Shown: positions 1-64,000 of the stretch, piece after piece | Layout: every line of letters begins with the position of its first letter | Position numbering within the stretch: position 1 is the stretch's first letter | Origin: Paracholeplasma manati | GTDB lineage: Bacteria; Bacillota_I; Bacilli_A; Acholeplasmatales; UBA5453 | Direction of reading: 5' to 3' | DNA length: 64,000 bases | Assembly (NCBI RefSeq): GCF_025742995.1 | Contig: NZ_JAOVQM010000004.1 | Span: 62,001-126,000, forward strand | Program-made: the position numbers and the translations under genes | The notes under the pieces: generated by a model | Databases searched by the model: none | Told to the model about the DNA's origin: nothing | Seen by the model: the letters and a program-made list of their open reading frames with translations, nothing else

Positions 1-326
1 TCGATTACCATATCTTTTATGACCAATTACGTGATATGATAAGCATGTATGATCCAAAAATCATCGTTTGGGGTAAGAATGACATGCTCGCTTTAAAAGC
101 GTCTTATGTCATTAACGAAGTAGAACCTCTGGCTGACATGAATGCGTTTGTGAACCTATTACAGATTCATAAAACCTATTACAATCTCTCCGACGATTTA
201 GGGTTATTTAAAGCCTATGAAATCTATTATCACGACACGTATCACCAATCCCATGATGCTTTGGATGATGCGAAAGTGACTTTAATGGTGTATGAAGCTT
301 TACTCAAAGAAATGAAGGGGGCTTAA
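1..326 (+). CDS. DEDDh-type 3'-5' exonuclease, C-terminal part (partial)
   Basis: The reading frame is open from the window edge (first full codon at base 3) to a TAA at 324-326, so the N-terminal part lies outside. The visible 107 residues hold the end of a DnaQ/RNase T-like exonuclease fold. The sequence HDALDDA near the C-terminus fits the ExoIII motif of this family (H, four residues, D), and the segment reading IIVWGKND fits the preceding core strand. The first catalytic motif (DxE) is not in the window. The protein probably trims or proofreads nucleic acid 3' ends, but whether the substrate is DNA or RNA cannot be told. It is followed after 2 nt by a methyltransferase gene, so the two are probably cotranscribed. 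Confidence 0.7.
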   Translation, partial: DYHIFYDQLRDMISMYDPKIIVWGKNDMLALKASYVINEVEPLADMNAFVNLLQIHKTYYNLSDDLGLFKAYEIYYHDTYHQSHDALDDAKVTLMVYEALLKEMKGA

Positions 327-328
327 CC

Positions 329-1033
329 ATGAACTTTTACAACAATTTCGCCATGTATTATGACAAGATATTTCCAAGAAACCCTAAAGTGATTCAATTT
401 ATGGATCGTACTTTTAAACAAGGCCATATCTTAGATGTCGCTTGTGGTACAGGGGAATACTCTGTTTCGCTCGCGCATTTAAACTATCAAGTGACAGGGC
501 TCGATTTGTCCGATCAAATGATTGAATATGCGAAAGCGAAAGCGGTAAAAGAAAATGTCGATGTCCATTTCCGTGTTCAAAACATGTTGGACTTACAAGA
601 TCAATCACTTTATGAAGGTATCATCTGCATCGGTAACTCACTGGTCCATTTAGATAGTGAATCCGAGATCAAGCAAGCGATTGCGAATATATATCAAGCA
701 TTAAAACCCCATGGTTCTGTGATCATTCAAGTCATCAATTACGATCTAATCTTAGAAAAGAAGTTGCCTGGATTATCCACCGTAACCAATCAAGAATACT
801 CATTTTATCGAAACTATGAATTTGACGGTAGTAAGATTCATTTTAAAACCCGCTTAACCGATGGACTTAGGGTATTTGTCGATGAAACCTTATTGTTCCC
901 ATTAAAACACCAAACACTGATTGATTTACTTACCAATGCAGGGTTTAGAGACCTTAAAACCGTTGGTGGGTTCTCCCATGAATCATTCGATTTAAAACAA
1001 GACATCACGTATGTCGTTACAGCGAAAAAATAA
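329..1033 (+). CDS. Class I SAM-dependent methyltransferase
   Basis: This 234-residue protein has a Rossmann-type SAM-binding fold. Motif I reads LDVACGTGEYS (about residues 35-45), with acidic motif II VTGLDLS following and a post-II segment around VQNMLDL. Such proteins transfer a methyl group from S-adenosylmethionine. The fold alone does not give the acceptor (small molecule, RNA or protein). The start ATG lies 2 nt after the upstream exonuclease stop and a GGGG tract precedes it. The gene ends at a strong hairpin that separates it from the convergent rnjA. I am confident in the fold and do not assign a substrate. Confidence 0.8.
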   Translation: MNFYNNFAMYYDKIFPRNPKVIQFMDRTFKQGHILDVACGTGEYSVSLAHLNYQVTGLDLSDQMIEYAKAKAVKENVDVHFRVQNMLDLQDQSLYEGIICIGNSLVHLDSESEIKQAIANIYQALKPHGSVIIQVINYDLILEKKLPGLSTVTNQEYSFYRNYEFDGSKIHFKTRLTDGLRVFVDETLLFPLKHQTLIDLLTNAGFRDLKTVGGFSHESFDLKQDITYVVTAKK

Positions 1034-1054
1034 AAGGGCCAAAGCCCTTTTTTT
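1033..1054. terminator. Bidirectional Rho-independent terminator
   Basis: AAAGGGC (1033-1039) pairs with GCCCTTT (1044-1050) across a CAAA loop. A T-run follows on the plus strand, and the A-rich left side gives T's on the minus strand. It sits between the convergent methyltransferase and rnjA genes and can serve both. Confidence 0.8.
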
Positions 1055-1055
1055 C

Positions 1056-2759
1056 TTAGTCTAATGCAGGTTTTTGAGTAAGCGACATGATGATGGGAAT
1101 CAACATTGGCTTACGTTGGGTTAAGTTTTTAACGTAATCAGTGACTTGATCCACCAATGCTTGTTTTAACAAGGTTTCGGTGAATTGTTTACGACTGAAT
1201 TCTTGGTTGAGCACTTCACGCGCTTTCGCTGCGATGCCATTGGTGATTTCCTCATTGCCTTTCATATAAATGAATCCACGGGAAATGACGGTTGGATCGG
1301 TGAGTAACTTACGATTGACTGGGTCAATGGTTAAGACAATGGATAACAGTCCATCTTCAGATAATAATTTACGTTCTTTGATAATAGCACTGCCGATATC
1401 ACCAATACCTGTACCATCGATGTAAATATCGCCTGCTTGGACTCTACCTGCATAACGGATGGACTCATTGGATAATGCAGCAACATCACCGTTATCCATG
1501 ATGAGGACATTGTTCGGTTCAACACCCAGTTGAACAGCGAGTTCTTTATGGTGTTTGAGCATACGGTGTTCCCCATGCATCGGAATGAAGTATTTAGGAC
1601 GAATGAGCGATAACATCAATTTCAAGTCAGGTTGATTACCATGACCAGAGGTATGGGTATCCGCGACTGGACCATTGATGATGACAGACACATCTCTACG
1701 ATACAATTGGTCAATCGTTTTATTGACAGATTCTTGATTACCAGGGATCGGTGAACTGGAGAAGATGACCGTATCGCCAGGTTGGGTTTTGATTTGACGG
1801 TGGGTACCATTCGCGATTCTAGATAAGGCAGCTAAGGGTTCACCTTGAGAACCAGTACATAAGATGGTGACTTCGTTCGCTTTAAAGTTATTGATTTCAT
1901 CGGCTGTAACAATGACACCTTTAGGGGCTTTTATATACCCTGTTTGTTGTCCAATTTCCATGGCACGTTCCATCGAACGACCAAAGACAGCCAACTTACG
2001 GTTATTTTTATAGGAGGCTTCCACGATTTGTTGCATACGATACATATTGGATGCGAAAGTCGCGATGATGATACGACCGGTTAACTTCGAGAAAATCTCA
2101 TTGATGGCATTCCCAACCGTACGTTCAGATGGGGTTAAGCCATCGCGTTCTGCGTTGGTGGAATCTGATAACAAACATAAGACGCCTTCGTTACCGATGG
2201 CAGCGAGTTTTTCATATTCTGCAGCTGGCCCTACTGGGGTATAGTCAATCTTAAAGTCGCCTGTGTGGAATAAGATGCCTTGTTTGGTTCTGAAAACAAA
2301 GCCAAACATGTCAGGTATGGAGTGGTTTAAACGAATGAATGAGAGTTCTACGTTACCAAAATTGTAAGTATGGTGCGATTTAAACTCGATAATCGTTGGT
2401 GGTTTAACGTCTTTGTGTTCTAAAATTTTGTGTTCAATAAAATCTACAGCGATGCCAGCAGCGTATACTTTCGGTATTTTCACTTGTTTGAGCAAGTAAG
2501 GAATACCCCCAATGTGGTCTTCATGACCATGGGTGATGAATAGACCCACAATGCGGTCTTGGTTGTCAGCTAAGTATTGGTAATCCGGAATGACATAGTC
2601 AATTCCAAGCAATGAATCATCTGGGAACAAAATCCCAGCGTCCACCACAAAAATTTTATCTTCAATTTCGTAGACATACATGTTTTTACCGACCTCACCG
2701 AGGCCGCCTAAGGCAAAAATGCCAATTTCGCCGTCTTTTAGCAGCGTGTTTTTACTCAT
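1056..2759 (-). CDS. rnjA: Ribonuclease J
   Basis: This 567-residue protein is the usual length for RNase J, the metallo-beta-lactamase/beta-CASP nuclease that combines 5'-3' exonuclease and endonuclease activity in Firmicutes mRNA decay and rRNA maturation. The metal-binding motif HGHEDHIGG lies near residues 75-83, with further ligands in LNHSIPD and HTGDFK. The beta-CASP part contains the LCTGSQGEP signature, and SGHGNQPDL and PMHGEH complete the active site. The C-terminal dimerisation domain is present. The start is set by AAAGGAGG located 8 nt before the ATG. Divergent from the HAD gene at 2874. RNase J1 and J2 cannot be separated here, but the metal ligands look intact, which favours J1. 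Confidence 0.93.
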   Translation of the reverse strand: MSKNTLLKDGEIGIFALGGLGEVGKNMYVYEIEDKIFVVDAGILFPDDSLLGIDYVIPDYQYLADNQDRIVGLFITHGHEDHIGGIPYLLKQVKIPKVYAAGIAVDFIEHKILEHKDVKPPTIIEFKSHHTYNFGNVELSFIRLNHSIPDMFGFVFRTKQGILFHTGDFKIDYTPVGPAAEYEKLAAIGNEGVLCLLSDSTNAERDGLTPSERTVGNAINEIFSKLTGRIIIATFASNMYRMQQIVEASYKNNRKLAVFGRSMERAMEIGQQTGYIKAPKGVIVTADEINNFKANEVTILCTGSQGEPLAALSRIANGTHRQIKTQPGDTVIFSSSPIPGNQESVNKTIDQLYRRDVSVIINGPVADTHTSGHGNQPDLKLMLSLIRPKYFIPMHGEHRMLKHHKELAVQLGVEPNNVLIMDNGDVAALSNESIRYAGRVQAGDIYIDGTGIGDIGSAIIKERKLLSEDGLLSIVLTIDPVNRKLLTDPTVISRGFIYMKGNEEITNGIAAKAREVLNQEFSRKQFTETLLKQALVDQVTDYVKNLTQRKPMLIPIIMSLTQKPALD

Positions 2760-2873
2760 ATTAAAATCCTCCTTTTCAGGATATCGCAGTAGTTTATATT
2801 TATTTTACATGATATGAACTTAAATTCATAGTCTAATGCACAAAATAATGGTAAAATGATGCAGGTGATAAAG

Positions 2874-3650
2874 ATGAAGACTGCTATATTTTTTGATGTG
2901 GATGGCACCATGTTCGATAACGAACACCAATGTATCCACCCATCCACACGTTATTTAATTGAAACCTTAGCCAAGGATGACCGTTATGTTTTAGGTCTCG
3001 CAACCGGCAGAAGCTTAGAACAATTGGACGCGATTAGGGATATCCGTGACTACTTTAAAGTAAAGATTGTCATCAACGGTGCGGTATCCTATATTGACAA
3101 TGATTTTGTCTATGGAAGACCCATCGATGTGAAAGACTGTGAGGCTGTATTAAAATACGCCAACAGCATCCATACAGGCATCGGTTTCATAGGCAAAGAC
3201 CGCCACTGTGTCACGATGAACAACGAGACTGTCAGAGAAGCATTGAGGGATTTCTCCATGGCGATGCCAGAAGTGAACCCAACCTTTTACCTTGAAGAAC
3301 CTGTCTATCAAATTTGGGTGTTTTCAGATAATCGAGCCCTCATTGATAAGTTTAAACAAAAGTTTAGCCACTTGAGAATATTCAATTGGCATAAAGATGG
3401 CGCGGACATCGTTCACCCTGAGGTATCTAAAGGTGACGCCATCACACACCTTAAACCCTTGTTAGGGGTCGATCAAGTCATCGCGTTTGGCGATGGTGAA
3501 AACGACGTCGAGATGATTCGAACAGCGAACATTGGGGTGGCTATGGGCAATACCCGTAGCGAAGCACTAAAAAAAGGGGCGACCTTGATCGCACCCAGAA
3601 TCGATGAAGATGGTTTGTTTCAAGCAGCGAAGCAATTAAACTTACTTTAA
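2874..3650 (+). CDS. HAD-superfamily (Cof-type) phosphatase
   Basis: The N-terminus carries HAD motif I as FFDVDGTMFD (D nucleophile and D+2 acid). The C-terminus carries motifs III/IV as SKGDAI and FGDGENDVEMI. This is the Cof/IIB class with a large C2 cap, about 258 residues. Such enzymes dephosphorylate sugar phosphates, nucleotides or cofactors, and the substrate is not predictable. I chose the ATG at 2874 rather than the in-frame ATG at 2856 because AGGTGAT lies just upstream of the former and the HAD core begins right after it. A TAAAAT box at 2852-2857 could be the -10. The last 9 bases overlap the convergent coaD gene. Confidence 0.85.
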   Translation: MKTAIFFDVDGTMFDNEHQCIHPSTRYLIETLAKDDRYVLGLATGRSLEQLDAIRDIRDYFKVKIVINGAVSYIDNDFVYGRPIDVKDCEAVLKYANSIHTGIGFIGKDRHCVTMNNETVREALRDFSMAMPEVNPTFYLEEPVYQIWVFSDNRALIDKFKQKFSHLRIFNWHKDGADIVHPEVSKGDAITHLKPLLGVDQVIAFGDGENDVEMIRTANIGVAMGNTRSEALKKGATLIAPRIDEDGLFQAAKQLNLL

Positions 3651-4130
3651 AGCGCGTTTGATACCTTGAATGATTTCAGGCAATATCTCATTTGGAACAT
3701 ACATCGAAATATCGGCGTTGTAAGCAACCAATTCCTTGATGGCAGACGATGACACATACGTATGTTTATAGGACGGGAATAAAATCACCGTTTCAATGTT
3801 CGAATTTAAGTTACGGTTAAAATGGTATAATGCAATTTCATTTTCAAAGTCTTTCATATTACGCAACCCACGAATCAGTGTGGTTGCTTTATTTTTTTCT
3901 GCGAATCGGACAACCAAATCATTGGTTTTAGAAACGTAGATATTGGGCACTTGTGCAGTCACCTTCTTAATCATTTCGACGCGTTCCTCAGGGGTAAATA
4001 TCGGGTGTTTTTCACTATTTTCAGTCACCAATACATACAGTGTTTCGAATTGTTTGGCCGCTCTTAACATGATGTCAAGATGTCCTAATGTGATGGGATC
4101 AAAAGAACCGGCATATACGGCATTGCTCAT
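3642..4130 (-). CDS. coaD: Phosphopantetheine adenylyltransferase
   Basis: CoaD transfers AMP from ATP to 4'-phosphopantetheine, the penultimate step of coenzyme A synthesis; coaE for the last step lies at 61298. The 162-residue protein opens with the nucleotidyltransferase motif AGSFDPITLGHLD (T/HxGH) and contains LIRGLRNMKDFENE and the C-terminal YVSSSAIKEL, which corresponds to the ISSSxIR motif. The reading frame stays open further upstream, but the ATG at 4130, preceded by AGAAGAGAG, puts the catalytic strand right at the N-terminus as in the family. The 3' end overlaps the convergent HAD gene by 9 bp. Confidence 0.93.
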   Translation of the reverse strand: MSNAVYAGSFDPITLGHLDIMLRAAKQFETLYVLVTENSEKHPIFTPEERVEMIKKVTAQVPNIYVSKTNDLVVRFAEKNKATTLIRGLRNMKDFENEIALYHFNRNLNSNIETVILFPSYKHTYVSSSAIKELVAYNADISMYVPNEILPEIIQGIKRALK

Positions 4131-4223
4131 GGTATCACTCTCTTCTAATTTAAGTATACCATAATTCAAAATGTGATTCTCAAAAAACAAGCTTTGTGAT
4201 AAAATAGCCGTGAGGTGTTTCAC

Positions 4224-4622
4224 ATGCATGCATACAAAAGAAGTGTTGTTTTACAATTAGGCGTTTTTGGATTTTTCTTTTTTTACGGTTTAGATCATAT
4301 TTTATCTGTATTGGTGACACGTAACTTACCCATCCTCATCGCGGAAGGTATCATCACGTTGATCATTTTGGGTCTATTTATATACTTTTACACCAAAACA
4401 CCGAAAGATGTCGTCTATTTGGTCAAAAAACCATCGATGGATAAAATTAAAATTGTGCTCTATACGATTGCGTTCGCACTCATCCTCAGCATTATCTTCA
4501 CTGGTTTTCAACCCATTGAAGGGTTAGAATTGTACATCGAAATCGTCGCTGGAACCATCACCAGTTTGGCTGGGTTGTATGGGGTTTATATCGGTATTGA
4601 AATCATCCAACAAAACAAATAA
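4224..4622 (+). CDS. Small four-helix membrane protein, unknown function
   Basis: This 132-residue protein is mostly hydrophobic, with four likely transmembrane segments at about residues 8-30, 36-56, 70-90 and 98-122 and short polar loops. I recognise no family motif. The ATG at 4224 has GAGGTG six bases upstream; an earlier in-frame GTG at 4215 lies inside that ribosome-binding site and is unlikely. A GATAAAAT box at 4198-4205 may be its -10, so the gene is probably monocistronic, divergent from coaD and closed by a terminator hairpin. Confidence 0.65.
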   Translation: MHAYKRSVVLQLGVFGFFFFYGLDHILSVLVTRNLPILIAEGIITLIILGLFIYFYTKTPKDVVYLVKKPSMDKIKIVLYTIAFALILSIIFTGFQPIEGLELYIEIVAGTITSLAGLYGVYIGIEIIQQNK

Positions 4623-4647
4623 TCATCCCAGGTGGATGATTTTTTTA
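4621..4647 (+). terminator. Rho-independent terminator
   Basis: AATCATCC (4621-4628) pairs with GGATGATT across a short CAGGT loop and is followed by a T-run. It ends the small membrane-protein gene just before the ABC exporter promoter. Confidence 0.8.
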
Positions 4648-4673
4648 CGTTATTTTTCACACAAATACAAAAC

Positions 4674-4725
4674 AGTTGACCACTCAACTAAAAGTGCGTA
4701 TAATAGACTCAGTTGATGAGTCAAC
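4674..4725 (+). promoter_or_regulatory. Promoter of the ABC exporter operon with two operator-like palindromes
   Basis: TTGACC (4676-4681) and TATAAT (4699-4704) are 17 bp apart, a near-consensus sigma-A-type promoter. AGTTGA-N4-TCAACT (4674-4689) overlaps the -35. GTTGA-N4-TCAAC (4712-4725) lies just downstream of the -10. The two share the same half-site and spacing, with centres 37 bp apart. The likely binder is the MarR-family protein encoded by the third gene of this operon. The arrangement is seen directly; the regulator assignment is inference. Confidence 0.75.
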
Positions 4726-4746
4726 CATATATTAAAGGAGATATTT

Positions 4747-6525
4747 ATGCTCAAACTATTCAAGTATTTTAAATGGTGGTATTACCCACTCATTGTATTG
4801 ATCTTGGGTCTGACTTTGATCCAAGTCGAACTCGATTTAAACCTCATTGATTACATGCGTGAAATCATTACGCTGGTTGGTAAAGCCAACATCACTGGTG
4901 AATCTCAAACCAATGCGATTTTAAACCAAGGGTTAGAGATGTTAGGAATTTCTTTGTTATCCATCTTAATTACCATCGTCGTGTATTATATTTCTGCACG
5001 TATTGGTGCGAATTTTGTGAAGCATTTGAGAAAACAACTTTACGATCGTATCCATGATTTTTCAATGGAAGAAATCAACCAATTTCAAACCAGTTCGTTG
5101 ATTACCCGTTCGACAAACGACATCACGCAAGTTCAAATGGTCGTCATCGTATTGTTACGATTGGCATTCACAGCACCAATCATGGCGATTCGTGCCATTC
5201 AAAAGATTGTCGATATCGATTTGACTTTATCGATGCCGATTGCTGTTGCGATCATTGTGATTGTGTTGATGATTTCCGTCATCTTCATTTTTGTGACACC
5301 ATTGTTTTCTAAGGTTCAAAATCTTACCGATGATTTAAACCAAGTCACCCGTGAAAACTTGACAGGGTTAAGGGTTGTTCGTGCCCACAATGCAGAAGGG
5401 TATGAACATTCGAAATTTAAAAAGGTCAATAATGAATTGACAAGAATGAATTTATATGTGAACCGTGCGATGCAAATGATGATGCCGGGGATGATGCTCG
5501 TGATGAATGGGGTATCCTTAGCGGTCACATGGATTGCTGCCGTGATGATTCAAGAACAAACCTTAGGTGCCAATCCACTCGAAGGGATTGCGATTCAATC
5601 CCAGTTCTCGATTTATGGTATCCGTATTTTATTCGCCTTCATGACCTTGACCATGTTATTCATCATGGTACCTCGTGGTGCTGTATCAGGTAAACGTATT
5701 TATGAAGTGTTGAATACAACGCCGAAGATCAAAGACCCAGAAAATCCAAAAGAAATCCCTGCTGATCAAGCCGTTGAAGTTGAATTCAATGATGTTTGTT
5801 TCAAATACCCACTAGCCAATGAATGTGTACTTGAACACATTTCATTTAAAGCCAAAGCGGGTCAAACCGTTGCATTCATCGGTTCAACCGGTAGTGGTAA
5901 ATCCACTATCATCAATCTAATTCCTAGATTCTATGATGTCTCGAGTGGTGCCATCACATTGAATGGCGTCGATATTCGTGATGTCAGACAAAAAGACTTA
6001 TTGGATTATATTGGTTACATCCCTCAAAAAGGGTTGTTGTTCTCCGGGGACATTGCTTCTAATCTACGCGTAGGCAAGCCAGACGCCAGCGAAGAAGATA
6101 TGCAAAACGCTTTGAAGACAGCCCAAGCCTACGATTTCGTGATGGAAAAAGAAGGTGGCTTGAATGCCGATGTCGCCCAAGGCGGTAAAAACTTCTCTGG
6201 TGGACAAAGACAACGTTTGTGTATCGCAAGAGCCATCATTAAACAACCGAAAATATACATCTTTGATGATTCATTCTCGGCCCTCGACTATCAAACCGAC
6301 CGTAAATTACGTGCGGCACTCAAAGAACAAACCAAATCATCGATTAATTTTATCGTTGCACAACGCATTGGTACGATTATGAATGCCGATCAAATCATCG
6401 TACTAGACAAAGGTAAAGCCGTTGGCATTGGTACACATCAAGAACTATTGGCCAACAACAAAGTATACCAAGAAATGGCATACTCACAATTATCGAAGGA
6501 GGAACTCGAAAATGCAAGCCTCTAA
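4747..6525 (+). CDS. Heterodimeric ABC exporter, subunit with degenerate ATP site
   Basis: This 592-residue fused permease-ATPase has an N-terminal six-helix exporter domain (about residues 1-330) and a C-terminal nucleotide-binding domain. Walker A reads GSTGSGKS and the signature is FSGGQ. Walker B is FDDSFSALD, where Asp replaces the catalytic Glu, and the H-loop position reads AQRIG, with Gln for His. These two changes are the hallmark of the subunit that carries the non-hydrolysing site in heterodimeric exporters such as BmrCD or LmrCD. The next gene supplies the partner with the intact Glu and His. The pair probably exports drugs, lipids or peptides across the membrane. AAAGGAG precedes the ATG, and the gene overlaps the next by 14 nt. 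Confidence 0.9.
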   Translation: MLKLFKYFKWWYYPLIVLILGLTLIQVELDLNLIDYMREIITLVGKANITGESQTNAILNQGLEMLGISLLSILITIVVYYISARIGANFVKHLRKQLYDRIHDFSMEEINQFQTSSLITRSTNDITQVQMVVIVLLRLAFTAPIMAIRAIQKIVDIDLTLSMPIAVAIIVIVLMISVIFIFVTPLFSKVQNLTDDLNQVTRENLTGLRVVRAHNAEGYEHSKFKKVNNELTRMNLYVNRAMQMMMPGMMLVMNGVSLAVTWIAAVMIQEQTLGANPLEGIAIQSQFSIYGIRILFAFMTLTMLFIMVPRGAVSGKRIYEVLNTTPKIKDPENPKEIPADQAVEVEFNDVCFKYPLANECVLEHISFKAKAGQTVAFIGSTGSGKSTIINLIPRFYDVSSGAITLNGVDIRDVRQKDLLDYIGYIPQKGLLFSGDIASNLRVGKPDASEEDMQNALKTAQAYDFVMEKEGGLNADVAQGGKNFSGGQRQRLCIARAIIKQPKIYIFDDSFSALDYQTDRKLRAALKEQTKSSINFIVAQRIGTIMNADQIIVLDKGKAVGIGTHQELLANNKVYQEMAYSQLSKEELENASL

Positions 6526-8386
6526 TAATAGAAAACCAGCACCTGGCATGGGTGGTGGACATGGCCCTGGCGGCATGGGTCGCTTCATGGGTCAAAAACC
6601 GAAAAATTTCAAGCAAGCAATGAAAAAATTGATTGTTCACTTGAAACCATTCTATCGACCTATCCTCATTTCATTGATTCTTGCTGCAGCATCCACTGTG
6701 TTTAATATTTTTGGCCCTCGTTTGATTGGGGACATGATCAACGCCGTCAGTGACGGTGTCAGTATGGGTGGACCTGGTAGTTTCATCGTCGATATCGATT
6801 TTGAATTGGTCAACCGCTTGGGATTCATACTCATTGGTTTATACGTGACCAGCTATGTGTTTAACATTGCACAATCGTTCTTATTAACCAAAGTCACTCA
6901 ACGTTTGAATCAATCCTTAAGAAATGACGTATCCACTAAAATCAACCGTATGCCTCTAGCCTACTTTGATTCAAGAAGCTATGGGGATGTGTTATCGGTG
7001 GTTACGAACGATATCGATACCATCAGTAATTCTTTAAACCAAGCAGTGACTGCGATGATCACAGCCATTACCTCGATGATTGGGATTCTCATCATGATGT
7101 TGACCATTTCGTGGCAACTCACTTTGGTGACCCTCGCCTTATTACCATTATCGATTTTAGCCATTAAGATCATCATGGGTAATGCGAGAAAATACTTTAG
7201 AGCTCAACAAAGTACTTTAGGTAAACTCAATGGACACATTGAAGAAATCTATAGTGGACACCAATTGATCAAAGTATTTAATGCGAAACAAAATGTCGAA
7301 TCTGAATTCAACACCAACAATGAAGGTTTAGAATCGAGTGCCTATAAATCGCAATTCTTATCCGGTTTAATGATGCCGGTGATGGGTTTCATTGGTAACT
7401 TATCTTATATCTCTGTAGCGGTATTTGGCGGTTATTTAGCAGCTACTAGACAACTACAAGTCGGTTATATTTTATCCATGATTCAATACAACCGTCGTTT
7501 CACCAACCCAATGGACCAAATTGCGCAATCCTTAACACAACTTCAAAGTGCAGCAGCAGCCGCAGAACGCGTATTCGATTTCTTAGATGAAAAAGAAATG
7601 GCCAACGAAGCAGCACTGGCAGATAGTGTCGTGAATAAGGCAGGTAATATCGAATTCAAACACGTGAAGTTTGGTTATACCCCTGATCGTGTCATCATTA
7701 AAGACTTCAATTTAAGTGCCAAATCAGGACAAAAAATCGCGATTGTTGGACCTACCGGTGCCGGTAAAACCACGCTGGTTAACCTCTTGATGAAATTCTA
7801 TGAAATCAATGAAGGTGACATCATCATTGATGGTCAATCGATTCATAGTTTAAGACGTGAAGCCGTTCACCAACAATTTGGGATGGTTCTACAAGATGCT
7901 TGGTTATTTACTGGTACCATTTATGATAACCTTAGATATGGTAACCCTAAAGCCACCAGAGAAGAAGTCAAACAAGCAGCCATCATGGCGAATATTGACC
8001 ACTTCATCGAATCCTTACCAGGGGGTTATGATTATGTCATGACTGAAGAATCTGGTATTTCATCCGGTCAAAAACAATTGCTTACAATAGCTAGAGCGAT
8101 GGTGACCAACGCCCCAATGCTGATTCTAGATGAAGCGACTTCCTCAGTCGATACCCGTACCGAAATGCTCATTCAACAAGCAATGGATAACCTCATGAGT
8201 ACCCGTACTTCATTCGTCATTGCACACCGCTTATCCACGATTAAAAACGCAGACATCATCTTAGTCATGAACGAAGGCGATATCATCGAAAGTGGTAGCC
8301 ACGATGTGTTAATGGCCAAAGAAGGTTTCTATGCGAAACTTTATCAGTCACAATTTGACAGGAAGAATCAGTATGCAACAGAATAA
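6512..8386 (+). CDS. Heterodimeric ABC exporter, catalytic partner subunit
   Basis: This 624-residue exporter half-transporter begins with a Gly/Met-rich cytoplasmic tail (about residues 10-30), as is common in the second subunit of heterodimeric exporters. A six-helix domain follows, then a nucleotide-binding domain with Walker A GPTGAGKT, signature ISSGQ (a variant of LSGGQ), Walker B LILDEATSSVD with the catalytic Glu, and H-loop AHRLS. The variant signature pairs with the degenerate site of the first subunit, and the intact Glu and His make this the hydrolysing partner. The ATG at 6512 is chosen because AAGGAGG lies 9 nt upstream inside the previous gene. It overlaps its upstream and downstream genes by 14 nt each, which suggests translational coupling. 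Confidence 0.9.
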   Translation: MQASNNRKPAPGMGGGHGPGGMGRFMGQKPKNFKQAMKKLIVHLKPFYRPILISLILAAASTVFNIFGPRLIGDMINAVSDGVSMGGPGSFIVDIDFELVNRLGFILIGLYVTSYVFNIAQSFLLTKVTQRLNQSLRNDVSTKINRMPLAYFDSRSYGDVLSVVTNDIDTISNSLNQAVTAMITAITSMIGILIMMLTISWQLTLVTLALLPLSILAIKIIMGNARKYFRAQQSTLGKLNGHIEEIYSGHQLIKVFNAKQNVESEFNTNNEGLESSAYKSQFLSGLMMPVMGFIGNLSYISVAVFGGYLAATRQLQVGYILSMIQYNRRFTNPMDQIAQSLTQLQSAAAAAERVFDFLDEKEMANEAALADSVVNKAGNIEFKHVKFGYTPDRVIIKDFNLSAKSGQKIAIVGPTGAGKTTLVNLLMKFYEINEGDIIIDGQSIHSLRREAVHQQFGMVLQDAWLFTGTIYDNLRYGNPKATREEVKQAAIMANIDHFIESLPGGYDYVMTEESGISSGQKQLLTIARAMVTNAPMLILDEATSSVDTRTEMLIQQAMDNLMSTRTSFVIAHRLSTIKNADIILVMNEGDIIESGSHDVLMAKEGFYAKLYQSQFDRKNQYATE

Positions 8387-8801
8387 CGATTCAGAAGTCG
8401 TCAAATTACCACTGCTGATGGGGAAAATCATGAAAAAACTCCATAGTGTTGGTGACCCCATTCTTGAAAAATACGCATTATCGAGAATTCATGTACATTA
8501 TTTAATGGCCTTGTCAGACTGTCATAAATCATTATCATCGAAGGAATTATCAGAGAAATTATCTGTTGATAAAGCCAATACATCGAGAGCCATAAACGAC
8601 TTATTAGAACGTGGATTTGTTGAAAAAGAAGCGGAAGACCAAAAATCCTATCCGCTTCGATTAACAAAACAAGGTGAAATGGTTGCGAGAGAGCTCAAAG
8701 AGCACAATGCGAAAGAATTGATGGCGATGCTATCGGTTTTAACCGCTGAAGAAAAGATTCAAATGAAATCCATTTTAACCAAGATTTCAAACAATATATA
8801 A
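8373..8801 (+). CDS. MarR-family transcriptional regulator
   Basis: This 142-residue protein has the MarR winged-helix layout: an N-terminal dimerisation helix, then the recognition segment LSSKELSEKLSVDKANTSRA (about residues 55-75), followed by the wing with EDQKSYPLRLT. Members bind palindromes as dimers and release them on ligand binding. The gene starts inside the end of the exporter gene (14-nt overlap, AGGAAG upstream), so it is the third cistron of the operon. Two matching palindromes flank the operon promoter at 4674-4725, so autoregulation of exporter and regulator together is the obvious model. The ligand is unknown. Confidence 0.88.
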   Translation: MQQNNDSEVVKLPLLMGKIMKKLHSVGDPILEKYALSRIHVHYLMALSDCHKSLSSKELSEKLSVDKANTSRAINDLLERGFVEKEAEDQKSYPLRLTKQGEMVARELKEHNAKELMAMLSVLTAEEKIQMKSILTKISNNI

Positions 8802-8802
8802 A

Positions 8803-8844
8803 AAAATGCCTTAGCCGATTCGTTCGGTCTAAGGCATTTTGATT
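8803..8844. terminator. Bidirectional terminator
   Basis: AAAATGCCTTAG (8803-8814) pairs perfectly with CTAAGGCATTTT (8829-8840) over a 14-nt loop. A/T tracts flank both sides, so it can end both the marR operon and the convergent zinc operon. Confidence 0.85.
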
Positions 8845-9219
8845 TTATGCTTGAACTTGACAGTTTTCACAGTAACCATAGACGGTTAAATCATGGCCTG
8901 TAATTTTAAAGTGGTGTCTTTCTGCATCTTCATCGGCTACCCCGTGAAAATGACAGTCCATCTCAATCATTTTATGGCATTTTAAGCAAACCATATAGTG
9001 TTTGTGTTCTGAGGAAGCAATCTTATAATAAGCAGTGTTATCCAAAAAGGTCTTTTCAACCAAATGATACTGTTGAAAGGTATCCATGATACGGTAAACC
9101 GTGGATAAGTTCATCGAACCAAGGGGCAGTTTTGCATAAATCATTTCAGCGGACAATGGTGCCTTTTGTTTTTGCATGAATGATAACAATTGTTGACGTT
9201 GTTTTGTCATTTTTAACAT
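8845..9219 (-). CDS. zur: Fur-family metalloregulator, probably Zur
   Basis: A Fur-family repressor of about 124 residues. An N-terminal winged helix (LSAEMIYAKL, then NLSTVYRIMDTF) is followed by a dimerisation domain with the metal-binding segment EHKHYMVC and two structural-zinc CxxC pairs, CLKC and CENC. It is the last gene of a zinc-type importer operon, which favours Zur over Fur or PerR. The start is uncertain: a GTG at 9228 would overlap znuB but has AAGG only two bases upstream, whereas the ATG at 9219 has AAGG about 11 nt upstream and follows the znuB TGA after one base. A candidate operator lies at 11670-11684. Confidence 0.85.
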   Translation of the reverse strand: MLKMTKQRQQLLSFMQKQKAPLSAEMIYAKLPLGSMNLSTVYRIMDTFQQYHLVEKTFLDNTAYYKIASSEHKHYMVCLKCHKMIEMDCHFHGVADEDAERHHFKITGHDLTVYGYCENCQVQA

Positions 9220-9220
9220 G

Positions 9221-10030
9221 TCAGTCACGACCTTTCAATTTGGTATAAGAAAATAATGTCATAAATAGTATACCATGAACCACGATGATGGTTGAACCCG
9301 CTGGAATACCTAAGAAATGCGCGAACATAATACCCAAAATACTCACCACTGCATTGATGATCAACCCACGAACTACCATTTGTTTAAAACTCTTTGAAAT
9401 CATCTGTGAAGATACTGCTGGGAAAATGATGAAGGCTGAAATCAATAGGGTTCCGATGGTTTTAACCCCAATCACAATGATGATGGCGGTTAAAATAGCC
9501 AACGCGTAATCATAGTACGCAATCTTAATCCCAGAAAAGCGGGCATAATTATCATCAAAAGTGATGGAGAATAATTTAGCGTAACCTGAGATGATGAATC
9601 CAGAAGTTAGCACCAATACAATGATTGAAACCCATATGTCCATCCAGGTGGTTGAGAAGATGGAACCGACCAACATCGATTCAATCGAGCGATTGAAACC
9701 ATTGGATGTCGATATTAAGATTAAACCAATCGCGAAGGAAAATGAGGATACCAAACCGATGGCAGTGTCGCCTTCAACCAGTTTATTGCGCATTAACCAT
9801 TTGATAACGATGGCTGCGGCGATGACGAATGGGATGGCAACCCAAATCGGTTCTCCACCGAGTAAGACACCAATAATGATGCCTGTAAAACTGATGTGTG
9901 CTAACCCATCACCGATTAAAGATTGGTTTTTGGATACTAAGAAACTGGATATGAATCCGGTTGATAATGCTAAGGTGAGTCCGATCAACAAAGCACGAAT
10001 CATGAAAGGCCATAAAAGAAAATCAAACAT
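9221..10030 (-). CDS. znuB: Zinc-type ABC transporter permease
   Basis: This 269-residue integral membrane protein belongs to the ABC-3 (ZnuB/MntB/TroC) permease family, with eight or so hydrophobic helices and the conserved features LIGDGLAHISFTG near residue 45 and TIGTLLISAFIIFPAVS near residue 195. It forms the membrane channel for metal passed on by ZnuA and powered by ZnuC. The ATG at 10030 is preceded by GGGAGG and overlaps the end of znuC by 8 nt. The frame stays open upstream, but the family start lies at this ATG. Zn rather than Mn is inferred from the His-rich ZnuA and the adjacent Fur-type regulator. Confidence 0.88.
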   Translation of the reverse strand: MFDFLLWPFMIRALLIGLTLALSTGFISSFLVSKNQSLIGDGLAHISFTGIIIGVLLGGEPIWVAIPFVIAAAIVIKWLMRNKLVEGDTAIGLVSSFSFAIGLILISTSNGFNRSIESMLVGSIFSTTWMDIWVSIIVLVLTSGFIISGYAKLFSITFDDNYARFSGIKIAYYDYALAILTAIIIVIGVKTIGTLLISAFIIFPAVSSQMISKSFKQMVVRGLIINAVVSILGIMFAHFLGIPAGSTIIVVHGILFMTLFSYTKLKGRD

Positions 10031-10682
10031 GGTGATGATGACCTCCCTTTTTGTGACCCAACAATTGGTATTGTTCAAATGTACCAAAGAATTTGACCAC
10101 TTGATCCAACTCTAAAATCCTTGAACCATGGCGTAACCCATCACTGAGGTCGTGGGTCACGTGGATGATGGTCATCCCGTTGTCGTTGAGTTTTTCAATA
10201 TAAGCGTAGAAGAATTTTCTAAATTCAGGGTCTAAAGCGGAAGTGGGTTCATCTAAAATCAACACATCTGGATTGGATAATAACGCTCTAATGATGTAGA
10301 CACGTTGTTGTTCACCACCCGAAAGTTTGCGCATCGGATGATACATCAATTCTAGCATACCCATGTCCGATAACAGCTTTTTAATCGCTTCATCGGCGGG
10401 TTTTTTCGCATTTGAAAATTTCAATACTTCATACACATTGGCAGGTAATTGTGCACTTTGAGATAAGTGCTGTGGTAAATAGCCAAAAACCACAGGGGCA
10501 ATGTTTAGTTTGCCCTGTGATGGTTTTTGTAAGTTGGTTAATAATTTAATAAGGGTGGTTTTGCCTGAACCATTGGGTCCAATGATATTCAGGTAATCGC
10601 CTTTGTTCACATAAAAGTTGATGTCAGACAGTACTACCGAGTGTCCATATTCAACTTTTAAATGCTCGGCTTCAATGATCAT
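10023..10682 (-). CDS. znuC: Zinc-type ABC transporter ATPase
   Basis: This 219-residue ABC ATPase has Walker A GPNGSGKT, Q-loop GYLPQH, signature LSGGEQQR, Walker B LILDEPTSALD and H-loop HVTHD. It energises the ZnuB channel. The last ten residues form a basic/His tail (HKKGGHHHH), which could bind or sense metal at the cytoplasmic face. It starts one base after the znuA stop and overlaps znuB by 8 nt, so the three importer genes are one transcript. Confidence 0.9.
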   Translation of the reverse strand: MIIEAEHLKVEYGHSVVLSDINFYVNKGDYLNIIGPNGSGKTTLIKLLTNLQKPSQGKLNIAPVVFGYLPQHLSQSAQLPANVYEVLKFSNAKKPADEAIKKLLSDMGMLELMYHPMRKLSGGEQQRVYIIRALLSNPDVLILDEPTSALDPEFRKFFYAYIEKLNDNGMTIIHVTHDLSDGLRHGSRILELDQVVKFFGTFEQYQLLGHKKGGHHHHV

Positions 10683-10683
10683 G

Positions 10684-11616
10684 TTATAAGACCTCGTCTG
10701 TAAATGTTAAGCTGATATTGTTGTAGTTTTCAGTCCAAAGTTCAAGCAATGTGGTTTTCGCTTTGTATTGGTCTTTAGTCACATTGTGCATGCTGTGCAG
10801 CGGCAATAATACTATATCATAATTGTATGCAGATTTTAAGTCACTTTTAATGGTATTGACAACGGTCATAGATTCAAAAGGATCATAATACACATAATCA
10901 GCACCAGCGGTACGAATCGCTTCAATCATTTGAGAAATCTGTGCAGAAGTTGGGTCAGCATCTGGACTAAATGATTCGGTTAGACTAATGATATTGAGTC
11001 CAAATTCCTCATTTAATGAACTAAATACATTGTGCCCAACGAAATAGATAGGACGAGATTCTGGGTTGTTAATGCTCAAAAACTGTGTACGAATCGCTTT
11101 TAATTCATTTTTTAATGTTTCAGCATTCGCAGTATAAATGTCTGCGTTCTCTGGGTCAATTTGAATAATGCTTTGTAAAACAGCCTCAACCATATGGACT
11201 TGTGTGTGCACGGATACCCAATAATGAACATCGTGTTCATGGTCATGATCGTGTTCTTCATGTGGTTCATCAGGATGAGCTGCTTCGTGGATTTCTTCCG
11301 TTAGAACTTCTAAATCAACCGCAATCACATCGCTATCAATGATGTCTTGTGCCCATGTTTCTAGTTCAATGGAAGTGTATAAAAATAATTTAGCTTGGTT
11401 GATTTGAATGACTTGACGTGAAGTTGGTTCAAAGTCATGGGCTTCAACCCCTGGGGGTAAAATCATGGTGTAAGTTAAATCTTGATCCCCGACAATGGCT
11501 TTAACCATATCGTATTGAGGGTATAAAGTGACCACAATATCGTATTTTTGTGGCTGGCACGCACTGAGGATGAGTGTCGCGAGTAAAACAGGTAAAACCA
11601 TCAATAATTTTTTCAT
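10684..11616 (-). CDS. znuA: Zinc-type ABC transporter substrate-binding lipoprotein
   Basis: This 310-residue cluster A-I solute-binding protein has a lipoprotein signal peptide ending LILSAC, with Cys20 the predicted lipidated residue. The first metal ligand is His60 in PPGVEAHDFEP. A His/Asp/Glu-rich loop follows at about residues 110-131, the typical zinc-scavenging loop of ZnuA/AdcA and absent from Mn-binding members. Later ligands are in VGHNVFS and in the C-terminal YDPFES. It captures zinc outside the membrane and delivers it to ZnuB. It is first in the operon and follows a promoter overlapped by a palindrome. Confidence 0.9.
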   Translation of the reverse strand: MKKLLMVLPVLLATLILSACQPQKYDIVVTLYPQYDMVKAIVGDQDLTYTMILPPGVEAHDFEPTSRQVIQINQAKLFLYTSIELETWAQDIIDSDVIAVDLEVLTEEIHEAAHPDEPHEEHDHDHEHDVHYWVSVHTQVHMVEAVLQSIIQIDPENADIYTANAETLKNELKAIRTQFLSINNPESRPIYFVGHNVFSSLNEEFGLNIISLTESFSPDADPTSAQISQMIEAIRTAGADYVYYDPFESMTVVNTIKSDLKSAYNYDIVLLPLHSMHNVTKDQYKAKTTLLELWTENYNNISLTFTDEVL

Positions 11617-11646
11617 AGATACAAAACTCCTTTGTTTACATCACCC

Positions 11647-11684
11647 ATTATAGCACCAAATATTTTAATTGCAAATAGTTTGCA
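11647..11684 (-). promoter_or_regulatory. znu operon promoter with candidate Zur operator
   Basis: Reading the minus strand, TTGCAA (11674-11669) and TATAAT (11652-11647) are 16 bp apart. The -35 lies within a perfect 15-bp inverted repeat, TGCAAA-TAG-TTTGCA (11670-11684, extending one base past the repeat). A metal-bound Fur-family repressor sitting here would block RNA polymerase. The sequence is not the textbook Bacillus Zur box, so the link to the adjacent regulator is inference. Confidence 0.7.
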
Positions 11685-11716
11685 TTCGCATTTTTCAATC
11701 AAATTACAATTTTTAT

Positions 11717-11746
11717 TTGATATGAAAGCCTATATTATGATATAAT
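11717..11746 (+). promoter_or_regulatory. Promoter of the rimP-nusA-infB operon
   Basis: TTGATA (11717-11722) and TATAAT (11741-11746) are 18 bp apart, about 65 nt before the rimP start codon. Confidence 0.7.
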
Positions 11747-11760
11747 ATGAGCCGTAAAGG

Positions 11761-11786
11761 TGAGTGGATTAGGTTCCACTCATTTT
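11761..11786 (+). promoter_or_regulatory. Leader hairpin upstream of rimP
   Basis: TGAGTGGA (11761-11768) pairs with TCCACTCA (11775-11782) over a 6-nt loop and is followed by TTTTATTA. It lies in the transcribed leader between promoter and start codon, so it may act as an attenuator or processing site for the nusA operon. The U-tract is interrupted, so termination would be weak. Confidence 0.5.
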
Positions 11787-11811
11787 ATTAGTCAAAAGTA
11801 GGTGAGTAAAA

Positions 11812-12252
11812 ATGGACTTAAAGCAATTAGAACCAATCATAGAATCCGTACTGAAGAATCATCAATTGTCCTTATACAGTTTAAAAACAAAAAAGGAATT
11901 TGGTGAACACATCCTAGAAATCTTGGTGGATGGGGATGACCTATCGAGTGACCACCTAGGGATCGTGAATACCGAAATCAGTGAAGCACTCTCTGATGAC
12001 TTATTCGATCCAGACTATTTCTTAGAAGTATCCTCACCTGGGGCAGAACGACCGATTCGAAATGAACAAGAAGTCGAAAAAGCCATCGGGATATATGTGC
12101 ACATTGAAACCCCTGAGTTGAATAGCGATGGCTATTTATTGGATTTCAAAGCAGGCATCATCACTTTCCAAATCAATTTAAAGGGACGACTTAAAAAGGT
12201 TGAAATCCCTTATACAACCGTTAAATCCATGCGTTTAGCGATCAAGTTTTAG
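11812..12252 (+). CDS. rimP: Ribosome maturation factor RimP
   Basis: RimP helps assemble the 30S subunit. The 146-residue protein matches the family length and carries the conserved core DYFLEVSSPGAERPI at about residues 64-78, followed by the C-terminal SH3-like domain. It is first in the classical rimP-nusA-ylxR-ylxQ-infB-rbfA operon. AGGTGAG precedes the ATG, and the stop codon overlaps the AGGAGG used by nusA. Confidence 0.92.
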   Translation: MDLKQLEPIIESVLKNHQLSLYSLKTKKEFGEHILEILVDGDDLSSDHLGIVNTEISEALSDDLFDPDYFLEVSSPGAERPIRNEQEVEKAIGIYVHIETPELNSDGYLLDFKAGIITFQINLKGRLKKVEIPYTTVKSMRLAIKF

Positions 12253-12268
12253 GAGGAATGAAACGAAA

Positions 12269-13345
12269 ATGGTAAGCAAAGAGTTTTTTAGATTGTTAGA
12301 AGTCATCGCAGAAGAACGTGGTATCTCTGTCGACCTCATTACAGATGCATTTATTAAAGGTATGGTCGTCGCTTTTAAGAAGAGTAAAGGACATACGTCT
12401 TGTCGTGTTGAACTCAACCCAGATAAAAATGAAATCTTGGTATTTGAACAACACCTCGTCGTACCTGATGAAGGGTATGATTTAGAAGCTGACCCAACAC
12501 TGAAACAAATGAAGCTCAGTGAAGCGAAACAACGCAAGAATAGAATTAAAGTAGGGGATATATTAGAAGAATCCATCAACCCAAAAGAATTCTCACAAAC
12601 CGCCGTTGTCAACTTAAAGAATGTATTGAATCAAAACTTGAAGAACATTGAAAAAGAAAATGTCTATCAATTCTTCAAAGCAAAAGAAAAAGAAATGGTG
12701 ATTGCGAAAGTCATCGGTGAAGATGAAGAATACTACCGATTAGACTTAGGCAAAGAACTCACCACGTTGTTGCCAAAAAGAGAAGCACTACCAACCGACA
12801 AGTTTGTGGTAGGTGAATCGATTAAGGTGTACATTGCGAGTGTTGAGATGAAGACCAAAGGCCCTAAAGTCTTGGTAACCAGACTCGATAAGAGCTTAGT
12901 GACACGCTTATTTGAAAACCTTATCCCAGAAGTCAAATCTGGTGTGGTTGAAATCATGGGTATCGCCAGAGACCCAGGTGACAGAACCAAAGTCGGTGTC
13001 ATGTCGAATGACAAGAACGTTGATGCGATTGGTGCGTGTATCGGTGAAGAATCCGCACGTATCAAAGAAATCGTTCGTGCCTTGTCTGGAGAAAAAGTCG
13101 ACCTATTCTTATGGAGCACCAACGAAAGAGATCTCATTGCCAATTCCTTACAACCAGCAGAAGTCTTGGCTGTAACCCAAATCAACCCAATCAAACGAAC
13201 AGCTTTAGCCATCGTTAAAGACGATAAGTTATCCCTTGCGATTGGTAAAGGTGGACAAAACGTTAAGTTAGCAGTTCAAGCCATTAATTGGAAGATTGAT
13301 ATTAAGAGTGCATCCATGGCAGAAGCTGAAGGTATACTCTTCTAG
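12269..13345 (+). CDS. nusA: Transcription termination/antitermination factor NusA
   Basis: NusA binds RNA polymerase and nascent RNA to modulate pausing and termination. The 358-residue protein has the N-terminal polymerase-binding domain (1-125), an S1 domain (about 130-200) and two KH domains. KH2 has the normal GxxG loop in LAIGKGGQN. In KH1 the equivalent loop reads GACIGEESARI, so the second Gly of GxxG is Ser and two acids are introduced, which probably weakens RNA contact there. There is no C-terminal acidic repeat, as in other Firmicutes. AGGAGG lies 12 nt before the ATG. Confidence 0.95.
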   Translation: MVSKEFFRLLEVIAEERGISVDLITDAFIKGMVVAFKKSKGHTSCRVELNPDKNEILVFEQHLVVPDEGYDLEADPTLKQMKLSEAKQRKNRIKVGDILEESINPKEFSQTAVVNLKNVLNQNLKNIEKENVYQFFKAKEKEMVIAKVIGEDEEYYRLDLGKELTTLLPKREALPTDKFVVGESIKVYIASVEMKTKGPKVLVTRLDKSLVTRLFENLIPEVKSGVVEIMGIARDPGDRTKVGVMSNDKNVDAIGACIGEESARIKEIVRALSGEKVDLFLWSTNERDLIANSLQPAEVLAVTQINPIKRTALAIVKDDKLSLAIGKGGQNVKLAVQAINWKIDIKSASMAEAEGILF

Positions 13346-13357
13346 TGGAGGTTTCTC

Positions 13358-13627
13358 ATGAAAGAAAAGAAAGTACCGATGCGTACCTGCGTCGTGACCA
13401 AAGAAGTTAGACCCAAAAAAGACCTCATCCGCGTTGTTGCTACCCAAGATGGACAAGTTTCTGTGGATGTTAAAGGCAAAGCCAATGGCCGTGGTGCTTA
13501 TTTAATCCTTTCTAAAGAAGTGATTGAAAAAGCAAGAAAGTCAAAAGCTTTAGATAAAAAATTAGAAGTAACTGTACCAGAGGCTATTTACGATACCTTG
13601 TTATCGTTGGTAGAAGCCAATGCCTAA
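13358..13627 (+). CDS. rnpM: RNase P modulator RnpM (YlxR, DUF448)
   Basis: This 89-residue YlxR-family protein has the signature PMRTCVVTKE at the N-terminus, then KKDLIRVV and GRGAYL. Members bind RNA, and the Firmicutes protein has been reported to modulate RNase P. It sits between nusA and the L7Ae-like gene, its usual place, and overlaps the latter by 8 nt. Confidence 0.88.
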   Translation: MKEKKVPMRTCVVTKEVRPKKDLIRVVATQDGQVSVDVKGKANGRGAYLILSKEVIEKARKSKALDKKLEVTVPEAIYDTLLSLVEANA

Positions 13628-13898
13628 TCGTTTGGGTTTAGCCCAAGTCGCAGGCAAGGTTAAATCTGGCACAGATTTCACAGTCGAAGCCATTCGTAAC
13701 AAACAAGCCAAACTCGTCTTTTTAGCATCTGATGCGTCGGATAATACGAAAAAACGTGTATTGGATAAAGCCCGTTTCTACGAAGTGCCTGTACTGGAAA
13801 TATTTGATACGGCTACGCTATCCAAAGCGGTTGGAAAAAACAACATCAAGGCTTTAGCATTGACCGATCAAGGGTTTGCCAATATGTTTAAAAAATAG
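13620..13898 (+). CDS. L7Ae-family ribosomal/RNA-binding protein YlxQ
   Basis: This 92-residue protein of the L7Ae/L30e family should recognise kink-turn RNA. The N-terminal [20 protein letters not shown] and the middle [11 protein letters not shown] match the fold. YlxQ is the usual partner of YlxR within the nusA-infB operon of Firmicutes. The ATG lies inside the end of rnpM (8-nt overlap), which suggests translational coupling. Confidence 0.85.
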
Positions 13899-13912
13899 AA
13901 GGAAGTGATGAT

Positions 13913-15739
13913 ATGAACAAACGTCCTAATTCAAAGAAAAATGAATCTAGAACGTCGAACATACCAAGAAGAGACGCCAACGTCGTTCGTGGTAAAACGA
14001 TTATTTACAAGCCAAACATGAAAGTATCAGAAGTGGCTGAAGGGTTAGGCATTTCGAATGCTGAAATCATTAAAAAGCTCATGATGCTCGGGGTGATGAC
14101 CTCTGTGAACCAGTCGATTGACCGTGATACGATTGAACTCATCTCCGAAGATATGGGATTTAAAATCCAAGACGAAGTGATTACCGATATTACCCGTTTT
14201 GATGAAATGAAGTTTGAAGACGCCGCTGAAGATTTGGTGAAACGTGCACCAATCGTGACCATCATGGGTCACGTTGACCACGGTAAAACCACCTTATTGG
14301 ATACCATTCGCCACACCCGTGTGGTCGCTGGTGAAGCCGGTGGTATTACACAGCACATTGGTGCTTACCAAGTAGAACGTAATGGTGAAAAAATCACCTT
14401 TATCGATACCCCAGGACATGCAGCATTTACTGAAATGCGTGCACGTGGGGCGAAAGTCACCGATTTATGTATTTTGGTGGTTGCTGCCGATGACGGCGTG
14501 ATGCCACAAACGGTAGAAGCACTTGAACATGCGAAAGCAGCCCAAGTACCGATCATCGTTGCAGTCAATAAAATGGATAAGCCACAAGCCAACCCAGAAT
14601 TGGTGATGACGGAATTATCTAATTTAGGATTGATTCCAGAAGCATGGGGTGGTAATACCCCTTATGTAGAAGTCTCTGCCCTTAAAGGTAAAGGCATCGA
14701 CACTTTATTGGATGTCATCCAATTGGTTTCTGAAATTGAAGATTTGAAAGCCAACCCGAACCGTCTTGCCAGTGGTACTGTCATTGAAGCTAGACTGGAT
14801 AAAGGTAGAGGAATTGTTACCACTGTCATCGTTACCAACGGGACATTAAAAGTCGGTGACAACGTGGTCGCAGGGAATACCTATGGTAAGATTCGTACCA
14901 TGAATGACGACACCAAACGTCGTTATGACGAAGCCATCCCAGGTCAACCTGTGGAAATCACTGGTTTATTTGATATGCCTGAAGCGGGCGATATCTTCGT
15001 CGCGTTGAGCGATGAAAGACAAGCGCGTCAAATTGCTGAAGAACGCCAAGCACGTCAACGTGAAGGCGAAATGGCAAAACAAAAGAAAGCTTCTTTAAAA
15101 TCCATGATGGAACAAGCAGAAGCGGAACAAAAAGAATTGGTACTCATCATCAAAGGGGATACCCAAGGGTCGATTGAAGCGTTGAAAGGCTCACTTGAAA
15201 AACTCGATATTGAAGGTTTACACGTCAATGTCATTCGTTCTTCAGTCGGTGCCATCACCGAAAGTGATGTATCTTTAGCCAGTGCATCCAACGCCATCAT
15301 CATCGGGTTTAACGTTAGACCTACCAGTGTTGTTCGCGAATTCGCGAAGAGCCAAGGGGTTGAAGTGAGACTGTATAACATCATTTATAAAGCCATTGAA
15401 GACATCGAAGCAGCCTTGACAGGTATGTTAGCACCAGAGTTTGAAGAAGTGGTGACTGGACAAGCTGAAGTACGTTCCGTATTTAGAATATCTAAAGTCG
15501 GTGCCGTTGCCGGTTGTTATGTGACCGATGGTGTCATCGAACGTAACTCATTGGTGAGAGTCATCCGTGAAGGTATCGTTGTTTATGAAGGCAAAATGGC
15601 TTCATTAAAGCGCTTCAAAGACGATGCTAAAGAAGTCAAAGCTGGTTATGAATGTGGTATTTCCATTGAAAACTTTAACGATATTAAAGAAGGCGACATT
15701 ATGGAAGCCTCAATTGAAAAAGAAGTGGAGCGTGGTTAA
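13913..15739 (+). CDS. infB: Translation initiation factor IF-2
   Basis: IF-2 is the GTPase that places formylmethionyl-tRNA on the 30S subunit and promotes subunit joining. G1 reads GHVDHGKT (about residue 118), G3 DTPGHAAF and G4 NKMDKP; domains II-IV follow. At 608 residues it is short because the long charged N-terminal extension of many bacteria is absent; only one IF2-N subdomain (about residues 30-80) precedes the G domain. GGAAGTGATG lies before the ATG. fmt, which makes the formylated initiator tRNA, is at 20379. Confidence 0.95.
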
Positions 15740-15741
15740 CT

Positions 15742-16086
15742 ATGTCAAGCATTTCCATCGAAAGATTGAATTCGTTATTCTTAAGAGAACTCGCTGTCAT
15801 CATCAATCGTGAAAACAAATCCGATGTGGTGAACTACTATAATTTAACAGAAGTACGCATCACACGTGACTTGTCTTTCGCAACCGTGTTCTACACGATC
15901 TTGAATGATGATCCAGAAGTCATCAAAGTTGCGCAAGCCAACTTGGACAAAATCAACAAACAAGTGCGTAAAGAACTCGCATCTAAAGTCAACAATCTAC
16001 GTAAAATGCCGGAATTGGTTTTTAAGTATGATGAAGCCTTGGCTTATGGCAACAAAATTGATAAAATTCTTAAATCCATCGAATAG
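15742..16086 (+). CDS. rbfA: Ribosome-binding factor A
   Basis: RbfA is a KH-fold 30S maturation factor that acts on the 5' end of 16S rRNA. The 114-residue protein begins SSISIERLNSLFLRELA, contains LTEVRITRDLSFATVF and ends with a conserved Leu/Arg-rich helix. It is the last gene of the rimP operon, with its ATG two bases after the infB stop, and is followed by a terminator. Confidence 0.92.
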   Translation: MSSISIERLNSLFLRELAVIINRENKSDVVNYYNLTEVRITRDLSFATVFYTILNDDPEVIKVAQANLDKINKQVRKELASKVNNLRKMPELVFKYDEALAYGNKIDKILKSIE

Positions 16087-16107
16087 GACCCTACTGGGTC
16101 CTTTTTG
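16085..16107 (+). terminator. Terminator of the rimP-rbfA operon
   Basis: AGGACCC (16085-16091) pairs with GGGTCCT (16096-16102) over a TACT loop and is followed by a T-run. The first two bases are part of the rbfA stop codon. Confidence 0.85.
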
Positions 16108-16215
16108 TTCTAAGTACCCCCATGATTTCACACGATATTAATAAATTCAAAAAAATTCAAAAAATGTATTGAAAATTCACAAGATGGTGTATAATAGAAG
16201 TAAGGAGGGGGAATT

Positions 16216-16599
16216 ATGGCAATAGAATGGATTATGCCGAAGGACACTTTAGGCACTGTTACCTTCTATGACTCGAACATTACACTCAATAAAGTGGCTG
16301 CATCCTATTTTGTAGATGCATATAAAGTCATCGTTGGCATTGACAGAGAAAAAAGACGTGTCGTCATTAAAAATTTAAGTAAAGAAGAAGCCACTCGAGG
16401 CGATGTCAATAAAAATCATTTACTAGATGTCGCCATTAAGAAGAGTTATGGTCGAATCAGCAGTAAAAAAGTAGTGAGCGATATCGCATTGGTGACCAAG
16501 TTCACATTCACAAAGGATACCAATTATAAATATCGCGCTAAGTGGAATGCCACAGAAAGATTACTCGTCATTGAACTGGATGGGGAGGTAAAGGGCTAA
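16216..16599 (+). CDS. Hypothetical protein, first gene of an NfeD/SPFH operon
   Basis: A 127-residue soluble protein of mixed charge with no transmembrane segment and no motif I recognise. It has alternating beta-rich stretches and a middle Lys/Arg-rich part. Its stop codon overlaps the ATG of nfeD (TAATG), so it is translated with the membrane-organising pair. A TATAAT at 16190-16195 and AGGAGGGGG before the ATG mark it as the first cistron. A role with NfeD and the SPFH protein is inferred only from position. Confidence 0.65.
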   Translation: MAIEWIMPKDTLGTVTFYDSNITLNKVAASYFVDAYKVIVGIDREKRRVVIKNLSKEEATRGDVNKNHLLDVAIKKSYGRISSKKVVSDIALVTKFTFTKDTNYKYRAKWNATERLLVIELDGEVKG

Positions 16600-17054
16600 T
16601 GGAATTTTTAAATGATTATTTGATGATTATTATTTGGGCAGTTGTATTGGTAGGGACCATTTTAATTGAGTTTGAAACCTCTGATTTGGTCACTATTTGG
16701 TTCTCTGTCGGTGCGATTGGTGCATTGATTGCAGCCGCATCAAACGTGAATTTCTTTGGACAAATCGCCATTTTCATCGTCGTATCGTTGGTTTTATTGG
16801 CGTTAACTCGCCCATTGACCAAACGTTTCATGGACAAGGAAGTCATTAAAACCAATGCTGACCGTACGGTTGGTATGCATGGTGTCGTGGTTACTGAAAT
16901 ACCGTTTGATGGTAAAGGTGAAGTCAAAGTAGATTCTCAAATTTGGAGAGCCTTTACAACACAAAAAGATCCTATTCCAGTAGGTACACGTGTGGTTATT
17001 TTAGATATCGTGGGCAATAAGTTGCTTGTCGATGTCCTTAAAGAAGACTTATAA
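16599..17054 (+). CDS. NfeD-family membrane protein
   Basis: This 151-residue protein is of the short NfeD type. It has three hydrophobic segments (about residues 8-28, 32-50, 53-70) and then a C-terminal OB-fold (about 80-150) with the typical GMHGVVVTEI and VGTRVVILDIVGNKLLV. NfeD proteins are encoded beside SPFH/flotillin genes and are thought to act with them in membrane microdomains. Here the SPFH gene follows after 21 nt. Confidence 0.85.
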   Translation: MEFLNDYLMIIIWAVVLVGTILIEFETSDLVTIWFSVGAIGALIAAASNVNFFGQIAIFIVVSLVLLALTRPLTKRFMDKEVIKTNADRTVGMHGVVVTEIPFDGKGEVKVDSQIWRAFTTQKDPIPVGTRVVILDIVGNKLLVDVLKEDL

Positions 17055-17075
17055 AAAAGAAAGGATGATTTATAA

Positions 17076-18014
17076 ATGTTTAACTTATTAGCTGTAGAAC
17101 CGGGTACGATTGCATTAGTCATTCTACTCATCTTGTTGTTACTTGCAGTGATCATTGCTTTATCGAGTATTCGAATTGTCAGACAAACACAAGCATTGGT
17201 TATTGAAAGATTGGGTCGTTATTATGCGACATGGAACACAGGGATTCACCTATTGGTACCATTCATTGATCGCGTATCAAAAACAGTAACCCTTAAAGAA
17301 ATTGTTAATGACTATGCACCACAACCAGTCATTACCAAAGATAACGTTACGATGCAAATCGACACCGTCGTCTATTATCAAATTACCGACCCTAAAGCAT
17401 TCGCTTATGGTGTAGATAATCCTAACCGTGCCCTTGAAACATTGACAGCAACCACGGTTCGTAACATCATCGGTGCCCTTGACTTAGATGAAGCGTTAAC
17501 CAGCCGTGAACTCATCAACAGCAAAATGCGTATCATCTTAGATGAAGCGACAGACCCATGGGGTATCAAAGTCGTTCGTGTGGAATTGAAGAACATCATC
17601 CCACCTAAAGACATCCGTGAAGCCATGGAAAAACAAATGAGAGCAGAACGTGAAAAACGTCAATCGATTTTGATCGCAGAAGGGGAAAGACAATCCGCCA
17701 TCTTAAAAGCTGAAGGTTTCAAAGAATCTCAAATCCTTGAAGCACAAGCTCAAAAAGAAGCAGCCATTCTTAGAGCTGCCGGTGAAGCTGAAGCTATTTT
17801 AAAAGTCCAAGAAGCGACTGCAAAAGGGATCGAAATGGTTAAAAAAGCAGGTGCTGACCATTCAGTACTTACATTAAAAGCCTATGATGCATTGGTTGAA
17901 GTTTCTAAAGGTCAAGCAACCAAACTCATCATTCCTTCCGAACTTCAAGGCTTAGCAGGTTTAGTGACCTCCGCCAAAGAATTGTTTAGCGAAGATAAAA
18001 AATCGACAAAATAA
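17076..18014 (+). CDS. SPFH-domain (stomatin/paraslipin) membrane protein
   Basis: This 312-residue protein has an N-terminal membrane helix (about residues 7-28), then an SPFH/PHB domain with RIVRQTQALVIERLGRY and WGIKVVRVELKNIIPP, and a long Ala/Glu/Lys coiled coil (about 190-265). Such proteins form ring-like oligomers that organise membranes and restrain proteases. The preceding nfeD gene is the usual partner. A terminator hairpin follows. Confidence 0.9.
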   Translation: MFNLLAVEPGTIALVILLILLLLAVIIALSSIRIVRQTQALVIERLGRYYATWNTGIHLLVPFIDRVSKTVTLKEIVNDYAPQPVITKDNVTMQIDTVVYYQITDPKAFAYGVDNPNRALETLTATTVRNIIGALDLDEALTSRELINSKMRIILDEATDPWGIKVVRVELKNIIPPKDIREAMEKQMRAEREKRQSILIAEGERQSAILKAEGFKESQILEAQAQKEAAILRAAGEAEAILKVQEATAKGIEMVKKAGADHSVLTLKAYDALVEVSKGQATKLIIPSELQGLAGLVTSAKELFSEDKKSTK

Positions 18015-18021
18015 ACCAAAG

Positions 18022-18046
18022 AAACAGGCCTAAAAACCTGTTTTTT
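18022..18046 (+). terminator. Rho-independent terminator
   Basis: AAACAGG (18022-18028) pairs with CCTGTTT (18037-18043), followed by further T's. It ends the nfeD/SPFH operon. Confidence 0.8.
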
Positions 18047-18071
18047 GTCGCGTTAAATGCCCTAACTATGA

Positions 18072-18077
18072 TATAAT
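18072..18077 (+). promoter_or_regulatory. -10 box of the priA operon
   Basis: TATAAT lies 18 nt before the priA ATG, with GTAGGTGAT between as ribosome-binding site. No clear -35 is visible. Confidence 0.5.
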
Positions 18078-18094
18078 TTGATGTAGGTGATATC

Positions 18095-20368
18095 ATGATT
18101 GCAGAAGTGATGCTGGATTTAAAAACCACCCAAATCTTATCTGCTTACGATTATCTCATCCCCGATACATTGAAGGGATTTTTAGTCGTCGGGATGCGTG
18201 TGGTGGTGCCTTTTGGTAGCACCACCCGTGTGGGTCTCATCACTGGGATCAAACCAACTTCTCTTGACGCAACCAAGTCCATTATAGAACCATTTGATTT
18301 AGAACCCCTGATAACCAAAGAACAGCTTCATTTGATCGATTATTTGGAAAAACAAGCCATGATACCTAAGCATATAGCCTATGATAAAGTTGTCCCAAAT
18401 GTCTTAAAAATCGACTATACCAAAAAGGTTCATGTTTTACAAAGACACTTATTGAAGTCACCTTTATTGGAACTTTTAACAAAGGACCATTCGGTATTTC
18501 AAAAAACATGGATGAAACACTATCACGCATTTAAAACAGCAGAATCCAAGAAAATCATATCTATTGAAACCTTCATAGAACAAAAGAAGTCGATTCAAAT
18601 GATGATTTCATATGAAGCGACCGACTTTAAACCAAAGACCCCAAAACAACAAGCTTTATGGCACTTTTTATCCACCGAGAGGACCATCGATGATATCCTG
18701 TCGGAAGGGTATACCAAAGCCATGTTGAAAATACTGATTGAACAAGGGTCTGTCAGCACCAAATCGATTGAAAAAATATCGACCCATCGTTCCTGGATTG
18801 CACAAGATCATAAAGTGTTAACTACCGAACAAAATCAAGCGATTGAGGATATCGCAACCGCCTTTAAAACCTATCAACGCTTTCTGCTCAAAGGGGTCTC
18901 GGCCTCTGGTAAAACCGAGGTATTTTTACAACTTTGTCGTAAACTACAACAGACCAATCAACAAGCACTCATCGTCACCTTAGATGAAGCATTGGTCGAA
19001 CAAATGGCGGATTATATCTCACCTTATTTGAGTGTTTCAAAAATCCATTCCGGATTGACAGAACAACAAAAACTCGATGCTTACCGAGCGGTTCAACTCG
19101 GTGCATCTGATGTCCTGATCACAACCCCTTTTGGGATGTTTACCCCATTTCAATCTTTGGGATTGATTGTGGCTGACGAAGCTCAAGATAGCATCTATCT
19201 CGATTATGCAAAAACGGTCCATGGTTTGGATGTCTTGGTAGAAAGAGCGAAATACCATAAAGTGCCTTTGGTTTACGCATCCGCCACCCCACCAGTTCAA
19301 CTATTGTACGATGCCCAAATGGGAAAGTTAAATTGGATTGAACTCACCGAAAAAGTCTACCAAACTGAGGATGACGTTATCGTAGTAGATATGAAAAAAG
19401 AACTCGAAAACGGGAACTTATCGATGTTGTCTAAAACGCTTCATGAAGCGATTAGCCAAACATTGAGAAATAGACAACAAGTCTTGATTTTAGCCAATCG
19501 ACAAGGCTATGCACCTTATGTGATGTGTCGTAGCTGTGGACATGTCCCTACCTGTGAAAAATGCGATACCCCGTTGGTGTATCATAAAGAAAAACATAAA
19601 CTCAAATGTCACCACTGTGGGTATACCATCCCACCGGTGTATGTATGTGATGCTTGTGGCAGTGAGAAAATTAAACCGGTTGGGATCGCGATTGAACAAG
19701 TTGAGTCTCATATCAAAATGGCTTTTCCAAGAGCCAAAGTGAGTCGATTAGATGCGGATAACACCACTAAAAAAGGTGTTTATATCGATACGATTAAGGC
19801 ATTCAAAGATAAGGAAATAGATATTTTAATTGGCACACAAATGATATCCAAGGGACATGATTTTGATATCCCTTTGGTCGGTATTTTATTGATTGACTCG
19901 ATGTTAAAAGCACCTACCTATTTGGCCAATGAACGAACGTATCAATTGATCCGACAAACGATGGGTAGGGCTGGTCGAAAACAAGCGGGATTGTCGATCA
20001 TACAAACGTATCAACCAAATCATTTTGTGATCAAAACCATTCAAGATGAATCGGCGTTTTATGAACAAGAACTCAACCGTCGAATGTTGGCGAAAAACCC
20101 ACCCTATACCCAGTTGTTAACCTTGGTATTTAGAGGGAAAACATCAGAACAGACCGAAAAAGCCATCCAACGATTGAAACAAACCGTATTGGCTCGTTAT
20201 TCTCAGTTTGAGATCATTGGACCCAGCGAATATCAACAACATACCTATAAATTGATGATTAAAACCCAAAAACGCCAAGATTTAAGTACCCTCATCGAAT
20301 GGATCAAAAAAACATATGAAAATCCATCGCTATCGATTTCATTTTATCGATATAATGATGAAGTTTAG
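18095..20368 (+). CDS. priA: Primosomal replication-restart helicase PriA
   Basis: PriA reloads the replicative helicase at stalled forks. The 757-residue protein has the N-terminal 3'-DNA-binding domain, a superfamily 2 helicase core with Walker A GVSASGKTE, and a zinc-binding insertion with four CxxC pairs (CRSC, CEKC, CHHC, CDAC). The C-terminal helicase motifs include GTQMISKGHDFD and RQTMGRAGR. Two core motifs vary: the P-loop reads SASGKT instead of TGSGKT, and motif II reads DEAQD where PriA normally has DEEHD. It heads a unit with fmt. A TATAAT lies 18 nt upstream of the ATG. Confidence 0.93.
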   Translation: MIAEVMLDLKTTQILSAYDYLIPDTLKGFLVVGMRVVVPFGSTTRVGLITGIKPTSLDATKSIIEPFDLEPLITKEQLHLIDYLEKQAMIPKHIAYDKVVPNVLKIDYTKKVHVLQRHLLKSPLLELLTKDHSVFQKTWMKHYHAFKTAESKKIISIETFIEQKKSIQMMISYEATDFKPKTPKQQALWHFLSTERTIDDILSEGYTKAMLKILIEQGSVSTKSIEKISTHRSWIAQDHKVLTTEQNQAIEDIATAFKTYQRFLLKGVSASGKTEVFLQLCRKLQQTNQQALIVTLDEALVEQMADYISPYLSVSKIHSGLTEQQKLDAYRAVQLGASDVLITTPFGMFTPFQSLGLIVADEAQDSIYLDYAKTVHGLDVLVERAKYHKVPLVYASATPPVQLLYDAQMGKLNWIELTEKVYQTEDDVIVVDMKKELENGNLSMLSKTLHEAISQTLRNRQQVLILANRQGYAPYVMCRSCGHVPTCEKCDTPLVYHKEKHKLKCHHCGYTIPPVYVCDACGSEKIKPVGIAIEQVESHIKMAFPRAKVSRLDADNTTKKGVYIDTIKAFKDKEIDILIGTQMISKGHDFDIPLVGILLIDSMLKAPTYLANERTYQLIRQTMGRAGRKQAGLSIIQTYQPNHFVIKTIQDESAFYEQELNRRMLAKNPPYTQLLTLVFRGKTSEQTEKAIQRLKQTVLARYSQFEIIGPSEYQQHTYKLMIKTQKRQDLSTLIEWIKKTYENPSLSISFYRYNDEV

Positions 20369-20378
20369 GAGAATTTAG

Positions 20379-21314
20379 ATGAAAATAGTCTTCATGGGAA
20401 CACCTGCGTATGCGGTACCTACCTTACAAATGTTACATGAACAATATGGGGTTGCACTGGTGGTCACCCAACCAGATAAAAAAGTGGGTCGTGCAGGCAA
20501 GGTTGAATTTTCACCCGTAAAACAATATGCCATGGCACACAATATCCCCCTATTTCAACCCATCAAAATGAAGTTGGACTACCAACCCATTTTGGATGTA
20601 AAACCGGATATCATCGTCACAGCTGCTTACGGACAAATGATTCCAAAAGCGGTGCTTGATGCAGGTATATCTGTCAATTTACATGGGTCATTACTGCCCA
20701 AGTATCGAGGTGGCGCTCCTGTTCAATATGCCATTAGAAACGGTGAATCGGAAACAGGTGTTACTTTGATGTATATGGCACCTAAAATGGATTCAGGTGA
20801 CATCATCGAGATGAAAAACGTCCAGATTGAGTCAAATGATACCACCGATAGCTTGATGGAAAAACTCAGTTGGGTGGCGAGAGACTTGCTTGAACTAAAT
20901 CTACCCCTACTCATGAATGGCAAAGCCAAAAGAATTGCCCAAGATGAATCCTTGGTGAGCTTTGCATATAATTTAAAACCATCCGATGAATATTTAGACT
21001 TTAGACAAACCTATCAGCAAATCGATTGTCATTTGAGGTCACTATTATCACAACCTGGCGGTTCAATATTCATTCAAAATACACGGATTAAGGTATACGA
21101 AATCGCAAAAAGTGATATAATATTAAGCGGAGTCCCTGGCGAGATTTTAAGCGATAAGAAGCACTTATACATCCGTTGTCAAGACGCGGTGGTTGAGCTT
21201 ATTAAAATCCAACCTGAAAATAAGAAAATCATGATGGCAAGAGATTTTCTGAATGGACAAAAACTATTCGTCAAAGGAGACATCGTAACATATGAAGAAA
21301 AAAGTATTATTTAG
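20379..21314 (+). CDS. fmt: Methionyl-tRNA formyltransferase
   Basis: Fmt formylates the initiator Met-tRNA using 10-formyl-tetrahydrofolate. The 311-residue protein has the catalytic N-terminal domain with VVTQPDKK, the signature NLHGSLLPKYRGGAPVQ (catalytic Asn and His), and the later MDSGDI segment, then the C-terminal OB-like tRNA-binding domain. The priA-fmt order is typical of Firmicutes, although a def gene usually between them is missing here. AGGAGA overlaps the priA stop. The 3' end overlaps the next gene by 23 nt. Confidence 0.94.
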   Translation: MKIVFMGTPAYAVPTLQMLHEQYGVALVVTQPDKKVGRAGKVEFSPVKQYAMAHNIPLFQPIKMKLDYQPILDVKPDIIVTAAYGQMIPKAVLDAGISVNLHGSLLPKYRGGAPVQYAIRNGESETGVTLMYMAPKMDSGDIIEMKNVQIESNDTTDSLMEKLSWVARDLLELNLPLLMNGKAKRIAQDESLVSFAYNLKPSDEYLDFRQTYQQIDCHLRSLLSQPGGSIFIQNTRIKVYEIAKSDIILSGVPGEILSDKKHLYIRCQDAVVELIKIQPENKKIMMARDFLNGQKLFVKGDIVTYEEKSII

Positions 21315-21843
21315 CCGTGAAGAGATGACTCGTCTATGTGTCGAAGCATTGAAGAGCCGTGGCGTTTCTGTCGATGATATCGCGGACATTGCTTACAAAC
21401 AACAAGCCCGTTATACAGACAACATTAAATTTGAAACCTGTCGTGAATCTGTCCTTAAAGTCTTGTCATTAAGAGACATTTTCCACCATGTTTTATTATC
21501 TGTTGAAATTGATAAATTGGTTGAAAAAAAGATGTTCTCATCACCGATTCAAGACATCATCGAACAAGATTTAGGTCTATTTGGTGTGGATGAAGTCTTA
21601 GGGTTAGACGTTGCGAGATTATACGGCGTCATCGGTATGACCAACTTTGGTGACATCGATGTCAATAAACATGGCATTGTAAAACAGTTGAATGAAGATG
21701 GCAAAAAAGAAGGCATCGTTCATACATTCTTAGACGATATCGTTGGTGCGATTGCGGCTGCAGCTTCCACTAGAGTGGCACAAGTCATCAATGAAGACAT
21801 CGCTCAAGAAGAACCACACAAACAAATCTCATTATTTGACTAA
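21292..21843 (+). CDS. Phosphatidylglycerophosphatase A-like protein (YutG type)
   Basis: The 183 residues match the soluble YutG branch of the PgpA family: GVSVDDIADIAYKQQ, then LFGVDEVLGLDVARLYG, GMTNFGDIDV and the acidic HTFLDDIVGAIAAAAS. Family members are linked to removal of phosphate from phosphatidylglycerophosphate, but the short Firmicutes form lacks clear membrane helices, so the enzymatic role is uncertain. The C-terminus ends QISLFD, which resembles the sliding-clamp-binding pentapeptide (QxxLF). AAAGGAG precedes the ATG, which lies within the end of fmt. Confidence 0.75.
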   Translation: MKKKVLFSREEMTRLCVEALKSRGVSVDDIADIAYKQQARYTDNIKFETCRESVLKVLSLRDIFHHVLLSVEIDKLVEKKMFSSPIQDIIEQDLGLFGVDEVLGLDVARLYGVIGMTNFGDIDVNKHGIVKQLNEDGKKEGIVHTFLDDIVGAIAAAASTRVAQVINEDIAQEEPHKQISLFD

Positions 21844-21863
21844 CTATTTTTAGGGGGACAAGC

Positions 21864-23141
21864 GTGAAAAAGGATAAATTTAAGCATTTAACCAAACACT
21901 TTTTTAGCCGCTTGTTTGGCTTTGAAGAAAATATCGATATCACAGACGATGTGATGGTGTTACACCGTCGAAACATCGTCATCAAGAATATCATCTTTTT
22001 ATCGAATATCGTTTATTCGATCATATTATTCTTTATCGCAGCGGTAAACAATGAGCCATCTGACTGGCTCTTTTCTGCGTTGTCATTCCCATTCACTTTT
22101 TTCCTAAACAATGTCATTAACCGTTTGATATTTGGGGAAAGACACGATAAGACCAAACAAGAAGTCGCGATGTATGTTGAAGCGATTTATATGTTTATTT
22201 CAGCCATTTTGATCTATGCGAGACTGTATGGTAACTTTGAAACAGCAGCTTATATTTTGATTTATTATGCGGTGGTCGTTATTTCACTGTATCAAAGTCG
22301 TCGATTGATCATGTGGACGTTCCAAGGCATGGTCGCGGGGATTACATTTATCCATTTCGTTTGGACATACAAACTGACCGAACAGTATGAAGGTTTAGGT
22401 ATCCTTGAGTTTTTAAAACAATTCCTACCAACCAAAGAAGCCCAAGATTTCTATCTGCGTATCGTCCTATTTACGATTTTCATGTTGGTTATTTATTCGA
22501 TTGTATCGATGGGTGCTTACATGCAAGAAGAACGTAAAAATGAACTCATGAAACGTCGGGAAGTTCAATCGGATTTCACCAACATTGTCACGGATTTATA
22601 CGCTGTGGTGTTATCTTCAAAACGGGCATTTTTGGATCGTCAACACATCGATTTGGTCTCCAAAATGAGCAGTCGTTTGGGGGCATATTATGGACTTAAC
22701 AATAAACAGGTAGAATACATCGAACAATACGCTGTCATTCACATGCGAGCCCATGAAATCGAGGATTTGGTTCAAAAAGGGATTGAAAGTGAAGATTACG
22801 ATAATTTAAAGAAGAAAACATCCTTAGGAACTATGATTGCAAAACGATTTCAATTGGCTCAAAAAGCCGAAGATATCGCAAGAGCACACATCGAAGGGGT
22901 GGCCAACGATAAGTTCGTCACAGAGATGAGGGCTATCCAACCGGCCATTGAATCTCAAGTCATTTTGTTGGCGGATTTATATGTCACGATGCGCAGTTCT
23001 AAATCGTATAAGAGACCTTATCCGAATGCTGCAGTCATCCAATTATTCGAAAAAAGCTTCTATGTTTATTTCGAGTCTACTTTGGTTGAACGCTTCTTAA
23101 AATTCAAAACAGACTTCGAAAAAATTTACAATGAATATTGA
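21864..23141 (+). CDS. Six-helix membrane protein with degenerate HD-GYP-like domain
   Basis: This 425-residue protein has six likely membrane segments (about residues 38-61, 67-90, 104-121, 126-143, 149-168, 198-219), a short coiled linker, and a cytoplasmic domain at 240-415 that follows the HD-GYP layout. His261 fits the first helix, and VIHMRAHE (291-298) sits where AALLHDIGK is expected, so the metal-binding Asp is Met. ARAHIEG (339-345) replaces the HHE motif, and LLADLYVTMRSSKSYKRPY (368-386) closely resembles the aVaDvydAltsdRpYr segment. Most metal ligands and the GYP loop are lost, so cyclic-dinucleotide hydrolysis is unlikely and a binding or scaffold role is possible. The domain assignment is my reading by eye. 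Confidence 0.65.
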   Translation: MKKDKFKHLTKHFFSRLFGFEENIDITDDVMVLHRRNIVIKNIIFLSNIVYSIILFFIAAVNNEPSDWLFSALSFPFTFFLNNVINRLIFGERHDKTKQEVAMYVEAIYMFISAILIYARLYGNFETAAYILIYYAVVVISLYQSRRLIMWTFQGMVAGITFIHFVWTYKLTEQYEGLGILEFLKQFLPTKEAQDFYLRIVLFTIFMLVIYSIVSMGAYMQEERKNELMKRREVQSDFTNIVTDLYAVVLSSKRAFLDRQHIDLVSKMSSRLGAYYGLNNKQVEYIEQYAVIHMRAHEIEDLVQKGIESEDYDNLKKKTSLGTMIAKRFQLAQKAEDIARAHIEGVANDKFVTEMRAIQPAIESQVILLADLYVTMRSSKSYKRPYPNAAVIQLFEKSFYVYFESTLVERFLKFKTDFEKIYNEY

Positions 23142-23152
23142 TTCAAAATGAC

Positions 23153-23180
23153 TTGCAAAAACAAAAACACATGTTATAAT
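23153..23180 (+). promoter_or_regulatory. metK promoter
   Basis: TTGCAA (23153-23158) and TATAAT (23175-23180) are 16 bp apart, and the -10 is extended by TGT. It sits directly upstream of the SAM riboswitch. Confidence 0.75.
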
Positions 23181-23202
23181 AGGTATGCTTAATTAACTGA
23201 AT

Positions 23203-23337
23203 CCAATCTTATTAAGAGCTACGGAGGCTAGTCGCCTGTGATGTAGCAGCAACCTGCTTAAGCAAGGTGCTAATGACGAGGGGTACAACCCAACAATGAG
23301 AGATTAGAAACTCTTTTCGTTGGGAAAGAGTTTTTTT
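23203..23337 (+). promoter_or_regulatory. SAM-I (S-box) riboswitch with transcription terminator
   Basis: The conserved S-box core is present: CTTATTAAGAG, then GGAGGCTAG, GTGATGTAGC and GCAACC, the joining GGTGCTAAT, and a 3' partner strand containing AGATTAG. The expression platform follows: AAACTCTTT (23308-23316) pairs with AAAGAGTTT (23325-23333) and ends in a T-run. Bound S-adenosylmethionine should favour the terminator and switch off metK, the gene 20 nt downstream that makes SAM. This is a typical feedback arrangement. Confidence 0.92.
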
Positions 23338-23357
23338 GATGTTTGGAGGTAAAAAAC

Positions 23358-24509
23358 ATGGAAAGAAAACTATTTACATCAGAATCGGTGACCAGTGGTC
23401 ATCCAGACAAAATATGTGACCGTCTATCTGACGCCATTTTAGACGCGATTTTAAAAGAAGACAAGGACGCTCGAGTCGCTTGTGAGACAGCTGTGACCAC
23501 CGGACTTGTTTTGGTGATGGGTGAAATCACCACTAAAACGTACGTGGACATCCAAACCATTGTCAGAAATACCGTTTCAGACATCGGATATGATCGTGGT
23601 AAATATGGATTTGATGCTGAAAACTTAGCGGTTTTGGTATCGATCAACAACCAATCGCCTGACATCGCGATGGGTGTCGATGAATATGAAGGCCATGAAC
23701 AAGGGGCAGGCGATCAAGGCTTGATGTTTGGATTTGCATGTGATGAAACCGATAATTATATGCCGCTACCCATTGAATTGGCACACCGTTTGGTCAGACG
23801 ATTAGATACCGTTAGACACGAAAATATCTTGGATTTCTTACGTCCAGATGGTAAAGCTCAAGTGACGATTGAATACGATGAACATGACCGTCCAGCACGT
23901 ATCGATACCGTTGTTGTGTCTTCTCAGCACGCTGACATCGATATCGAAGTTGTACGTGCAGGCATCAAAAAAGAAGTCATTGATGCGGTATTACCAAAAG
24001 AATTGGTCGATGATCATACCAAATTTATGATCAACCCAACTGGTAAATTTGTGGTGGGTGGTCCTAAAGGAGACTCTGGTTTAACCGGTCGTAAGATCAT
24101 CGTCGATACTTACGGTGGCTACGCAAGACATGGTGGTGGGGCATTCTCGGGTAAAGACCCTTCAAAAGTGGACCGCAGCGCCTCATATATGGCAAGATAT
24201 ATTGCGAAAAACGTCGTTGCGAGCGGGGTTGCTTCTAAGTGTGAAGTACAACTCGCCTATGCCATTGGTGTAGCGAAACCAGTATCCATTCGCATCGATA
24301 CTTTTGGTACAGCCAAAGTCGAAGACCATCAAATCGTGGAAGTCATTCGAAATCATTTCGATGTTACCCCAAAAGGTATCATAAAAACGTTGGACTTAAA
24401 GCGTCCAATCTACCAACAAACCGCGAATTACGGCCATATGGGGCGTAGTGATGTGGAATTACCATGGGAACGTTTAGATAAGGTTGATTTCTTTAAGCAT
24501 TTATTATAA
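23358..24509 (+). CDS. metK: S-adenosylmethionine synthetase
   Basis: MetK makes SAM from methionine and ATP. The 383-residue protein carries [17 protein letters not shown] at the N-terminus, the [12 protein letters not shown] signature near residue 115 and the P-loop-like [19 protein letters not shown] near residue 258. The ATG at 23358 is preceded by GGAGGT with 7-nt spacing; an in-frame TTG at 23343 lies at the ribosome-binding site and is not used. Expression is under the SAM riboswitch. The methyltransferase at 329 and others would use the product. Confidence 0.96.
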
Positions 24510-24527
24510 AATAAAGTAGGTGATTCT

Positions 24528-25364
24528 ATGGAATATAAAGACGTTTTAGCGACTTATGAAACGAAGCGATTGGAGATGTATCAAGCCTACCAATCGAACA
24601 TGAAAAAAGGTTTCTTGTTATTGATTGTGTTGGTGGGCATCTATTTTCTAGCGAAAGCAGGACAAATCGCCAGTGAATACCGTAAACTCACCAAAGAAAA
24701 AATCATCAAAGCATTGATTGAATCCCAATATGAAGAAGCGGATTATAGACCACAAGATTCGATCTCATTGGCGCACATCAATGGTTTAAACTTCTATCAA
24801 AGACCTGACCGTTTTCACGGAGAAGATTTGATGAGAGGTAAATACAAGGGTGTTCGTTTTGCTTGTTCAGATATTCACATGGAAGAACGTGTTGAACATC
24901 GCGACTCAAAAGGCAACGTGACCTATTCATACCAAACGATTTTCAAGGGCCGTTGGTACACATTTGACTATGAAAGAGATTTTGCACAAATTCTTCAAGT
25001 CAAAGAAGGTCGATTTGTCGGTGCAGCCGCTCGAGGACTTAAAAAATATGAAACCGAATCGGTGCAATTCAACAAGAAGTTTAAAGTATTCGCATCCGAT
25101 GAACAATATGTATATTACCAACTTACCCCAGTATTGATTGAAAAGATACTGGAAATGGAGAACATGCACCGAGGACACTACCAAATGATGTACTATGCAA
25201 ATCACTTGGATGTCGCTGTGTATGATTCATCCGATTCATTCGAATTAAAATTGAAAACACCGCTAACGATGGAAACCATTGGACACATCTTAAATGATAT
25301 TGATATGCCAGCCGCAATCATCAATGAGTTCAAGTTGGATAGCGAAAAGTTTAAAAAACAATAG
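24528..25364 (+). CDS. DUF3137 family membrane-anchored protein
   Basis: This 278-residue protein has one hydrophobic segment near the N-terminus (about residues 26-43) and a larger soluble domain with FHGEDLMRGKYKGVRFACSD, KGRWYTFDY and EQYVYYQLTPVLIEKIL, matching my recollection of the DUF3137 family. Its function is unknown. It is encoded directly before lemA, a recurrent pairing, with AGGTGATT before the ATG. Joint action with LemA at the membrane is inferred from this pairing. Confidence 0.75.
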   Translation: MEYKDVLATYETKRLEMYQAYQSNMKKGFLLLIVLVGIYFLAKAGQIASEYRKLTKEKIIKALIESQYEEADYRPQDSISLAHINGLNFYQRPDRFHGEDLMRGKYKGVRFACSDIHMEERVEHRDSKGNVTYSYQTIFKGRWYTFDYERDFAQILQVKEGRFVGAAARGLKKYETESVQFNKKFKVFASDEQYVYYQLTPVLIEKILEMENMHRGHYQMMYYANHLDVAVYDSSDSFELKLKTPLTMETIGHILNDIDMPAAIINEFKLDSEKFKKQ

Positions 25365-25376
25365 GAGGATTGAAAT

Positions 25377-25937
25377 ATGGATACAGGACTTGTCGTTTTA
25401 TTTGTAGTACTCGGTTTACTGTTAGTCATTGTTTTATGGGTCATCGGCACCCTCAATACCTTCAACAGACTTTTAGTCAAAGTTGATGAAGCTGAATCTG
25501 GTATTGATGTTGCTTTAACAAAACGCTTTGACTTATTAACCAAAATGGTTTCAGCAACCAAAGGTTATGCAGACCATGAAAGAAAGACTTTAGAATCTGT
25601 CATTGCTATGCGTCAACCAGCGCATGGTGCACCGATTGGTGAAAAGCAAGCATTCGCGAACCAATTATCCGATTCGATGGCACGTTTAAATGTGGTTGTT
25701 GAACAATACCCACAACTCAGAGCATCGGAAAACTTTGCTAAATTACAAAGTGCAAGCTCAGAAGTAGAAGAAAACCTTCAAGCAGCAAGACGTGTTTACA
25801 ACGCGAACGTTTCTTATTACAATCAAAAGATTGTGGTATTCCCAAGTTCGATGATTGCCAATTGGAAAGGCTTTACAAAACGTGACTTCTTTGAAGCGGA
25901 AGCTCAAAAACGTCAAGACGTAGAATTTAAATTCTAA
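25377..25937 (+). CDS. lemA: LemA family protein
   Basis: This 186-residue protein has an N-terminal transmembrane helix (about residues 4-25) with the rest outside or peripheral. The family signature is clear: YNTLVR-like NTFNRLLVKVDEAESGIDVALTKRFDLL in pieces, VVEQYPQLRASENFAKLQ near residue 108, and RRVYNANVSYYNQKIVVFPS near residue 140. LemA proteins are mostly helical and membrane-bound, and their role is not firmly known. AGGAGG lies before the ATG. A UUCG-loop terminator follows. Confidence 0.92.
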   Translation: MDTGLVVLFVVLGLLLVIVLWVIGTLNTFNRLLVKVDEAESGIDVALTKRFDLLTKMVSATKGYADHERKTLESVIAMRQPAHGAPIGEKQAFANQLSDSMARLNVVVEQYPQLRASENFAKLQSASSEVEENLQAARRVYNANVSYYNQKIVVFPSSMIANWKGFTKRDFFEAEAQKRQDVEFKF

Positions 25938-25944
25938 TAAAGAA

Positions 25945-25965
25945 AAACGCTTCGGCGTTTTTTTG
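25945..25965 (+). terminator. Rho-independent terminator (UUCG loop)
   Basis: AAACGC (25945-25950) pairs with GCGTTT (25955-25960) over a TTCG tetraloop and is followed by T's. It ends the DUF3137-lemA unit. Confidence 0.85.
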
Positions 25966-25974
25966 TGTTAAAAG

Positions 25975-26002
25975 ATGGGGTTTGGTTGTAATCCAACCCC
26001 AT
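25975..26002 (+). other. Hairpin upstream of secA
   Basis: ATGGGGT (25975-25981) pairs with ACCCCAT (25996-26002), and the stem continues inward with TGG/CCA after one bulged base. No T-run follows. A TATACT box (26012-26017) lies just downstream, so the hairpin could be an operator or part of a secA leader rather than a terminator. Confidence 0.4.
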
Positions 26003-26049
26003 TTATAGTAATATACTATAGAGATATTATCCAAAGAAAGTGTGATTTG

Positions 26050-28542
26050 ATGTTTAAAAAATGGTTTGACTCTGGATTAAAAGAATTGAAAAAAGCGAAA
26101 CCAGTCGCTGATAAAATTGAAAAACTGTCCTCTTCTGTGGCTGCTTTAAGCGATGAAGAGCTTAAAAATAAAACCGAAGAATTCAAGCAACGCTTCCAAC
26201 AAGGGGCATCTTTAGATGACTTGATGGTAGAAGCTTATGCGGTGGTGCGTGAGGCTTCAAGACGTGTGACTGGCATGTACCCCTATTATGTCCAATTGCT
26301 TGGGGCGATTGCGATTCATGGTGGGAACATTGCCGAAATGAAAACCGGTGAAGGTAAGACATTGACCGCTGTTATGCCAGCTTATTTAAACGCTTTAAAT
26401 GGGTTAGGTGTTCACATTGTCACTGTCAACGAATACCTCGCTAGACGTGAAGCTGAAGGTGAAATTGGCGATATTTACCGTTTCTTAGGCTTAACTGTGG
26501 GTCTAAATATCCGTGAATTGACCCCTGATCAAAAGAAAGAAGCCTATGCTTGTGATATTTTATACTCTACCAACTCAGAATTGGGTTTTGACTATTTAAG
26601 AGATCACATGGTGTTGTATGCGAAAGACATGGTTCAAAAACGTGGTCTAAACTACGCCATCATCGACGAAGTTGACTCCATCTTAATCGATGAAGCGAGA
26701 ACCCCACTTATCATCTCTGGTGGTGCAAAACAAAATCAAAACTTGTATGCAGCCGCAGATCGTTTCGCAAAATACTTAAAAGATGAAGATTACATCATCG
26801 ATATTGAATCTAAAACCATTGAACTATCCGAATCGGGTATAGTTCGTGCAGAACAAATGTTCCGTATCGAAAACTTATATGATATCAACAACGTTACCTT
26901 GTTGCACCATATCAATAATGCATTAAGAGCGAACTACATCATGTTTAGAGACAAAGACTACATGGTTGTCGATAACGCTGTTTTGATCATTGACCAATTT
27001 ACCGGTCGTGTTTTACCAGGTAGACAATTTTCTGAAGGTCTTCACCAAGCACTAGAAGCCAAAGAAAATGTGGAGATTAAAAAAGAAACCGTTACGGTTG
27101 CAACCATCACCTATCAAAACTTCTTCAGAATGTATAAAAAGCTATCGGGTATGACCGGTACCGCTAAAACCGAAGAAGAAGAATTTAGAGAAATCTATAA
27201 CATGTATGTCGTCGAAGTCCCTACGAATGAACCTGTCATTCGTGTGGATGCGCCAGACTTCCTATTTGTCACTTTAGAAGATAAATATAATGCCCTCATC
27301 GATGATGTCCAAGAACGTCATGAAAAAGGACAACCGATTCTACTCGGTACAGTGGCCGTTGAAACCTCAGAAGTATTATCCAAACTACTTACCCGTCGCG
27401 GTATCAAACACGACGTATTGAATGCCAAGCAACATGAACGTGAAGCCGATATCATTGCGAAAGCAGGTCATAAATACGCGGTTACCATCGCGACCAATAT
27501 GGCCGGTCGTGGTACCGATATCAAATTGGGTGAAGGGGTTGTTGAACTGGGTGGTCTAGCCGTTATCGGTTCTGAACGCCATGAATCCAGACGTATTGAC
27601 AATCAGTTGAGAGGTCGTTCAGGTCGTCAAGGAGACCCAGGTTACTCTAGATTCTACCTATCCGCAGAAGATGAACTATTGATGCGTTTCGGTGGCGAAA
27701 CCTTCAAACAACGTATCGCGATGATCTCCAAACTCAATACCGATAAGGAAGCTACAAAGCCACAACCGCTCGAATCGAAAATGTTCTCTAGATTCGTTTC
27801 ATCTGCTCAAAAACGTATTGAAGGTCAAAACTACGACACCCGTAAAACCGTCTTGAAATACGATGACGTATTAAGAAAACAAAGAGAAATCATGTACGCT
27901 GAACGTACATTTGTACTCACAGAAGCCAACATTGAACCATTTGTCATCAAAGCCATTGAATCCTATATCGATAGTGCCGTCGCACCACTCATGGTTCAAG
28001 TCGGTAAGAATAAATTTGAAATCAATGACGAAGCAATTCATGTCACATTCGATGGGGTTTTATTCGTTCGTGGCACAGTGGATAAGCAAAAACTTGCAGA
28101 ACTCGATGAAAAAGGCATTCCAGCCTATTTGAAATCCTTGGCGATGCATGAGATTGAAAACAAAAAGGCTCAATTCCCTGAAGAAATCTTCAATGAATTC
28201 CTTAAAGTCATTTCTCTACGTGTCATCGATACGTTCTGGATGCGCCATATTGACCAAATGAGTGAACTTAGACAAGCCGTTACCCTTCAACAATATGGAC
28301 AAGCTAACCCGTTACAAATTTATCAAAAAGAAGGTTTCAATAAGTTCCGTGAAATGACCTTAAACATTTCTAAGGATATCGCAACCTATGTATTGCGTGC
28401 CCAAATTCGTGTCAATTCTGAACGCGAAGAAGTGGTTAAAAACACCAAGACCAATGAAGGTGGCGAACTTCGAAACAAAAAGCCATCCAAGGTCAAACAA
28501 AACCACAACCAACGCAACATGCCTAACTGGAAACGTCGCTAA
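26050..28542 (+). CDS. secA: Preprotein translocase motor SecA
   Basis: SecA drives proteins through SecYEG by ATP hydrolysis. The 830-residue protein shows Walker A MKTGEGKTLTA (near residue 100), DEVDSILIDEARTPLIIS, the GMTGTAKTEEEEF segment and the C-terminal helicase motifs MAGRGTDIKLG and RSGRQGDPG. The extreme C-terminus is basic and ends NMPNWKRR; the zinc-binding SEC-C motif that binds SecB or ribosomes in many bacteria is absent. The start at 26050 matches the family N-terminus (FKKWFDSG); the frame stays open upstream but without a good ribosome-binding site. A terminator follows. Confidence 0.95.
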   Translation: MFKKWFDSGLKELKKAKPVADKIEKLSSSVAALSDEELKNKTEEFKQRFQQGASLDDLMVEAYAVVREASRRVTGMYPYYVQLLGAIAIHGGNIAEMKTGEGKTLTAVMPAYLNALNGLGVHIVTVNEYLARREAEGEIGDIYRFLGLTVGLNIRELTPDQKKEAYACDILYSTNSELGFDYLRDHMVLYAKDMVQKRGLNYAIIDEVDSILIDEARTPLIISGGAKQNQNLYAAADRFAKYLKDEDYIIDIESKTIELSESGIVRAEQMFRIENLYDINNVTLLHHINNALRANYIMFRDKDYMVVDNAVLIIDQFTGRVLPGRQFSEGLHQALEAKENVEIKKETVTVATITYQNFFRMYKKLSGMTGTAKTEEEEFREIYNMYVVEVPTNEPVIRVDAPDFLFVTLEDKYNALIDDVQERHEKGQPILLGTVAVETSEVLSKLLTRRGIKHDVLNAKQHEREADIIAKAGHKYAVTIATNMAGRGTDIKLGEGVVELGGLAVIGSERHESRRIDNQLRGRSGRQGDPGYSRFYLSAEDELLMRFGGETFKQRIAMISKLNTDKEATKPQPLESKMFSRFVSSAQKRIEGQNYDTRKTVLKYDDVLRKQREIMYAERTFVLTEANIEPFVIKAIESYIDSAVAPLMVQVGKNKFEINDEAIHVTFDGVLFVRGTVDKQKLAELDEKGIPAYLKSLAMHEIENKKAQFPEEIFNEFLKVISLRVIDTFWMRHIDQMSELRQAVTLQQYGQANPLQIYQKEGFNKFREMTLNISKDIATYVLRAQIRVNSEREEVVKNTKTNEGGELRNKKPSKVKQNHNQRNMPNWKRR

Positions 28543-28546
28543 GCTT

Positions 28547-28572
28547 AAAACACTCTTCGGAGTGTTTTTTTT
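28547..28572 (+). terminator. Rho-independent terminator after secA (UUCG loop)
   Basis: AAAACACTC (28547-28555) pairs with GAGTGTTTT (28560-28568) over a TTCG tetraloop and is followed by T's. Confidence 0.88.
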
Positions 28573-28575
28573 CGA

Positions 28576-28581
28576 TATAAT
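28576..28581 (+). promoter_or_regulatory. -10 box of the DUF1801 gene
   Basis: TATAAT lies 17 nt before the start codon, directly after the secA terminator, with GTGAGGTGG between. The -35 would lie within the terminator sequence. Confidence 0.5.
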
Positions 28582-28598
28582 ATAAGTGAGGTGGTTTT

Positions 28599-29006
28599 AT
28601 GGATATCACAAATGAATCAATTCAATCGTATATAGAACAACTGAGCGCTGACCGTTATGAAGCCATTTTATGGATTGTTAACGAGATGAAACAAATCACG
28701 AATAGAGAACCTAAATTGTGGGGAACCATCATCGGATTTGGAAAACTTTATTATAAATATAAGACCGGACATGATGGTCATATGCCGATTTTAGCCTTAT
28801 CCAGTCGAAAACAAGCCATTACACTTTATTTAACCTATAATATCGAACAGTATGAAGAAATTAAAACGCTTGGTAAATGTACCTATGGAAAAGGGTGTTT
28901 GTACATCAAAAAACTGAGTGATGTGGATTTGAATGTTTTAAAAAGATTGATGCGAAAATCATATGAAGATGCTTTGAAGTACGATTTTATAACCCTCATT
29001 GAATAA
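28599..29006 (+). CDS. DUF1801 domain protein
   Basis: This 135-residue protein fits the DUF1801 (YdhG/YdeI-like) fold. An N-terminal helix pair is followed by EPKLWGTIIGFGKLYYKY, then LALSSRKQAITLYL and a C-terminal CLYIKKLSDVDLNVLKRLM. The family's function is not established. Two Cys residues flank the KGK-type segment near residue 100. It is bounded by its own -10 box and by the prfB promoter, so it is probably a single-gene unit. Confidence 0.78.
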   Translation: MDITNESIQSYIEQLSADRYEAILWIVNEMKQITNREPKLWGTIIGFGKLYYKYKTGHDGHMPILALSSRKQAITLYLTYNIEQYEEIKTLGKCTYGKGCLYIKKLSDVDLNVLKRLMRKSYEDALKYDFITLIE

Positions 29007-29043
29007 CATATAACCGCTTTATCTAGTGTTAATCTTATAACTT

Positions 29044-29052
29044 TGTTATAAT
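29044..29052 (+). promoter_or_regulatory. prfB promoter (extended -10)
   Basis: TGTTATAAT (29044-29052) is an extended -10 element 17 nt upstream of the prfB ATG, with GAGGTT between. No strong -35 is visible, as expected for an extended -10 promoter. Confidence 0.5.
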
Positions 29053-29069
29053 GGAATTGAGGTTATATT

Positions 29070-30161
29070 ATGGAACGTTATGAATTAAATAAATACTTAG
29101 AGTCCTTTGATTCGCGTTTAGCGGATTTACAAAAAGCACTCGACATGGACAATTTAAAACAACAGTTTTTAGAAAACAGCCGATTGATGTCCGCGGCTGA
29201 TTTTTGGGATGATGTCAAAAGCGCTCAAAAGATGATTGAAAAAACCAATCAACAAAAAGAACAAATTGACACCTATGAGTCGTTATATCAACAATACAAG
29301 GCATTAGAGGAACTCGCAGCCGTCACCGATGATCAATCGGAGGACTTTTTAATGATCACAGATGAGGTTTATGTCTTAGATAAAGCATTGAAGACTTTTG
29401 AAACATTGACTTTATTAAATGAACCTTATGACGATTTACCAGCCATTTTAGAACTCCATCCAGGGGCTGGCGGTACCGAGTCACAAGACTGGTGTGAAAT
29501 GCTTTATCGCATGTATCAACGGTACGCGGTACGAAAAAACTATAAGATTGAAGTATTGGATTATCAAGCAGGTGAAGAGGCTGGCATTAAAAGTGTGACC
29601 ATTCGCATCAAAGGTAAGTACGCTTATGGCTATTTGAAGAGCGAACATGGCGTCCATCGCTTGGTTCGAATCTCTCCATTTGATTCCAATGCGCGAAGAC
29701 ACACCTCGTTTGTGTCTGTCGAAGTGATGCCAGAAATCGATCAACGGATCGATATTCAAATCAAAGACGAAGACATTAAAGTGGATGTCTATAGAAGCAG
29801 TGGCGCAGGTGGACAAAGTGTCAATACCACCGATAGTGCCGTTCGTGTGACCCATTTACCGACCAACATCGTTGTTACGTGTCAAAATGAACGCAGCCAA
29901 ATCAAAAATAAAGAAGTCGCGATGGACATTTTACGTTCAAAATTAGCGGTATTAGAGATTGAAAAACAAAAGAAATTACTTTCCGAAATCAAAGGGGAAC
30001 AAAAAGACATTGGTTGGGGTTCACAAATCCGCTCCTATGTGTTCCACCCCTATCAAATGGTGAAAGACCATCGAACAGATTATGAAACCAGTCAAACGGT
30101 TTCTGTGATGGATGGCGAAATCGATGGCTTCATCAACGCGTACTTAAAGTCAGGTGATTAG
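29070..30161 (+). CDS. prfB: Peptide chain release factor 2, without programmed frameshift
   Basis: RF2 releases proteins at UAA and UGA codons. The 363-residue protein shows the stop-recognition tripeptide SPF in RLVRISPFDSNARRH and the catalytic GGQ in SSGAGGQSVNTTDSAVR. In most bacteria prfB contains an in-frame UGA near codon 25 and needs a +1 shift. Here the corresponding place reads CTC GAC (QKALDMD) in one continuous frame, so the autoregulatory shift has been lost. A functional RF2 fits the use of TGA as stop throughout the window. The next gene starts immediately after the stop. Confidence 0.95.
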   Translation: MERYELNKYLESFDSRLADLQKALDMDNLKQQFLENSRLMSAADFWDDVKSAQKMIEKTNQQKEQIDTYESLYQQYKALEELAAVTDDQSEDFLMITDEVYVLDKALKTFETLTLLNEPYDDLPAILELHPGAGGTESQDWCEMLYRMYQRYAVRKNYKIEVLDYQAGEEAGIKSVTIRIKGKYAYGYLKSEHGVHRLVRISPFDSNARRHTSFVSVEVMPEIDQRIDIQIKDEDIKVDVYRSSGAGGQSVNTTDSAVRVTHLPTNIVVTCQNERSQIKNKEVAMDILRSKLAVLEIEKQKKLLSEIKGEQKDIGWGSQIRSYVFHPYQMVKDHRTDYETSQTVSVMDGEIDGFINAYLKSGD

Positions 30162-31019
30162 ATGATTAAAAAACTCGCAATTGAATATGCACAAATCGCT
30201 TTCGGGGTTACCATCATGACCCTTGGTTTTTACTTTTTTCTACTCCCTGAAAACCTCGTTATTGGGGGGGTCATGGGGATTGCAGTCATATTTAAAGCAC
30301 AGATCAATCCTTCCATTATTGTCTTTATCCTCAATACATTTTTATTATTTTTAGGCTTAATTGTTCTAGGTAAAGATTTCTTTATGAAAACTATTTTCGG
30401 TTCACTGGCATCACCAGTGATTCTGTTTATATTAGAGACCCTCGGCGCGAATGACGCTTGGATTATGAACCAACTCACCGAATCGAAATTGCTCATCGCT
30501 GCAGTTTCAGGCTCTATTTTGGTAGGTGTAGGTTTGGGTATTGTATTCCGCTTTGGCGGTACTACCGGTGGGATGGATGTCTTACAAAGCATCATTCATA
30601 AAAAACTGCACATCCCTTACCAAATCATATTTTATTTCACCGATGGGTTAGTTGTTTTACTATCCTTGGTATTCTTTAGAGACATTGAACTATTCATTTA
30701 TGCAGTCGCGAGCGTGTTCTTGATTTCAATCATCGTCGATAACGTATCGATTAAAGGACGCGCTGGTCAGACCATATTTGTGGTTACTAAGAAACCAGAT
30801 TTAATCAAACAAGCGATTTACGATACGATTGACCGTGGTTGTACACTGATCGATTCTGAAGGTGGATTCAGTGGTCACAAAGGCAAAATGGTCATCTGTA
30901 CGATGCGTAATCGTGAAGTCAATAAAATGCGATCGGTCATTGAACGCATCGATCCTGAGTCGTTTACCTTTATGACCGATACGAAAGAGGCGGTTGGACG
31001 TGGATTTAGTAAAGAATAA
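30162..31019 (+). CDS. YitT family membrane protein
   Basis: This 285-residue protein has five or six membrane helices in the first 190 residues, including the conserved LGIVFRFGGTTGGMDVL (about residues 125-141). A C-terminal DUF2179 domain (about 205-280) carries KKPDLIKQAIYDTIDRGCTLIDSEGGFSG in pieces and ends with TFMTDTKEAVG. YitT proteins are widespread in Firmicutes and their transport or sensing role is unproven. The ATG directly abuts the prfB stop codon (TAGATG), with AGGTGATT as ribosome-binding site, so the two are cotranscribed. Confidence 0.87.
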   Translation: MIKKLAIEYAQIAFGVTIMTLGFYFFLLPENLVIGGVMGIAVIFKAQINPSIIVFILNTFLLFLGLIVLGKDFFMKTIFGSLASPVILFILETLGANDAWIMNQLTESKLLIAAVSGSILVGVGLGIVFRFGGTTGGMDVLQSIIHKKLHIPYQIIFYFTDGLVVLLSLVFFRDIELFIYAVASVFLISIIVDNVSIKGRAGQTIFVVTKKPDLIKQAIYDTIDRGCTLIDSEGGFSGHKGKMVICTMRNREVNKMRSVIERIDPESFTFMTDTKEAVGRGFSKE

Positions 31020-32388
31020 GAAAATCTATGTATCGATCATCATCAGCCTAGTCATAGGTTTTTTAAGTGGGTGTGAAGTCACATTACCCACTTTTTTAAC
31101 TAAACCAGACCTGTATGAGATCTATTCGATTTTAGATCAGTACTACTACAAAGACTTGGATTTTAAACTAGAAGATGTGGAAAGTGTCGAAGCGTTATTT
31201 GAACGATTAGATGACCCATATACTTACATGTATGTCCCCAACACCCGAACCATTGAACTCGATGAATCCTATTATGGTATCGGTGTAACCATCATCGATG
31301 ATGACTTGGGACTACTGGTTGGCAATGTCAATCCTTTGGCCAATTTGAATGGTAAAGTGTACATTGGTGACATCATCACCGCCATCAATGATACTGTACT
31401 AGAAACGTTATCTTATGAAGAAAAAACCGCTTTATTATCCGGTGAACTCAATGATGAATTCAATTTGACCATCCAACGGGGTGATCAAGTAACGACTACC
31501 ACAGTGACGATCAGTGAAATACCCATCAATTCTGTGACATCAACAGTGTATGAGAATAAAATAGCTTATATTGATATCAACCGATTTGCTGGAAAAACAG
31601 GGCTCGCATTCAGAACTGAACTCGCCTTGGTTGGAGCCCAAAATCCGACAGGTTTGATCATCGATGTCAGAGACAATGGGGGCGGCTATTTAACCGCAGT
31701 TGTCGATATCATCGCACAGTTCGCAACAGGGAATGAACCTGTCGTGACCATGCACCGAATCTATGATGACCACAAAACCAATTATTATGGCAACCCTGAT
31801 AATGTTAAGAAAACATATCCAATTGTCATTTTAATGAATGAACATAGTGCGTCCGCGTCAGAAGTATTGGCGATGGCGTTAAGAGAAAATGGTAGTTATC
31901 CACTATTAGGCACCCAATCTTTTGGTAAATTTGTGTATCAAACCACCTTTGTTTTGAATCGACAAGGGAAAGAAATGTATCTCAATATGACGGAAGGTTT
32001 TTGGTATTCTCCAAATGGCAACACTGTAGAAGGTGGAATTGTTCCGGATGTCGTCATCGAACAAAGCGGTTTACTATCGAGAACATATCCTGTTTATATA
32101 CAGGAATGGATATTGGGCGATGATTTGACTGAATTTCAAGCGCTAATTGACGTCTTAAATATGACTGAAGATAGCCTTGAAGACCGCTTTGATGTGCTCA
32201 CCTTGGATGCAGATTTATCGACAAAAATCAGTGCCTATCAAACGCAGTTTAATCTACAAGTCACTGGTACACTTAATTATGAAACAACCATGCACTTAAT
32301 CGATGCCTATCGTTTATATCGAGAACAAGTCAATTATGACTTACAACTCCAACAAGCAATTGCCTGGATGGTGAACGATGAAAGTTGA
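31000..32388 (+). CDS. S41 family C-terminal processing protease (CtpA-like lipoprotein)
   Basis: This protein has a signal sequence ending LSGC, a lipobox, so the enzyme is probably anchored outside the membrane. A PDZ domain (about residues 80-165) with GIGVTI and IGDIITAIND is followed by the S41 core: SASASEVLAMAL holds the nucleophilic Ser and GTQSFGKF the catalytic Lys. The last 70 residues (FNLQVTGTLNYETTMHLIDA) resemble a peptidoglycan-binding PG_binding_1 repeat, as in Bacillus CtpA/CtpB. I chose GTG at 31000 because AGAGG lies about 10 nt upstream; a TTG at 30994 is closer to that site. The gene overlaps yitT by 20 nt and recX by 11 nt. Confidence 0.85.
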   Translation: MDLVKNKKIYVSIIISLVIGFLSGCEVTLPTFLTKPDLYEIYSILDQYYYKDLDFKLEDVESVEALFERLDDPYTYMYVPNTRTIELDESYYGIGVTIIDDDLGLLVGNVNPLANLNGKVYIGDIITAINDTVLETLSYEEKTALLSGELNDEFNLTIQRGDQVTTTTVTISEIPINSVTSTVYENKIAYIDINRFAGKTGLAFRTELALVGAQNPTGLIIDVRDNGGGYLTAVVDIIAQFATGNEPVVTMHRIYDDHKTNYYGNPDNVKKTYPIVILMNEHSASASEVLAMALRENGSYPLLGTQSFGKFVYQTTFVLNRQGKEMYLNMTEGFWYSPNGNTVEGGIVPDVVIEQSGLLSRTYPVYIQEWILGDDLTEFQALIDVLNMTEDSLEDRFDVLTLDADLSTKISAYQTQFNLQVTGTLNYETTMHLIDAYRLYREQVNYDLQLQQAIAWMVNDES

Positions 32389-33154
32389 GAAATTAGAACG
32401 TATTCGTTATGGGTATAAAGTTACCATCGATGGGCAAGTCTTTGCTTTAGATGAAGAGACCATCGTCGTATTCAAACTTCGTAAAGATACAGAGATGGAT
32501 GATAAGACATGGAAAAAAGTACTAGAAGCAGATAAAATCAATATTCAAAAACGCAAGGCGATTGTGCACCTCAAAAAGCCACAAACCGTCTATGAATTTA
32601 AATCTTATCTAAGAAACTTAGGTGTGAGTGAATCAAACATTGAATCATGGACCTCAACCTATAAAAAACTGGGCTATTTAGATGATTTCGAATATGGTAA
32701 ACTATTGGTAGAAGGGTATCAATCCAAATATGGTTCAAAAAAGATTGAATCACTCCTTAAAAACAAAGGGATTCATCCCGATGTGATTGAACGATTATTA
32801 CCGAAAAACGACGATGTTTTAAAAAAACTTGTCCAAAAATCCTGTAAATCGATTCAAAAACCGACATATATTCAAGCTAAAAATACCATTATTAGACAAT
32901 GGTTAGGTAAAGGCTTTATTTATGAAGATATCGAGAAGTATGTAAATGCCTATTTGGATCCAAATCGCTTCAATGAAGCAGATACGATTCAAAAAGAATT
33001 TAAGAAATTGAAAATCAAGTACGAGCGTACTTATCAAGGCTATCAACTGAAACAAAAAATCATCCAAGCACTTCGACAAAAAGGGTTTAACGGTCAAAAG
33101 ATCGAACAACTATACCGAGAAATGGAGAATGATTATGTACAAGATTTCGAATGA
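32378..33154 (+). CDS. recX: RecA regulator RecX
   Basis: RecX binds RecA filaments and limits recombination. The 258-residue protein has the three tandem three-helix RecX repeats, recognisable in LRNLGVSESNIESWTSTYKKLGYLDDFEYGKLLVEG in parts, YGSKKIESLLKNKGIHPDVIERLL and LRQKGFNGQKIEQLY. Its length equals that of Bacillus RecX, which has an added N-terminal beta domain, also seen here. It overlaps the protease gene by 11 nt and glgB by 20 nt, an unusual coupling of a recombination gene with glycogen metabolism. Confidence 0.88.
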   Translation: MKVEKLERIRYGYKVTIDGQVFALDEETIVVFKLRKDTEMDDKTWKKVLEADKINIQKRKAIVHLKKPQTVYEFKSYLRNLGVSESNIESWTSTYKKLGYLDDFEYGKLLVEGYQSKYGSKKIESLLKNKGIHPDVIERLLPKNDDVLKKLVQKSCKSIQKPTYIQAKNTIIRQWLGKGFIYEDIEKYVNAYLDPNRFNEADTIQKEFKKLKIKYERTYQGYQLKQKIIQALRQKGFNGQKIEQLYREMENDYVQDFE

Positions 33155-34985
33155 CGATGCTTATTTCTTTATGCAAGGCAAACTGTACGATGCCCATCGC
33201 ATTTTTGGTGCTCACTTAATCAAAGATGACCAAGGGTACATCACAGGGACAAGATTCACTGTGTACGCACCGAACGCGGTCATGGTTTCCGTGGTTGGCG
33301 AGTTTAACAATTGGCAAGAACATGCCCATACATTAAGCAAAATCGACGATATCGGTGTCTGGTCGATTGAGATTCCTTGGAATTTAGAATGGGCAAAATA
33401 TAAATACGTGATTTTCACCAACCAAGGTAAATTGTATAAGGCAGACCCTTATGCAAAATTTGCCGAAAATAGACCGAATACCGCATCGAAAGTCTATGAT
33501 ATCGATGGGTATGAATGGCACGACCAAGACTGGATGTATACGAAAACCAAAGTATATGACAAACCTGTGATGATTTATGAAATGCACATGGGCTCCTGGC
33601 GTACCAAATACGGACAATTCTTTCAATTCAATGAAATTGTCGAACAATTGATTCAATACCTCAAAGAACAAAATTTCACCCATGTGGAATTGATGCCAAT
33701 ATATGAACACCCACTCGATGATTCATGGGGCTATCAAGGCACAGGTTATTTCGCAGCTACCGCAAGATATGGGGTGCCCAAAGACTTGATGTACATGATT
33801 GACCGTTTACACCAAGAAGGGTTTGGCATCATCATAGACTGGGTTCCTGGCCACATTTGTAAGGATGCCCATGGTTTGTATTTCTTTGATGGTTCACCAT
33901 TATATGAACACGATGAATCATGGAAACGTGAAAATGAAGTTTGGGGTACTGCCAACCTCGATTTATCAAAACCACAAACCAGAAGTTTCCTTATTTCCAA
34001 TGCGTGTTATTGGATGGACTATTTCCATGTCGATGGGTTTAGAGTCGACGCTGTTTCTAACCTATTATATTACTTGGGTGACTCTCGTAACGGTACCGAC
34101 CAAGGGGCCATTGACTTCTTAAGACAACTTTCTCACGTCATTTTTGGGAAAGATGACCGCATTCTATTCATGGCAGAAGACTCCACCGCATTTGAAGGTG
34201 TCACCAAGCCAGTAGATGCAGGTGGGATTGGTTTTAACTACAAGTGGAACATGGGTTTCATGAACGATGTCCTCAGGTATTTCAAACGTGATCCAATTCA
34301 CCGTAAATGGCATCACCATGACATTACCTTTGGTTTAACCTATGCATTTTCCGAACAGTTTGTTTTACCATTCTCACACGATGAAGTCGTTCATGGCAAA
34401 GGTACTTTACTCACGAGAATGCCAGGCGATTATTGGCAAAAATTCGCGAACTATCGTTTGTTGATGGGGCTATATATGACCCACCCAGGGAAGAAACTCT
34501 TATTCATGGGTCAAGAGTTTGCACACTTTCAAGAATGGAGTGTTCACCGTCAACTCGATTGGAACTTATATGAATTTAAATCACACCATTCAGCCAATGA
34601 ATTTGTCAGAGATTTACTCTATTTATATAAGTCTGAAGGTGCATTACATGAACTTGACCATCAAAAGGAAGGGTTTGAATGGATCGATTCGACCAACGCC
34701 GACCAATCCATTTTCTCCTATATTAGATATGGTAAAAATCGTGAAGACCATGTGATTGTCGTACTCAATATGACGCCAGTGGTCTACCATCAATATGAAA
34801 TTGGTGTACCGATGAAAGGTACGTATGATGAAATCATCAACAGCGATCTTTTAAAGTACGGTGGATCAGACCAATACAACGGTTTACCGCTGCATACACA
34901 TGAAGGTCAATGTCATGGACAAGAACAGTTCGTTAAGATGACCATTGGGCCGTTAACGGCACTTATACTGAAGTATTGCAAATAA
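33135..34985 (+). CDS. glgB: 1,4-alpha-glucan branching enzyme
   Basis: GlgB makes alpha-1,6 branches in glycogen. The 616-residue protein has an N-terminal CBM48 domain (FTVYAPNAVMVSVVGEFNNW) and a GH13 barrel. The barrel motifs are DWVPGHIC, DGFRVDAVS with nucleophile Asp305, MAEDST with acid/base Glu348, and FSHDEVVHGK with the transition-state Asp. A C-terminal beta domain ends the chain. The ATG at 33135 has GGAGA six bases upstream inside recX; the ATG at 33129 lies too close to it. glgP follows after a terminator and a separate promoter. No glgA or glgC is in the window, so the glucan may be imported or its synthesis genes may lie elsewhere. Confidence 0.95.
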   Translation: MYKISNDDAYFFMQGKLYDAHRIFGAHLIKDDQGYITGTRFTVYAPNAVMVSVVGEFNNWQEHAHTLSKIDDIGVWSIEIPWNLEWAKYKYVIFTNQGKLYKADPYAKFAENRPNTASKVYDIDGYEWHDQDWMYTKTKVYDKPVMIYEMHMGSWRTKYGQFFQFNEIVEQLIQYLKEQNFTHVELMPIYEHPLDDSWGYQGTGYFAATARYGVPKDLMYMIDRLHQEGFGIIIDWVPGHICKDAHGLYFFDGSPLYEHDESWKRENEVWGTANLDLSKPQTRSFLISNACYWMDYFHVDGFRVDAVSNLLYYLGDSRNGTDQGAIDFLRQLSHVIFGKDDRILFMAEDSTAFEGVTKPVDAGGIGFNYKWNMGFMNDVLRYFKRDPIHRKWHHHDITFGLTYAFSEQFVLPFSHDEVVHGKGTLLTRMPGDYWQKFANYRLLMGLYMTHPGKKLLFMGQEFAHFQEWSVHRQLDWNLYEFKSHHSANEFVRDLLYLYKSEGALHELDHQKEGFEWIDSTNADQSIFSYIRYGKNREDHVIVVLNMTPVVYHQYEIGVPMKGTYDEIINSDLLKYGGSDQYNGLPLHTHEGQCHGQEQFVKMTIGPLTALILKYCK

Positions 34986-34988
34986 AAA

Positions 34989-35002
34989 TGTAATCGTTTG
35001 CA
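34989..35002 (+). promoter_or_regulatory. Cre/LacI-type operator upstream of glgP
   Basis: The 14-mer TGTAATCGTTTGCA matches the LacI/CcpA-family pattern TGNAANCGNTTNCA at every fixed position and is palindromic around the central CG. It lies between the glgB stop and its terminator, about 15 bp upstream of the glgP -35. The binder could be CcpA or a maltose-type LacI regulator. No such gene is in the window. Confidence 0.6.
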
Positions 35003-35008
35003 ACAGAG

Positions 35009-35033
35009 AAGGCACCTTTTGATGAGGTGCCTT
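35009..35033 (+). terminator. Terminator after glgB
   Basis: AAGGCACCT (35009-35017) pairs with AGGTGCCTT (35025-35033) over a 7-nt loop. The T-tract is short (TTTAT), and the glgP -35 region overlaps the loop, so read-through may occur. Confidence 0.65.
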
Positions 35034-35044
35034 TATGGTATAAT
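35017..35044 (+). promoter_or_regulatory. glgP promoter
   Basis: TATAAT (35039-35044) with TTTTGA (35017-35022) 16 bp upstream; the ATG lies 33 nt downstream behind AAGGAGA. The promoter overlaps the glgB terminator and lies just downstream of the cre-like site. Confidence 0.55.
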
Positions 35045-35076
35045 CACAATGGATCAATATTGTAAGGAGAATACAC

Positions 35077-37485
35077 ATGTCAAATATATTTGAAAATGCG
35101 TCTACGTTTAAGAAAGCATTCATCGAACAAGTGGAAAAGACATATGCACTCGATTTTAAAGAATCCAGTAGTTATCAACAATATGTCGCTCTAGGGACTT
35201 TACTCAAAGAGCACATTTCACTCGACTGGAAAGAAACCAAGAAAATCGAAGCGGATCAACGTCAAGTCTACTATTTCTCGATGGAGTTTTTGATGGGACG
35301 TATGATTACCAATAACTTAATGAATGCAGGGGTTTATGATGTCGTTAAATCGGCGTTTGATGACCTCGGATTAGACATCAATGAAATCGAACACAAAGAA
35401 ACCGATGCCGGGTTAGGCAACGGTGGCTTGGGTCGTTTAGCGGCTTGTTTCATGGACTCTGTCGCTGCTTTAGCATTACCAGTCCATGGTAACTGCATCC
35501 GCTATCGCTACGGATTCTTTAAACAAAAAATCGAAAATGGCTATCAAGTAGAATACCCTGACCGTTGGTTAAAAGACATCCACGTTTGGGAAGTCAGACG
35601 CGATGAAGAAGCGGTAGATATTCCATTTTATGGGTATATCGAACTATCTGTAACCGATGGTAAGCTCAATGTGTTCCACCGCAATGCCGAATACGTTAAA
35701 GCTGTACCATATGATGTGCCAATTGTTGGGTATAACAACCAAGTCGTAAACACCCTACGTCTATGGAGTGCTGAACCCAGTGACCGCTATCAAAATCAAG
35801 GTGGCACATTTGATTACCATAAGAAATTAAGACAAATTTCGGAAATGCTTTACCCAAATGATGATACCGATGAAGGTAAAATCTTAAGACTTAAACAACA
35901 ATACTTATTCTCAAGTGCAGGGGTTAACGCTGTCATCAAAAAACACAAGAAGTTGTTTGGTACTTTAGAAAACCTAGCAGAAAAAGCGGTATTCCATATC
36001 AACGATACCCACCCAACGTTAATCATTCCTGAATTGATGCGTATTTTGGTCGATGAAGAATCGATGGAATGGGATCATGCTTGGGATATCACCAAGCGTT
36101 GTGTCGCTTATACCAACCATACCATCTTAGCAGAAGCGTTGGAAAAATGGCCAATCCGTCTATTCCAACCCCTATTACCAAGAATTTATACCATCACAGA
36201 AGAAATCAACCGTCGTTTTGAAATTGAACTCAAACAACGCTTTGGCGATAATGCGAGAGAAGTTGAAAACATGCAAATCCTTAAAAATGGCATGGTTCAC
36301 ATGGCTAATTTAGCGATTGTTGGGTCATTTTCAGTGAATGGGGTTGCACAACTGCATACCGATATCTTAAAAGACATCGAAATGCGTGATTTTGCCCAAT
36401 ACTATCCGAACAAGTTTAACAATAAAACCAACGGGATTACCCACCGTCGTTGGGTCTTACAATCCAATCCGGAAATCGTATCGATTTTAAAAGACACCAT
36501 CGGGGATGGTTGGATTACCGACACCTCAAAATTGGAAGGTTTGGTTCAATTCGCCGATGACGCATCGGTCCAAAAACGTTTTGAAGCGATGAAACTGGCT
36601 AGAAAACAAGCTTTAGCCGATAAGATTTATAAGGAACAAGGCGTAAAACTCAACCCGCATGCGATATTCGATATCCAAGTCAAACGTCTTCATGAATACA
36701 AACGTCAATTGATGAATGCTTTACACATCATGTATCTATACAATGAGTTGAAGTCAAACCCAGAAATGCGTAAACAATTCTACCCACAAAACTTTATTTT
36801 TGGTGCGAAAGCTGCACCGACTTATTGGTTTGCGAAAAAGGTCATCAAACTCATCAATACGATTGCTGAAAAAGTCAATAATGACCCTGAAACCAATGAC
36901 TTATTAAAAGTGGTCTTTGTTGAAGATTATAATGTTACCTATGCAGAAACCATCATGCCGGCTGCCGATTTGTCTGAACAAATCTCAACAGCGTCAAAAG
37001 AAGCTTCTGGTACTGGGAACATGAAGTTTATGATGAATGGTGCGATTACCATTGGTACCCTAGATGGTGCAAACGTTGAAATCGCTGATTTTGTCGGTCA
37101 AGAAAACATCATTATCTTTGGTCTAAATGCCAAAGAAGTCACAGATATCTATAAAAAAGGCAATTATCAACCGTATGAAATGTATCAAAGAGATCCAAGA
37201 ATCAAGAAAGTCTTAGACCAATTGACCAATGGATTCTTCACCAATGTACAACCCAATGAGTTTGAAGAAATTAGAAGAAACCTACTAGACAGAGATGTCT
37301 ACTTGGTACTTAAAGATTTCGATGCCTATGTGGCAGCCCAAGCCAAAGCCAATAAGCTTTATCAAAACAGAGCAGCATGGCTCAAAATGTCGATCATGAA
37401 TACAGCGAAATCTGGATTCTTCTCCACCGATAGAACGATGGAAGAGTATAACAAAGACATTTGGCACGTCAATAAAATTAAATAA
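35077..37485 (+). CDS. glgP: Glycogen/maltodextrin phosphorylase
   Basis: GlgP releases glucose-1-phosphate from alpha-1,4 glucans using pyridoxal phosphate. The 802-residue protein is full length for the family. Near the N-terminus it has YYFSMEFLMGR and GNGGLGRLAACFMDS. The PLP site EQISTASKEASGTGNMKFMMNGA is split by the cofactor Lys (about residue 640) in SKEASGTGNMK. QVKRLHEYKRQ and GAKAAPTYWFAKKVI are also typical. Together with the upstream branching enzyme it forms a glucan storage/use module. A bidirectional terminator follows. Confidence 0.96.
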   Translation: MSNIFENASTFKKAFIEQVEKTYALDFKESSSYQQYVALGTLLKEHISLDWKETKKIEADQRQVYYFSMEFLMGRMITNNLMNAGVYDVVKSAFDDLGLDINEIEHKETDAGLGNGGLGRLAACFMDSVAALALPVHGNCIRYRYGFFKQKIENGYQVEYPDRWLKDIHVWEVRRDEEAVDIPFYGYIELSVTDGKLNVFHRNAEYVKAVPYDVPIVGYNNQVVNTLRLWSAEPSDRYQNQGGTFDYHKKLRQISEMLYPNDDTDEGKILRLKQQYLFSSAGVNAVIKKHKKLFGTLENLAEKAVFHINDTHPTLIIPELMRILVDEESMEWDHAWDITKRCVAYTNHTILAEALEKWPIRLFQPLLPRIYTITEEINRRFEIELKQRFGDNAREVENMQILKNGMVHMANLAIVGSFSVNGVAQLHTDILKDIEMRDFAQYYPNKFNNKTNGITHRRWVLQSNPEIVSILKDTIGDGWITDTSKLEGLVQFADDASVQKRFEAMKLARKQALADKIYKEQGVKLNPHAIFDIQVKRLHEYKRQLMNALHIMYLYNELKSNPEMRKQFYPQNFIFGAKAAPTYWFAKKVIKLINTIAEKVNNDPETNDLLKVVFVEDYNVTYAETIMPAADLSEQISTASKEASGTGNMKFMMNGAITIGTLDGANVEIADFVGQENIIIFGLNAKEVTDIYKKGNYQPYEMYQRDPRIKKVLDQLTNGFFTNVQPNEFEEIRRNLLDRDVYLVLKDFDAYVAAQAKANKLYQNRAAWLKMSIMNTAKSGFFSTDRTMEEYNKDIWHVNKIK

Positions 37486-37487
37486 TG

Positions 37488-37524
37488 AAAAAGCGTCTAA
37501 TGGATTTTTCCATAGACGCTTTTC
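37488..37524. terminator. Bidirectional terminator
   Basis: AAAAGCGTCTA (37489-37499) pairs with TAGACGCTTTT (37513-37523), with inner ATGG/CCA pairing. A/T tracts flank both sides. It lies between the convergent glgP and ABC-2 permease genes. Confidence 0.85.
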
Positions 37525-37525
37525 T

Positions 37526-38695
37526 TTATTTATTAAACATGATTTTTTCAGAATTAAACATTCGTGTCAGCAACCATGTGCCTAAACCAACCAATACCAA
37601 GTTGATCACGATGGTGATGAATAGGTGTAAGTAATTTACCGATAACCCCAGGATAAAACCAATGGATTGAACTGAATTGTAAACAGGGATGAAATACATC
37701 AGGGTATCTGTGGTGCTTGATCCTAACATGCTCGATATCCCAACCAACATGATGATGATCATGAAAGGCATAGCCAGTGAAGATGCTTCCTTGATGGTTT
37801 TTGCGTATGCACTGATGATGGAAATCAACACAACAAAGATGAGAACGGTAGAGATGATTACACTGAATAGTAAAACGTACGTACCAACATCATACATGGC
37901 CATGGTGAAATCTTCACCGATGAGTTTTGGTAAGGATAGCATGAGTCCGATAAAACTAGATGCGGCACTGGCCAAAGCGGTGATGGATAGTGCGATGATT
38001 TTACCCAAGGCAATTTCACTTCGCTTCGTCGGTGTGGTTAATAGGGTTGTGATGGTTCCGCGTTCTTTTTCACCGGCAATCGATTCGCTTGCGATGCTCA
38101 AGGAAGCTGTGAATAGGAAAGTAATGAGCAAAAATGGCACCAACATCGTTACAAATTGAATCGACATATCGGTTGCACTCGCGAGATTATAAGGGATAGC
38201 GTCTCGATTGATGTCAAACTTATTGGTTATGGTCGATTCGAAGTTATTTAAACTATATAAATAATAATTATAAATGGTGTAAGATTCATTTTTAGAGGTA
38301 TTATGGAATAGTTCAACCTTTGGAGCCATGGTACCTGAAGAGGTGTTATAAGCCATCATGAGGTTGTAAAAGTCAGGTTCATAAATGATCAACAAATCAA
38401 CGGTTTTATCGGCTATCTGAGTTTTGATTGTTGAGATATCCTCAGTCGTGATGACATGAGTTTCAATCGTATAAAGATCGGTTTGATCGATCGGTACGAA
38501 TTCTGTTACTGGATTGATGACGTAGACTTGATAGACATAATCTTCGGGAATGGTATCTGTTTCTTGCATGATAGACCCCATCAACGAGTATAGTAGAAAA
38601 ATCATCAAACCAGGCAATATCAATGTGATGAGCATGCGTCGGTCAGTAAAAAAGCGACGCAATTCTTTTTGAACAATTGTTAGGATGTTTTGCAT
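37526..38695 (-). CDS. ABC-2 type transporter permease (NatB/YhaP-like)
   Basis: This 389-residue protein has one N-terminal helix (about residues 20-42), a large extracytoplasmic domain (about 43-175) and five or six C-terminal helices, the ABC-2 layout of NatB-type exporters. GEKERGTITTLLTTPTKRSE (about residues 207-226) is the conserved coupling segment. Substrate unknown; Na+ or antimicrobial export are common guesses for such systems. Its ATG overlaps the ATPase stop by one base (TAATG). It is the last gene of a four-gene unit controlled by an XRE regulator. Confidence 0.87.
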   Translation of the reverse strand: MQNILTIVQKELRRFFTDRRMLITLILPGLMIFLLYSLMGSIMQETDTIPEDYVYQVYVINPVTEFVPIDQTDLYTIETHVITTEDISTIKTQIADKTVDLLIIYEPDFYNLMMAYNTSSGTMAPKVELFHNTSKNESYTIYNYYLYSLNNFESTITNKFDINRDAIPYNLASATDMSIQFVTMLVPFLLITFLFTASLSIASESIAGEKERGTITTLLTTPTKRSEIALGKIIALSITALASAASSFIGLMLSLPKLIGEDFTMAMYDVGTYVLLFSVIISTVLIFVVLISIISAYAKTIKEASSLAMPFMIIIMLVGISSMLGSSTTDTLMYFIPVYNSVQSIGFILGLSVNYLHLFITIVINLVLVGLGTWLLTRMFNSEKIMFNK

Positions 38696-39468
38696 TAGAA
38701 GTTACCTCCATGAGATGCGTATAAACTGAAGAAGAGGGTTTCAAGATCAGATGTTTTTAATATTTCTGATACGGTATTGGTATAGACCATTTCACCATCA
38801 ATGATGATGCCAACGCGGTCACATAACTTTTCAACCAAACTAAAAATATGGGTAGATAAAATGATGGTTTTTCCCTGGTTTTTTAAATCGATGAGGAAAT
38901 CAGTGACGGTTTTCGCTGTGATGATGTCTAGCCCATTGGTAGGTTCATCAAATATGATGATGTCTGGGTCATGCGCAATGGAAATGGCTAAAGATACTTT
39001 TTGTTTCATCCCTGTGGATAAATCTGAAACCTTCACTTCACAAAAAGGGTGGATACCAAATTGATCAAATAGCATTTGTTTTCGTGTCTTAATGGTTGTT
39101 TCAGGAATCCCATGTAGCCTAGAAAAATAATCAAACAAGTAATTGGGTGTGAAAAAATCTTCAAGTTTGAGTTCGCTGGTCAAAAAACCAATACGTCGTC
39201 TGACTTCAGCTGGGTCTTTGACCACAGAAAAGCCTTGGATCAGGACGTCACCTGTATCGGGTTTTATGAGCGAGCTCGCAATACGTAGTGTCGTGGTTTT
39301 ACCAGCACCATTGGGCCCTAATAACCCATAAATTTCGCCTTCATAAGCATCGAAGGATAGCGACTTAACAGCGACTTTTTTGGTTTCCTTGGTCTTCAAA
39401 ATCTTTTGTTGTTTTTTGGATAAATTAAATGTTTTAGTGATGTCTTTTACAGAAAATAGTACATTCAT
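38695..39468 (-). CDS. ABC transporter ATP-binding protein (NatA-like)
   Basis: This 257-residue ABC ATPase has Walker A GPNGAGKTT, Q-loop region IGFLTSE, signature LSTGMKQK, Walker B IIFDEPTNGLD and H-loop STHIF. The N-terminal part contains an unusual Lys-rich insertion (KKQQKILKTKETKKVAVK) between the first strand and Walker A, as in NatA/CcmA-type exporters. It energises the permease encoded next. The ATG is preceded by GGAGACCTC-type sequence 12 nt after the upstream membrane-protein gene. Confidence 0.9.
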   Translation of the reverse strand: MNVLFSVKDITKTFNLSKKQQKILKTKETKKVAVKSLSFDAYEGEIYGLLGPNGAGKTTTLRIASSLIKPDTGDVLIQGFSVVKDPAEVRRRIGFLTSELKLEDFFTPNYLFDYFSRLHGIPETTIKTRKQMLFDQFGIHPFCEVKVSDLSTGMKQKVSLAISIAHDPDIIIFDEPTNGLDIITAKTVTDFLIDLKNQGKTIILSTHIFSLVEKLCDRVGIIIDGEMVYTNTVSEILKTSDLETLFFSLYASHGGNF

Positions 39469-39480
39469 AAGAGGTCTCCT

Positions 39481-39891
39481 TTAGTATTTTCTTTTATAAT
39501 AGATGTTTAAAATCAGCATGATGATGTATTCAATGACAAAGAAACCTGCCAATGTTACAGATACCATATAAGTGGATTCAATCATACCAAACACAATGAT
39601 GAGAATCACAACACCCCAATATTGAATCATGAAGGTGGTTGACATCACTTTACCGCGAATCATCATCAACCGTTCATCTTGTTCTGCAATCTTACTTTCT
39701 TTCATAAAGGACTTATTGAAAAGAAGTATACTCGATAGTACCAATATGGTGATGCCAAACGATAATGTGAAACCACTGAGGTAACTGGTTAGAAAATCAA
39801 ATTGAATGTTCAGTAAAAATACGATGATGGAAACCATGCCGATAATTCTAAATGTTTCTAGATAAGTTTTTGTAAAAAAATGGTCTTTCAT
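39481..39891 (-). CDS. Four-helix membrane protein of an ABC-2/XRE operon, unknown
   Basis: This 136-residue protein has four hydrophobic segments (about residues 14-32, 38-56, 84-104, 108-128), with a charged central loop containing EQDERLMMIRGK. The loop resembles small DUF2178-like membrane proteins that travel with XRE regulators and ABC exporters. I cannot assign a function. GAGGAGG lies before the ATG inside the end of the XRE gene. Its place between regulator and transporter suggests an accessory or sensor subunit. Confidence 0.65.
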   Translation of the reverse strand: MKDHFFTKTYLETFRIIGMVSIIVFLLNIQFDFLTSYLSGFTLSFGITILVLSSILLFNKSFMKESKIAEQDERLMMIRGKVMSTTFMIQYWGVVILIIVFGMIESTYMVSVTLAGFFVIEYIIMLILNIYYKRKY

Positions 39892-39893
39892 GA

Positions 39894-40091
39894 TTATGCC
39901 TCCTCAAAAATAAAGATGTCTTCTACAGCAAGATTAAAATATCTCGCAATTTTTATGGCTAATATGATCGAAGGATTATATTTGCCCGTTTCAATGGAAC
40001 TGATGGTTTGTCTTGATACACCTATCGCTTCTGCAAATGTTTCTTGTTTGACATTGTATTGTTTTCTAAGTGCTTCCAGTCGATTTTGCAT
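39894..40091 (-). CDS. XRE-family regulator (single HTH domain)
   Basis: This 65-residue protein is almost only a helix-turn-helix: QETFAEAIGVSRQTISSIET spans helices 2 and 3, followed by GKYNPSIILAIKIARYF. It is the short YozG/Cro-like type that binds as a dimer. AGGAGGGG precedes the ATG. It is the first gene of the ABC-2 operon, and two matching 18-bp palindromes flank the promoter upstream, so it very probably controls its own operon. Confidence 0.88.
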   Translation of the reverse strand: MQNRLEALRKQYNVKQETFAEAIGVSRQTISSIETGKYNPSIILAIKIARYFNLAVEDIFIFEEA

Positions 40092-40103
40092 AAGCCCCTC
40101 CTA

Positions 40104-40167
40104 TGTCAAGTTAACTTTACACAACTACTATAGCATCCTATAAAAATAATGTCAAGCATACTTTACA
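40104..40167 (-). promoter_or_regulatory. Promoter of the XRE/ABC-2 operon with two operator palindromes
   Basis: Minus strand: TTGACA (40155-40150) and TATAGT (40132-40127) are 17 bp apart. Two 18-bp near-palindromes of the form TGTNAAG-N4-CTTNACA occur at 40150-40167, containing the -35, and at 40104-40121, downstream of the -10, with centres 46 bp apart. Their half-sites are identical. This is the expected layout for dimer repression by the adjacent XRE regulator. Confidence 0.75.
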
Positions 40168-40170
40168 AGA

Positions 40171-40196
40171 AAAAACTAGACATTGGCTGTCTAGTT
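40171..40196 (-). terminator. Terminator of the HAD gene (minus strand)
   Basis: On the minus strand ACTAGACA pairs with TGTCTAGT and is followed by TTTTTTCTTG. The TAG stop codon of the HAD gene lies within the stem. Confidence 0.75.
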
Positions 40197-41009
40197 TGAT
40201 TGGATGTATTGTTTTAAGTATTCGATGACACCATCTTCAGTGTTGGGTTGATCTGTGATGGCTTTCGCAACCGCTTTGACCTCTTCATGCGCATTGGCCA
40301 TGGCTACCCCATGATGAACCACTTGCAACATATCGATATCGTTTTTACCATCACCAAAGGCGATGACTTGATCCGGTTCAAAACCATAGAATTGACGGAC
40401 AAATTCGACGGCCTCCCCTTTTGAAGTGCGTTTTTGATAGATTTCAAAGATGGCGTTTTTAGCATCACTACCCCAATCTCTAAAGTTGAGGACATCTTCG
40501 CATTCATTTAAGATGAAATGCTCAAACGCAGTTTTATAGGCGACATCGATGATATACATGAGCCCAGAGGGTTCAGGGTTCGTTGGGCTGGTAAATGGGC
40601 CTTCAACGAAGAAGGTTTCTTCGGTTTCATGATATAGCCAATTCAGACGATCGGTTGGTTTATAGACATATAACCCATTATCGACACTATAAAATGCTGT
40701 ACGCGTAAATGGCTCCGCATAAATGAAGAGTTTATCCACCACCCGTTTAGGGATGGTGAGTGTCATTTTCTTAAAATGTGGATCTCTAGGATTTTCGATT
40801 GAACCGCCATTATCCGTTATTAACGGGGTATCTAATTCGAGGGTCTGATAATAGTGGTAACAACCTCTAAATGGACGACCTGTCGCAATAATCACTTTGT
40901 GGCCTTCTTTAGCACGTTGTTTTAAGTAGTTTGTAGTTGTGTCTGATAGTTCAGAATTGGCATTCAATAGTGTGCCATCTAAATCGCAGACAATCATTAA
41001 TTGTTTCAT
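40191..41009 (-). CDS. HAD-superfamily (Cof-type) phosphatase
   Basis: This 272-residue protein has HAD motif I VCDLDGTLLN at the N-terminus, motif II ATGRP, and motifs III/IV SKGEAV and FGDGKNDIDML, with a C2-type cap between. It is a second member of the same subclass as the gene at 2874, and its substrate is unknown. The ATG at 41009 has GGTGATG upstream and places motif I at the usual position; the frame is open nine codons further without a better start. It is a single-gene unit with its own terminator. Confidence 0.87.
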   Translation of the reverse strand: MKQLMIVCDLDGTLLNANSELSDTTTNYLKQRAKEGHKVIIATGRPFRGCYHYYQTLELDTPLITDNGGSIENPRDPHFKKMTLTIPKRVVDKLFIYAEPFTRTAFYSVDNGLYVYKPTDRLNWLYHETEETFFVEGPFTSPTNPEPSGLMYIIDVAYKTAFEHFILNECEDVLNFRDWGSDAKNAIFEIYQKRTSKGEAVEFVRQFYGFEPDQVIAFGDGKNDIDMLQVVHHGVAMANAHEEVKAVAKAITDQPNTEDGVIEYLKQYIQSN

Positions 41010-41073
41010 TTCATCACCGTTTATATTATCGCACATTTAGGGTTAAAAACCTAGTCTTAAAAAACAGACCTCC

Positions 41074-41095
41074 AAAAGATAATTCTTTATCTTTT
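41074..41095. other. Perfect palindrome in a divergent intergenic region
   Basis: AAAAGATAA (41074-41082) and TTATCTTTT (41087-41095) form a 9-bp perfect inverted repeat with a 4-base spacer. It lies between divergent genes, so it has no upstream transcript to terminate. It overlaps the expected -35 region of the downstream gene, so an operator is possible. Confidence 0.4.
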
Positions 41096-41108
41096 ATAGC
41101 GGTTAAGG

Positions 41109-41114
41109 TATAAT
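41109..41114 (+). promoter_or_regulatory. -10 box of the ftsK operon
   Basis: TATAAT lies 23 nt before the first ATG of the six-gene operon, with AAGGATGTGAG between. The -35 would fall in the palindrome at 41074-41095. Confidence 0.5.
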
Positions 41115-41137
41115 TAAACCAGTAAGGATGTGAGAAA

Positions 41138-41929
41138 ATGGACTGGCAACAATTCTTTTCATTTAGACTAGAACTGGGTTATCTCGGTATTTTTTTCGCT
41201 GGTGTCATGTTTGGATTTCTCTTCCTCTTGTTATTTTATTTCTACACCGTTTTACAAACCATGCGAAACAAGAACTTTTATAAGAAGGCCATTGAACCGG
41301 ATATCGATGCGGAAGAAATCAAAATTTTGATTAAAGATGCACAAGAACAGTTTAAAAATAAGAAAGATCGTGATGATGCTGGCTTGGTCAACCATCTACG
41401 TTCAATCGCTTTAGAATTGTCAAAAGACATCGCCACCAAATTCTACCCATCCTCTAAATACCCACTGCTTGAACTCACCATTCAAGAAACCCTATTGTTG
41501 GGGCATTATATCACAGACCGTGTGGATCGACTATTTGATGCGAAACTATTAAAAATTTTTAGAGGTAAAACCCTCGCATCTTTAATGTCTTTGTATGAAG
41601 TGAAGGAAAAAGTCGATGATTCGGCTGTGATGAAAGTCGAAAAGAAGTTCAAAGTAAGAAAACGCATTGGCGATATTTTTTCAGCCATCAATATCGCAAA
41701 CCCGGCATACTGGATTAAAAAAGTCACGGTGGACAAATTAACCCAAACCATCATTGTTAAAATTTGTCTGGCAATCATTGGGATTGTCGGTGAAGAAACC
41801 TATAAAATTTACAGTAAAAATGTCTTTGAAGTTGAAAAAGTCATTGATACTGGTGTCGATGGTCTCTATGAGTCCATTCAAACAGATACAGAGAAGGAGG
41901 ACATAGACGATGAGCTTGTTCAACCGTAA
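41138..41929 (+). CDS. Membrane-anchored protein upstream of ftsK, unknown
   Basis: This 263-residue protein has one strong N-terminal transmembrane segment (about residues 16-42), a charged helical body, and a moderately hydrophobic stretch near residues 205-220 (TIIVKICLAIIGIVG). The C-terminus is acidic. I recognise no family. It overlaps ftsK by 20 nt and is the first gene of the operon. The FtsK protein here has no membrane segments of its own, so this protein is a candidate membrane partner. That role is inference from position. Confidence 0.65.
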   Translation: MDWQQFFSFRLELGYLGIFFAGVMFGFLFLLLFYFYTVLQTMRNKNFYKKAIEPDIDAEEIKILIKDAQEQFKNKKDRDDAGLVNHLRSIALELSKDIATKFYPSSKYPLLELTIQETLLLGHYITDRVDRLFDAKLLKIFRGKTLASLMSLYEVKEKVDDSAVMKVEKKFKVRKRIGDIFSAINIANPAYWIKKVTVDKLTQTIIVKICLAIIGIVGEETYKIYSKNVFEVEKVIDTGVDGLYESIQTDTEKEDIDDELVQP

Positions 41930-44012
41930 AGCCTATACAGAATTCGTTAAGAAAGACTTTCAAGGGTTCAAAATTCATCAATTCGTCAAAATTGAAGGCT
42001 TAAAACAACAAGGCCACAAAAAGTTCAAATCCTCTGAATTCATTTCTCCGATTTTTGGATTGTCTGTTAAAGATGAAACGGTCGCACCATTTGTGATTCG
42101 AAATACAGGTGATGTGAAAAAACGTTATGATGCTTTCCGAACAAAACCGATGACAGATTTATCCGAATATGCAGAGTTTAAGTCGACCATTTTAAGCAAT
42201 CAAGACCGTAGAAATATTTTTGGTCAAGACGCTGTGATCAATACCGAACGTAAATATGAAGACCAACGTAAGAAGACCGTTGAACTTGAAGTACCCTTCA
42301 TTCAAAAAGCAAAAGAAGTCCCAACATTTACAAATCCTACCCCACAAAAAACCATCATTGAAGATCGTGTGGTTTCTAGTGACTTTGACTATATGGAAAC
42401 AAAACCACAACCTCAAACAGTGGATGTGGTGAAAAAGACCGATGTGCTATTCGATCGATTTAACCCTAAAGTCGCAGATAGTCCGATTGTTAATCCAGAC
42501 TATAGCTATGAAAAACCGGTTAAAACCCCTGAAAAAGTGGAAAAAACAATACAGGTACCTATGGAAGAGGCACCAAAACCAAGTTTTGTTCGACCGAATA
42601 GACCTTATAAGTTCCCAACGGTAGATATGTTTTCAAAAGTCCATCGTGACCAAGATGCGAGACCGGCTTGGTTGGTGGCACAAGAAACGACTGTTAATGA
42701 AACGCTATTACAATTTTCAGTTCCGGGTCATGTGCACAACATCACCAAAGGGCCAACCGTTACTCGCCATGAAATCGAATTAGAACCAGGCGTTAATGTC
42801 AAAGAAGTCAACCGCATCAAAGATAACTTGATGATGAATTTAGCGGCGAAATCGTTAAGAATTGAAGCACCGATTCCAGGTAAAGCTTATGTGGGTTTGG
42901 AAATTCCAAATGCGATCCCTGAAATCGTTGCTTATGGAAATGTGGTCGATCATCCAGACTTCATGGATGACCAAAGTCACCCATTAAAAGTCGCGCTAGG
43001 CGTCGATATCGATGGTAAAAACATTTACGCAGACATCGCGAAAATGCCGCATTGTTTGATCGCAGGTGCAACCAACTCCGGTAAATCTGTTTGTGTGAAC
43101 ACCATCATTGTGTCGTTATTGATGAAGAATCACCCAGATGACTTAAAATTCATCTTAATCGACCCTAAAATGGTTGAATTATCGATGTACAATGATTTAC
43201 CTCACTTAATAACACCGGTCATCACAGACCCTAAAATGGCTGCAACCGCGCTCTCTTGGGCGGTCGAAGAAATGGACAAACGTTTCATGACTTTCGCAAC
43301 CAACCGTGCCAAAGATATCAAAGGGTACAATGAACGCGCCAAAGAAGATCCTACATTAGAAAAAATGCCATATATCGTCATCGTCATCGATGAATTGGCA
43401 GACCTCATGATGGTATCTGCGAACGATGTTGAAGAAGCCATCCAACGCATTACCCAAAAAGCAAGAGCGGCTGGTATCCACTTATTGGTTGCGACACAAC
43501 GTCCAACAACCGATGTCGTCAAAGGTACCATCAAAGCCAACATCCCATCACGTATCGCCTTTAGAGTCGCTTCTTATGTGGACTCTACAACCATTTTAGA
43601 TGGGGCTGGTGCAGAATCGTTATTGGGTAAAGGGGACATGTTATTCAAAGAAACCGAACGTCCAATCCGTCTCCAAGGTGCATTTTTGAAGGACAGTGAA
43701 ATTGAACGTATTACCGATTTTATTCGTGATCAAATGCCACCGAATTTCTTATTCGATCACGATTCATTGAGAACATTTACCATTAAGAAGGAATCCGCTG
43801 CCTCAGATGATTTGATGTATCCTGTCGCTCAATTTGTCGTACGCGAAAACAACGCCTCCATCAATGCCATTCAAAAAGAATTTGGCATTGGTTTTAACCG
43901 TGCCCAACGCATTGTCGAACTCTTAGAAGAACAAGGCATTGTCTCTAAAAATGAAGGCACGAAAGCCCGTCAAGTCTTAGTGACGATGGCAGAATTGGAA
44001 AATATGTTATGA
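41910..44012 (+). CDS. ftsK: FtsK/SpoIIIE-type DNA translocase without membrane domain
   Basis: This 700-residue protein has the C-terminal translocase motor: an alpha/beta RecA-like domain with Walker A GATNSGKS (about residue 386), Walker B IVIDELADLMM (about residue 490) and VATQRPTTDVVKG, then the winged-helix gamma domain (YPVAQFVVRENN to the end) that reads polar DNA sequences. The first 230 residues form a charged, Pro/Lys-rich linker with no hydrophobic helix, whereas FtsK and SpoIIIE normally start with four membrane helices. It should pump DNA during chromosome segregation. AAGGAGG precedes the ATG within the upstream gene, so this start looks real. It overlaps lepB by 4 nt (ATGA). 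Confidence 0.92.
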   Translation: MSLFNRKAYTEFVKKDFQGFKIHQFVKIEGLKQQGHKKFKSSEFISPIFGLSVKDETVAPFVIRNTGDVKKRYDAFRTKPMTDLSEYAEFKSTILSNQDRRNIFGQDAVINTERKYEDQRKKTVELEVPFIQKAKEVPTFTNPTPQKTIIEDRVVSSDFDYMETKPQPQTVDVVKKTDVLFDRFNPKVADSPIVNPDYSYEKPVKTPEKVEKTIQVPMEEAPKPSFVRPNRPYKFPTVDMFSKVHRDQDARPAWLVAQETTVNETLLQFSVPGHVHNITKGPTVTRHEIELEPGVNVKEVNRIKDNLMMNLAAKSLRIEAPIPGKAYVGLEIPNAIPEIVAYGNVVDHPDFMDDQSHPLKVALGVDIDGKNIYADIAKMPHCLIAGATNSGKSVCVNTIIVSLLMKNHPDDLKFILIDPKMVELSMYNDLPHLITPVITDPKMAATALSWAVEEMDKRFMTFATNRAKDIKGYNERAKEDPTLEKMPYIVIVIDELADLMMVSANDVEEAIQRITQKARAAGIHLLVATQRPTTDVVKGTIKANIPSRIAFRVASYVDSTTILDGAGAESLLGKGDMLFKETERPIRLQGAFLKDSEIERITDFIRDQMPPNFLFDHDSLRTFTIKKESAASDDLMYPVAQFVVRENNASINAIQKEFGIGFNRAQRIVELLEEQGIVSKNEGTKARQVLVTMAELENML

Positions 44013-44815
44013 CCTTAAAAGACATCGCACTTCTTGTATCAAATCAAGAGGATTCAGCAGAAGCATCCCAAACTTTAACCAAAAAAATCATTGTAAAAGT
44101 GGCGACCTTGAACGTCGTCGCTTTGCTTATATTTGGTGTCGCGTTGGTCTATACCATCAGAGATTACCAAACATTTACAGGCAGCACGCAAAAATACCTA
44201 CTGATTATTTTGAGCGGGTTTTTTGTGGTCATCTCAACCCTTGGTCTTGTGTATCTCAATCGAACAACAATCACCCCATTGGCTAAACTATTCAAATTAT
44301 TCAAATGGGTGGATACGGTTCAGTTTTTGACCATCAGTTTACTCATCGTTTTACACATCATCACATTTTATGTGTTTACGGCAGAAGTATTTCAAAGTTC
44401 GATGAACCCAACCTTACAACAGCATGACCGCTTGATAGTGTATCAATTTGATTACACCCCTAAAAGAAACGACGTGGTGGTCATCTTCATCGATGGTGAC
44501 TATTATGGCATCGATGAATCTCACTATGTTAAACGCGTGGTTGGATTACCAGGTGATACCATCGCTGTGAATGCATCCAATCAGTTGTTGATCAATGGCA
44601 TCGTTGTCCAAGATTTACCTTTAAGCCAAGTGGATAGTGTCAAAGATTGGATCGAATTTTTGCCGGAAGGTAAAATCATGGATGGCTTTTACTTTGTTTT
44701 AGGTGACAATGTGGCTAATTCCCACGATTCAAGAAATATTGGTTTTATCCGTGAACAGGACATTAAAGCCAAAGTCATATTCCGATTTTATCCGAAAGTG
44801 GGGGTCATTGAATGA
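44009..44815 (+). CDS. lepB: Signal peptidase I
   Basis: This enzyme removes signal peptides of exported proteins. In the 268-residue protein the catalytic Ser131 lies in QSSMNPTL and Lys175 in YVKRVVGLPGD; GDNVANSHDSR is the family box E. Unlike the Bacillus type, with one anchor, it has three N-terminal hydrophobic segments (about residues 29-50, 62-83, 101-127). It starts in ATGA overlap with ftsK and ends in ATGA overlap with rbgA, so this is a tightly coupled operon. SecA at 26050 belongs to the same secretion path. Confidence 0.9.
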   Translation: MTLKDIALLVSNQEDSAEASQTLTKKIIVKVATLNVVALLIFGVALVYTIRDYQTFTGSTQKYLLIILSGFFVVISTLGLVYLNRTTITPLAKLFKLFKWVDTVQFLTISLLIVLHIITFYVFTAEVFQSSMNPTLQQHDRLIVYQFDYTPKRNDVVVIFIDGDYYGIDESHYVKRVVGLPGDTIAVNASNQLLINGIVVQDLPLSQVDSVKDWIEFLPEGKIMDGFYFVLGDNVANSHDSRNIGFIREQDIKAKVIFRFYPKVGVIE

Positions 44816-45663
44816 AACAGGTACAATGGTTTCCTGGACATATGTCCAAAGCCTTAAGAGAGATTAAAGAGTCATTAACCCTTGTTGATATTGTTTTCGT
44901 ATTACTAGATTCACGTTTACCAGAATCATCCATGAATCCACGCATTCAAGAAATCATTGAGAATAAACCAGCATTGATTTTATACACTAAATCCAGCATG
45001 GCAGACCAAAAAGAACTGAATAAATGGTTATCTTATTACGCCAATCAAGGTCTAAAAGGATTAAAAATTGACGCGATTACTGGGTTAAATATCAATAAAA
45101 TTAAAGAAGCAACCTTAGAAATATTGGAAGAAAAGATTGCGAAAGACCGTCGTCGTGGGATTTTACCAAGGGCCATTCGTACCATGATTATCGGTATACC
45201 CAACGTAGGTAAATCGACTTTGATCAATACATTATCGAAGAAAAAGGCAGCTAAGACCGGTAATACGCCAGGTATAACCAAAGCTCAACAATGGATTAAG
45301 ATTTCTGAAGATTTTGAACTATTAGATACCCCAGGGGTATTATGGCCTAAATTTGATGACCCAAAAGTAGGGTATCATCTAGCCCTCAGTGGCGCGATTA
45401 AAGACGCCATTTTACCCAATGAAGAAGTGGCTGTATATGCCCACAGATTTTTAAGTGCTTATTATCCGGATGCTTATAAAGCGAGATACGATCTTACAGA
45501 TTTATCCGATATTGCACAAACGTTTGAGATGATTGGTCGCAAACGAGGTACTTTAATGAAAGGCAATCAAGTCAACTTTGATTTGGTTTATGATATTATC
45601 CTCAAAGATATTCGTGATGGTGCGTTTGGAGGGATTACCTTTGACCGATTTGAATCTGTATGA
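44812..45663 (+). CDS. rbgA: Ribosome biogenesis GTPase RbgA (YlqF)
   Basis: RbgA is a circularly permuted GTPase needed for late 50S assembly in Firmicutes. The 283-residue protein starts VQWFPGHMSKALREI, and its G1 GIPNVGKST and G3 DTPG lie after the G4 region, as expected for the permuted order. The G4 box, normally NKxD, here reads YTKSSMAD, so guanine recognition may differ. The C-terminal helical domain is present. lepB upstream and rnhB downstream match the Bacillus lepB(sipS)-rbgA-rnhB neighbourhood. Confidence 0.92.
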   Translation: MKQVQWFPGHMSKALREIKESLTLVDIVFVLLDSRLPESSMNPRIQEIIENKPALILYTKSSMADQKELNKWLSYYANQGLKGLKIDAITGLNINKIKEATLEILEEKIAKDRRRGILPRAIRTMIIGIPNVGKSTLINTLSKKKAAKTGNTPGITKAQQWIKISEDFELLDTPGVLWPKFDDPKVGYHLALSGAIKDAILPNEEVAVYAHRFLSAYYPDAYKARYDLTDLSDIAQTFEMIGRKRGTLMKGNQVNFDLVYDIILKDIRDGAFGGITFDRFESV

Positions 45664-46270
45664 ATATGAAGAAGCACTTTATGAAAAAGGTGTTACGGTT
45701 ATTGCGGGAACCGATGAAGCAGGCCGAGGTCCCTTGGCAGGTCCAGTGGTTGCTGCTGCGGTAATATTACGTAAAGGTGCGAAAATCGAAGGTGTCGATG
45801 ATTCCAAAAAACTCACCGATAAAAAACGTCGTGCTCTCATCGAAACCATTAAAAAAGAAGCATTGGCTGTCGGCATTGGCATCGTTTCACCTCAGGAAAT
45901 TGATCAAATCAATATTTATAGGGCCGCCAAGGAAGCCATGATTTCAGCCATCAAAGCATTAAAAATCAAACCCGAATATATCCTCGCGGATGCGATGATG
46001 TTAGAAGAAGAATTGGGCATCCCAACCGAATCCATCATCAAGGGTGATCAAAAGTCAGCCAGTATCGCTGCGGCAAGTATCGTTGCGAAAGTGACTAGAG
46101 ACGAATACATGATTGAGATGGATAAGTTATTTCCCATGTATGGCTTTAAAAAACACATGGGTTATCCGACCAAAGCACACATTGAAGCCATTGAAACCTA
46201 TGGCATCTGTCCGATTCACCGTAAAACATTTGAACCGATTAAATCCATCATCAGGGAGAAATTGCTATGA
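45641..46270 (+). CDS. rnhB: Ribonuclease HII
   Basis: RNase HII cuts RNA-DNA hybrids and single ribonucleotides in DNA. The 209-residue protein has the catalytic GTDEAGRGPLAGPVVAAAV, DSKKLTDKKR, and later ILADAMML and ASIVAKVTRD. The start is best placed at a TTG at 45641, because GGAGGG (45628-45633) lies 7 nt upstream; earlier in-frame starts have no ribosome-binding site. The gene therefore begins 23 nt inside the end of rbgA. It overlaps the next gene by 4 nt. Confidence 0.9.
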   Translation: MTDLNLYEYEEALYEKGVTVIAGTDEAGRGPLAGPVVAAAVILRKGAKIEGVDDSKKLTDKKRRALIETIKKEALAVGIGIVSPQEIDQINIYRAAKEAMISAIKALKIKPEYILADAMMLEEELGIPTESIIKGDQKSASIAAASIVAKVTRDEYMIEMDKLFPMYGFKKHMGYPTKAHIEAIETYGICPIHRKTFEPIKSIIREKLL

Positions 46271-47328
46271 AATGGTTAAAACACCTTAAGCGTATTTTTA
46301 TTGTATTATTGGTCATTGTAGGGTTTCTAGCAGCGCTGGAATTCAGCCCATGGGCATTGTCATATTCAAAGACGAATGCGTGGATCAATGAAACTTCAAA
46401 ACCTTGGATCATCCCCCACGGTGGTGCCAAAGCACTTTATCCTGAAAATACCATTTATGCGTTTAATCAAACAGCGATGTATGATGCATTTGAAGTCGAT
46501 TTAACTTTAACCAAAGACAATGTGCTTATATCGCACCATGATTTAGATTTACGACACGATTTATTATTGGATGAAGTCAACGATGGTTTAGTCATTCGAA
46601 AATTAACTTACGAAGACATTGTTGACCTGATTGTGGATAACGATTATCCTTATGTGAGACAATTTGTGGATGTTGATGGCAATACGCCATACGCAACCAC
46701 AACGGATACAGCCATTTTAAATCAAATGTTGCCAATGAAACTGGAAGATTTATTCCAAGCATATCCCGATAGAAGATATATACTAGAGATTAAGGATGTC
46801 CGCACCGATGATGAGGATACATTCAATTTAGCTGCCAATCAGTTGTTATCATTAATCGAACAATATGACATGGCGGACAAAGTTATGGTATCGTCATTCT
46901 CCGATGAAGTTATCGAACACTTTCTAGACATTTCTGAACATAAAATTCACGCATCGACAGCGACCAATGAAACACTTAAAATGGTGTTATTATCTGCATT
47001 CAATCTCGATTTCTTTTATAAACCAACTTATGCAGCACTCGCCATTCCAATCGATTCAGGGTTATCCGATAGTCAAGGTGACCTGATTGGGCGTTTACCA
47101 AGTTTAATCAGCAGTCGAATTGCCCATCAAGTCGATGGACAGTGGCGCACCAATTTGGCACAAGCCTCTTTGGTTAAAGATGCCCATAGACACAACATGT
47201 CGGTTATTTTTTGGACAGTCAATAGCGAAGAAGATATGCTTAAGCTCATCGAATTGGGTGTTGATGGGATCATTACCGATCGTCCAGATTTACTATTTCA
47301 ACTATACGAAACGCTAGGCATAGCATAA
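46267..47328 (+). CDS. Glycerophosphodiester phosphodiesterase family protein
   Basis: This 353-residue protein has an N-terminal membrane segment (about residues 8-27) and an extracytoplasmic GDPD barrel: IPHGGAKALYPENT with the catalytic His and Glu-Asn, FEVDLTLTKDN with metal-binding Glu and Asp, and SHHDLDL with the second His. ILEIKD and FWTVNSEEDM follow as in the family. It probably hydrolyses glycerophosphodiesters or lipid-derived substrates outside the cell membrane. An insertion near residues 95-160 lengthens it. It is the last gene of the ftsK-lepB-rbgA-rnhB unit. Confidence 0.87.
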   Translation: MKWLKHLKRIFIVLLVIVGFLAALEFSPWALSYSKTNAWINETSKPWIIPHGGAKALYPENTIYAFNQTAMYDAFEVDLTLTKDNVLISHHDLDLRHDLLLDEVNDGLVIRKLTYEDIVDLIVDNDYPYVRQFVDVDGNTPYATTTDTAILNQMLPMKLEDLFQAYPDRRYILEIKDVRTDDEDTFNLAANQLLSLIEQYDMADKVMVSSFSDEVIEHFLDISEHKIHASTATNETLKMVLLSAFNLDFFYKPTYAALAIPIDSGLSDSQGDLIGRLPSLISSRIAHQVDGQWRTNLAQASLVKDAHRHNMSVIFWTVNSEEDMLKLIELGVDGIITDRPDLLFQLYETLGIA

Positions 47329-47335
47329 AATGATT

Positions 47336-47375
47336 AAAAAAGATGTGAGAAACGAAATATTCTCACATCTTTTTT
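47336..47375 (+). terminator. Strong Rho-independent terminator
   Basis: AAAAAAGATGTGAGAA (47336-47351) pairs with TTCTCACATCTTTTTT (47360-47375), a 16-bp perfect stem. It ends the six-gene ftsK operon. Confidence 0.9.
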
Positions 47376-47477
47376 GAATTTCAAACCAAATATCGCAAGA
47401 CTTTTGCAATTCATAACCCTTATAAATAGCCTATATGATAAAATGAATATATATTAATGTGAATATTAGGTGATTAT

Positions 47478-49481
47478 ATGAGTATCCAAACCCCTTATGA
47501 GTTTATCAAATTGCATCAGATTGGTCCGATCAAAGTCGATGAAGCATTGTTATTCAATGGTTATTTATACTATTCGGATAAATCGACTATTTTGATTGAT
47601 TTACCAACTTCAGAATGGATGAGCCAATACAAAGAACGCATTGAACTCATCATTCCTGTTGACTCTATTCAAAATTTAATCATCGCGCATCCGAATTTTT
47701 CAATGATGATGTCACTCAAAATCTTGATTCAAATGGGATTCAAGGGATCCATCATCACCACTAGAAATATCGCGAAGCAAATCGTTCAAAATGGCATCAA
47801 ACTGCCAGTAACCACCATTGAAAAACTCGATTATCAGTGGTATGGACAAGACTTTAAACTGAATTTTCTACCAATTCAGTTTTTACCCTTTACTTACGCA
47901 TTTATGATTTATGAGTCAGAAACCCGTTCGTTGATTTCGAATACCTTGTTTTCAAGTTTTAAAGTGGATAATCCTGCTGACTTGATACAACTTAAACAAG
48001 GGATTTTTGCCTATCATAAAACCAATTTTCCATCGTCAGAATATCTAAAAGACCCCATCCGACGCATCCGTCAACACCGAATTGATGCGATATGTCCATC
48101 GTATGGATACGTCTTAGAAAACGATGTCGATGGTTGGATCGAATATGAATATCAGTTGGATTTTTATAATGCTGGGCAAGTCTTTAAATACAATGAAGAG
48201 TTCATTAAAGAATTTAATTATGTGGAAATCATCAATCATATGATCAACCAATTACACAAGTCCTTAGACAGCAAAGAAATCTTGGATACTTTTGCAAAAT
48301 CTGACTTCATTTTGAGTGAAAAACCACTGGAATTGGTTCAATCTACCCATGTCGGCTACAAACTATGGCACGCCTTTTTCGAATACATTTACGCGAAAAA
48401 GGGCTCGGTCTGGTTAACCATTCTAGAACCATTAATCAAACGATATCACAATATTTTTGGTTTGGATTTACCAGCCATCTATGTGTCGAAAATGATGGAA
48501 GTCACCAAAACCAATGAATTATTGGCATTGGATAAAAAGACATTAGAAGAAAACCTACAAAGACTAGAAGCCCAAATCGAAGAAACCAAAGAAGCGATGC
48601 TTAGATGCCCAATCACGAAGCTATACACAGAAGATGTGATGCGAGCGTTGCTTAAAAAAGATCTAGAATCGTCTGAATTCTTTGAAAAACAAAATGGATT
48701 TATATTGATTCAACTGGATCAATTGTTTGACATTAACAAGCGTTATGGTAAAGATACTGGAGATGAAGCGATTCGAAATCTCGCTTATGTCATTGGACAA
48801 ATCGCACCAGATTCAGTGAAGTTATTCAAACAAAATGGGCCAGGTATCTTGGTTTATGCTTCTTGTGAGAAGAAGGAAAAAATCACAGAATTTGCTGTTT
48901 CTGTACGAAATGCAGTCAGGGATTCCGTATTATTTATCGAAAAAGTCACAGCAAGTGCGTCTCTCGTCTTTTATGAAGAATTGAACCCTGTGTTGACACG
49001 TGATAATAAAATCAAAGAAATATTCATTCTACTCGAACAACGAATTCGCTTAGCAAAACAGCTGGGCTATGGGGAAATTGTTGACAACAGTGCCGCATTA
49101 CCAGCGCTTAAAGAAGGGATTATTCTCTTGGTTGATGAAGATGACATGAATCGTAATATGTTGGTTCGTGTGTTTAATCGTTTGAACTTTGAAGTCAAAG
49201 CAGTCACCTCAGTTGAGGATGCCCTCCATGTCTTAAGAGAATACCCAATTGACATCATCATCTCTGAAATCAATTTATCCAAGATGGATGGCTTCGCTTT
49301 AAAACGTGAACTCAATGAATCCAAAACATACACCAACATCCCGTTCATCATGGTTTCGCATAATAAGACCGTTGAAAACATCCGTCGTGGGAACTTGCTC
49401 AATGTGGATTTGATCATTGAAAAGCCTATCATTCCAGAAGAATTGATTGGACATGTCAAGCGCTATCGAGAAAGAAGGTAA
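47478..49481 (+). CDS. Degenerate MBL-GGDEF-receiver regulatory protein
   Basis: This 667-residue protein seems to have three parts. Residues 1-245 follow a metallo-beta-lactamase layout of the flavodiiron ODP type: LIDLPT, then IIAHPNFSMMM where HxExDH is expected, and ICPSYGYV where PSHG is expected, so the metal ligands are lost. Residues 370-530 follow a GGDEF domain, with FDINKRYGKDTGDEAIRNLA typical, but the GGDEF signature itself is NGPGI, so no cyclase activity is expected. Residues 547-667 form a receiver domain: VDEDD (552-556) and the late Lys in EKP are kept, but the phosphoacceptor Asp is Glu597 (ISEINLSKMDG). It is probably a sensor or binding protein. It starts 6 nt upstream of a glycosyltransferase locus. 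Confidence 0.7.
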   Translation: MSIQTPYEFIKLHQIGPIKVDEALLFNGYLYYSDKSTILIDLPTSEWMSQYKERIELIIPVDSIQNLIIAHPNFSMMMSLKILIQMGFKGSIITTRNIAKQIVQNGIKLPVTTIEKLDYQWYGQDFKLNFLPIQFLPFTYAFMIYESETRSLISNTLFSSFKVDNPADLIQLKQGIFAYHKTNFPSSEYLKDPIRRIRQHRIDAICPSYGYVLENDVDGWIEYEYQLDFYNAGQVFKYNEEFIKEFNYVEIINHMINQLHKSLDSKEILDTFAKSDFILSEKPLELVQSTHVGYKLWHAFFEYIYAKKGSVWLTILEPLIKRYHNIFGLDLPAIYVSKMMEVTKTNELLALDKKTLEENLQRLEAQIEETKEAMLRCPITKLYTEDVMRALLKKDLESSEFFEKQNGFILIQLDQLFDINKRYGKDTGDEAIRNLAYVIGQIAPDSVKLFKQNGPGILVYASCEKKEKITEFAVSVRNAVRDSVLFIEKVTASASLVFYEELNPVLTRDNKIKEIFILLEQRIRLAKQLGYGEIVDNSAALPALKEGIILLVDEDDMNRNMLVRVFNRLNFEVKAVTSVEDALHVLREYPIDIIISEINLSKMDGFALKRELNESKTYTNIPFIMVSHNKTVENIRRGNLLNVDLIIEKPIIPEELIGHVKRYRERR

Positions 49482-49487
49482 GACCGT

Positions 49488-50144
49488 ATGAACTTACCAA
49501 CTTTGATCACACTCATCGCTTTTTTAAGTTTGGTTTCCTTACTCATCGCGATGATTATTTTACAAAAAATCCATTACAAACGCCTCAGTAAAAAACACAT
49601 GTTGGCGCGTGATTATTTATTCAAAAAATACTTCGATTTAGAGGATGTTATGCCAAAAACATCGAGTCGATTCTTTTTTGACGCTTATATCGATATTGAA
49701 ACCCAAATCACCATTGAAGAGGTAGTTAGAAAACGCATCATTGATGATCTTGAGGCTTTAAAATTCACTCGAAAACAATTTAAAAAACTTCATAGTTTTT
49801 CACCATTTAAGCGCCGTGTAGCGGTATATTATCTCAACACGCTCAATACAAAACAATCGCGTGATGCTCTATCTAAACGTTTGACAGTTGAGAAAAACGA
49901 TTCCGTTCGTTTTTATATCATTTACGCCATTAAAGAACACATTACCCCATCAGATTTCGAGTTCATTTTACATACCCTTAACGCATCGAAAGCATCGTAT
50001 CCTCATTGGATTTACGCGATCTTAAAAAACCGATTTGAAGTCATTAAACCTTACCTCAATGACTACATCCATGATTCACGTAAGAAAGTGAAACAATTCT
50101 TTTTATACTTATCCAATCATATTTATAACGATCAATTGAAATAA
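49488..50144 (+). CDS. N-terminal part of an interrupted HEAT-repeat/GT2 protein
   Basis: This 218-residue reading frame has one membrane helix (about residues 5-27) and then charged helical repeats that look HEAT-like (for example KRRVAVYYLNTLNTKQSRDAL). It ends at a TAA (50142-50144). The same frame continues without further stop through 50145-50162 into the next coding segment, and the repeat pattern continues across the stop. The simplest reading is one gene broken by a nonsense codon. Function follows from the second part. The start follows the regulatory gene after 6 nt, with AAGGTAAGACC upstream. Confidence 0.65.
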   Translation: MNLPTLITLIAFLSLVSLLIAMIILQKIHYKRLSKKHMLARDYLFKKYFDLEDVMPKTSSRFFFDAYIDIETQITIEEVVRKRIIDDLEALKFTRKQFKKLHSFSPFKRRVAVYYLNTLNTKQSRDALSKRLTVEKNDSVRFYIIYAIKEHITPSDFEFILHTLNASKASYPHWIYAILKNRFEVIKPYLNDYIHDSRKKVKQFFLYLSNHIYNDQLK

Positions 50145-50162
50145 TACGCCATCGACCGTTTT

Positions 50163-52313
50163 ATGGATTTGAATGAGGATAAAGATATTCGAAAAGAAGC
50201 CATTCATGCACTCTCAAACATGTATCCTGAAGAATTGATCAACGACACTTATCTGTTACATAGCGATGAAGCCATCCGAAAGATGGCAATCCGTGCTTGT
50301 TCGACAGTTGTCAACAAAGAGATGACCCAAAACCTGTTGAATCAAATGGATGGGTCCATGATGGATATGGAACGTGCCAATGCGTTGTCTCGTATCGTAT
50401 TTGATTCGAAAAAGCTTCTGATTTATTTGTTAGAGTATTACCCATTAGCCGCGAATGACCATCAAAAGATGGCCATATCACGTGTGCTTTCACACCATTT
50501 AGACTATTTGACTTTAAAGTTAAAATCCCATGAGTACCCACAAGTCAAACTGATCATTCAGGACTTGTTAAAGATGCACATCACAGAAGACTTGATTGAT
50601 TTTATCAATATGAACAAAGACAAAGAAGTTGAGAATGACCTGATCAAAATCATCAAGACTTTCGCAACCCAAGATAAGTATTTATTGGATGAATTCAGTG
50701 TTTATTTGAATCAGACTGTACTCAACAAGTTGGGCCTAATTAAAAAACCACTGCCAACCTCCATCCGTGAAAAAACCCCATTCGAATTGAACAAGGTGGT
50801 ATGGATCAGTTTTTGGATCTCAATCGCAGTAACACTATTCCCTATTTTATTCTTAATATTGAATTTTAGACTCGTATTATCAGGGGAACCCCTATTAGAA
50901 ATCTTTATGGTCAACATGAACCGATACTTGTCATATTACTTTATCGTTATCAACACGATTTATCTGATTTTGATGTTATTTTCCATCAAAGGATCTGTTG
51001 AGCGTATGGCCATGTGGCGAATCAAAAAACAAACGCTCTTGTTTGAACATGATTTATTGCCATCCATTTCGATTATTGCGCCAGCTTACAATGAAGAAAA
51101 AAGCATCATTGAAAGTATCACTTCATTGCTGAATCTCAAATACCCTAAATATGAAGTCATCGTTGTCAATGATGGATCAAAAGACGACACCATTGGGACC
51201 TTGGTAAGGCATTTTGAAATGGAACGAAAACACCCCTTCTTTCAAATGAAACTGAGAACCAAACCATTGAGAAGTGTGTATGTGTGTAAGCAAATTCCGA
51301 ACCTGATTGTCATCGACAAACAAAATGGTGGGAAAGCGGATGCGTTAAATATGGGTATCAACGCTGCAAAGAATGACTATATATGCGGGATTGATGCGGA
51401 CTCCTTATTGGAAGAAGATGCATTATTGAAATTGATGAGCATCACTTTAGATGACGCAACCAACCATATCGCGATTGGAGGAAACATCGTTCCTGTCAAT
51501 GGCTGTAACGTGGATAAAGGTAAGATTGAAAAGAGCGGATTAGGTAAAAACCCAATCGTTCGTTTTCAAACATTAGAATACTTAAGAGCGTTTACGACAG
51601 GTCGTATTGGGTGGTCAAAACTCAATAGCCTACTCATCATCTCTGGTGCGTTTGGTCTATTCAACAGACGTTCGCTTATCGACACCGGTGGGTATCTCAC
51701 CATCAGTGGGGATTTAAAGAAAGACACCGTTGGTGAGGACATGGAACTGGTCGTCAGGTTGACGCACAAAGCCATTCAAAATAAACAACCGTATCGTGTT
51801 GCTTATGTCCACAATGCCAACTGTTATACAGAACTGCCTTCCGACATGCGCTCTTTATTAAAACAGCGCAATCGTTGGCAACGTGGTTTATTGGACATCT
51901 TGAGTTACCATCGACAAATGTTGTTTAACCCTAAGTACCGTCAACCGGGACTATTGGGCTTCCCTTATTTCTTCATCTTTGAAATGATGGGACCGTTCAT
52001 TGAAATGTTGGGTTATATTGCGTTATTTGCGTCCTTATTCATTGGTATTTTGAATTTTGAACTGGTCGTCTTGTTATTTTACGCGAGTATCGGTTATGGC
52101 ATTTTGATTTCACTCTTCAGTTTGTGGATTTCAGAACGTCAAAGTGGCTTTTACCGCATTTGGGATGCCATCATATTAATTATATTGGCGATTGCAGAAA
52201 ACTTTGGCTATCGTCAAATCATGAGTTTACATCGTGTCAGAGCAACCTTCGCTGCCCTTCGTGAAAATGGGTCTTGGGGTAGTCTGTCGAGAACAGGTTT
52301 TCAAAAGAAGTGA
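50163..52313 (+). CDS. C-terminal part: HEAT repeats plus processive GT2 glycosyltransferase
   Basis: From the first ATG after the TAA this segment codes 716 residues. Residues 1-190 are HEAT-like repeats, followed by two membrane helices (about 216-240 and 255-275) and a GT2 domain (300-545) with IIAPAYNEEKS, VNDGSKDDT, GIDADSL (about residue 410), TVGEDMEL and the QxxRW box QRNRWQRG. C-terminal helices form the rest of a channel, as in PgaC/BcsA-type synthases. It probably builds and exports a polysaccharide. No ribosome-binding site precedes the ATG, so if it is expressed alone, re-initiation or stop read-through would be needed. A terminator overlaps its stop. Confidence 0.8.
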   Translation: MDLNEDKDIRKEAIHALSNMYPEELINDTYLLHSDEAIRKMAIRACSTVVNKEMTQNLLNQMDGSMMDMERANALSRIVFDSKKLLIYLLEYYPLAANDHQKMAISRVLSHHLDYLTLKLKSHEYPQVKLIIQDLLKMHITEDLIDFINMNKDKEVENDLIKIIKTFATQDKYLLDEFSVYLNQTVLNKLGLIKKPLPTSIREKTPFELNKVVWISFWISIAVTLFPILFLILNFRLVLSGEPLLEIFMVNMNRYLSYYFIVINTIYLILMLFSIKGSVERMAMWRIKKQTLLFEHDLLPSISIIAPAYNEEKSIIESITSLLNLKYPKYEVIVVNDGSKDDTIGTLVRHFEMERKHPFFQMKLRTKPLRSVYVCKQIPNLIVIDKQNGGKADALNMGINAAKNDYICGIDADSLLEEDALLKLMSITLDDATNHIAIGGNIVPVNGCNVDKGKIEKSGLGKNPIVRFQTLEYLRAFTTGRIGWSKLNSLLIISGAFGLFNRRSLIDTGGYLTISGDLKKDTVGEDMELVVRLTHKAIQNKQPYRVAYVHNANCYTELPSDMRSLLKQRNRWQRGLLDILSYHRQMLFNPKYRQPGLLGFPYFFIFEMMGPFIEMLGYIALFASLFIGILNFELVVLLFYASIGYGILISLFSLWISERQSGFYRIWDAIILIILAIAENFGYRQIMSLHRVRATFAALRENGSWGSLSRTGFQKK

Positions 52314-52335
52314 TCCGTCATGGATGACTTCTTTT
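52303..52335 (+). terminator. Terminator after the glycosyltransferase gene
   Basis: AAAAGAAGT (52303-52311) pairs with ACTTCTTTT (52327-52335), and ATCC/GGAT pairs inside after one mismatch. It includes the TGA stop codon. Confidence 0.75.
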
Positions 52336-52442
52336 ATTTATATATATATAGGGATTTTGTGTGAATCATCGCCAATCAACCGTGTGAAAAATCATATATA
52401 TTATATTAAAATATATATCGAAAATGGGGGATTGTTTTCTTC

Positions 52443-52471
52443 TTGACAGGCCTTGAACACATATATATAAT
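52443..52471 (+). promoter_or_regulatory. topA promoter, full consensus
   Basis: TTGACA (52443-52448) and TATAAT (52466-52471) are exactly 17 bp apart, both hexamers perfect, 27 nt before the topA ATG. The upstream 100 bases are very A+T-rich with TATATA runs, which fits a strong, possibly supercoiling-sensitive promoter. Confidence 0.85.
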
Positions 52472-52497
52472 TATAGAAAGTGAAAGAAGTGGATTAT

Positions 52498-54285
52498 ATG
52501 AAAACCGTCATTATTGTCGAATCCCCTGCCAAATCCAAAACCATCCAACATTATTTAGGTAAAGATTTTATCGTTGAAGCCTCCGTTGGACACATTCGTG
52601 AATTGGCTAAAAATGGACCAGGTGGCTTAGGTGTGGATGTCGAAAATAACTTTAAAGCGACCTATAAAGTCGATAAAAAACACGATCAAATCGTCAAAGA
52701 CTTGATCAAAGTGACCAAAAACAAAAAAGTCTTAATCGCGACCGACCCGGATAGAGAAGGGGAAGCGATTGCGTGGCACATCGCGGATGTGCTCAATCTA
52801 GACTTAAATGATTTAAATCGCATTACCTTTAATGAAGTCACCAAACCAGCCATTCAAAAAGCGATTGAACACCCTCGTAAAATCGATATGAATTTGGTTA
52901 AGTCACAAGAAACCAGACGCATCTTAGACCGTATCATCGGATTTAAGTTATCACCGCTCTTACAAAAGAAGATTAAATCGGAATCGGCCGGTCGTGTTCA
53001 AAGTGTGGCTTTGAAGATGATTGTCGATTTGGAAAAAGAGATTGAGGCGTTCGTTCCAGAAACGTATTACACCATCAAAGCACGATTTTCTAAGTTTGAA
53101 GCGGATTATACTAAAAATAAAGATAAATCCTTGAAAACCCCAGAAGAACTTCAACAAATCATTGAAAAATTGAATGGGCCTTTTACGGTAACGAAAGTGA
53201 ATCACCGTAAACGCAGTCGTGCAGCTCAACCACCGTACACGACCTCAACCTTTCAACAGGATGCGGTATCCAAACTTAGTTATTCTCCATCCAAAGCGAT
53301 GGGCATTGCACAAGAGTTATATCAAGGGATTGATATTCAAGGCGAAGAAGTGGGCTTAATCACTTACATGAGAACCGACTCAGTTCGCTTGAACGATGAT
53401 TTCATCCTGGAAGCTCAAGCGATGATTAAAGAAGCCTTTGGTTCAGACTATGTCGGTAAGATTAAAACCAAATCCAATGCCAACATTCAAGATGCCCACG
53501 AAGCGATTAGACCTTCGATACTATCTTACACCCCAGAATCTTTGAAGGGTGTTTTAACCGACGATCAATATAAAATATATGATTTGATTTATCGTAGAGC
53601 TGTCATGAGTTTAATGGCTGACGCACTGTATGAAGAACAATCCATTGAGGTAGAGAACCAAGGTGAAGTCTTCGAATATGGCGGTTCTAAGTTGATTTTC
53701 CAAGGGTTCCATAAAGGTAATCCAGAATACAAAGAAAAAGCCTCAACGCTCTTGGACCTAGAGGTGGGAAAACAACTTGAAGCCAAAGAAATTACCCACG
53801 AAGAAAACCAAACCAAACCTAAATCCAGATATACTGAAGCGAGTTTGATCAAAGATATGGAAGAATTTGGCATTGGTCGACCATCGACTTACGCCGAAAC
53901 CACCCGCACATTGCTCAGTCGTAAATACGTTGAAAAGAAACAAAAAGCGTTGGTGCCAACCGACCAAGGTAAACTGACCATCGATGAATTGGATAAGTTT
54001 TTTTCAAACATCATCAACACCAATTATACGAAGAAGATGGAAACTGTATTGGATGATATCTCTAATGGAGAACATGAAAGTAGTGACATTTTAGAGGGCT
54101 TTTACCATAAGTTCATCGCTTTGGTGAAGCACGCGGATGAACACATGGAAAAACGTCAACCAACCCAAGTGGGTCGTGATTGTCCGTTGTGTGGTGCCCC
54201 ATTGGTCATTCGTAAATGGCGTAAAGGTGAATTCATTGGTTGTTCGAATTTCCCTAGATGTAAACACACGGAAAATCTTACATAA
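52498..54285 (+). CDS. topA: DNA topoisomerase I
   Basis: TopA relaxes negative supercoils. The 595-residue protein has the Toprim domain (VESPAKSKTI, ATDPDREGEAIAW), the SAGRVQSVAL segment and the active-site Tyr in LITYMRTDS, then IGRPSTYA. Only one C-terminal zinc finger remains (CPLC and a later CSNFPRC), so the protein is about 100 residues shorter than the Bacillus enzyme with several fingers. The ATG at 52498 begins the Toprim strand directly, behind AAAGAAGTGG. A GTG at 52480 is possible but poorly placed. Promoter at 52443-52471. Confidence 0.94.
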   Translation: MKTVIIVESPAKSKTIQHYLGKDFIVEASVGHIRELAKNGPGGLGVDVENNFKATYKVDKKHDQIVKDLIKVTKNKKVLIATDPDREGEAIAWHIADVLNLDLNDLNRITFNEVTKPAIQKAIEHPRKIDMNLVKSQETRRILDRIIGFKLSPLLQKKIKSESAGRVQSVALKMIVDLEKEIEAFVPETYYTIKARFSKFEADYTKNKDKSLKTPEELQQIIEKLNGPFTVTKVNHRKRSRAAQPPYTTSTFQQDAVSKLSYSPSKAMGIAQELYQGIDIQGEEVGLITYMRTDSVRLNDDFILEAQAMIKEAFGSDYVGKIKTKSNANIQDAHEAIRPSILSYTPESLKGVLTDDQYKIYDLIYRRAVMSLMADALYEEQSIEVENQGEVFEYGGSKLIFQGFHKGNPEYKEKASTLLDLEVGKQLEAKEITHEENQTKPKSRYTEASLIKDMEEFGIGRPSTYAETTRTLLSRKYVEKKQKALVPTDQGKLTIDELDKFFSNIINTNYTKKMETVLDDISNGEHESSDILEGFYHKFIALVKHADEHMEKRQPTQVGRDCPLCGAPLVIRKWRKGEFIGCSNFPRCKHTENLT

Positions 54286-54302
54286 TTCTTAAGTTTATAG
54301 AC

Positions 54303-54331
54303 TTTACAAATACGGTTTTTGATGATATGAT
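54303..54331 (+). promoter_or_regulatory. Promoter of a candidate small RNA
   Basis: TTTACA (54303-54308) and TATGAT (54326-54331) are 17 bp apart, 18 bases after the topA stop codon. Transcription would start near 54338. No coding sequence follows. Confidence 0.65.
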
Positions 54332-54337
54332 GTTGTT

Positions 54338-54412
54338 GATAGCGATATCGAAGGTGTGTACCCCGACACACCTATCCCCTGATCCCCCTCGTCTCCTTGA
54401 GGGGGCTTTTTA
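54338..54412 (+). ncRNA. Candidate C-rich small regulatory RNA
   Basis: Between topA and tpx lies a unit with its own promoter, two hairpins and a terminator. Hairpin 1: AGGTGTGT (54352-54359) pairs with ACACACCT (54366-54373), with CCCC in the loop. A single-stranded ATCCCCTGAT follows. The terminator CCCCCTC (54384-54390)/GAGGGGG (54399-54405) ends in a T-rich tail. Repeated C4-C5 tracts could pair with G-rich ribosome-binding sites, as in the RsaE/RoxS type of Firmicutes sRNA. It does not carry the 4.5S, tmRNA or 6S signatures I know. The end points are estimates. Confidence 0.55.
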
Positions 54413-54416
54413 TTTT
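54384..54416 (+). terminator. Rho-independent terminator of the candidate sRNA
   Basis: CCCCCTC (54384-54390) pairs with GAGGGGG (54399-54405) and is followed by CTTTTTATTTT. It may also stop topA read-through. Confidence 0.8.
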
Positions 54417-54430
54417 ATAGTGGTTATTAT

Positions 54431-54459
54431 TTGATATACATTCATAAAAAGACTATAAT
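54431..54459 (+). promoter_or_regulatory. tpx promoter
   Basis: TTGATA (54431-54436) and TATAAT (54454-54459) are 17 bp apart, 30 nt before the tpx ATG. Confidence 0.75.
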
Positions 54460-54488
54460 AAAGTTAGTAGAATCCAGGAGGAAATCTC

Positions 54489-54989
54489 ATGAAAACATTC
54501 AAACAAAAACCAATTACTGTGTTGGGTCAACCCTTAAAAGTTGGCGATATCGCACCAGAATTTAACGTGGTTGATAATCAATTAGAAGCAGCGCATTTAT
54601 CTGACTATAAAGCCAAAACACTAGTATTAAATGTCGTCCCTTCACTCGATACAGGGGTGTGCTCAATTCAAACCAGAACCATCAATCAAAAGTTATCGAA
54701 TTATCCAGACTTAACGGTGTTGACGTTATCCAATGACTTACCATTTGCACAACGTCGTTGGTGTGGTGCTGAAGGCTTAACCAACATCGTCACTTTATCG
54801 GATTATCAACAACTCGATTTCGCATGGAAGTACGGGGTACATATTGAAGAACTTCGTTTATTGGCGCGATCGGTATTCGTATTGAATCAAAAACGTGAAG
54901 TCGTTTATGTGGAATATCTCGATGAAATGTCTTCTCATCCAAATTACGACGCATTGTTTCAATTTTTAGATCAGTATCTATCTAAATAA
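54489..54989 (+). CDS. tpx: Thiol peroxidase
   Basis: Tpx is an atypical 2-Cys peroxiredoxin that reduces peroxides. The 166-residue protein has peroxidatic Cys58 in PSLDTGVCS and resolving Cys92 in RRWCGAEG, and the N-terminal VLGQPLKVGDIAPEF typical of the family. AGGAGG lies before the ATG. It is a monocistronic gene with its own promoter and terminator, and thus can respond to oxidative stress separately from its neighbours. Confidence 0.94.
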   Translation: MKTFKQKPITVLGQPLKVGDIAPEFNVVDNQLEAAHLSDYKAKTLVLNVVPSLDTGVCSIQTRTINQKLSNYPDLTVLTLSNDLPFAQRRWCGAEGLTNIVTLSDYQQLDFAWKYGVHIEELRLLARSVFVLNQKREVVYVEYLDEMSSHPNYDALFQFLDQYLSK

Positions 54990-55015
54990 TGGCTTTCAAA
55001 AAGCCATTTTTTTCA
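54988..55015 (+). terminator. Terminator after tpx
   Basis: AATGGCTTT (54988-54996) pairs with AAAGCCATT (55000-55008) over a 3-nt gap and is followed by T's. It overlaps the stop codon. Confidence 0.82.
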
Positions 55016-55073
55016 CCTTTATAGGCGAAGAATTTTGGGTTATATGTTATAATAACATCTAGGAGTTGAACCT

Positions 55074-56039
55074 ATGGGATTTTTTAAAAATTTATTCAAG
55101 AAAAACAACAAGAAAAATGAAAAATACGCGCTTGGATTACACAAATCAAAAGAAGTATTGGGGAGCCTCAAACGCTTAATTGAACAAAACCAACAATTGG
55201 GTGAAGATTTCTTTTTAGAACTCGAAGACATTTTCATTCAAGCTGACCTTGGGGTCGATACGGTTTTGTATTTTATTGATACCTTAAGAAAAGAAATGAA
55301 GCTTAAAAACATCACAGACCCGAAAGAAATCGAAGAGATGATCGTCGATGAGATGTTTAAAATATACCTTCAAGATGAAGTGGTTGTTGCTGATTTAGAC
55401 TATGTTGAAAATCAAACCAACGTGTATTTAATCGTTGGCGTAAATGGCGTAGGTAAGACAACTTCCATTGGTAAATTGGCGCACCAACTCAAGGCTGAAA
55501 AGAAAAAAGTTTTGGTGGTGGCTGGGGATACCTTTAGGGCAGGTGCGATCGAACAATTACGTGTTTGGGCAGACCGTGCCAAAGTCGATTTTTTTGGGAA
55601 AGAACCGGGTTCAGACCCATCGTCTGTGATCTTTGACGCCCTTCAAAAAGCAAAAAAGGAACACTACGATGTGGTGTTATGTGACACCGCTGGTCGTTTA
55701 CAAAATAAAGTCAATCTCATGAATGAACTGGAAAAAATGCGTCGTGTGATTGAAAAAGAATTACCGAATGGGCTTCGTGAAACCTTACTGGTCATTGACG
55801 CAACCACGGGTCAAAACGGCTTAAAACAAGCCGAGATTTTTAAAGAAGTCACCAAAGTCACAGGCATCATCCTGACGAAAATGGATGGGTCAGCTAAAGG
55901 CGGTATCGTCTTAGCCATCCGACATTTGTATCACTTACCGATCAAGTACATTGGTTTAGGTGAAAAAATCGATGATTTAGTGCTATTTGATATCGAAGAA
56001 TATATCTACGGATTGTTCTCAGACTTCTTCGGAGATTGA
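55074..56039 (+). CDS. ftsY: Signal recognition particle receptor FtsY
   Basis: FtsY receives SRP-bound ribosomes at the membrane. The 321-residue protein has a short basic N-terminal region (FKNLFKKNNKKNEK, membrane-contacting) in place of a long acidic A domain. The N domain follows, then a GTPase G domain with G1 GVNGVGKTTS, G3 DTAGRLQNK and G4 TKMDGSAKGG. AGGAGTTG lies before the ATG. The stop TGA overlaps the ylxM start region, and ffh follows, so both SRP GTPases are in one operon. Confidence 0.95.
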   Translation: MGFFKNLFKKNNKKNEKYALGLHKSKEVLGSLKRLIEQNQQLGEDFFLELEDIFIQADLGVDTVLYFIDTLRKEMKLKNITDPKEIEEMIVDEMFKIYLQDEVVVADLDYVENQTNVYLIVGVNGVGKTTSIGKLAHQLKAEKKKVLVVAGDTFRAGAIEQLRVWADRAKVDFFGKEPGSDPSSVIFDALQKAKKEHYDVVLCDTAGRLQNKVNLMNELEKMRRVIEKELPNGLRETLLVIDATTGQNGLKQAEIFKEVTKVTGIILTKMDGSAKGGIVLAIRHLYHLPIKYIGLGEKIDDLVLFDIEEYIYGLFSDFFGD

Positions 56040-56041
56040 TG

Positions 56042-56359
56042 ATGGACCAACTCGAAAAAACCGAAAGACTCAATCAATTGTATGAACTATATGGGGTTTT
56101 GTTAACCGAAAAACAGCAAGCGTATTTTGTGGCGTACTATCAAAATGATTTTTCGTTCGCCGAAATTGCCCAAGAATTTAAAGTATCGAGAAACGCTGTG
56201 TTTGATCAACTCAATAACGCAATTATGCACCTCGAACATTACGAAGAAAAACTCAAATTATTGGCTAAGAAAAACGACCGTTTGACTTGGCTTAAACTTT
56301 ATGAAGAAACCAAAGATGTTCAATATTTAGAAAAACTCGCAGAAATGGAAGAAGTATAA
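56042..56359 (+). CDS. YlxM, SRP-associated HTH protein
   Basis: This 105-residue protein has a sigma-70 region 4-like helix-turn-helix: LTEKQQAYFVAYYQNDFSFA, then EIAQEFKVSRNAVFDQL. YlxM is encoded between ftsY and ffh in Firmicutes and has been linked to SRP GTPase activity. The ATG at 56042 has GGAGA six bases upstream; the ATG at 56039, overlapping the ftsY stop, is an alternative. Its stop overlaps the ffh start by one base (TAATG). Confidence 0.88.
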   Translation: MDQLEKTERLNQLYELYGVLLTEKQQAYFVAYYQNDFSFAEIAQEFKVSRNAVFDQLNNAIMHLEHYEEKLKLLAKKNDRLTWLKLYEETKDVQYLEKLAEMEEV

Positions 56360-57762
56360 TGGCATTTGACAGTTTAAGCAGCCGTCTACAGATGGCTATG
56401 CGCCGTATTACCGGCAAAGGAAAACTCAATGAAACCGACATTGATGAAATGATGCGTGAGGTCCGCTTATCGTTGTTAGAAGCGGACGTCAATTTAAAAG
56501 TCATTCGTCAGTTTACCACTAACGTTAAAGAAAAAGCCCTTGGACAAAAAATTCTATCTGGCTTAAACCCAGGACAACAAGTCGTTAAGATTGTTTTTGA
56601 TGAACTCAAACGAGTCATGGGTGATGAAACGGTAGGCATCAGTTATAAAGCCAGCGGGATGACAGTCATCATGACGGTCGGTCTACAAGGGACTGGTAAA
56701 ACCACCGCGATTGGTAAACTTGGGGCATTTATCCGTAAGACAGAAAAGAAGAAAGTCATGTTCATCGCTGCCGATATTTATCGTCCAGCCGCGATTGAAC
56801 AGTTGATGACTTTAGGTAAACAACTCGATATTTTTGTTTATCAAGAAGGGTTGATAAAAGCCCAAACCATCGTTAAAAACGGGTTGAAGGTTGCGAAAGA
56901 ACAAGGGTATGATGTCGTCATTATCGATACCGCAGGTCGATTAAATATTGACCAAGAGATGATGCAAGAATTGATCGACGTCAAAGAAATCGCGAAACCG
57001 GATGAAATTCTCTTAACAGTAGACGCGATGACTGGTCAAGTCGCCGCATCCGTCGCACAAAGTTTCCACGACCAGCTCAACACCACTGGAGCCATCATCA
57101 CCAAACTCGATGGCGATACCCGTGGCGGTGCCGCATTATCCATCCGTGAAATCTCACAAATTCCGATTAAGTTCGCGTCCAATGGCGAAAAGATGGATGC
57201 CTTTGAAGTATTCCATCCAGAACGTATGGCGAGCCGTATCTTAGGGATGGGGGACGTCCTCACCTTAATTGAAAGTGCCACCCAAAACATCGATGAAGAT
57301 GAAGCCATGGGCATGATGGAAAAAATGCTTTCTGGTAACTATAACTACAACGATTTACTTAAACAATTTAAAATGATCAAACGCATGGGTTCGATTTCTA
57401 AAATCATGGGATTTATGCCTGGGGTTGCGAAATACAAAGACGCTTTAAACAATGTTGACGACAAGCAATTTGATAAGATGGCTGTCATCATCCATTCGAT
57501 GACCGAACAAGAACGTAAAAATCCAAAATTAATCGAAGATTCTTCTAGACGTCGTACCCGTATCGCCAACGGTGCTGGGGTTCAAGTCTCGGATGTGAAT
57601 CGCTTAAGACAAGCATTGGATCAACAAAAACAAATGGCGAAGCAAATGTCAAAAATGTCTGAATCTGACATGAAATCCGCACAAAAAGACCCTTCGAAGT
57701 TGATGCCACAACCGAAGATGAAAAAAGGCAAAGGTAAAAATAAAGGCCAATTTAGATTTTAA
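56359..57762 (+). CDS. ffh: Signal recognition particle protein Ffh
   Basis: Ffh binds signal sequences and 4.5S RNA. The 467-residue protein has an N domain, a G domain with G1 GLQGTGKTTA, G3 DTAGRLNID and G4 TKLDGDTRGG, and a Met-rich M domain (about residues 325-440: MEKMLSGNYNYNDLLKQFKMIKRMG in part) with the RNA-binding SSRRRTRIANG. The tail is Lys/Gly-rich. The 4.5S RNA gene is not in the window. The terminator stem begins inside the last codons. Confidence 0.95.
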   Translation: MAFDSLSSRLQMAMRRITGKGKLNETDIDEMMREVRLSLLEADVNLKVIRQFTTNVKEKALGQKILSGLNPGQQVVKIVFDELKRVMGDETVGISYKASGMTVIMTVGLQGTGKTTAIGKLGAFIRKTEKKKVMFIAADIYRPAAIEQLMTLGKQLDIFVYQEGLIKAQTIVKNGLKVAKEQGYDVVIIDTAGRLNIDQEMMQELIDVKEIAKPDEILLTVDAMTGQVAASVAQSFHDQLNTTGAIITKLDGDTRGGAALSIREISQIPIKFASNGEKMDAFEVFHPERMASRILGMGDVLTLIESATQNIDEDEAMGMMEKMLSGNYNYNDLLKQFKMIKRMGSISKIMGFMPGVAKYKDALNNVDDKQFDKMAVIIHSMTEQERKNPKLIEDSSRRRTRIANGAGVQVSDVNRLRQALDQQKQMAKQMSKMSESDMKSAQKDPSKLMPQPKMKKGKGKNKGQFRF

Positions 57763-57779
57763 CTAACTTGGCTTTTTTT
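57742..57779 (+). terminator. Terminator overlapping the ffh 3' end
   Basis: AAAGGCCAA (57742-57750, inside ffh) pairs with TTGGCTTT (57768-57775) with one bulged G, and is followed by T's. The loop is long (17 nt), so strength is moderate. Confidence 0.6.
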
Positions 57780-57829
57780 CTAAACTCAACCGATTTACCC
57801 ACAAAACTGGTGGAAAATTATTCCAAATG

Positions 57830-57849
57830 TATATGTTAAAATACATATA
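57830..57849 (+). promoter_or_regulatory. polA -10 region inside a perfect palindrome
   Basis: TATATGT (57830-57836) and ACATATA (57843-57849) flank a TAAAAT box (57837-57842), 20 nt before the polA ATG. The inverted repeat is perfect and centred on the putative -10. It could bind a repressor, or could reflect A+T richness only. Confidence 0.45.
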
Positions 57850-57862
57850 AAGGAGACTAATC

Positions 57863-60484
57863 ATGCAGAAATTAATCCTGATTGATGGTAACTCTCTCTT
57901 CTTTAGAGCTTACTACGCTACCGCTTATGCCGGTGGCGATTTAATGAAAAATAAACAAGGGGTATATACCAATGCCCTTTTTGGCTTTGTCAACATGGTG
58001 GATAAAATCCTCCAACAAGACTACACCCATGTGCTTGTAGCCTTTGATACCAAAGAAAAAACCAAACGTCATGAAGCGTTTGATGACTATAAAGCGGGAC
58101 GACCACCGATGCCAGCAGAAATGGCTCAACAAATCCCACTCATCCACAGCTATTTAAAGCATTTAAACATCGCTGATTATAGTTTGGTGGGCTATGAAGC
58201 CGATGATATCATCGGTACGCTTTCAAAAGAAGCGTGTAACCGTGGGTTTGAAGTATCGGTCTATTCTTCTGACCGTGACCTTTTACAACTCATCTCTGAC
58301 AATGTCACCATCCACTTATTAAAAAAAGGTGTGACCGACATTGAAGATTTAACCCCAGCGTCATTCCTTGAAAAATATGGGATTAACCATACCCAAATGA
58401 TCGACTTAAAAGCATTGATGGGTGACCCATCTGACAACATCCCAGGTGTGCCTGGGGTTGGTGAGAAAACCGCAGTCAAGCTTTTACAAACCTATGGCAC
58501 ACTAGAAGAAGTGCTTGCGAAAAAAGCAGAGATTTCGGGCAAACTTGGTGAACGTATTCGTGAAAATGAAGATAAAGCCATCCTTTCAAAAATGCTCGCA
58601 ACCATCGATTTGGCGGTACCTCTTGAGTTTTCACTCGATGATATCGCAAGAAAAGAAACCGATTATGACGCGTTGGTATCGTTTTATAACGAGATGGATT
58701 TACATGTATTCATCAAACGCCTCAATAAACCGGTTCAAAAACCATCCAATTTTGATTATAAAATCATTCAAGACCACGATGAGTTTGATTTTTTAAAACC
58801 GAATATGGCGGTTCATATCGAGTTGGCTGATTTTAATTACCATACCTCCGATATCATTGGATTTGGATTATCCGATGGACAAACCCATTACTTTGTTCCA
58901 AAAGAGGTGGGTCTAGCATCGATTGATTTCCAATTGTATTTAACCGACCCATCCATACCCAAATTAACCTACGATCAAAAAGCCTTTAGAACCGCTCTCA
59001 AGTGGTTGGGATATGACCTTAAGGGCGTTACCTTTGATTTATTGTTATCGAGCTACCTCATCCATCAAAAGATTGCGAAAGAAGATTTTAAAGTCATTTG
59101 CATGGCTTTTGAGTATGAAGACATTGAATACGATGAACTCATCTATGGCAAAGGTGCGAAAAAAGGCTTGCCTGCCCTAGAGGTGTATGCTGCTCATGTC
59201 GCGAAAAAGGCGAAAGCCATCACGGTTTTACAACCAATACTCTTAGAAAAACTCAAGGAACTCGATTTATTAGAATTATATGAAACCATTGAAATGCCGC
59301 TATCTACCGTATTATCCGATATGGAATACAGTGGGATTGCAGTCGATAAAAATGAACTCAACCAACAAAAAACAGCGTTGAAATCCCGTATTGATGCTTT
59401 AGAACAAAACATCTATGCATCGGTTGGAAAGACCTTTAATATTGGTTCACCTAAGCAATTGGCAGAAATTTTATTCGTGGATTTGGGATTAGATCCATCA
59501 AAAAAAACCAAAACCAAGAATTTATCTACCAATGTCGATGTATTGAATACCTTGATCGATAAACACCCGGTGATTCCAATGATTTTGGAATACCGTCAAT
59601 TGACCAAATTATATTCAACCTACATCGAAGGCATCGAACAAAGCATTTTCCCAGATGGTAAAGTCCATACGATTTTCGCCCAAGCGTTAACCGCGACTGG
59701 CCGTTTATCTTCATTAGAACCTAACCTACAAAACATTCCGATTCGCACCGAAGAAGGACGACAAATTCGAAAATTGTTTGTCCCATCGAAACCGAATCAT
59801 TACTTTGTTTCAGCCGATTATTCTCAAATTGAATTGCGTGTACTCGCCGATATGGCCAATGTCAAAGGATTGATTGAAGCGTTTAATAACCATGAAGATA
59901 TCCATACCAGAACCGCGAAAGAGGTCTTTGGTACAGAAACCGTCACCTCAGAAGAACGTCGTAAAGCGAAAGCCGTCAACTTCGGGATCATTTACGGCAT
60001 TGGGGCGTGGAGTTTATCTGAAGATATCCACACCACCCCGAGAGAAGCCCAAGCGTTTATCGATAAATACTTAAGCATTTACCCTGAAATCAAGACCTAT
60101 ATGGAAACCACCGTTGAAAATGCCATTAAACAAGGCTATGTAACGACGATGATGAAACGTAGACGTTATATCGGTGAACTTGAAAGTCCAATCTACGCAG
60201 TCAGAGAGTTCGGTAAACGTACCTCGATGAACGCACCCATTCAAGGGTCAGCAGCCGACATCATCAAAAAAGCGATGATCGATTTGCATGCCTATATCGA
60301 TAAAAATAAGAAGAAGTCTAGAATCTTACTTCAAGTCCACGATGAACTTGTTCTTGAAGTGCCTGAGGCTGAACTTGCTGAGATGCAAAAAGTGGTGCCT
60401 GACATCATGTCTAAAGCTGTTAAACTCAAGGTGCAATTGGAATCCTCTTGTGATACCGGTAAAAACTGGTATGAGTTGAAATAG
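57863..60484 (+). CDS. polA: DNA polymerase I
   Basis: PolA fills gaps and removes RNA primers. The 873-residue protein has an N-terminal 5'-3' exonuclease (about 1-290: DGNSLFFRAYYA, YEADDIIGTL, GDPSDNIPGVPGVGEKTA in pieces). The middle domain is the 3'-5' exonuclease fold, but with HIELADF where the DxE motif belongs, so proofreading is probably inactive, as in other Firmicutes. The polymerase domain has motif A ADYSQIELRVLAD, motif B RRKAKAVNFGIIYG and motif C QVHDELVLE. AAAGGAG lies before the ATG. mutM follows immediately. Confidence 0.96.
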   Translation: MQKLILIDGNSLFFRAYYATAYAGGDLMKNKQGVYTNALFGFVNMVDKILQQDYTHVLVAFDTKEKTKRHEAFDDYKAGRPPMPAEMAQQIPLIHSYLKHLNIADYSLVGYEADDIIGTLSKEACNRGFEVSVYSSDRDLLQLISDNVTIHLLKKGVTDIEDLTPASFLEKYGINHTQMIDLKALMGDPSDNIPGVPGVGEKTAVKLLQTYGTLEEVLAKKAEISGKLGERIRENEDKAILSKMLATIDLAVPLEFSLDDIARKETDYDALVSFYNEMDLHVFIKRLNKPVQKPSNFDYKIIQDHDEFDFLKPNMAVHIELADFNYHTSDIIGFGLSDGQTHYFVPKEVGLASIDFQLYLTDPSIPKLTYDQKAFRTALKWLGYDLKGVTFDLLLSSYLIHQKIAKEDFKVICMAFEYEDIEYDELIYGKGAKKGLPALEVYAAHVAKKAKAITVLQPILLEKLKELDLLELYETIEMPLSTVLSDMEYSGIAVDKNELNQQKTALKSRIDALEQNIYASVGKTFNIGSPKQLAEILFVDLGLDPSKKTKTKNLSTNVDVLNTLIDKHPVIPMILEYRQLTKLYSTYIEGIEQSIFPDGKVHTIFAQALTATGRLSSLEPNLQNIPIRTEEGRQIRKLFVPSKPNHYFVSADYSQIELRVLADMANVKGLIEAFNNHEDIHTRTAKEVFGTETVTSEERRKAKAVNFGIIYGIGAWSLSEDIHTTPREAQAFIDKYLSIYPEIKTYMETTVENAIKQGYVTTMMKRRRYIGELESPIYAVREFGKRTSMNAPIQGSAADIIKKAMIDLHAYIDKNKKKSRILLQVHDELVLEVPEAELAEMQKVVPDIMSKAVKLKVQLESSCDTGKNWYELK

Positions 60485-60485
60485 T

Positions 60486-61292
60486 ATGCCTGAACTACCT
60501 GAAGTCGAAACCGTCAAAACGGTATTGAAAAGACGTATACAAGGCCTTAAAATCCATGATATTGATGTCTATTACGAAAAGATGATGGATGAGGATAAAC
60601 GTCAAATACTGATTGGACAAACCATCCATGATTTAAAACGATATGGTAAATACATTGTATTCATACTAGATTCCTGTGTCCTCATCAGTCATTTGAGGAT
60701 GGAAGGTCGTTACTTTTTTAAAGAGCCCAATGAACCGGTTTTAAAACATGAGCACATCGTATTTCAATTATCCGATGGCTTATCCTTGCGATACCACGAT
60801 ACCAGAAAGTTCGGTACGTTTGAAATCCGAGATTTGGACCATTATCTAACCGTTCCACCCCTCAATCAATTGGCTAAAGAACCCTTTGATATCGATCCAA
60901 ACGCATTTTATAAAACTTTAAAACATAAACATAAAGCGATTAAAACCGCATTGTTAGATCAAAGTATCATCGCAGGCATCGGAAACATCTACGCCGATGA
61001 AATCTTGTTCGCATGCAAAATCCATCCACTGAGAATGACGGATCAAATTAAAAAAAGCGAAGCCAATCAAATCGTCCAAGAAGGCATTCGAATTCTAAAC
61101 CACGCGATTCTCGCCGGTGGGACCACCATTCGAACCTATGTGTCTGAACTTGGGGTTTCGGGTCGTTTCCAACTACAGTTGATGGTCCATCAACGTGAAG
61201 GTGAAGCTTGTTATGTGTGTGGAACGACGATTTTAAGAGAGGTCATCAACGGCCGATCGAGCTTTTATTGTAAAACGTGTCAAAAGAGGTGA
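60486..61292 (+). CDS. mutM: Formamidopyrimidine-DNA glycosylase
   Basis: MutM removes oxidised purines such as 8-oxoguanine. The 268-residue protein has the N-terminal PELPEVETV with catalytic Pro2 and Glu3, the helix-two-turn-helix with LLDQSIIAGIGNIYADE, and a C-terminal zinc finger CYVC...CKTC. It starts one base after the polA stop, and the polA-mutM-coaE order is typical of Firmicutes. No AP endonuclease gene is near. Confidence 0.95.
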   Translation: MPELPEVETVKTVLKRRIQGLKIHDIDVYYEKMMDEDKRQILIGQTIHDLKRYGKYIVFILDSCVLISHLRMEGRYFFKEPNEPVLKHEHIVFQLSDGLSLRYHDTRKFGTFEIRDLDHYLTVPPLNQLAKEPFDIDPNAFYKTLKHKHKAIKTALLDQSIIAGIGNIYADEILFACKIHPLRMTDQIKKSEANQIVQEGIRILNHAILAGGTTIRTYVSELGVSGRFQLQLMVHQREGEACYVCGTTILREVINGRSSFYCKTCQKR

Positions 61293-61297
61293 TTGTT

Positions 61298-61876
61298 GTG
61301 AAAGTACTCGGCATCACAGGTGGGATTGCATCTGGCAAATCCCTAGTTAGTCAACAATTTAAACAACGGGGTTTCACGGTCATTGACGCCGATGCCATCG
61401 TGCATGAACTCTTCAAAAAAGACACCGTTTTAGAAGAGATTAAAAATCGCTTCCCATCCGTTTTTGATGGGGGTATCTTACAACGAAAACCATTGGCAGA
61501 TCTCATCTTTACAGATCCCATCGCCAAACACGATTTGGAACACATCCTACATCCAAAGGTGTATGCATCCATCCAAGAACGTCTTCAATCGCATTTGAAT
61601 GAACCTTGGGTTGTGGTGGATATCCCACTGCTTTACGAAACGGGTGGACAATCCATTTGTGATTGGGTATTGGTTGTGTATGTCAATGAAGAAACCCAAA
61701 AAGCGCGTTTGATGGCTAGAAATCAATTATCGTTAGATGAAGCCAATCAACGCATATCTGCTCAACTACCACTGAAAGATAAAGTCAATCAAGCAGACAT
61801 TGTCATCGACAATTCTGGAACCATTCAAAAAACCATCGATCGTGTCAACGAACTCATCGACAAAGTATTTATATAG
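61298..61876 (+). CDS. coaE: Dephospho-CoA kinase
   Basis: CoaE makes coenzyme A from dephospho-CoA, completing the path that includes coaD at 3642. The 192-residue protein has the P-loop GITGGIASGKS at the N-terminus, then FTVIDADAIVHELF, DIPLLYETG and the lid segment with R in QKARLMARNQLS. The start is a GTG at 61298, because GAGG lies 8 nt upstream and the P-loop follows directly; a GTG at 61277 lies inside mutM. Confidence 0.93.
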   Translation: MKVLGITGGIASGKSLVSQQFKQRGFTVIDADAIVHELFKKDTVLEEIKNRFPSVFDGGILQRKPLADLIFTDPIAKHDLEHILHPKVYASIQERLQSHLNEPWVVVDIPLLYETGGQSICDWVLVVYVNEETQKARLMARNQLSLDEANQRISAQLPLKDKVNQADIVIDNSGTIQKTIDRVNELIDKVFI

Positions 61877-61886
61877 GAGGACCCCC

Positions 61887-62222
61887 ATGCCAATTTATCG
61901 CACCACAGATTCAAACAAAGATGCCCGCTTACAAACCCGCTGGTATCAAAATGACTACAAGGAATGTCAACAAGCCGTACTGACCATTTTGAAGGGATTT
62001 GGGTATTCACTCAAACACCAAGATGATACGTATGGTGAATTCATTTTTGAACGAAAAAGTGAAACATTAGACGTCAAAGTCGTCTCTTTACAACGCCGTC
62101 AAACCGCCATCGACTTCGTACTGAATGCCGATGTTATGTTTGATTTTGGTCGTCGTAAAGCCGTGATTGCAGAAATATATGCCAGACTTCAAAAATTATT
62201 GAACGAAAAGAAGTTTAACTAA
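61887..62222 (+). CDS. Hypothetical protein between coaE and dnaB
   Basis: This 111-residue soluble protein has no transmembrane segment and no motif I recognise. It has an N-terminal RTTDSNKDARLQTRWYQ, a central strand-rich part with EFIFERKSETLDVKVVSLQ, and a Lys/Arg-rich C-terminus. ATAGGAGGA lies before the ATG. The position between coaE and dnaB is where many Firmicutes carry nrdR, but it has no zinc ribbon or ATP-cone, so it is not NrdR. A role in replication or nucleotide metabolism is only a guess from its neighbours. Confidence 0.7.
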   Translation: MPIYRTTDSNKDARLQTRWYQNDYKECQQAVLTILKGFGYSLKHQDDTYGEFIFERKSETLDVKVVSLQRRQTAIDFVLNADVMFDFGRRKAVIAEIYARLQKLLNEKKFN

Positions 62223-62240
62223 TGTTAGGAAAGGTGTCAC

Positions 62241-63422
62241 ATGAAAAATGAATCGTTTTGGGTCATCGGCAGTGGTACCTTATCACTCGATGACGCAGCT
62301 ACTTTAGCGCTACTATATCAACCCCTCATTGGCACAGAAAGCCATGGGTTGTATCTCTTTTTGTCCGCGTTGGTCAATACGAAAACCTACCAATCGGAAG
62401 TCTATCCAAAAACTTTTTTAATGGATGCATTAAACCTTAAAGAAAAGTGTTTTTCAGAATCCTTGGGTAAATTAGAAGCGGTTGGCTTACTATCTACCTA
62501 TCAAAAAGATGCGATATTCATGTATCGTTTATCGATGCCGCTCACACCAAAACAATTCTTTTTAGATGGCATTTTAGGTAGTTTTCTAAAAAGTGAAATT
62601 GGTGAAAAAAACTTTGAATGGCTATTTGAACGGTTTTCAATCCCTGAAATCAATCGTGTCGGGTATGAGAACATCACCAAATCGTTTGACCAAGTTTATC
62701 AAGTCAAATCGCTCGATTCCGTCTCTAGTTCGATGCACATCATCGGGCGTAAAAATGGGTCAGGCGTGGTCATCAATCAAGATTTCAAACTCGATCAACT
62801 CTTTGAAATTTTGCCTGTAAGACTACAAAAGAAACGTATTTTTACGAAGAAAATTCAATCTCAAATCGCATCCATCATGTATGTGTATGGATTCACTTTA
62901 GAAGACATGAAACATGTCTTGGTTGAAGCCTATGATGAAGACCACAGCACGATTTTTTATGAAAGAATCAATTTGTTTGCTCAAAAATACCATGAAAAAC
63001 ACAATGGTAAAGAGCGCATTGAAATTGACTTAAAAGGGGATAGTGAACGTCCAAAACTATCGGATTTCAATCCTCAAGATTTGATCAGTCATTACGCACC
63101 AAAAATGACCAATAGTGCTTTCGCCTTACAAACCATCCGTCAATTTGTGGAACGCAATGCAGTCGACGTCGGTGTCATTAACGCGGTTATCATCATCTGC
63201 TTAAGGATTAAGACCGATTTACCAAATTTGAATTACCTTGAAAAAGTACTCAATACGCTTTTACAAAAAGGCATCACAACCGAACCAGAAGCGTATGAAT
63301 ATATCATGAAAGACCCAGAACCAAAAACCGAGAAGAAAACGTTTTACACCAAAGAAAAACGTGTGGCGCCTGTCCCTGAGTGGATGGATGAATTCAAAGC
63401 ATTGCTAGAAAGTGGGGATTAA
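62241..63422 (+). CDS. dnaB: Replication initiation/membrane attachment protein DnaB (Firmicutes type)
   Basis: This 393-residue protein is the Firmicutes DnaB, a loader partner that works with DnaD and DnaI to place the replicative helicase. It is not the E. coli DnaB helicase. The N-terminal winged-helix part (LSLDDAATLALLYQPLIGTESHG in pieces) is followed by a helical middle and the C-terminal DnaB_2 domain (LISHYAPKMTNSAFALQTI, near residue 285). Its last part is Lys/Glu-rich. AGGAAAGGTG lies before the ATG. dnaI follows directly. Confidence 0.88.
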   Translation: MKNESFWVIGSGTLSLDDAATLALLYQPLIGTESHGLYLFLSALVNTKTYQSEVYPKTFLMDALNLKEKCFSESLGKLEAVGLLSTYQKDAIFMYRLSMPLTPKQFFLDGILGSFLKSEIGEKNFEWLFERFSIPEINRVGYENITKSFDQVYQVKSLDSVSSSMHIIGRKNGSGVVINQDFKLDQLFEILPVRLQKKRIFTKKIQSQIASIMYVYGFTLEDMKHVLVEAYDEDHSTIFYERINLFAQKYHEKHNGKERIEIDLKGDSERPKLSDFNPQDLISHYAPKMTNSAFALQTIRQFVERNAVDVGVINAVIIICLRIKTDLPNLNYLEKVLNTLLQKGITTEPEAYEYIMKDPEPKTEKKTFYTKEKRVAPVPEWMDEFKALLESGD

Positions 63423-63423
63423 G

Positions 63424-64000
63424 ATGGGTTCATTAGATTTGTTAAGACAAGAAATCGCATCCTTCCCTGAAACCAAAGATTTACAGGTCTCTGATAGCGA
63501 TGTGATCACGGTGGTACAATATATCGATTTAAAAAAAGCATATAACCCAAAAGACCCAACCCAAAAGTTTGAGCCTGTATTGATTACTGAACCGTTCGTA
63601 ACGATTGAATACCGTGTCTCTGAAGCCTATTTGAAAAATGAAATCGAACAAGGCAAACAGAAGAAACTCGATACCTCATATCACAACGATTATTTGATCA
63701 ACGCGAAACTCGCCGATTTTCAACTCTTTAACGATGAACGACGTGAAGCGCTTGAAGTATCGAAAAAATTCATTGAATCTTGTCAACCAAACACCTTTGT
63801 TCGCGGGATGTATTTTCATGGGAAATACCGTACAGGTAAAACCTATTTATTATCTGCCATCGCGAACGCTTTGATTGAAAAAAACATTTCAGTGGTGTTT
63901 GCCTATTTTCCAGATTTGGTTAGAAACATCAAAAATGCATTTTCTGACAATTCTCTGGAAATAAAGGTCAAACAACTGAAGTCGTGTGGTGTCCTCATTT
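63424..64000 (+). CDS. dnaI: Primosomal protein DnaI, N-terminal part (partial)
   Basis: DnaI is the AAA+ loader of the replicative helicase in Firmicutes. The gene begins with an ATG one base after the dnaB stop and runs off the window; 192 residues are visible. The first 130 form the helicase-interaction domain, followed by the P-loop GMYFHGKYRTGKTYLL (about residues 130-145), where GKYRTGKT is the Walker A motif. The catalytic remainder is outside the window. The dnaB-dnaI order is conserved in Firmicutes. Confidence 0.9.
   Translation, partial: MGSLDLLRQEIASFPETKDLQVSDSDVITVVQYIDLKKAYNPKDPTQKFEPVLITEPFVTIEYRVSEAYLKNEIEQGKQKKLDTSYHNDYLINAKLADFQLFNDERREALEVSKKFIESCQPNTFVRGMYFHGKYRTGKTYLLSAIANALIEKNISVVFAYFPDLVRNIKNAFSDNSLEIKVKQLKSCGVLI

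Follow-up and report, generated by a model that had tools for sequence, protein, structure and literature searches.

What can a protein do that joins three signaling domains, each with a degenerate active site, and that is encoded next to a polysaccharide synthase? This question is raised by a locus in the window, the 64,000-nucleotide stretch of the Paracholeplasma manati genome that was analyzed. The original prediction described the first gene as a fusion of an MBL part, a GGDEF domain, and a receiver, all apparently inactive. It described the second as a HEAT-repeat, processive glycosyltransferase of the GT2 type. The features of the locus are listed in Table 1.

Table 1. Coordinates of the regulator gene, the synthase gene, and the features within and near them (positions in the window)
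Feature	Position	Strand	Basis
16-bp inverted repeat in the gap between the module and the GDPD gene upstream of it	47336..47375	.	pattern scan, consensus match only
Whole ODP-GGDEF-receiver gene, 667 aa	47478..49481	+	Pfam, AF2 model, Foldseek
ODP (diiron MBL) domain that has lost its iron ligands, about residues 10-245	47505..48212	+	Pfam, Foldseek, ligand table
HPNFS (71-75), what remains of the ligand motif H-x-[DE]-x-D; intact relatives read HQDPD	47688..47702	+	
Linker, residues 246-375, mostly helical	48213..48602	+	AF2 model
Degenerate GGDEF domain, residues 376-535	48603..49082	+	Pfam
NGPGI (453-457) in place of GGDEF	48834..48848	+	
Pseudo-receiver domain, residues 547-667	49116..49478	+	Pfam
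Glu597 at the phosphosite (ISEINL)	49266..49268	+	
HEAT-GT2 synthase; a stop breaks its single frame of 941 residues	49488..52313	+	
HEAT-type superhelix of residues 60-415, which the model places in the cytoplasm; candidate surface for docking	49665..50732	+	
In-frame TAA; divides HEAT-GT2 in two in this assembly	50142..50144	+	
GT2 catalytic domain; NDGS, DxD (GIDADS), and GED motifs invariant	51066..51836	+	Pfam 9.7e-25
QRNRW (QxxRW) motif of processive GT2 synthases	51864..51878	+	

Pfam matches were found for ODP (PF19583; 1.8e-15, residues 26-210), GGDEF (2.8e-07, residues 378-481), and Response_reg (5.8e-18, residues 549-660), all of which exceed the curated cut-offs. Structure prediction had been suggested as a check, and the AF2 model (pLDDT 83.9) returned both the ODP and the GGDEF folds in Foldseek. 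The top PDB match was the ODP 6qrq (E 1.4e-12, prob 1.0), and flavodiiron proteins and then GGDEF cyclases followed. The three signaling folds are thus borne out. The label MBL was right for the fold, but the precise family is that of the oxygen-binding diiron protein (ODP). In the model, the long helix that ends the linker (333-375) resembles the stalk that precedes GGDEF domains.

All three domains are degenerate in the window protein, as had been claimed. The ODP/flavodiiron MBL fold is present without the six diiron ligands (H-x-[DE]-x-D, H, D, H); the ligand table has H71 as the only one left among the six positions, which read H, N, S / P / T / Y. The GG[DE]EF signature and the metal Asp of a diguanylate cyclase are missing, and the first metal Asp is replaced by Gln. 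The receiver fold is retained with Glu597 in place of the phosphorylatable Asp of canonical receivers. The protein is an ODP by fold and not by ligands, and its receiver is of the aspartate-less (pseudo-receiver) kind.

The homologues indicate how old these changes are. None of the 45 retains the GGDEF signature; in the group that has lost the iron ligands, nearly every sequence has x-GPG there. Glu occupies the receiver phosphosite in 44 of the 45, and the switch Ser/Thr and Lys are almost always retained. Both degeneracies are therefore ancient and conserved. This pattern fits the proposal that Glu serves as a mimic of phospho-Asp. Glu is the commonest replacement of Asp in aspartate-less receivers (PMC4395418, PMC12632262), although Glu at this site is not always a phosphomimic (PMC12632262). 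The receiver fold and the change from Asp to Glu are common to the aspartate-less receivers, but here the domain is fixed in an ODP-GGDEF fusion that is always encoded beside a synthase.

The ODP part differs. All six diiron ligands are present in 10 of the 45 aligned homologues: three from Acetobacterium, two from other Clostridia/Bacillota, those from Fibrobacterota and Sphaerochaeta, and three from the window's own class (Bacilli). In the match of an Acetobacterium homologue to the oxygen-binding diiron protein (1.6e-30), the ligand motifs are in register. Since such relatives exist, the degeneracy of the ODP part is lineage-specific. The synthase tree, which is independent of the ODP sequence and is a quick tree with some weak forks, nests the ligand-lost forms within the intact ones, with at least two losses in the Mollicutes-like part. 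Three relatives (L059, L069, and L071) have no ODP part and retain the GGDEF-receiver and HEAT-GT2. In the relatives with intact ligands, the ODP is the best conserved domain (mean identity 0.51). In the ligand-lost relatives, it is the least conserved (0.33) and the receiver is the most conserved (0.62). As read from these sequences, the loss in the ODP is specific to lineages, whereas the degeneracy of the GGDEF and receiver domains is ancestral. The ligands, tree, and domain conservation together suggest that the ODP would be a working sensor in the intact forms. The GGDEF-receiver would be a constant core that serves the synthase and is kept when the ODP is absent.

The regulator gene is under purifying selection. 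A comparison with a genome of the same species, one pair only, gave 27 synonymous and 3 replacement codons (dN/dS 0.045), and no replacement lies within the GGDEF or receiver domains; the congeneric genome G004 was too divergent for dS. Together with the conserved degeneracy, this ratio argues for selection for a non-catalytic protein. It also argues against a decaying relic, that is, a module on its way out with a protein that has no function. Such a relic could account for the in-frame stop in the window's synthase, for the regulator that is split into two frames in G003 and G115, and for the absence of the module from G002 and G005 of the same genus. However, the degenerate motifs are invariant over large divergence, and both frames are intact in the same-species genome G159. 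A relic is quite improbable, and on the selection evidence simple decay was rejected, and is largely refuted, for the family as a whole.

The stop itself was overlooked in the original prediction, which was correct in recognizing a HEAT-repeat GT2 synthase. The open reading frames at 49488-50144 and 50163-52313 share one frame that is broken by TAA. Where the window has TAA, G159 (97.5% DNA identity) has CAA, so the stop is not fixed in the species. It is either a strain polymorphism or a consensus error. With this premature stop, the strain at hand may lack a working module. In intact relatives, HEAT-GT2 is a single open reading frame that measures about 941-960 aa within the order and as much as 1010 aa in Acetobacterium.

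The enzyme has the features of a processive GT2 synthase. The DxD, ED, and QxxRW motifs are invariant columns in the alignment, and membrane helices are present in the AF2 model (pLDDT 87.1, pTM 0.85). By Foldseek, the fold is nearest to hyaluronan synthase and then to cellulose and chitin synthases. The HEAT part is also seen in an Acetobacterium-type homologue (L062) as a HEAT_2 match of 3.7e-09. The GT2 core, QxxRW, and membrane topology are held in common with PgaC/IcaA and with hyaluronan, chitin, and cellulose synthases. Unlike these, the present synthase carries a HEAT superhelix of about 355 residues at its N terminus and is paired with an obligate pseudo-signaling partner.

This pairing was found throughout when synteny was searched, as had been recommended. 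HEAT-GT2 is directly downstream of the regulator and co-directional with it in every locus whose contig continues (12 of 12 in one locus set, L048-L071 in a second, and all continuing loci in a third). The paired loci span Mollicutes-like Bacilli, Clostridia, Fibrobacterota, and Spirochaetota. The two genes typically overlap by 4 nt; in the window, the synthase starts 6 nt past the end of the regulator gene. In the order, 160 genomes were compared: 28 have the regulator, 28 the synthase, 27 both, and 131 neither (Fisher p 3e-28, with kinship ignored). The two exceptions, G111 and G108, are fragments at contig ends. The pair moves as a unit: near-identical copies are found in different families, amid otherwise different surroundings (genomes G001 and G063; loci L038/L039). 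A functional pairing of regulator and synthase, taken by itself, is highly probable. The domains held in common with independent response regulators could point to a stand-alone signaling hub with an incidental synthase neighbor, but the intact co-occurrences (27 of 27), always adjacent, and the transfer of the pair between families (L038/L039) make this scarcely credible, and it is refuted by the present counts. The inverted repeat upstream terminates in T-rich stretches, which makes separate transcription of the module probable. Neither a PDB profile search nor Pfam gave a match for the third-gene family.

Degenerate GGDEF proteins are likewise encoded with polysaccharide glycosyltransferases in Listeria pssA-E and Bacillus ydaJKLMN (PssE, YdaK) and in the case of PelD. 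PssE and PelD are c-di-GMP receptors by way of an RxxD I-site in the degenerate GGDEF domain (PMC4125290, PMC7112168). The window protein could be a receptor of this kind that activates the synthase upon binding c-di-GMP at its degenerate GGDEF domain, and PssE and PelD demonstrate the principle. The nucleotide is probably present in these cells, judging from the window's genome, which gave 21 matches to GGDEF and 4 to EAL. Acholeplasma laidlawii has 14 proteins of the GGDEF/EAL kind (PMC2408644). A PAS-GGDEF gene is directly downstream of the synthase in seven listed loci, which include some of the same genomes from two collections. GG(D/E)E is intact in all four of these neighboring proteins that were read, with Met or Ile as the last signature residue. 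The Asn and Asp positions that contact guanine are kept in the window protein and mostly kept across the homologues. However, the RxxD I-site, five residues before the signature, is absent from 44 of the 45 homologues, the window protein included, and the catalytic site is without metal ligands. With no I-site, the protein is by sequence not a receptor of the YdaK/PssE/PelD type, and the PssE/PelD mechanism is not supported. Activation through c-di-GMP binding is unlikely, and the analogy to ydaJKLMN is weak as a mechanism. Other differences from PssE and PelD are the architecture, the added receiver and ODP, and the GT2 with its HEAT part. Judged by its sequence, the module resembles control of a polysaccharide synthase by a degenerate GGDEF, yet it lacks the feature that defines the I-site receptors.

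Other known systems share single parts. ODP is an O2 sensor that has been recruited to signaling (PMC7666581). The ODPs of Treponema denticola and Thermotoga maritima (PDB 6qrq, 6qnm, and 6r9n) have the same fold, and ten relatives of the window protein share the six ligands. The known ODP acts with a chemoreceptor, whereas here it is fused to a GGDEF-receiver and paired with a synthase, with the ligands lost in the window. Hemerythrin-GGDEF proteins (Bhr-DGC) are oxygen sensors (PMC9388753) that also join a diiron oxygen-sensing domain to GGDEF. In those the diiron fold is another one and the GGDEF is active, whereas here the signature is lost. The prediction that the MBL-GGDEF-receiver fusion is not a described system agrees with the open literature: a search of open-access papers returned nothing relevant on HEAT-GT2-GGDEF or flavodiiron/MBL-GGDEF fusions.

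The preferred reading is a two-gene module, in which a processive GT2 synthase of the membrane with a cytoplasmic HEAT superhelix is gated by a dedicated, non-catalytic regulatory subunit. There is slightly more for this proposal than against it. We infer its physical contact, gating, ligand, and product. The GGDEF-receiver half would bind the synthase, probably on the HEAT part, and would hold or gate it. The receiver may be held in one conformation by the fixed Glu without phosphorylation, and the dead GGDEF may serve in dimerization or in nucleotide sensing. Ancestrally, the N-terminal diiron ODP would pass an oxygen or iron signal to the GGDEF-receiver core, and elsewhere it may still do so. 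In the window's lineage, with the iron site gone, the ODP fold may be left as a spacer or protein-contact domain. Given the iron ligands in distant relatives, the pair looks like a sensor-to-synthase switch whose sensor is dead in this lineage.

A wider reading is offered tentatively, as something that falls a little short of an even chance. The module could represent an undescribed, cross-phylum class of surface-polymer systems in which an ODP sensor of O2 or iron controls HEAT-GT2 by direct protein contact. The GGDEF and receiver domains would have given up their chemistry in the common ancestor, and in the wall-less bacteria the contact module would have remained essential even as the sensor lost its iron. 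The intact sensor, the dead sensor, and the missing sensor form a natural series around one constant core, so the effect of the pseudo-GGDEF and Glu-receiver on the synthase is directly testable. The module also suggests a link between oxygen sensing and polysaccharide synthesis in anaerobes, Acetobacterium among them.

The product can be inferred in part from the neighboring genes. The genes glmS, glmM, and glmU belong to the UDP-GlcNAc pathway. Genes resembling them, with names read from sequence, are directly upstream of the module in four genomes. In the PgaC/IcaA equivalog test, NCBIfam TIGR03937 scored 122 bits, below its cut-off of 422 bits, and was the best partial NCBIfam match. With the glm-like neighbors and this partial match, a GlcNAc polymer is the best guess; a surface polymer that contains GlcNAc is the probable product, the substrate being taken from the neighbors in the four genomes. 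The module further points to a regulated surface polymer in bacteria of the Acholeplasma group. A GH16 gene adjoins the Acetobacterium-type locus L062 and, contrary to GlcNAc, hints at a glucan there.

The gene pair for the ODP-GGDEF-receiver regulator and the HEAT-GT2 synthase appears to have been transferred recently as one unit, because its copies at loci L038 (genome G001) and L039 (G063) are near-identical, while the two genomes belong to different families and the flanks differ. There are two other genomes, G003 and G115, in which the regulator gene is split into two frames and the synthase is intact. In the window, the pair is followed by topA.

Genomes with an intact ODP domain encode, beside the pair, members of a secreted or lipoprotein-like protein family. 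No match for this family was found in Pfam or PDB. Its AEFG motif suggests that it is possibly glycoside-hydrolase-like. The family is present in nine of the 160 genomes of the order, and seven of these nine also possess the gene pair (Fisher p 7e-5 for co-occurrence across the 160, uncorrected for kinship).

In one sub-group of loci, the synthase is followed directly by a PAS-GGDEF gene. GG(D/E)E is intact in all four of these sequences that were read, and KxxD occupies the I-site position in 3/3 proteins checked.

Locations of the features (L, loci; G000, the window's genome)
Feature	Location	Remark
Secreted/lipoprotein-like family	L062:10136-13300; L064; L065; L061; L066:2526-5765; L068:5585-8425	neighbours of the pair
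Secreted/lipoprotein-like family, shorter form	G000:C3:1463-3502 (L256:1421-3511)	window's genome
Promoter, perfect consensus TTGACA-17-TATAAT	window 52443-52471	just upstream of topA
GH16 glycoside hydrolase gene	L062:4373-5074	immediately upstream of the pair, Acetobacterium-type locus
Split regulator gene, G003	L037:7337-9341	break within ODP
Split regulator gene, G115	L229:4489-6516	break near GGDEF start
PAS-GGDEF gene	L048:10775-11719; L049; L050; L226; L229; L230; L234	3' of synthase

Follow-up and report, generated by a model that had tools for sequence, protein, structure and literature searches.

In Paracholeplasma manati, an in-frame TAA that interrupts a putative polysaccharide synthase gene, hereafter HEAT-GT2, is likely a recent, lineage-specific nonsense mutation that probably inactivates the gene. 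The DNA analysed here, referred to as the window, is a stretch of 64,000 nt from the draft assembly GCF_025742995.1 (28 contigs), covering positions 62,001-126,000 of the forward strand of contig NZ_JAOVQM010000004.1. The first-pass annotation had described 49488-52313 as a single frame with one TAA at 50142-50144, and a frame check confirmed this. The frame has 942 codons counting stops, the TAA at codon 219 is its only internal stop, and its final stop lies at 52311-52313 (Table 1). No second copy of the HEAT-GT2 gene was found in this genome.

Table 1 Features of the interrupted HEAT-GT2 gene and its upstream partner, in window coordinates.
Feature	Coordinates	Strand	Remarks
Upstream partner: ODP-type metallo-beta-lactamase fold + GGDEF + response-regulator receiver; intact here	47478..49481	+	Pfam domains, conserved
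N-terminal fragment: membrane helix + first part of HEAT-like solenoid, 218 aa	49488..50144	+	Ends at premature TAA
Premature in-frame TAA, codon 219	50142..50144	+	Sense codon in 11/11 aligned homologues
Remainder of solenoid, membrane helices, family-2 glycosyltransferase domain	50145..52313	+	D-x-D 51393, GED 51732, QRNRW 51864

Seven genomes of the genus were compared, our own included (G001-G006 plus the present genome). The HEAT-GT2 gene contained zero internal stops in the same-species genome G002 and in G004, G005, and G006, compared with one TAA in our own genome. In G001 and G003 no more than weak, partial matches were seen, which we read as absence of the gene, and a family search of 13 genomes (including the same seven) found no further full-length homologues. 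In G002, whose DNA is 98.2% identical over 19.3 kb, the gene (locus L002) is a single open frame of 941 codons. Homologues from eleven loci of named genomes, including Acholeplasma oculi, Acetobacterium, and Trichococcus, were also aligned; by coordinates and identity, this set overlaps with the genus set (L002 is G002, L003 is G006, L004 is G004, and L005 is G005). A full-length open frame was present in ten of the eleven loci, and the frame of L007 was incomplete because its contig ends there. At the position of codon 219, the eleven homologues carried Asp (4), Gln (3), Asn (2), Arg (1), or Ser (1), and none carried a stop. The comparison with sister genomes suggested by the first-pass annotation thus returned a sense codon in G002 and in all of the aligned homologues, and homologues encoded as two separate genes, which it had named as the finding that would speak against a disrupted gene, were looked for and seen in none of the eleven. 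Both halves lay on one gene in every relative holding HEAT-GT2, with no split case, and the interruption is thus more than chance.

As predicted from its homologues, the intact HEAT-GT2 gene normally encodes one protein of ~941 residues, which would comprise an N-terminal membrane helix, a cytoplasmic HEAT-like solenoid, additional membrane helices, and a family-2 glycosyltransferase (GT2) of the PgaC/cellulose-synthase type. The downstream part matched the family-2 glycosyltransferase domain PF00535 in Pfam (87.8 bits). The best NCBIfam match of the intact same-species protein was TIGR03937 (PgaC/IcaA), with 120.5 bits against a cut-off of 422.3; scoring far below that cut-off, the protein is by sequence a relative of PgaC/IcaA and not a member of the family. 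Three motifs, which we take to be the catalytic D-x-D, (T/G)ED (GED here), and QRxRW motifs of GT2 enzymes, were kept in all eleven aligned homologues and in the C part of the window gene, and on these motifs the predicted enzyme counts, broadly speaking, as a processive GT2 synthase. It resembles PgaC/IcaA-type synthases (TIGR03937) in having a membrane-embedded GT2 domain with these motifs, while cellulose and NodC synthases are more distant relatives. Unlike the PgaC/IcaA synthases, it has an N-terminal HEAT-like solenoid of ~350 residues. By homology, the product of the enzyme is probably a surface homopolysaccharide.

Neither half of the gene reached the Pfam HEAT_2 cut-off of 27.7 bits (14.4 and 16.8 bits), and it is for this reason that we call the solenoid HEAT-like. 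A profile of the homologues matched artificial HEAT-like alphaRep proteins over approximately residues 95-332, spanning codon 219. For L002, the protein from the same species, the AlphaFold model had a mean pLDDT of 67.1 and a helical solenoid at approximately residues 60-414 with pLDDT mostly 80-95; around codon 219 the model was all-helical with pLDDT near 90. Since the glycosyltransferase half was poorly modelled, only the solenoid half was used for the structure search, and its best PDB matches in Foldseek were alphaRep proteins and importins. Taken from the alphaRep profile, the helical model, and the Foldseek matches, the predicted structure is a solenoid of helix pairs, which supports the earlier claim that the HEAT-like pattern runs across the TAA. 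In the model, codon 219 falls within helix 215-226 in the middle of the solenoid, and therefore the stop would cut a repeat and not mark a domain border.

In comparison with G002, dN/dS of the HEAT-GT2 gene was 0.058 upstream and 0.037 downstream of the stop. The corresponding values were 0.045 for the partner gene and 0.043, 0.038, 0.027, and 0.016 for the window ORFs that we take to be topA, polA, ffh, and tpx, respectively; those presumed to be ftsY and ylxM had zero nonsynonymous changes. Relaxed selection past the stop was not seen, as is expected for a very young stop and equally for a sequence error. Changes relative to G002 were polarised by branch using two outgroups. The C part had 5 synonymous and 0 nonsynonymous changes on its own branch; the sister branch had 9 and 3, while 33 and 4 (37 in total) stayed unpolarised. 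The N-part counts, in the same order, were 2 and 2, 5 and 0, and 15 and 3. A simple Poisson estimate, in which half of the synonymous changes are taken to have arisen on the own branch, accepted neutral evolution over 10% of the branch (P 0.07-0.15) and rejected it over 20% (P 0.001-0.006). The low dN/dS on both sides together with this estimate leaves three readings: a young stop, continued translation of the downstream part, or a stop that is not real.

Across nine segments compared with G002, the premature TAA was the sole stop difference, and the few alignment gaps all lay between genes. Furthermore, 66 of the 69 window ORFs of at least 100 aa had a match in G004. The other flagged ORFs, inspected by eye, were read as antisense ORFs, start extensions, ORFs at the window ends, a small neighbour under the length limit, and weak paralogue matches. 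General decay of the region was considered and rejected, with HEAT-GT2 being the only gene in the 64-kb window judged interrupted against G004.

Four origins had been offered for the stop in the first-pass annotation. A recent nonsense mutation is the best supported of these and sequencing error is its main rival, while read-through found no support and phase variation by point change has no evident mechanism. By comparison with the relatives, a recent point change in the P. manati genome would have turned codon 219 into TAA. Translation would halt there, and the 218-residue fragment so released would lack the catalytic domain; with no good start close by for the downstream part, we infer that the enzyme is most likely lost. 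The change would have been too recent for the remainder of the gene to decay. Against this reading, the stop depends on one base of a single 28-contig draft assembly, which could be a base-call error, and the low downstream dN/dS would also fit with continued translation of the C part or with no real stop. We consider it unlikely that the organism carries an intact gene and that the TAA arose through an error of base calling or assembly, or from a variant of a minority strain if the assembly is a metagenomic one. One substitution in a 28-contig draft would suffice for this, the same-species genome has an intact copy, and the coding sequence is undecayed on both sides of the TAA. However, the assembly looks clean elsewhere, with no other interrupted window gene relative to G004 and no gaps inside the genes compared with G002.

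Bypass of the stop by the cell was also considered. ARAGORN, run on chosen loci of our draft genome, assigned an anticodon to all 40 tRNAs (four of the stretches being extra), and none of these anticodons reads UAA, although tRNAs in contig gaps would be missed. On this count (0 of 40), a suppressor tRNA was rejected. Real read-through or stop reassignment giving the full-length protein could explain the purifying selection on both sides of the TAA, but it is very improbable: a stop at this position is not conserved (0 of 11 homologues), no UAA-reading tRNA was seen among the 40, and other window genes end at ordinary stops, at full length relative to G004. In general, termination is efficient where a U follows UAA.

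Shine-Dalgarno duplex energies were computed for every in-frame start codon up to 50900. The ATG at 50163 had an energy of +0.4 kcal/mol, whereas the median over 26 gene starts in the window was -7.9 (range -1.6 to -12.2), which bears out the earlier observation that no ribosome-binding site precedes it. The best downstream starts were the ATGs at 50358-50367, with a moderate value of -6.0 that falls inside the range of the 26 gene starts, so that a shorter C-terminal product, with even less of the solenoid, may still be made from there. The undecayed C part and this moderate match would suit a functional gene split, with the 218-aa fragment as one product and, as the other, a C-terminal enzyme made from a downstream start. 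Nevertheless, we give such a split very little credence, as no homologue is split here, the ATG at 50163, the first past the stop, lacks a Shine-Dalgarno match, and the cut falls inside a solenoid helix.

The nonsense mutation itself would be an ordinary event, as losses of capsule glycosyltransferases are of a known kind. Passages in PMC10462825 describe the inactivation by mutation of the pneumococcal capsule glycosyltransferase gene wciE, with an altered surface polysaccharide. The P. manati case is alike in that a glycosyltransferase gene carries an apparently inactivating mutation, but it differs from the case in those passages in enzyme, pathway, and organism. For annotation, the locus should be marked as one disrupted gene, neither as two genes nor as a recoded gene. 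The text of PMC11658790 reports membrane GT2 synthases of Mycoplasma that make capsular homopolysaccharides, some of them phase-variable; as described there, these enzymes are similar in being membrane GT2 synthases of wall-less relatives. Acholeplasma has zero occurrences in the main text of that paper.

Directly upstream of HEAT-GT2 lies a partner gene (Table 1) whose product, as assigned by Pfam, is a fusion of an ODP-type metallo-beta-lactamase fold with a GGDEF domain and a response-regulator receiver. A similar gene occupies this place in all five genomes of the genus that hold HEAT-GT2. The GGDEF motif was degenerate in all eight aligned partner proteins, and the position that we presume, on the family pattern, to hold the phosphorylated aspartate of the receiver was Glu in seven and Gly in one of the eight. 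On these residues, the partner may be a conserved regulator that signals without catalysis or phosphorylation.

In Paracholeplasma vituli (G006, L003/L070), the partner gene is frameshifted and the HEAT-GT2 gene is whole; the frameshift lies in or close to a seven-A run, at ~1200-1240 of the L070 reverse complement. Two of the five genus genomes holding the two-gene unit thus have it broken, each by its own kind of lesion and in a different gene, with the caveat of sequencing error for both. From these sequences, breakage of the unit has probably occurred on more than one occasion. The broken units in more than one lineage, the frameshift at a seven-A run, and the phase-variable capsule production reported in the text on Mycoplasma (PMC11658790) would all be compatible with reversible on/off variation of the surface polymer via point changes in the population. 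However, the TAA site has no repeat tract, a point stop has no mechanism of fast reversal, and the lesions seen in the two lineages are of different types and hit different genes, so that we find such switching hard to credit. As a tentative idea, and one we hold to be improbable, the two-gene unit may make an optional surface polymer that Acholeplasma-type bacteria, as a contingency of wall-less life, repeatedly lose through mutations that arise independently in one gene or the other.

A limited search of the open literature (titles and abstract starts) turned up no description that we recognised of a HEAT-GT2/ODP-GGDEF pair. Among the aligned loci, a similar partner lay directly upstream of HEAT-GT2 in the six named loci with neighbours listed (L005 and L008-L012), and Pfam confirmed its domains in the five that were submitted. 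The adjacency of ODP-GGDEF-receiver and HEAT-GT2 genes in these loci was seen in Acholeplasmatales, Clostridium, Acetobacterium, and Trichococcus, and the conserved pair could be studied in relatives that keep the unit whole.

Follow-up and report, generated by a model that had tools for sequence, protein, structure and literature searches.

Trans-acting small RNAs (sRNAs) are usually conserved over short distances. LhrC, a multicopy C-rich sRNA of Listeria, carries several UCCC motifs in its loops and linkers, which pair with Shine-Dalgarno regions. RoxS/RsaE (RF01820), found in Bacillus and Staphylococcus, is a short stand-alone sRNA with duplicated CCCCU tracts in open regions and a terminator at its end, and its known gene neighbours differ from those of the topA-linked RNA described here. 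For one of the duplicated CCCC regions of RoxS, experiments showed that it prevents ribosomes from binding at ppnKB, and RsaE/RoxS was described as the sole sRNA besides 6S common to S. aureus and B. subtilis (PMC4409812). FsrA (RF02273), a Fur-regulated C-rich sRNA of Bacillus, includes several C-rich single-stranded regions (PMC4409812).

The 64,000-nt stretch of the Paracholeplasma manati genome analysed here (the window) contains a small-RNA gene between topA and tpx (Table 1). The first-pass annotation had proposed a stand-alone small RNA with open C-tracts at this place. Comparative evidence backs that proposal. The observation at 54303-54416 holds, and it reaches further than was supposed. 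The RNA resembles RoxS/RsaE in being short and stand-alone, with duplicated C-tracts in open regions and an end terminator. At least two CCCC tracts in unpaired regions, a trait of RsaE/RoxS, are present in this family, and C-rich single-stranded regions are shared with FsrA. The linkers of this family are UACUUAUCCCCUAUU and AAAUCCCCUUUAAU, in contrast to the CCCCUUUGUU repeat of RsaE/RoxS, and the duplication of CCCCUUUGUU is absent here. The 5' hairpin starts at the first base, unlike in RoxS/RsaE. LhrC is multicopy in Listeria, whereas the window RNA is single-copy beside topA, with no second copy above chance in its own genome and no Rfam match.

Rfam 15 was searched at gathering and loose thresholds, and no family fits the window element or its homologues; the first-pass annotation had likewise recognised none. 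The RsaE covariance model (RF01820) gave no match for window 54250-54500 (E ≤ 10), eight homologues (E ≤ 0.5), or eleven class-level loci (E ≤ 1). The FsrA model gave no match on the window element and one weak match to a distant homologue (24.2 bits versus a gathering threshold of 80; E = 0.24). Elsewhere in the window, a SAM riboswitch is found at 23206-23302 (RF00162, 62 bits). Literature searches found no published description of this RNA; a paper on new noncoding RNA motifs reported a different Acholeplasma element, located upstream of aroF (PMC8632094). The topA-adjacent RNA is read here as a new, previously undescribed family of C-rich trans-acting sRNA, which is itself a known kind.

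Table 1. Features of the topA-tpx region, in window coordinates.
Feature	Position	Strand	Basis
topA (type I DNA topoisomerase), upstream neighbour	52480-54285	+	TIGR01051, 681 bits
Small-RNA promoter: -35 TTTACA (54303-54308), 17 nt, -10 TATGAT (54326-54331)	54303-54331	+	Promoter scan; TTTACA-17-TATAAT-like geometry, 6 nt ahead of hairpin 1, in 29 of 31 related loci
Small RNA of roughly 74-79 nt with predicted start; 3' end inside the T run 54407-54416	54338-54411	+	Fold and orthologues
Hairpin 1 (5' end), GATA-GCGA-TATC, GNRA-type loop	54338-54349	+	Folds; hairpin kept in relatives
Hairpin 2, GGTGTGT-ACCCCG-ACACACC, C-tract in loop (ACCCCG 54360-54365)	54353-54372	+	Folds
Open C-rich linker TATCCCCTGAT, likely pairing segment	54373-54383	+	Unpaired in folds of the members examined
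Intrinsic terminator CCCCCTC-GTCTCCTT-GAGGGGG and T run	54384-54416	+	Terminator scan
Separate tpx promoter, TTGATA-17-TATAAT	54431-54459	+	Promoter scan; kept in relatives
tpx (thiol peroxidase), downstream neighbour	54489-54989	+	NF001808, 202 bits

Scans and folds recovered the promoter, the open stretch TATCCCCTGAT, and the terminator where the first-pass annotation had put them. Its 8-bp hairpin with CCCC in the loop is also present, with 7 or 8 pairs depending on the fold, while hairpin 1 had been overlooked. The 114-nt stretch folds at -34.6 kcal/mol, versus -22.8 ± 3.1 kcal/mol for shuffled sequences (z = -3.8; 0 of 200 shuffles as stable), and the 79-nt RNA from 54338 has a fold z of -4.2 versus shuffles. 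The small-RNA terminator is the best of the region in the scan (8 pairs, 6 of them G-C). A small ORF at 54327-54434, the only notable frame, begins ahead of the predicted start and crosses the terminator, and was rejected.

The 20-letter hairpin 2 has exactly one match in the genome collection, in Paracholeplasma vituli. Orthologues occupy the same topA-tpx gap in P. vituli and in two other genomes, G004 and G006. In all four genomes with the unit in this gap, GGTGTGTACCCCGACAC is letter-for-letter identical, while the promoter spacer and the terminator loop have drifted. With GGTGTGTACCCCGACAC preserved by equally placed orthologues of other species despite this divergence of the promoter spacer, the unit is beyond chance. 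Hairpin 2 has 17 of its 20 letters constant in the four genomes, and G-U changes in its stem in G004 and G006 preserve pairing. Hairpin 1 is always a hairpin in the relatives, with different letters. The congener G003 has the unit as well. G005 has a topA-tpx gap without the RNA, and no copy was found in this genome.

A model built from the four topA-tpx-gap copies (R1) matched G007 (E = 4.5e-5), where the RNA lies directly after topA, G009 and G010 (E about 0.002), and G043 from another family (E = 3.3e-5). The gene order is topA-RNA-ftsY in G009 and G010, and topA-RNA-tpx-ftsY in G043. Weak model matches at L029, L030, L035, L036, L038, L039, and L043 were inspected and rejected as chance.

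A long form of the RNA is represented by G043, G003, and G009, and consists of hairpin 1, an open TCCCC linker, hairpin 2, the open linker ATCCCCTT, and the terminator. This form, with its two open ATCCCCT linkers, is found across Acholeplasmatales. The pattern ATCCCCT-N10-36-ATCCCCTT occurs in 37 of 160 Acholeplasmatales genomes, and the reversed pattern in 2. Most of the matches to the former enclose a hairpin; those at L062, L075, and L076 were inspected and judged to be chance. In the window the C-tracts read CCCCUGAU; the relatives have CCCCUAUU / CCCCUUUAAU or CCCCUUAAU. In an alignment of 29 long-form sequences (A6), TTATCCCCT is fully invariant and TACTTATCCCCTATT is nearly invariant.

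All three helices of the long form covary, including all 10 terminator pairs and helix 1, with compensatory changes in 16 of 21 pairs and 95.2% of cells paired. The covariation score is 0.478, versus 0.237 ± 0.013 for shuffled alignments and at most 0.147 with slid partners. The first-pass annotation had named covariation as a check on its proposal, and a lack of conservation of hairpin and C-tracts in relatives as its refutation; the stems covary strongly, and both the hairpin and the C-tracts are conserved. Promoter, hairpins, and terminator might have been grouped by chance, as the promoter matches of the region are in no excess over shuffles (5 versus 7.7), but this explanation is refuted by order-wide conservation, covariation, and synteny, and it retains practically no weight.

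A second model, R2, represents the long form and matches 42 of the 160 genomes of the order at E ≤ 1.2e-7. Seven more genomes were found by R1 and inspection, namely G009, G010, and the R1-only congeners G000, G004, G006, G007, and G008, which brings the total to 49. The RNA was not found in any of the 29 small genomes of genus g15, which are phytoplasma-like in size. In G049 (L125, G049:C26), an apparent remnant is located after topA, with the second linker and the terminator alone left. With R2, the window copy is missed at E ≤ 0.05. The window form is without the first linker and has a C-tract in its hairpin-2 loop; G009 and G010 carry both, and therefore look intermediate. The window form appears to be orthologous to the long form, on the basis of R1, synteny, promoter geometry, and these intermediates. 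It is probably a divergent Paracholeplasma form of the family, a judgement made jointly with that on the explanation as a whole given below.

Of 31 loci, 29 have a -10 box that ends exactly 6 nt ahead of where hairpin 1 begins, and 28 of those 29 have TTTACA or TTTACT as the -35 box. The commonest spacing between the -10 box and the start measured in Mollicutes, including A. laidlawii, is also 6 nt (PMC5138195). The fixed spacing, together with this norm, indicates that the first base of the hairpin is very probably also that of the RNA. In the window this is position 54338, close to which the first-pass annotation had placed the start. Immediately upstream of the -35 box, several Acholeplasma-like loci (among L045-L052, genus g5) carry the word ACTTAAGT and a TGTAA-N4-6-TTACATA-like dyad, possibly a site for a regulator.

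At nearly all long-form loci, topA ends just upstream of the RNA. Downstream, tpx and ftsY-ylxM-ffh are found in most loci, and tpx is missing or displaced in several. The arrangement topA-RNA-ftsY is also found in G444, a genome from a different family that lies outside Acholeplasmatales. Downstream of the RNA comes ftsY in G009, G010, G024-G026, and G444, a transposase gene in G007, and an unrelated gene in G017. The position between topA and tpx on the same strand, and the lack of a terminator between topA and the small-RNA promoter in the window, would also fit a tpx leader or attenuator, or a topA 3' end or terminator, without any function in trans. This explanation is improbable: tpx has its own promoter after the RNA terminator, the RNA persists while its downstream neighbour changes (tpx, ftsY, a transposase, an unrelated gene), G003 has its own topA terminator ahead of the RNA promoter, and invariant open linkers are needless for a terminator. 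Sequence and comparison show an independent transcription unit with its own promoter, a predicted start at the foot of hairpin 1, three hairpins, near-invariant unpaired UCCCC linkers, its own terminator, and no fixed downstream gene, which is co-inherited with topA-ftsY.

The best explanation would be an independently transcribed, trans-acting small regulatory RNA next to topA, present across Acholeplasmatales and, beyond it, in one or more genomes of another order. The stems swap letters and still pair, while the unpaired UCCCC linkers stay constant; thus, the linkers are likely to be the segments that touch another molecule. Hairpin 1 would protect the 5' end. The linkers, together with the loop of hairpin 2 in the window form, would pair over 7-10 bp with Shine-Dalgarno sequences rich in G, for instance AGGGGAU. 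Acting like RoxS/RsaE, the RNA would thereby keep ribosomes from binding a set of mRNAs or set off their decay. Taken as a whole, a new C-rich, RoxS/RsaE-like family of trans-acting sRNA that pairs with G-rich Shine-Dalgarno sequences is the probable reading.

Suitable start sites exist, since the window genome has 44 AGGGGAT-N2-12-ATG sites versus 3 for the reversed pattern, an excess that may represent ordinary Shine-Dalgarno use. Pairing of the linker with 58 start regions of the window was not above that of shuffled linkers (16 of 100 shuffles were as good). A search of other genomes for long stretches complementary to the invariant linker gave no recurrent site. In a sample of 100 sites drawn from six genomes, purA alone was a shared gene whose start site looked plausible. 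Its GGGG site is present in Paracholeplasma, genus g13, and G100, and absent from genera g5 and g14; G005, without any RNA copy found, retains it. As the site is lineage-limited, purA was rejected as a conserved target. The first-pass annotation had suggested, by analogy with RsaE/RoxS, that the C-tracts pair with G-rich ribosome-binding sites. The open C-tracts are indeed conserved, but because the direct target tests are weak, suggestive at best, we infer rather than demonstrate the pairing.

If the RNA were independent and structured, with invariant linkers that bind or sequester a protein, as in the 6S or CsrB type, instead of mRNAs, this would account for the lack of a conserved target in the purA check and the long-complement search. 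The first linker UACUUAUCCCCUAUU is near-invariant across the order and can be recognised even in other orders, which exceeds the expectation for a shifting target set. On the other hand, neither a 6S-like long hairpin nor an Rfam match was found, and C-rich antisense sRNAs are known to be marked by just such UCCCC repeats in open regions, so that protein binding is the unlikelier role. A trans-acting sRNA family kept order-wide and beyond, with its start point and its place in the genome both fixed, would act as a core regulator where transcription factors are few; the order concerned consists of reduced, largely wall-less bacteria. The family is directly testable in A. laidlawii, for which start-site maps exist (PMC5138195), and its absence from phytoplasma-sized genomes provides a natural contrast.

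In G003, a repeated transposase gene, seen at several places such as C1:169609-169625 (L198), has a start site that reads AGGGGATTTTTCTTATG and so complements the open C-tracts. Control of this insertion sequence by the sRNA through AGGGGATTTTTCTTATG is possible.

The arrangement ACTTATCCCYTACATA-hairpin-ACATCCCCTTCCT-terminator is common to class-level matches (families f16, f19, and f24) and to the second copies that G035 and G037 carry. Several of all these adjoin a gene for a tRNA or tmRNA and have recombinases or metal-efflux ATPases nearby, with blocks of about 1 kb that show 91-99% identity between genomes of different families. This suggests that integrative elements probably carry host-like copies of the sRNA. 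Contamination of draft genomes may be behind individual cases, but G037, 99% complete in 6 contigs, argues for real copies. It is a speculative and rather doubtful extension that integrative elements captured a deeply conserved C-rich sRNA hub belonging to wall-less and related Bacilli, and that the near-identical copies at their tRNA or tmRNA ends act on the host sRNA network as a mimic or decoy. Near-identical copies at L129:7672-11466, L132:7669-8780, L127:7790-8538, L128, and L142 adjoin tRNA-Cys, tRNA-Leu, or tmRNA genes, and serine recombinases or metal-efflux ATPases are found in the surroundings of these loci.
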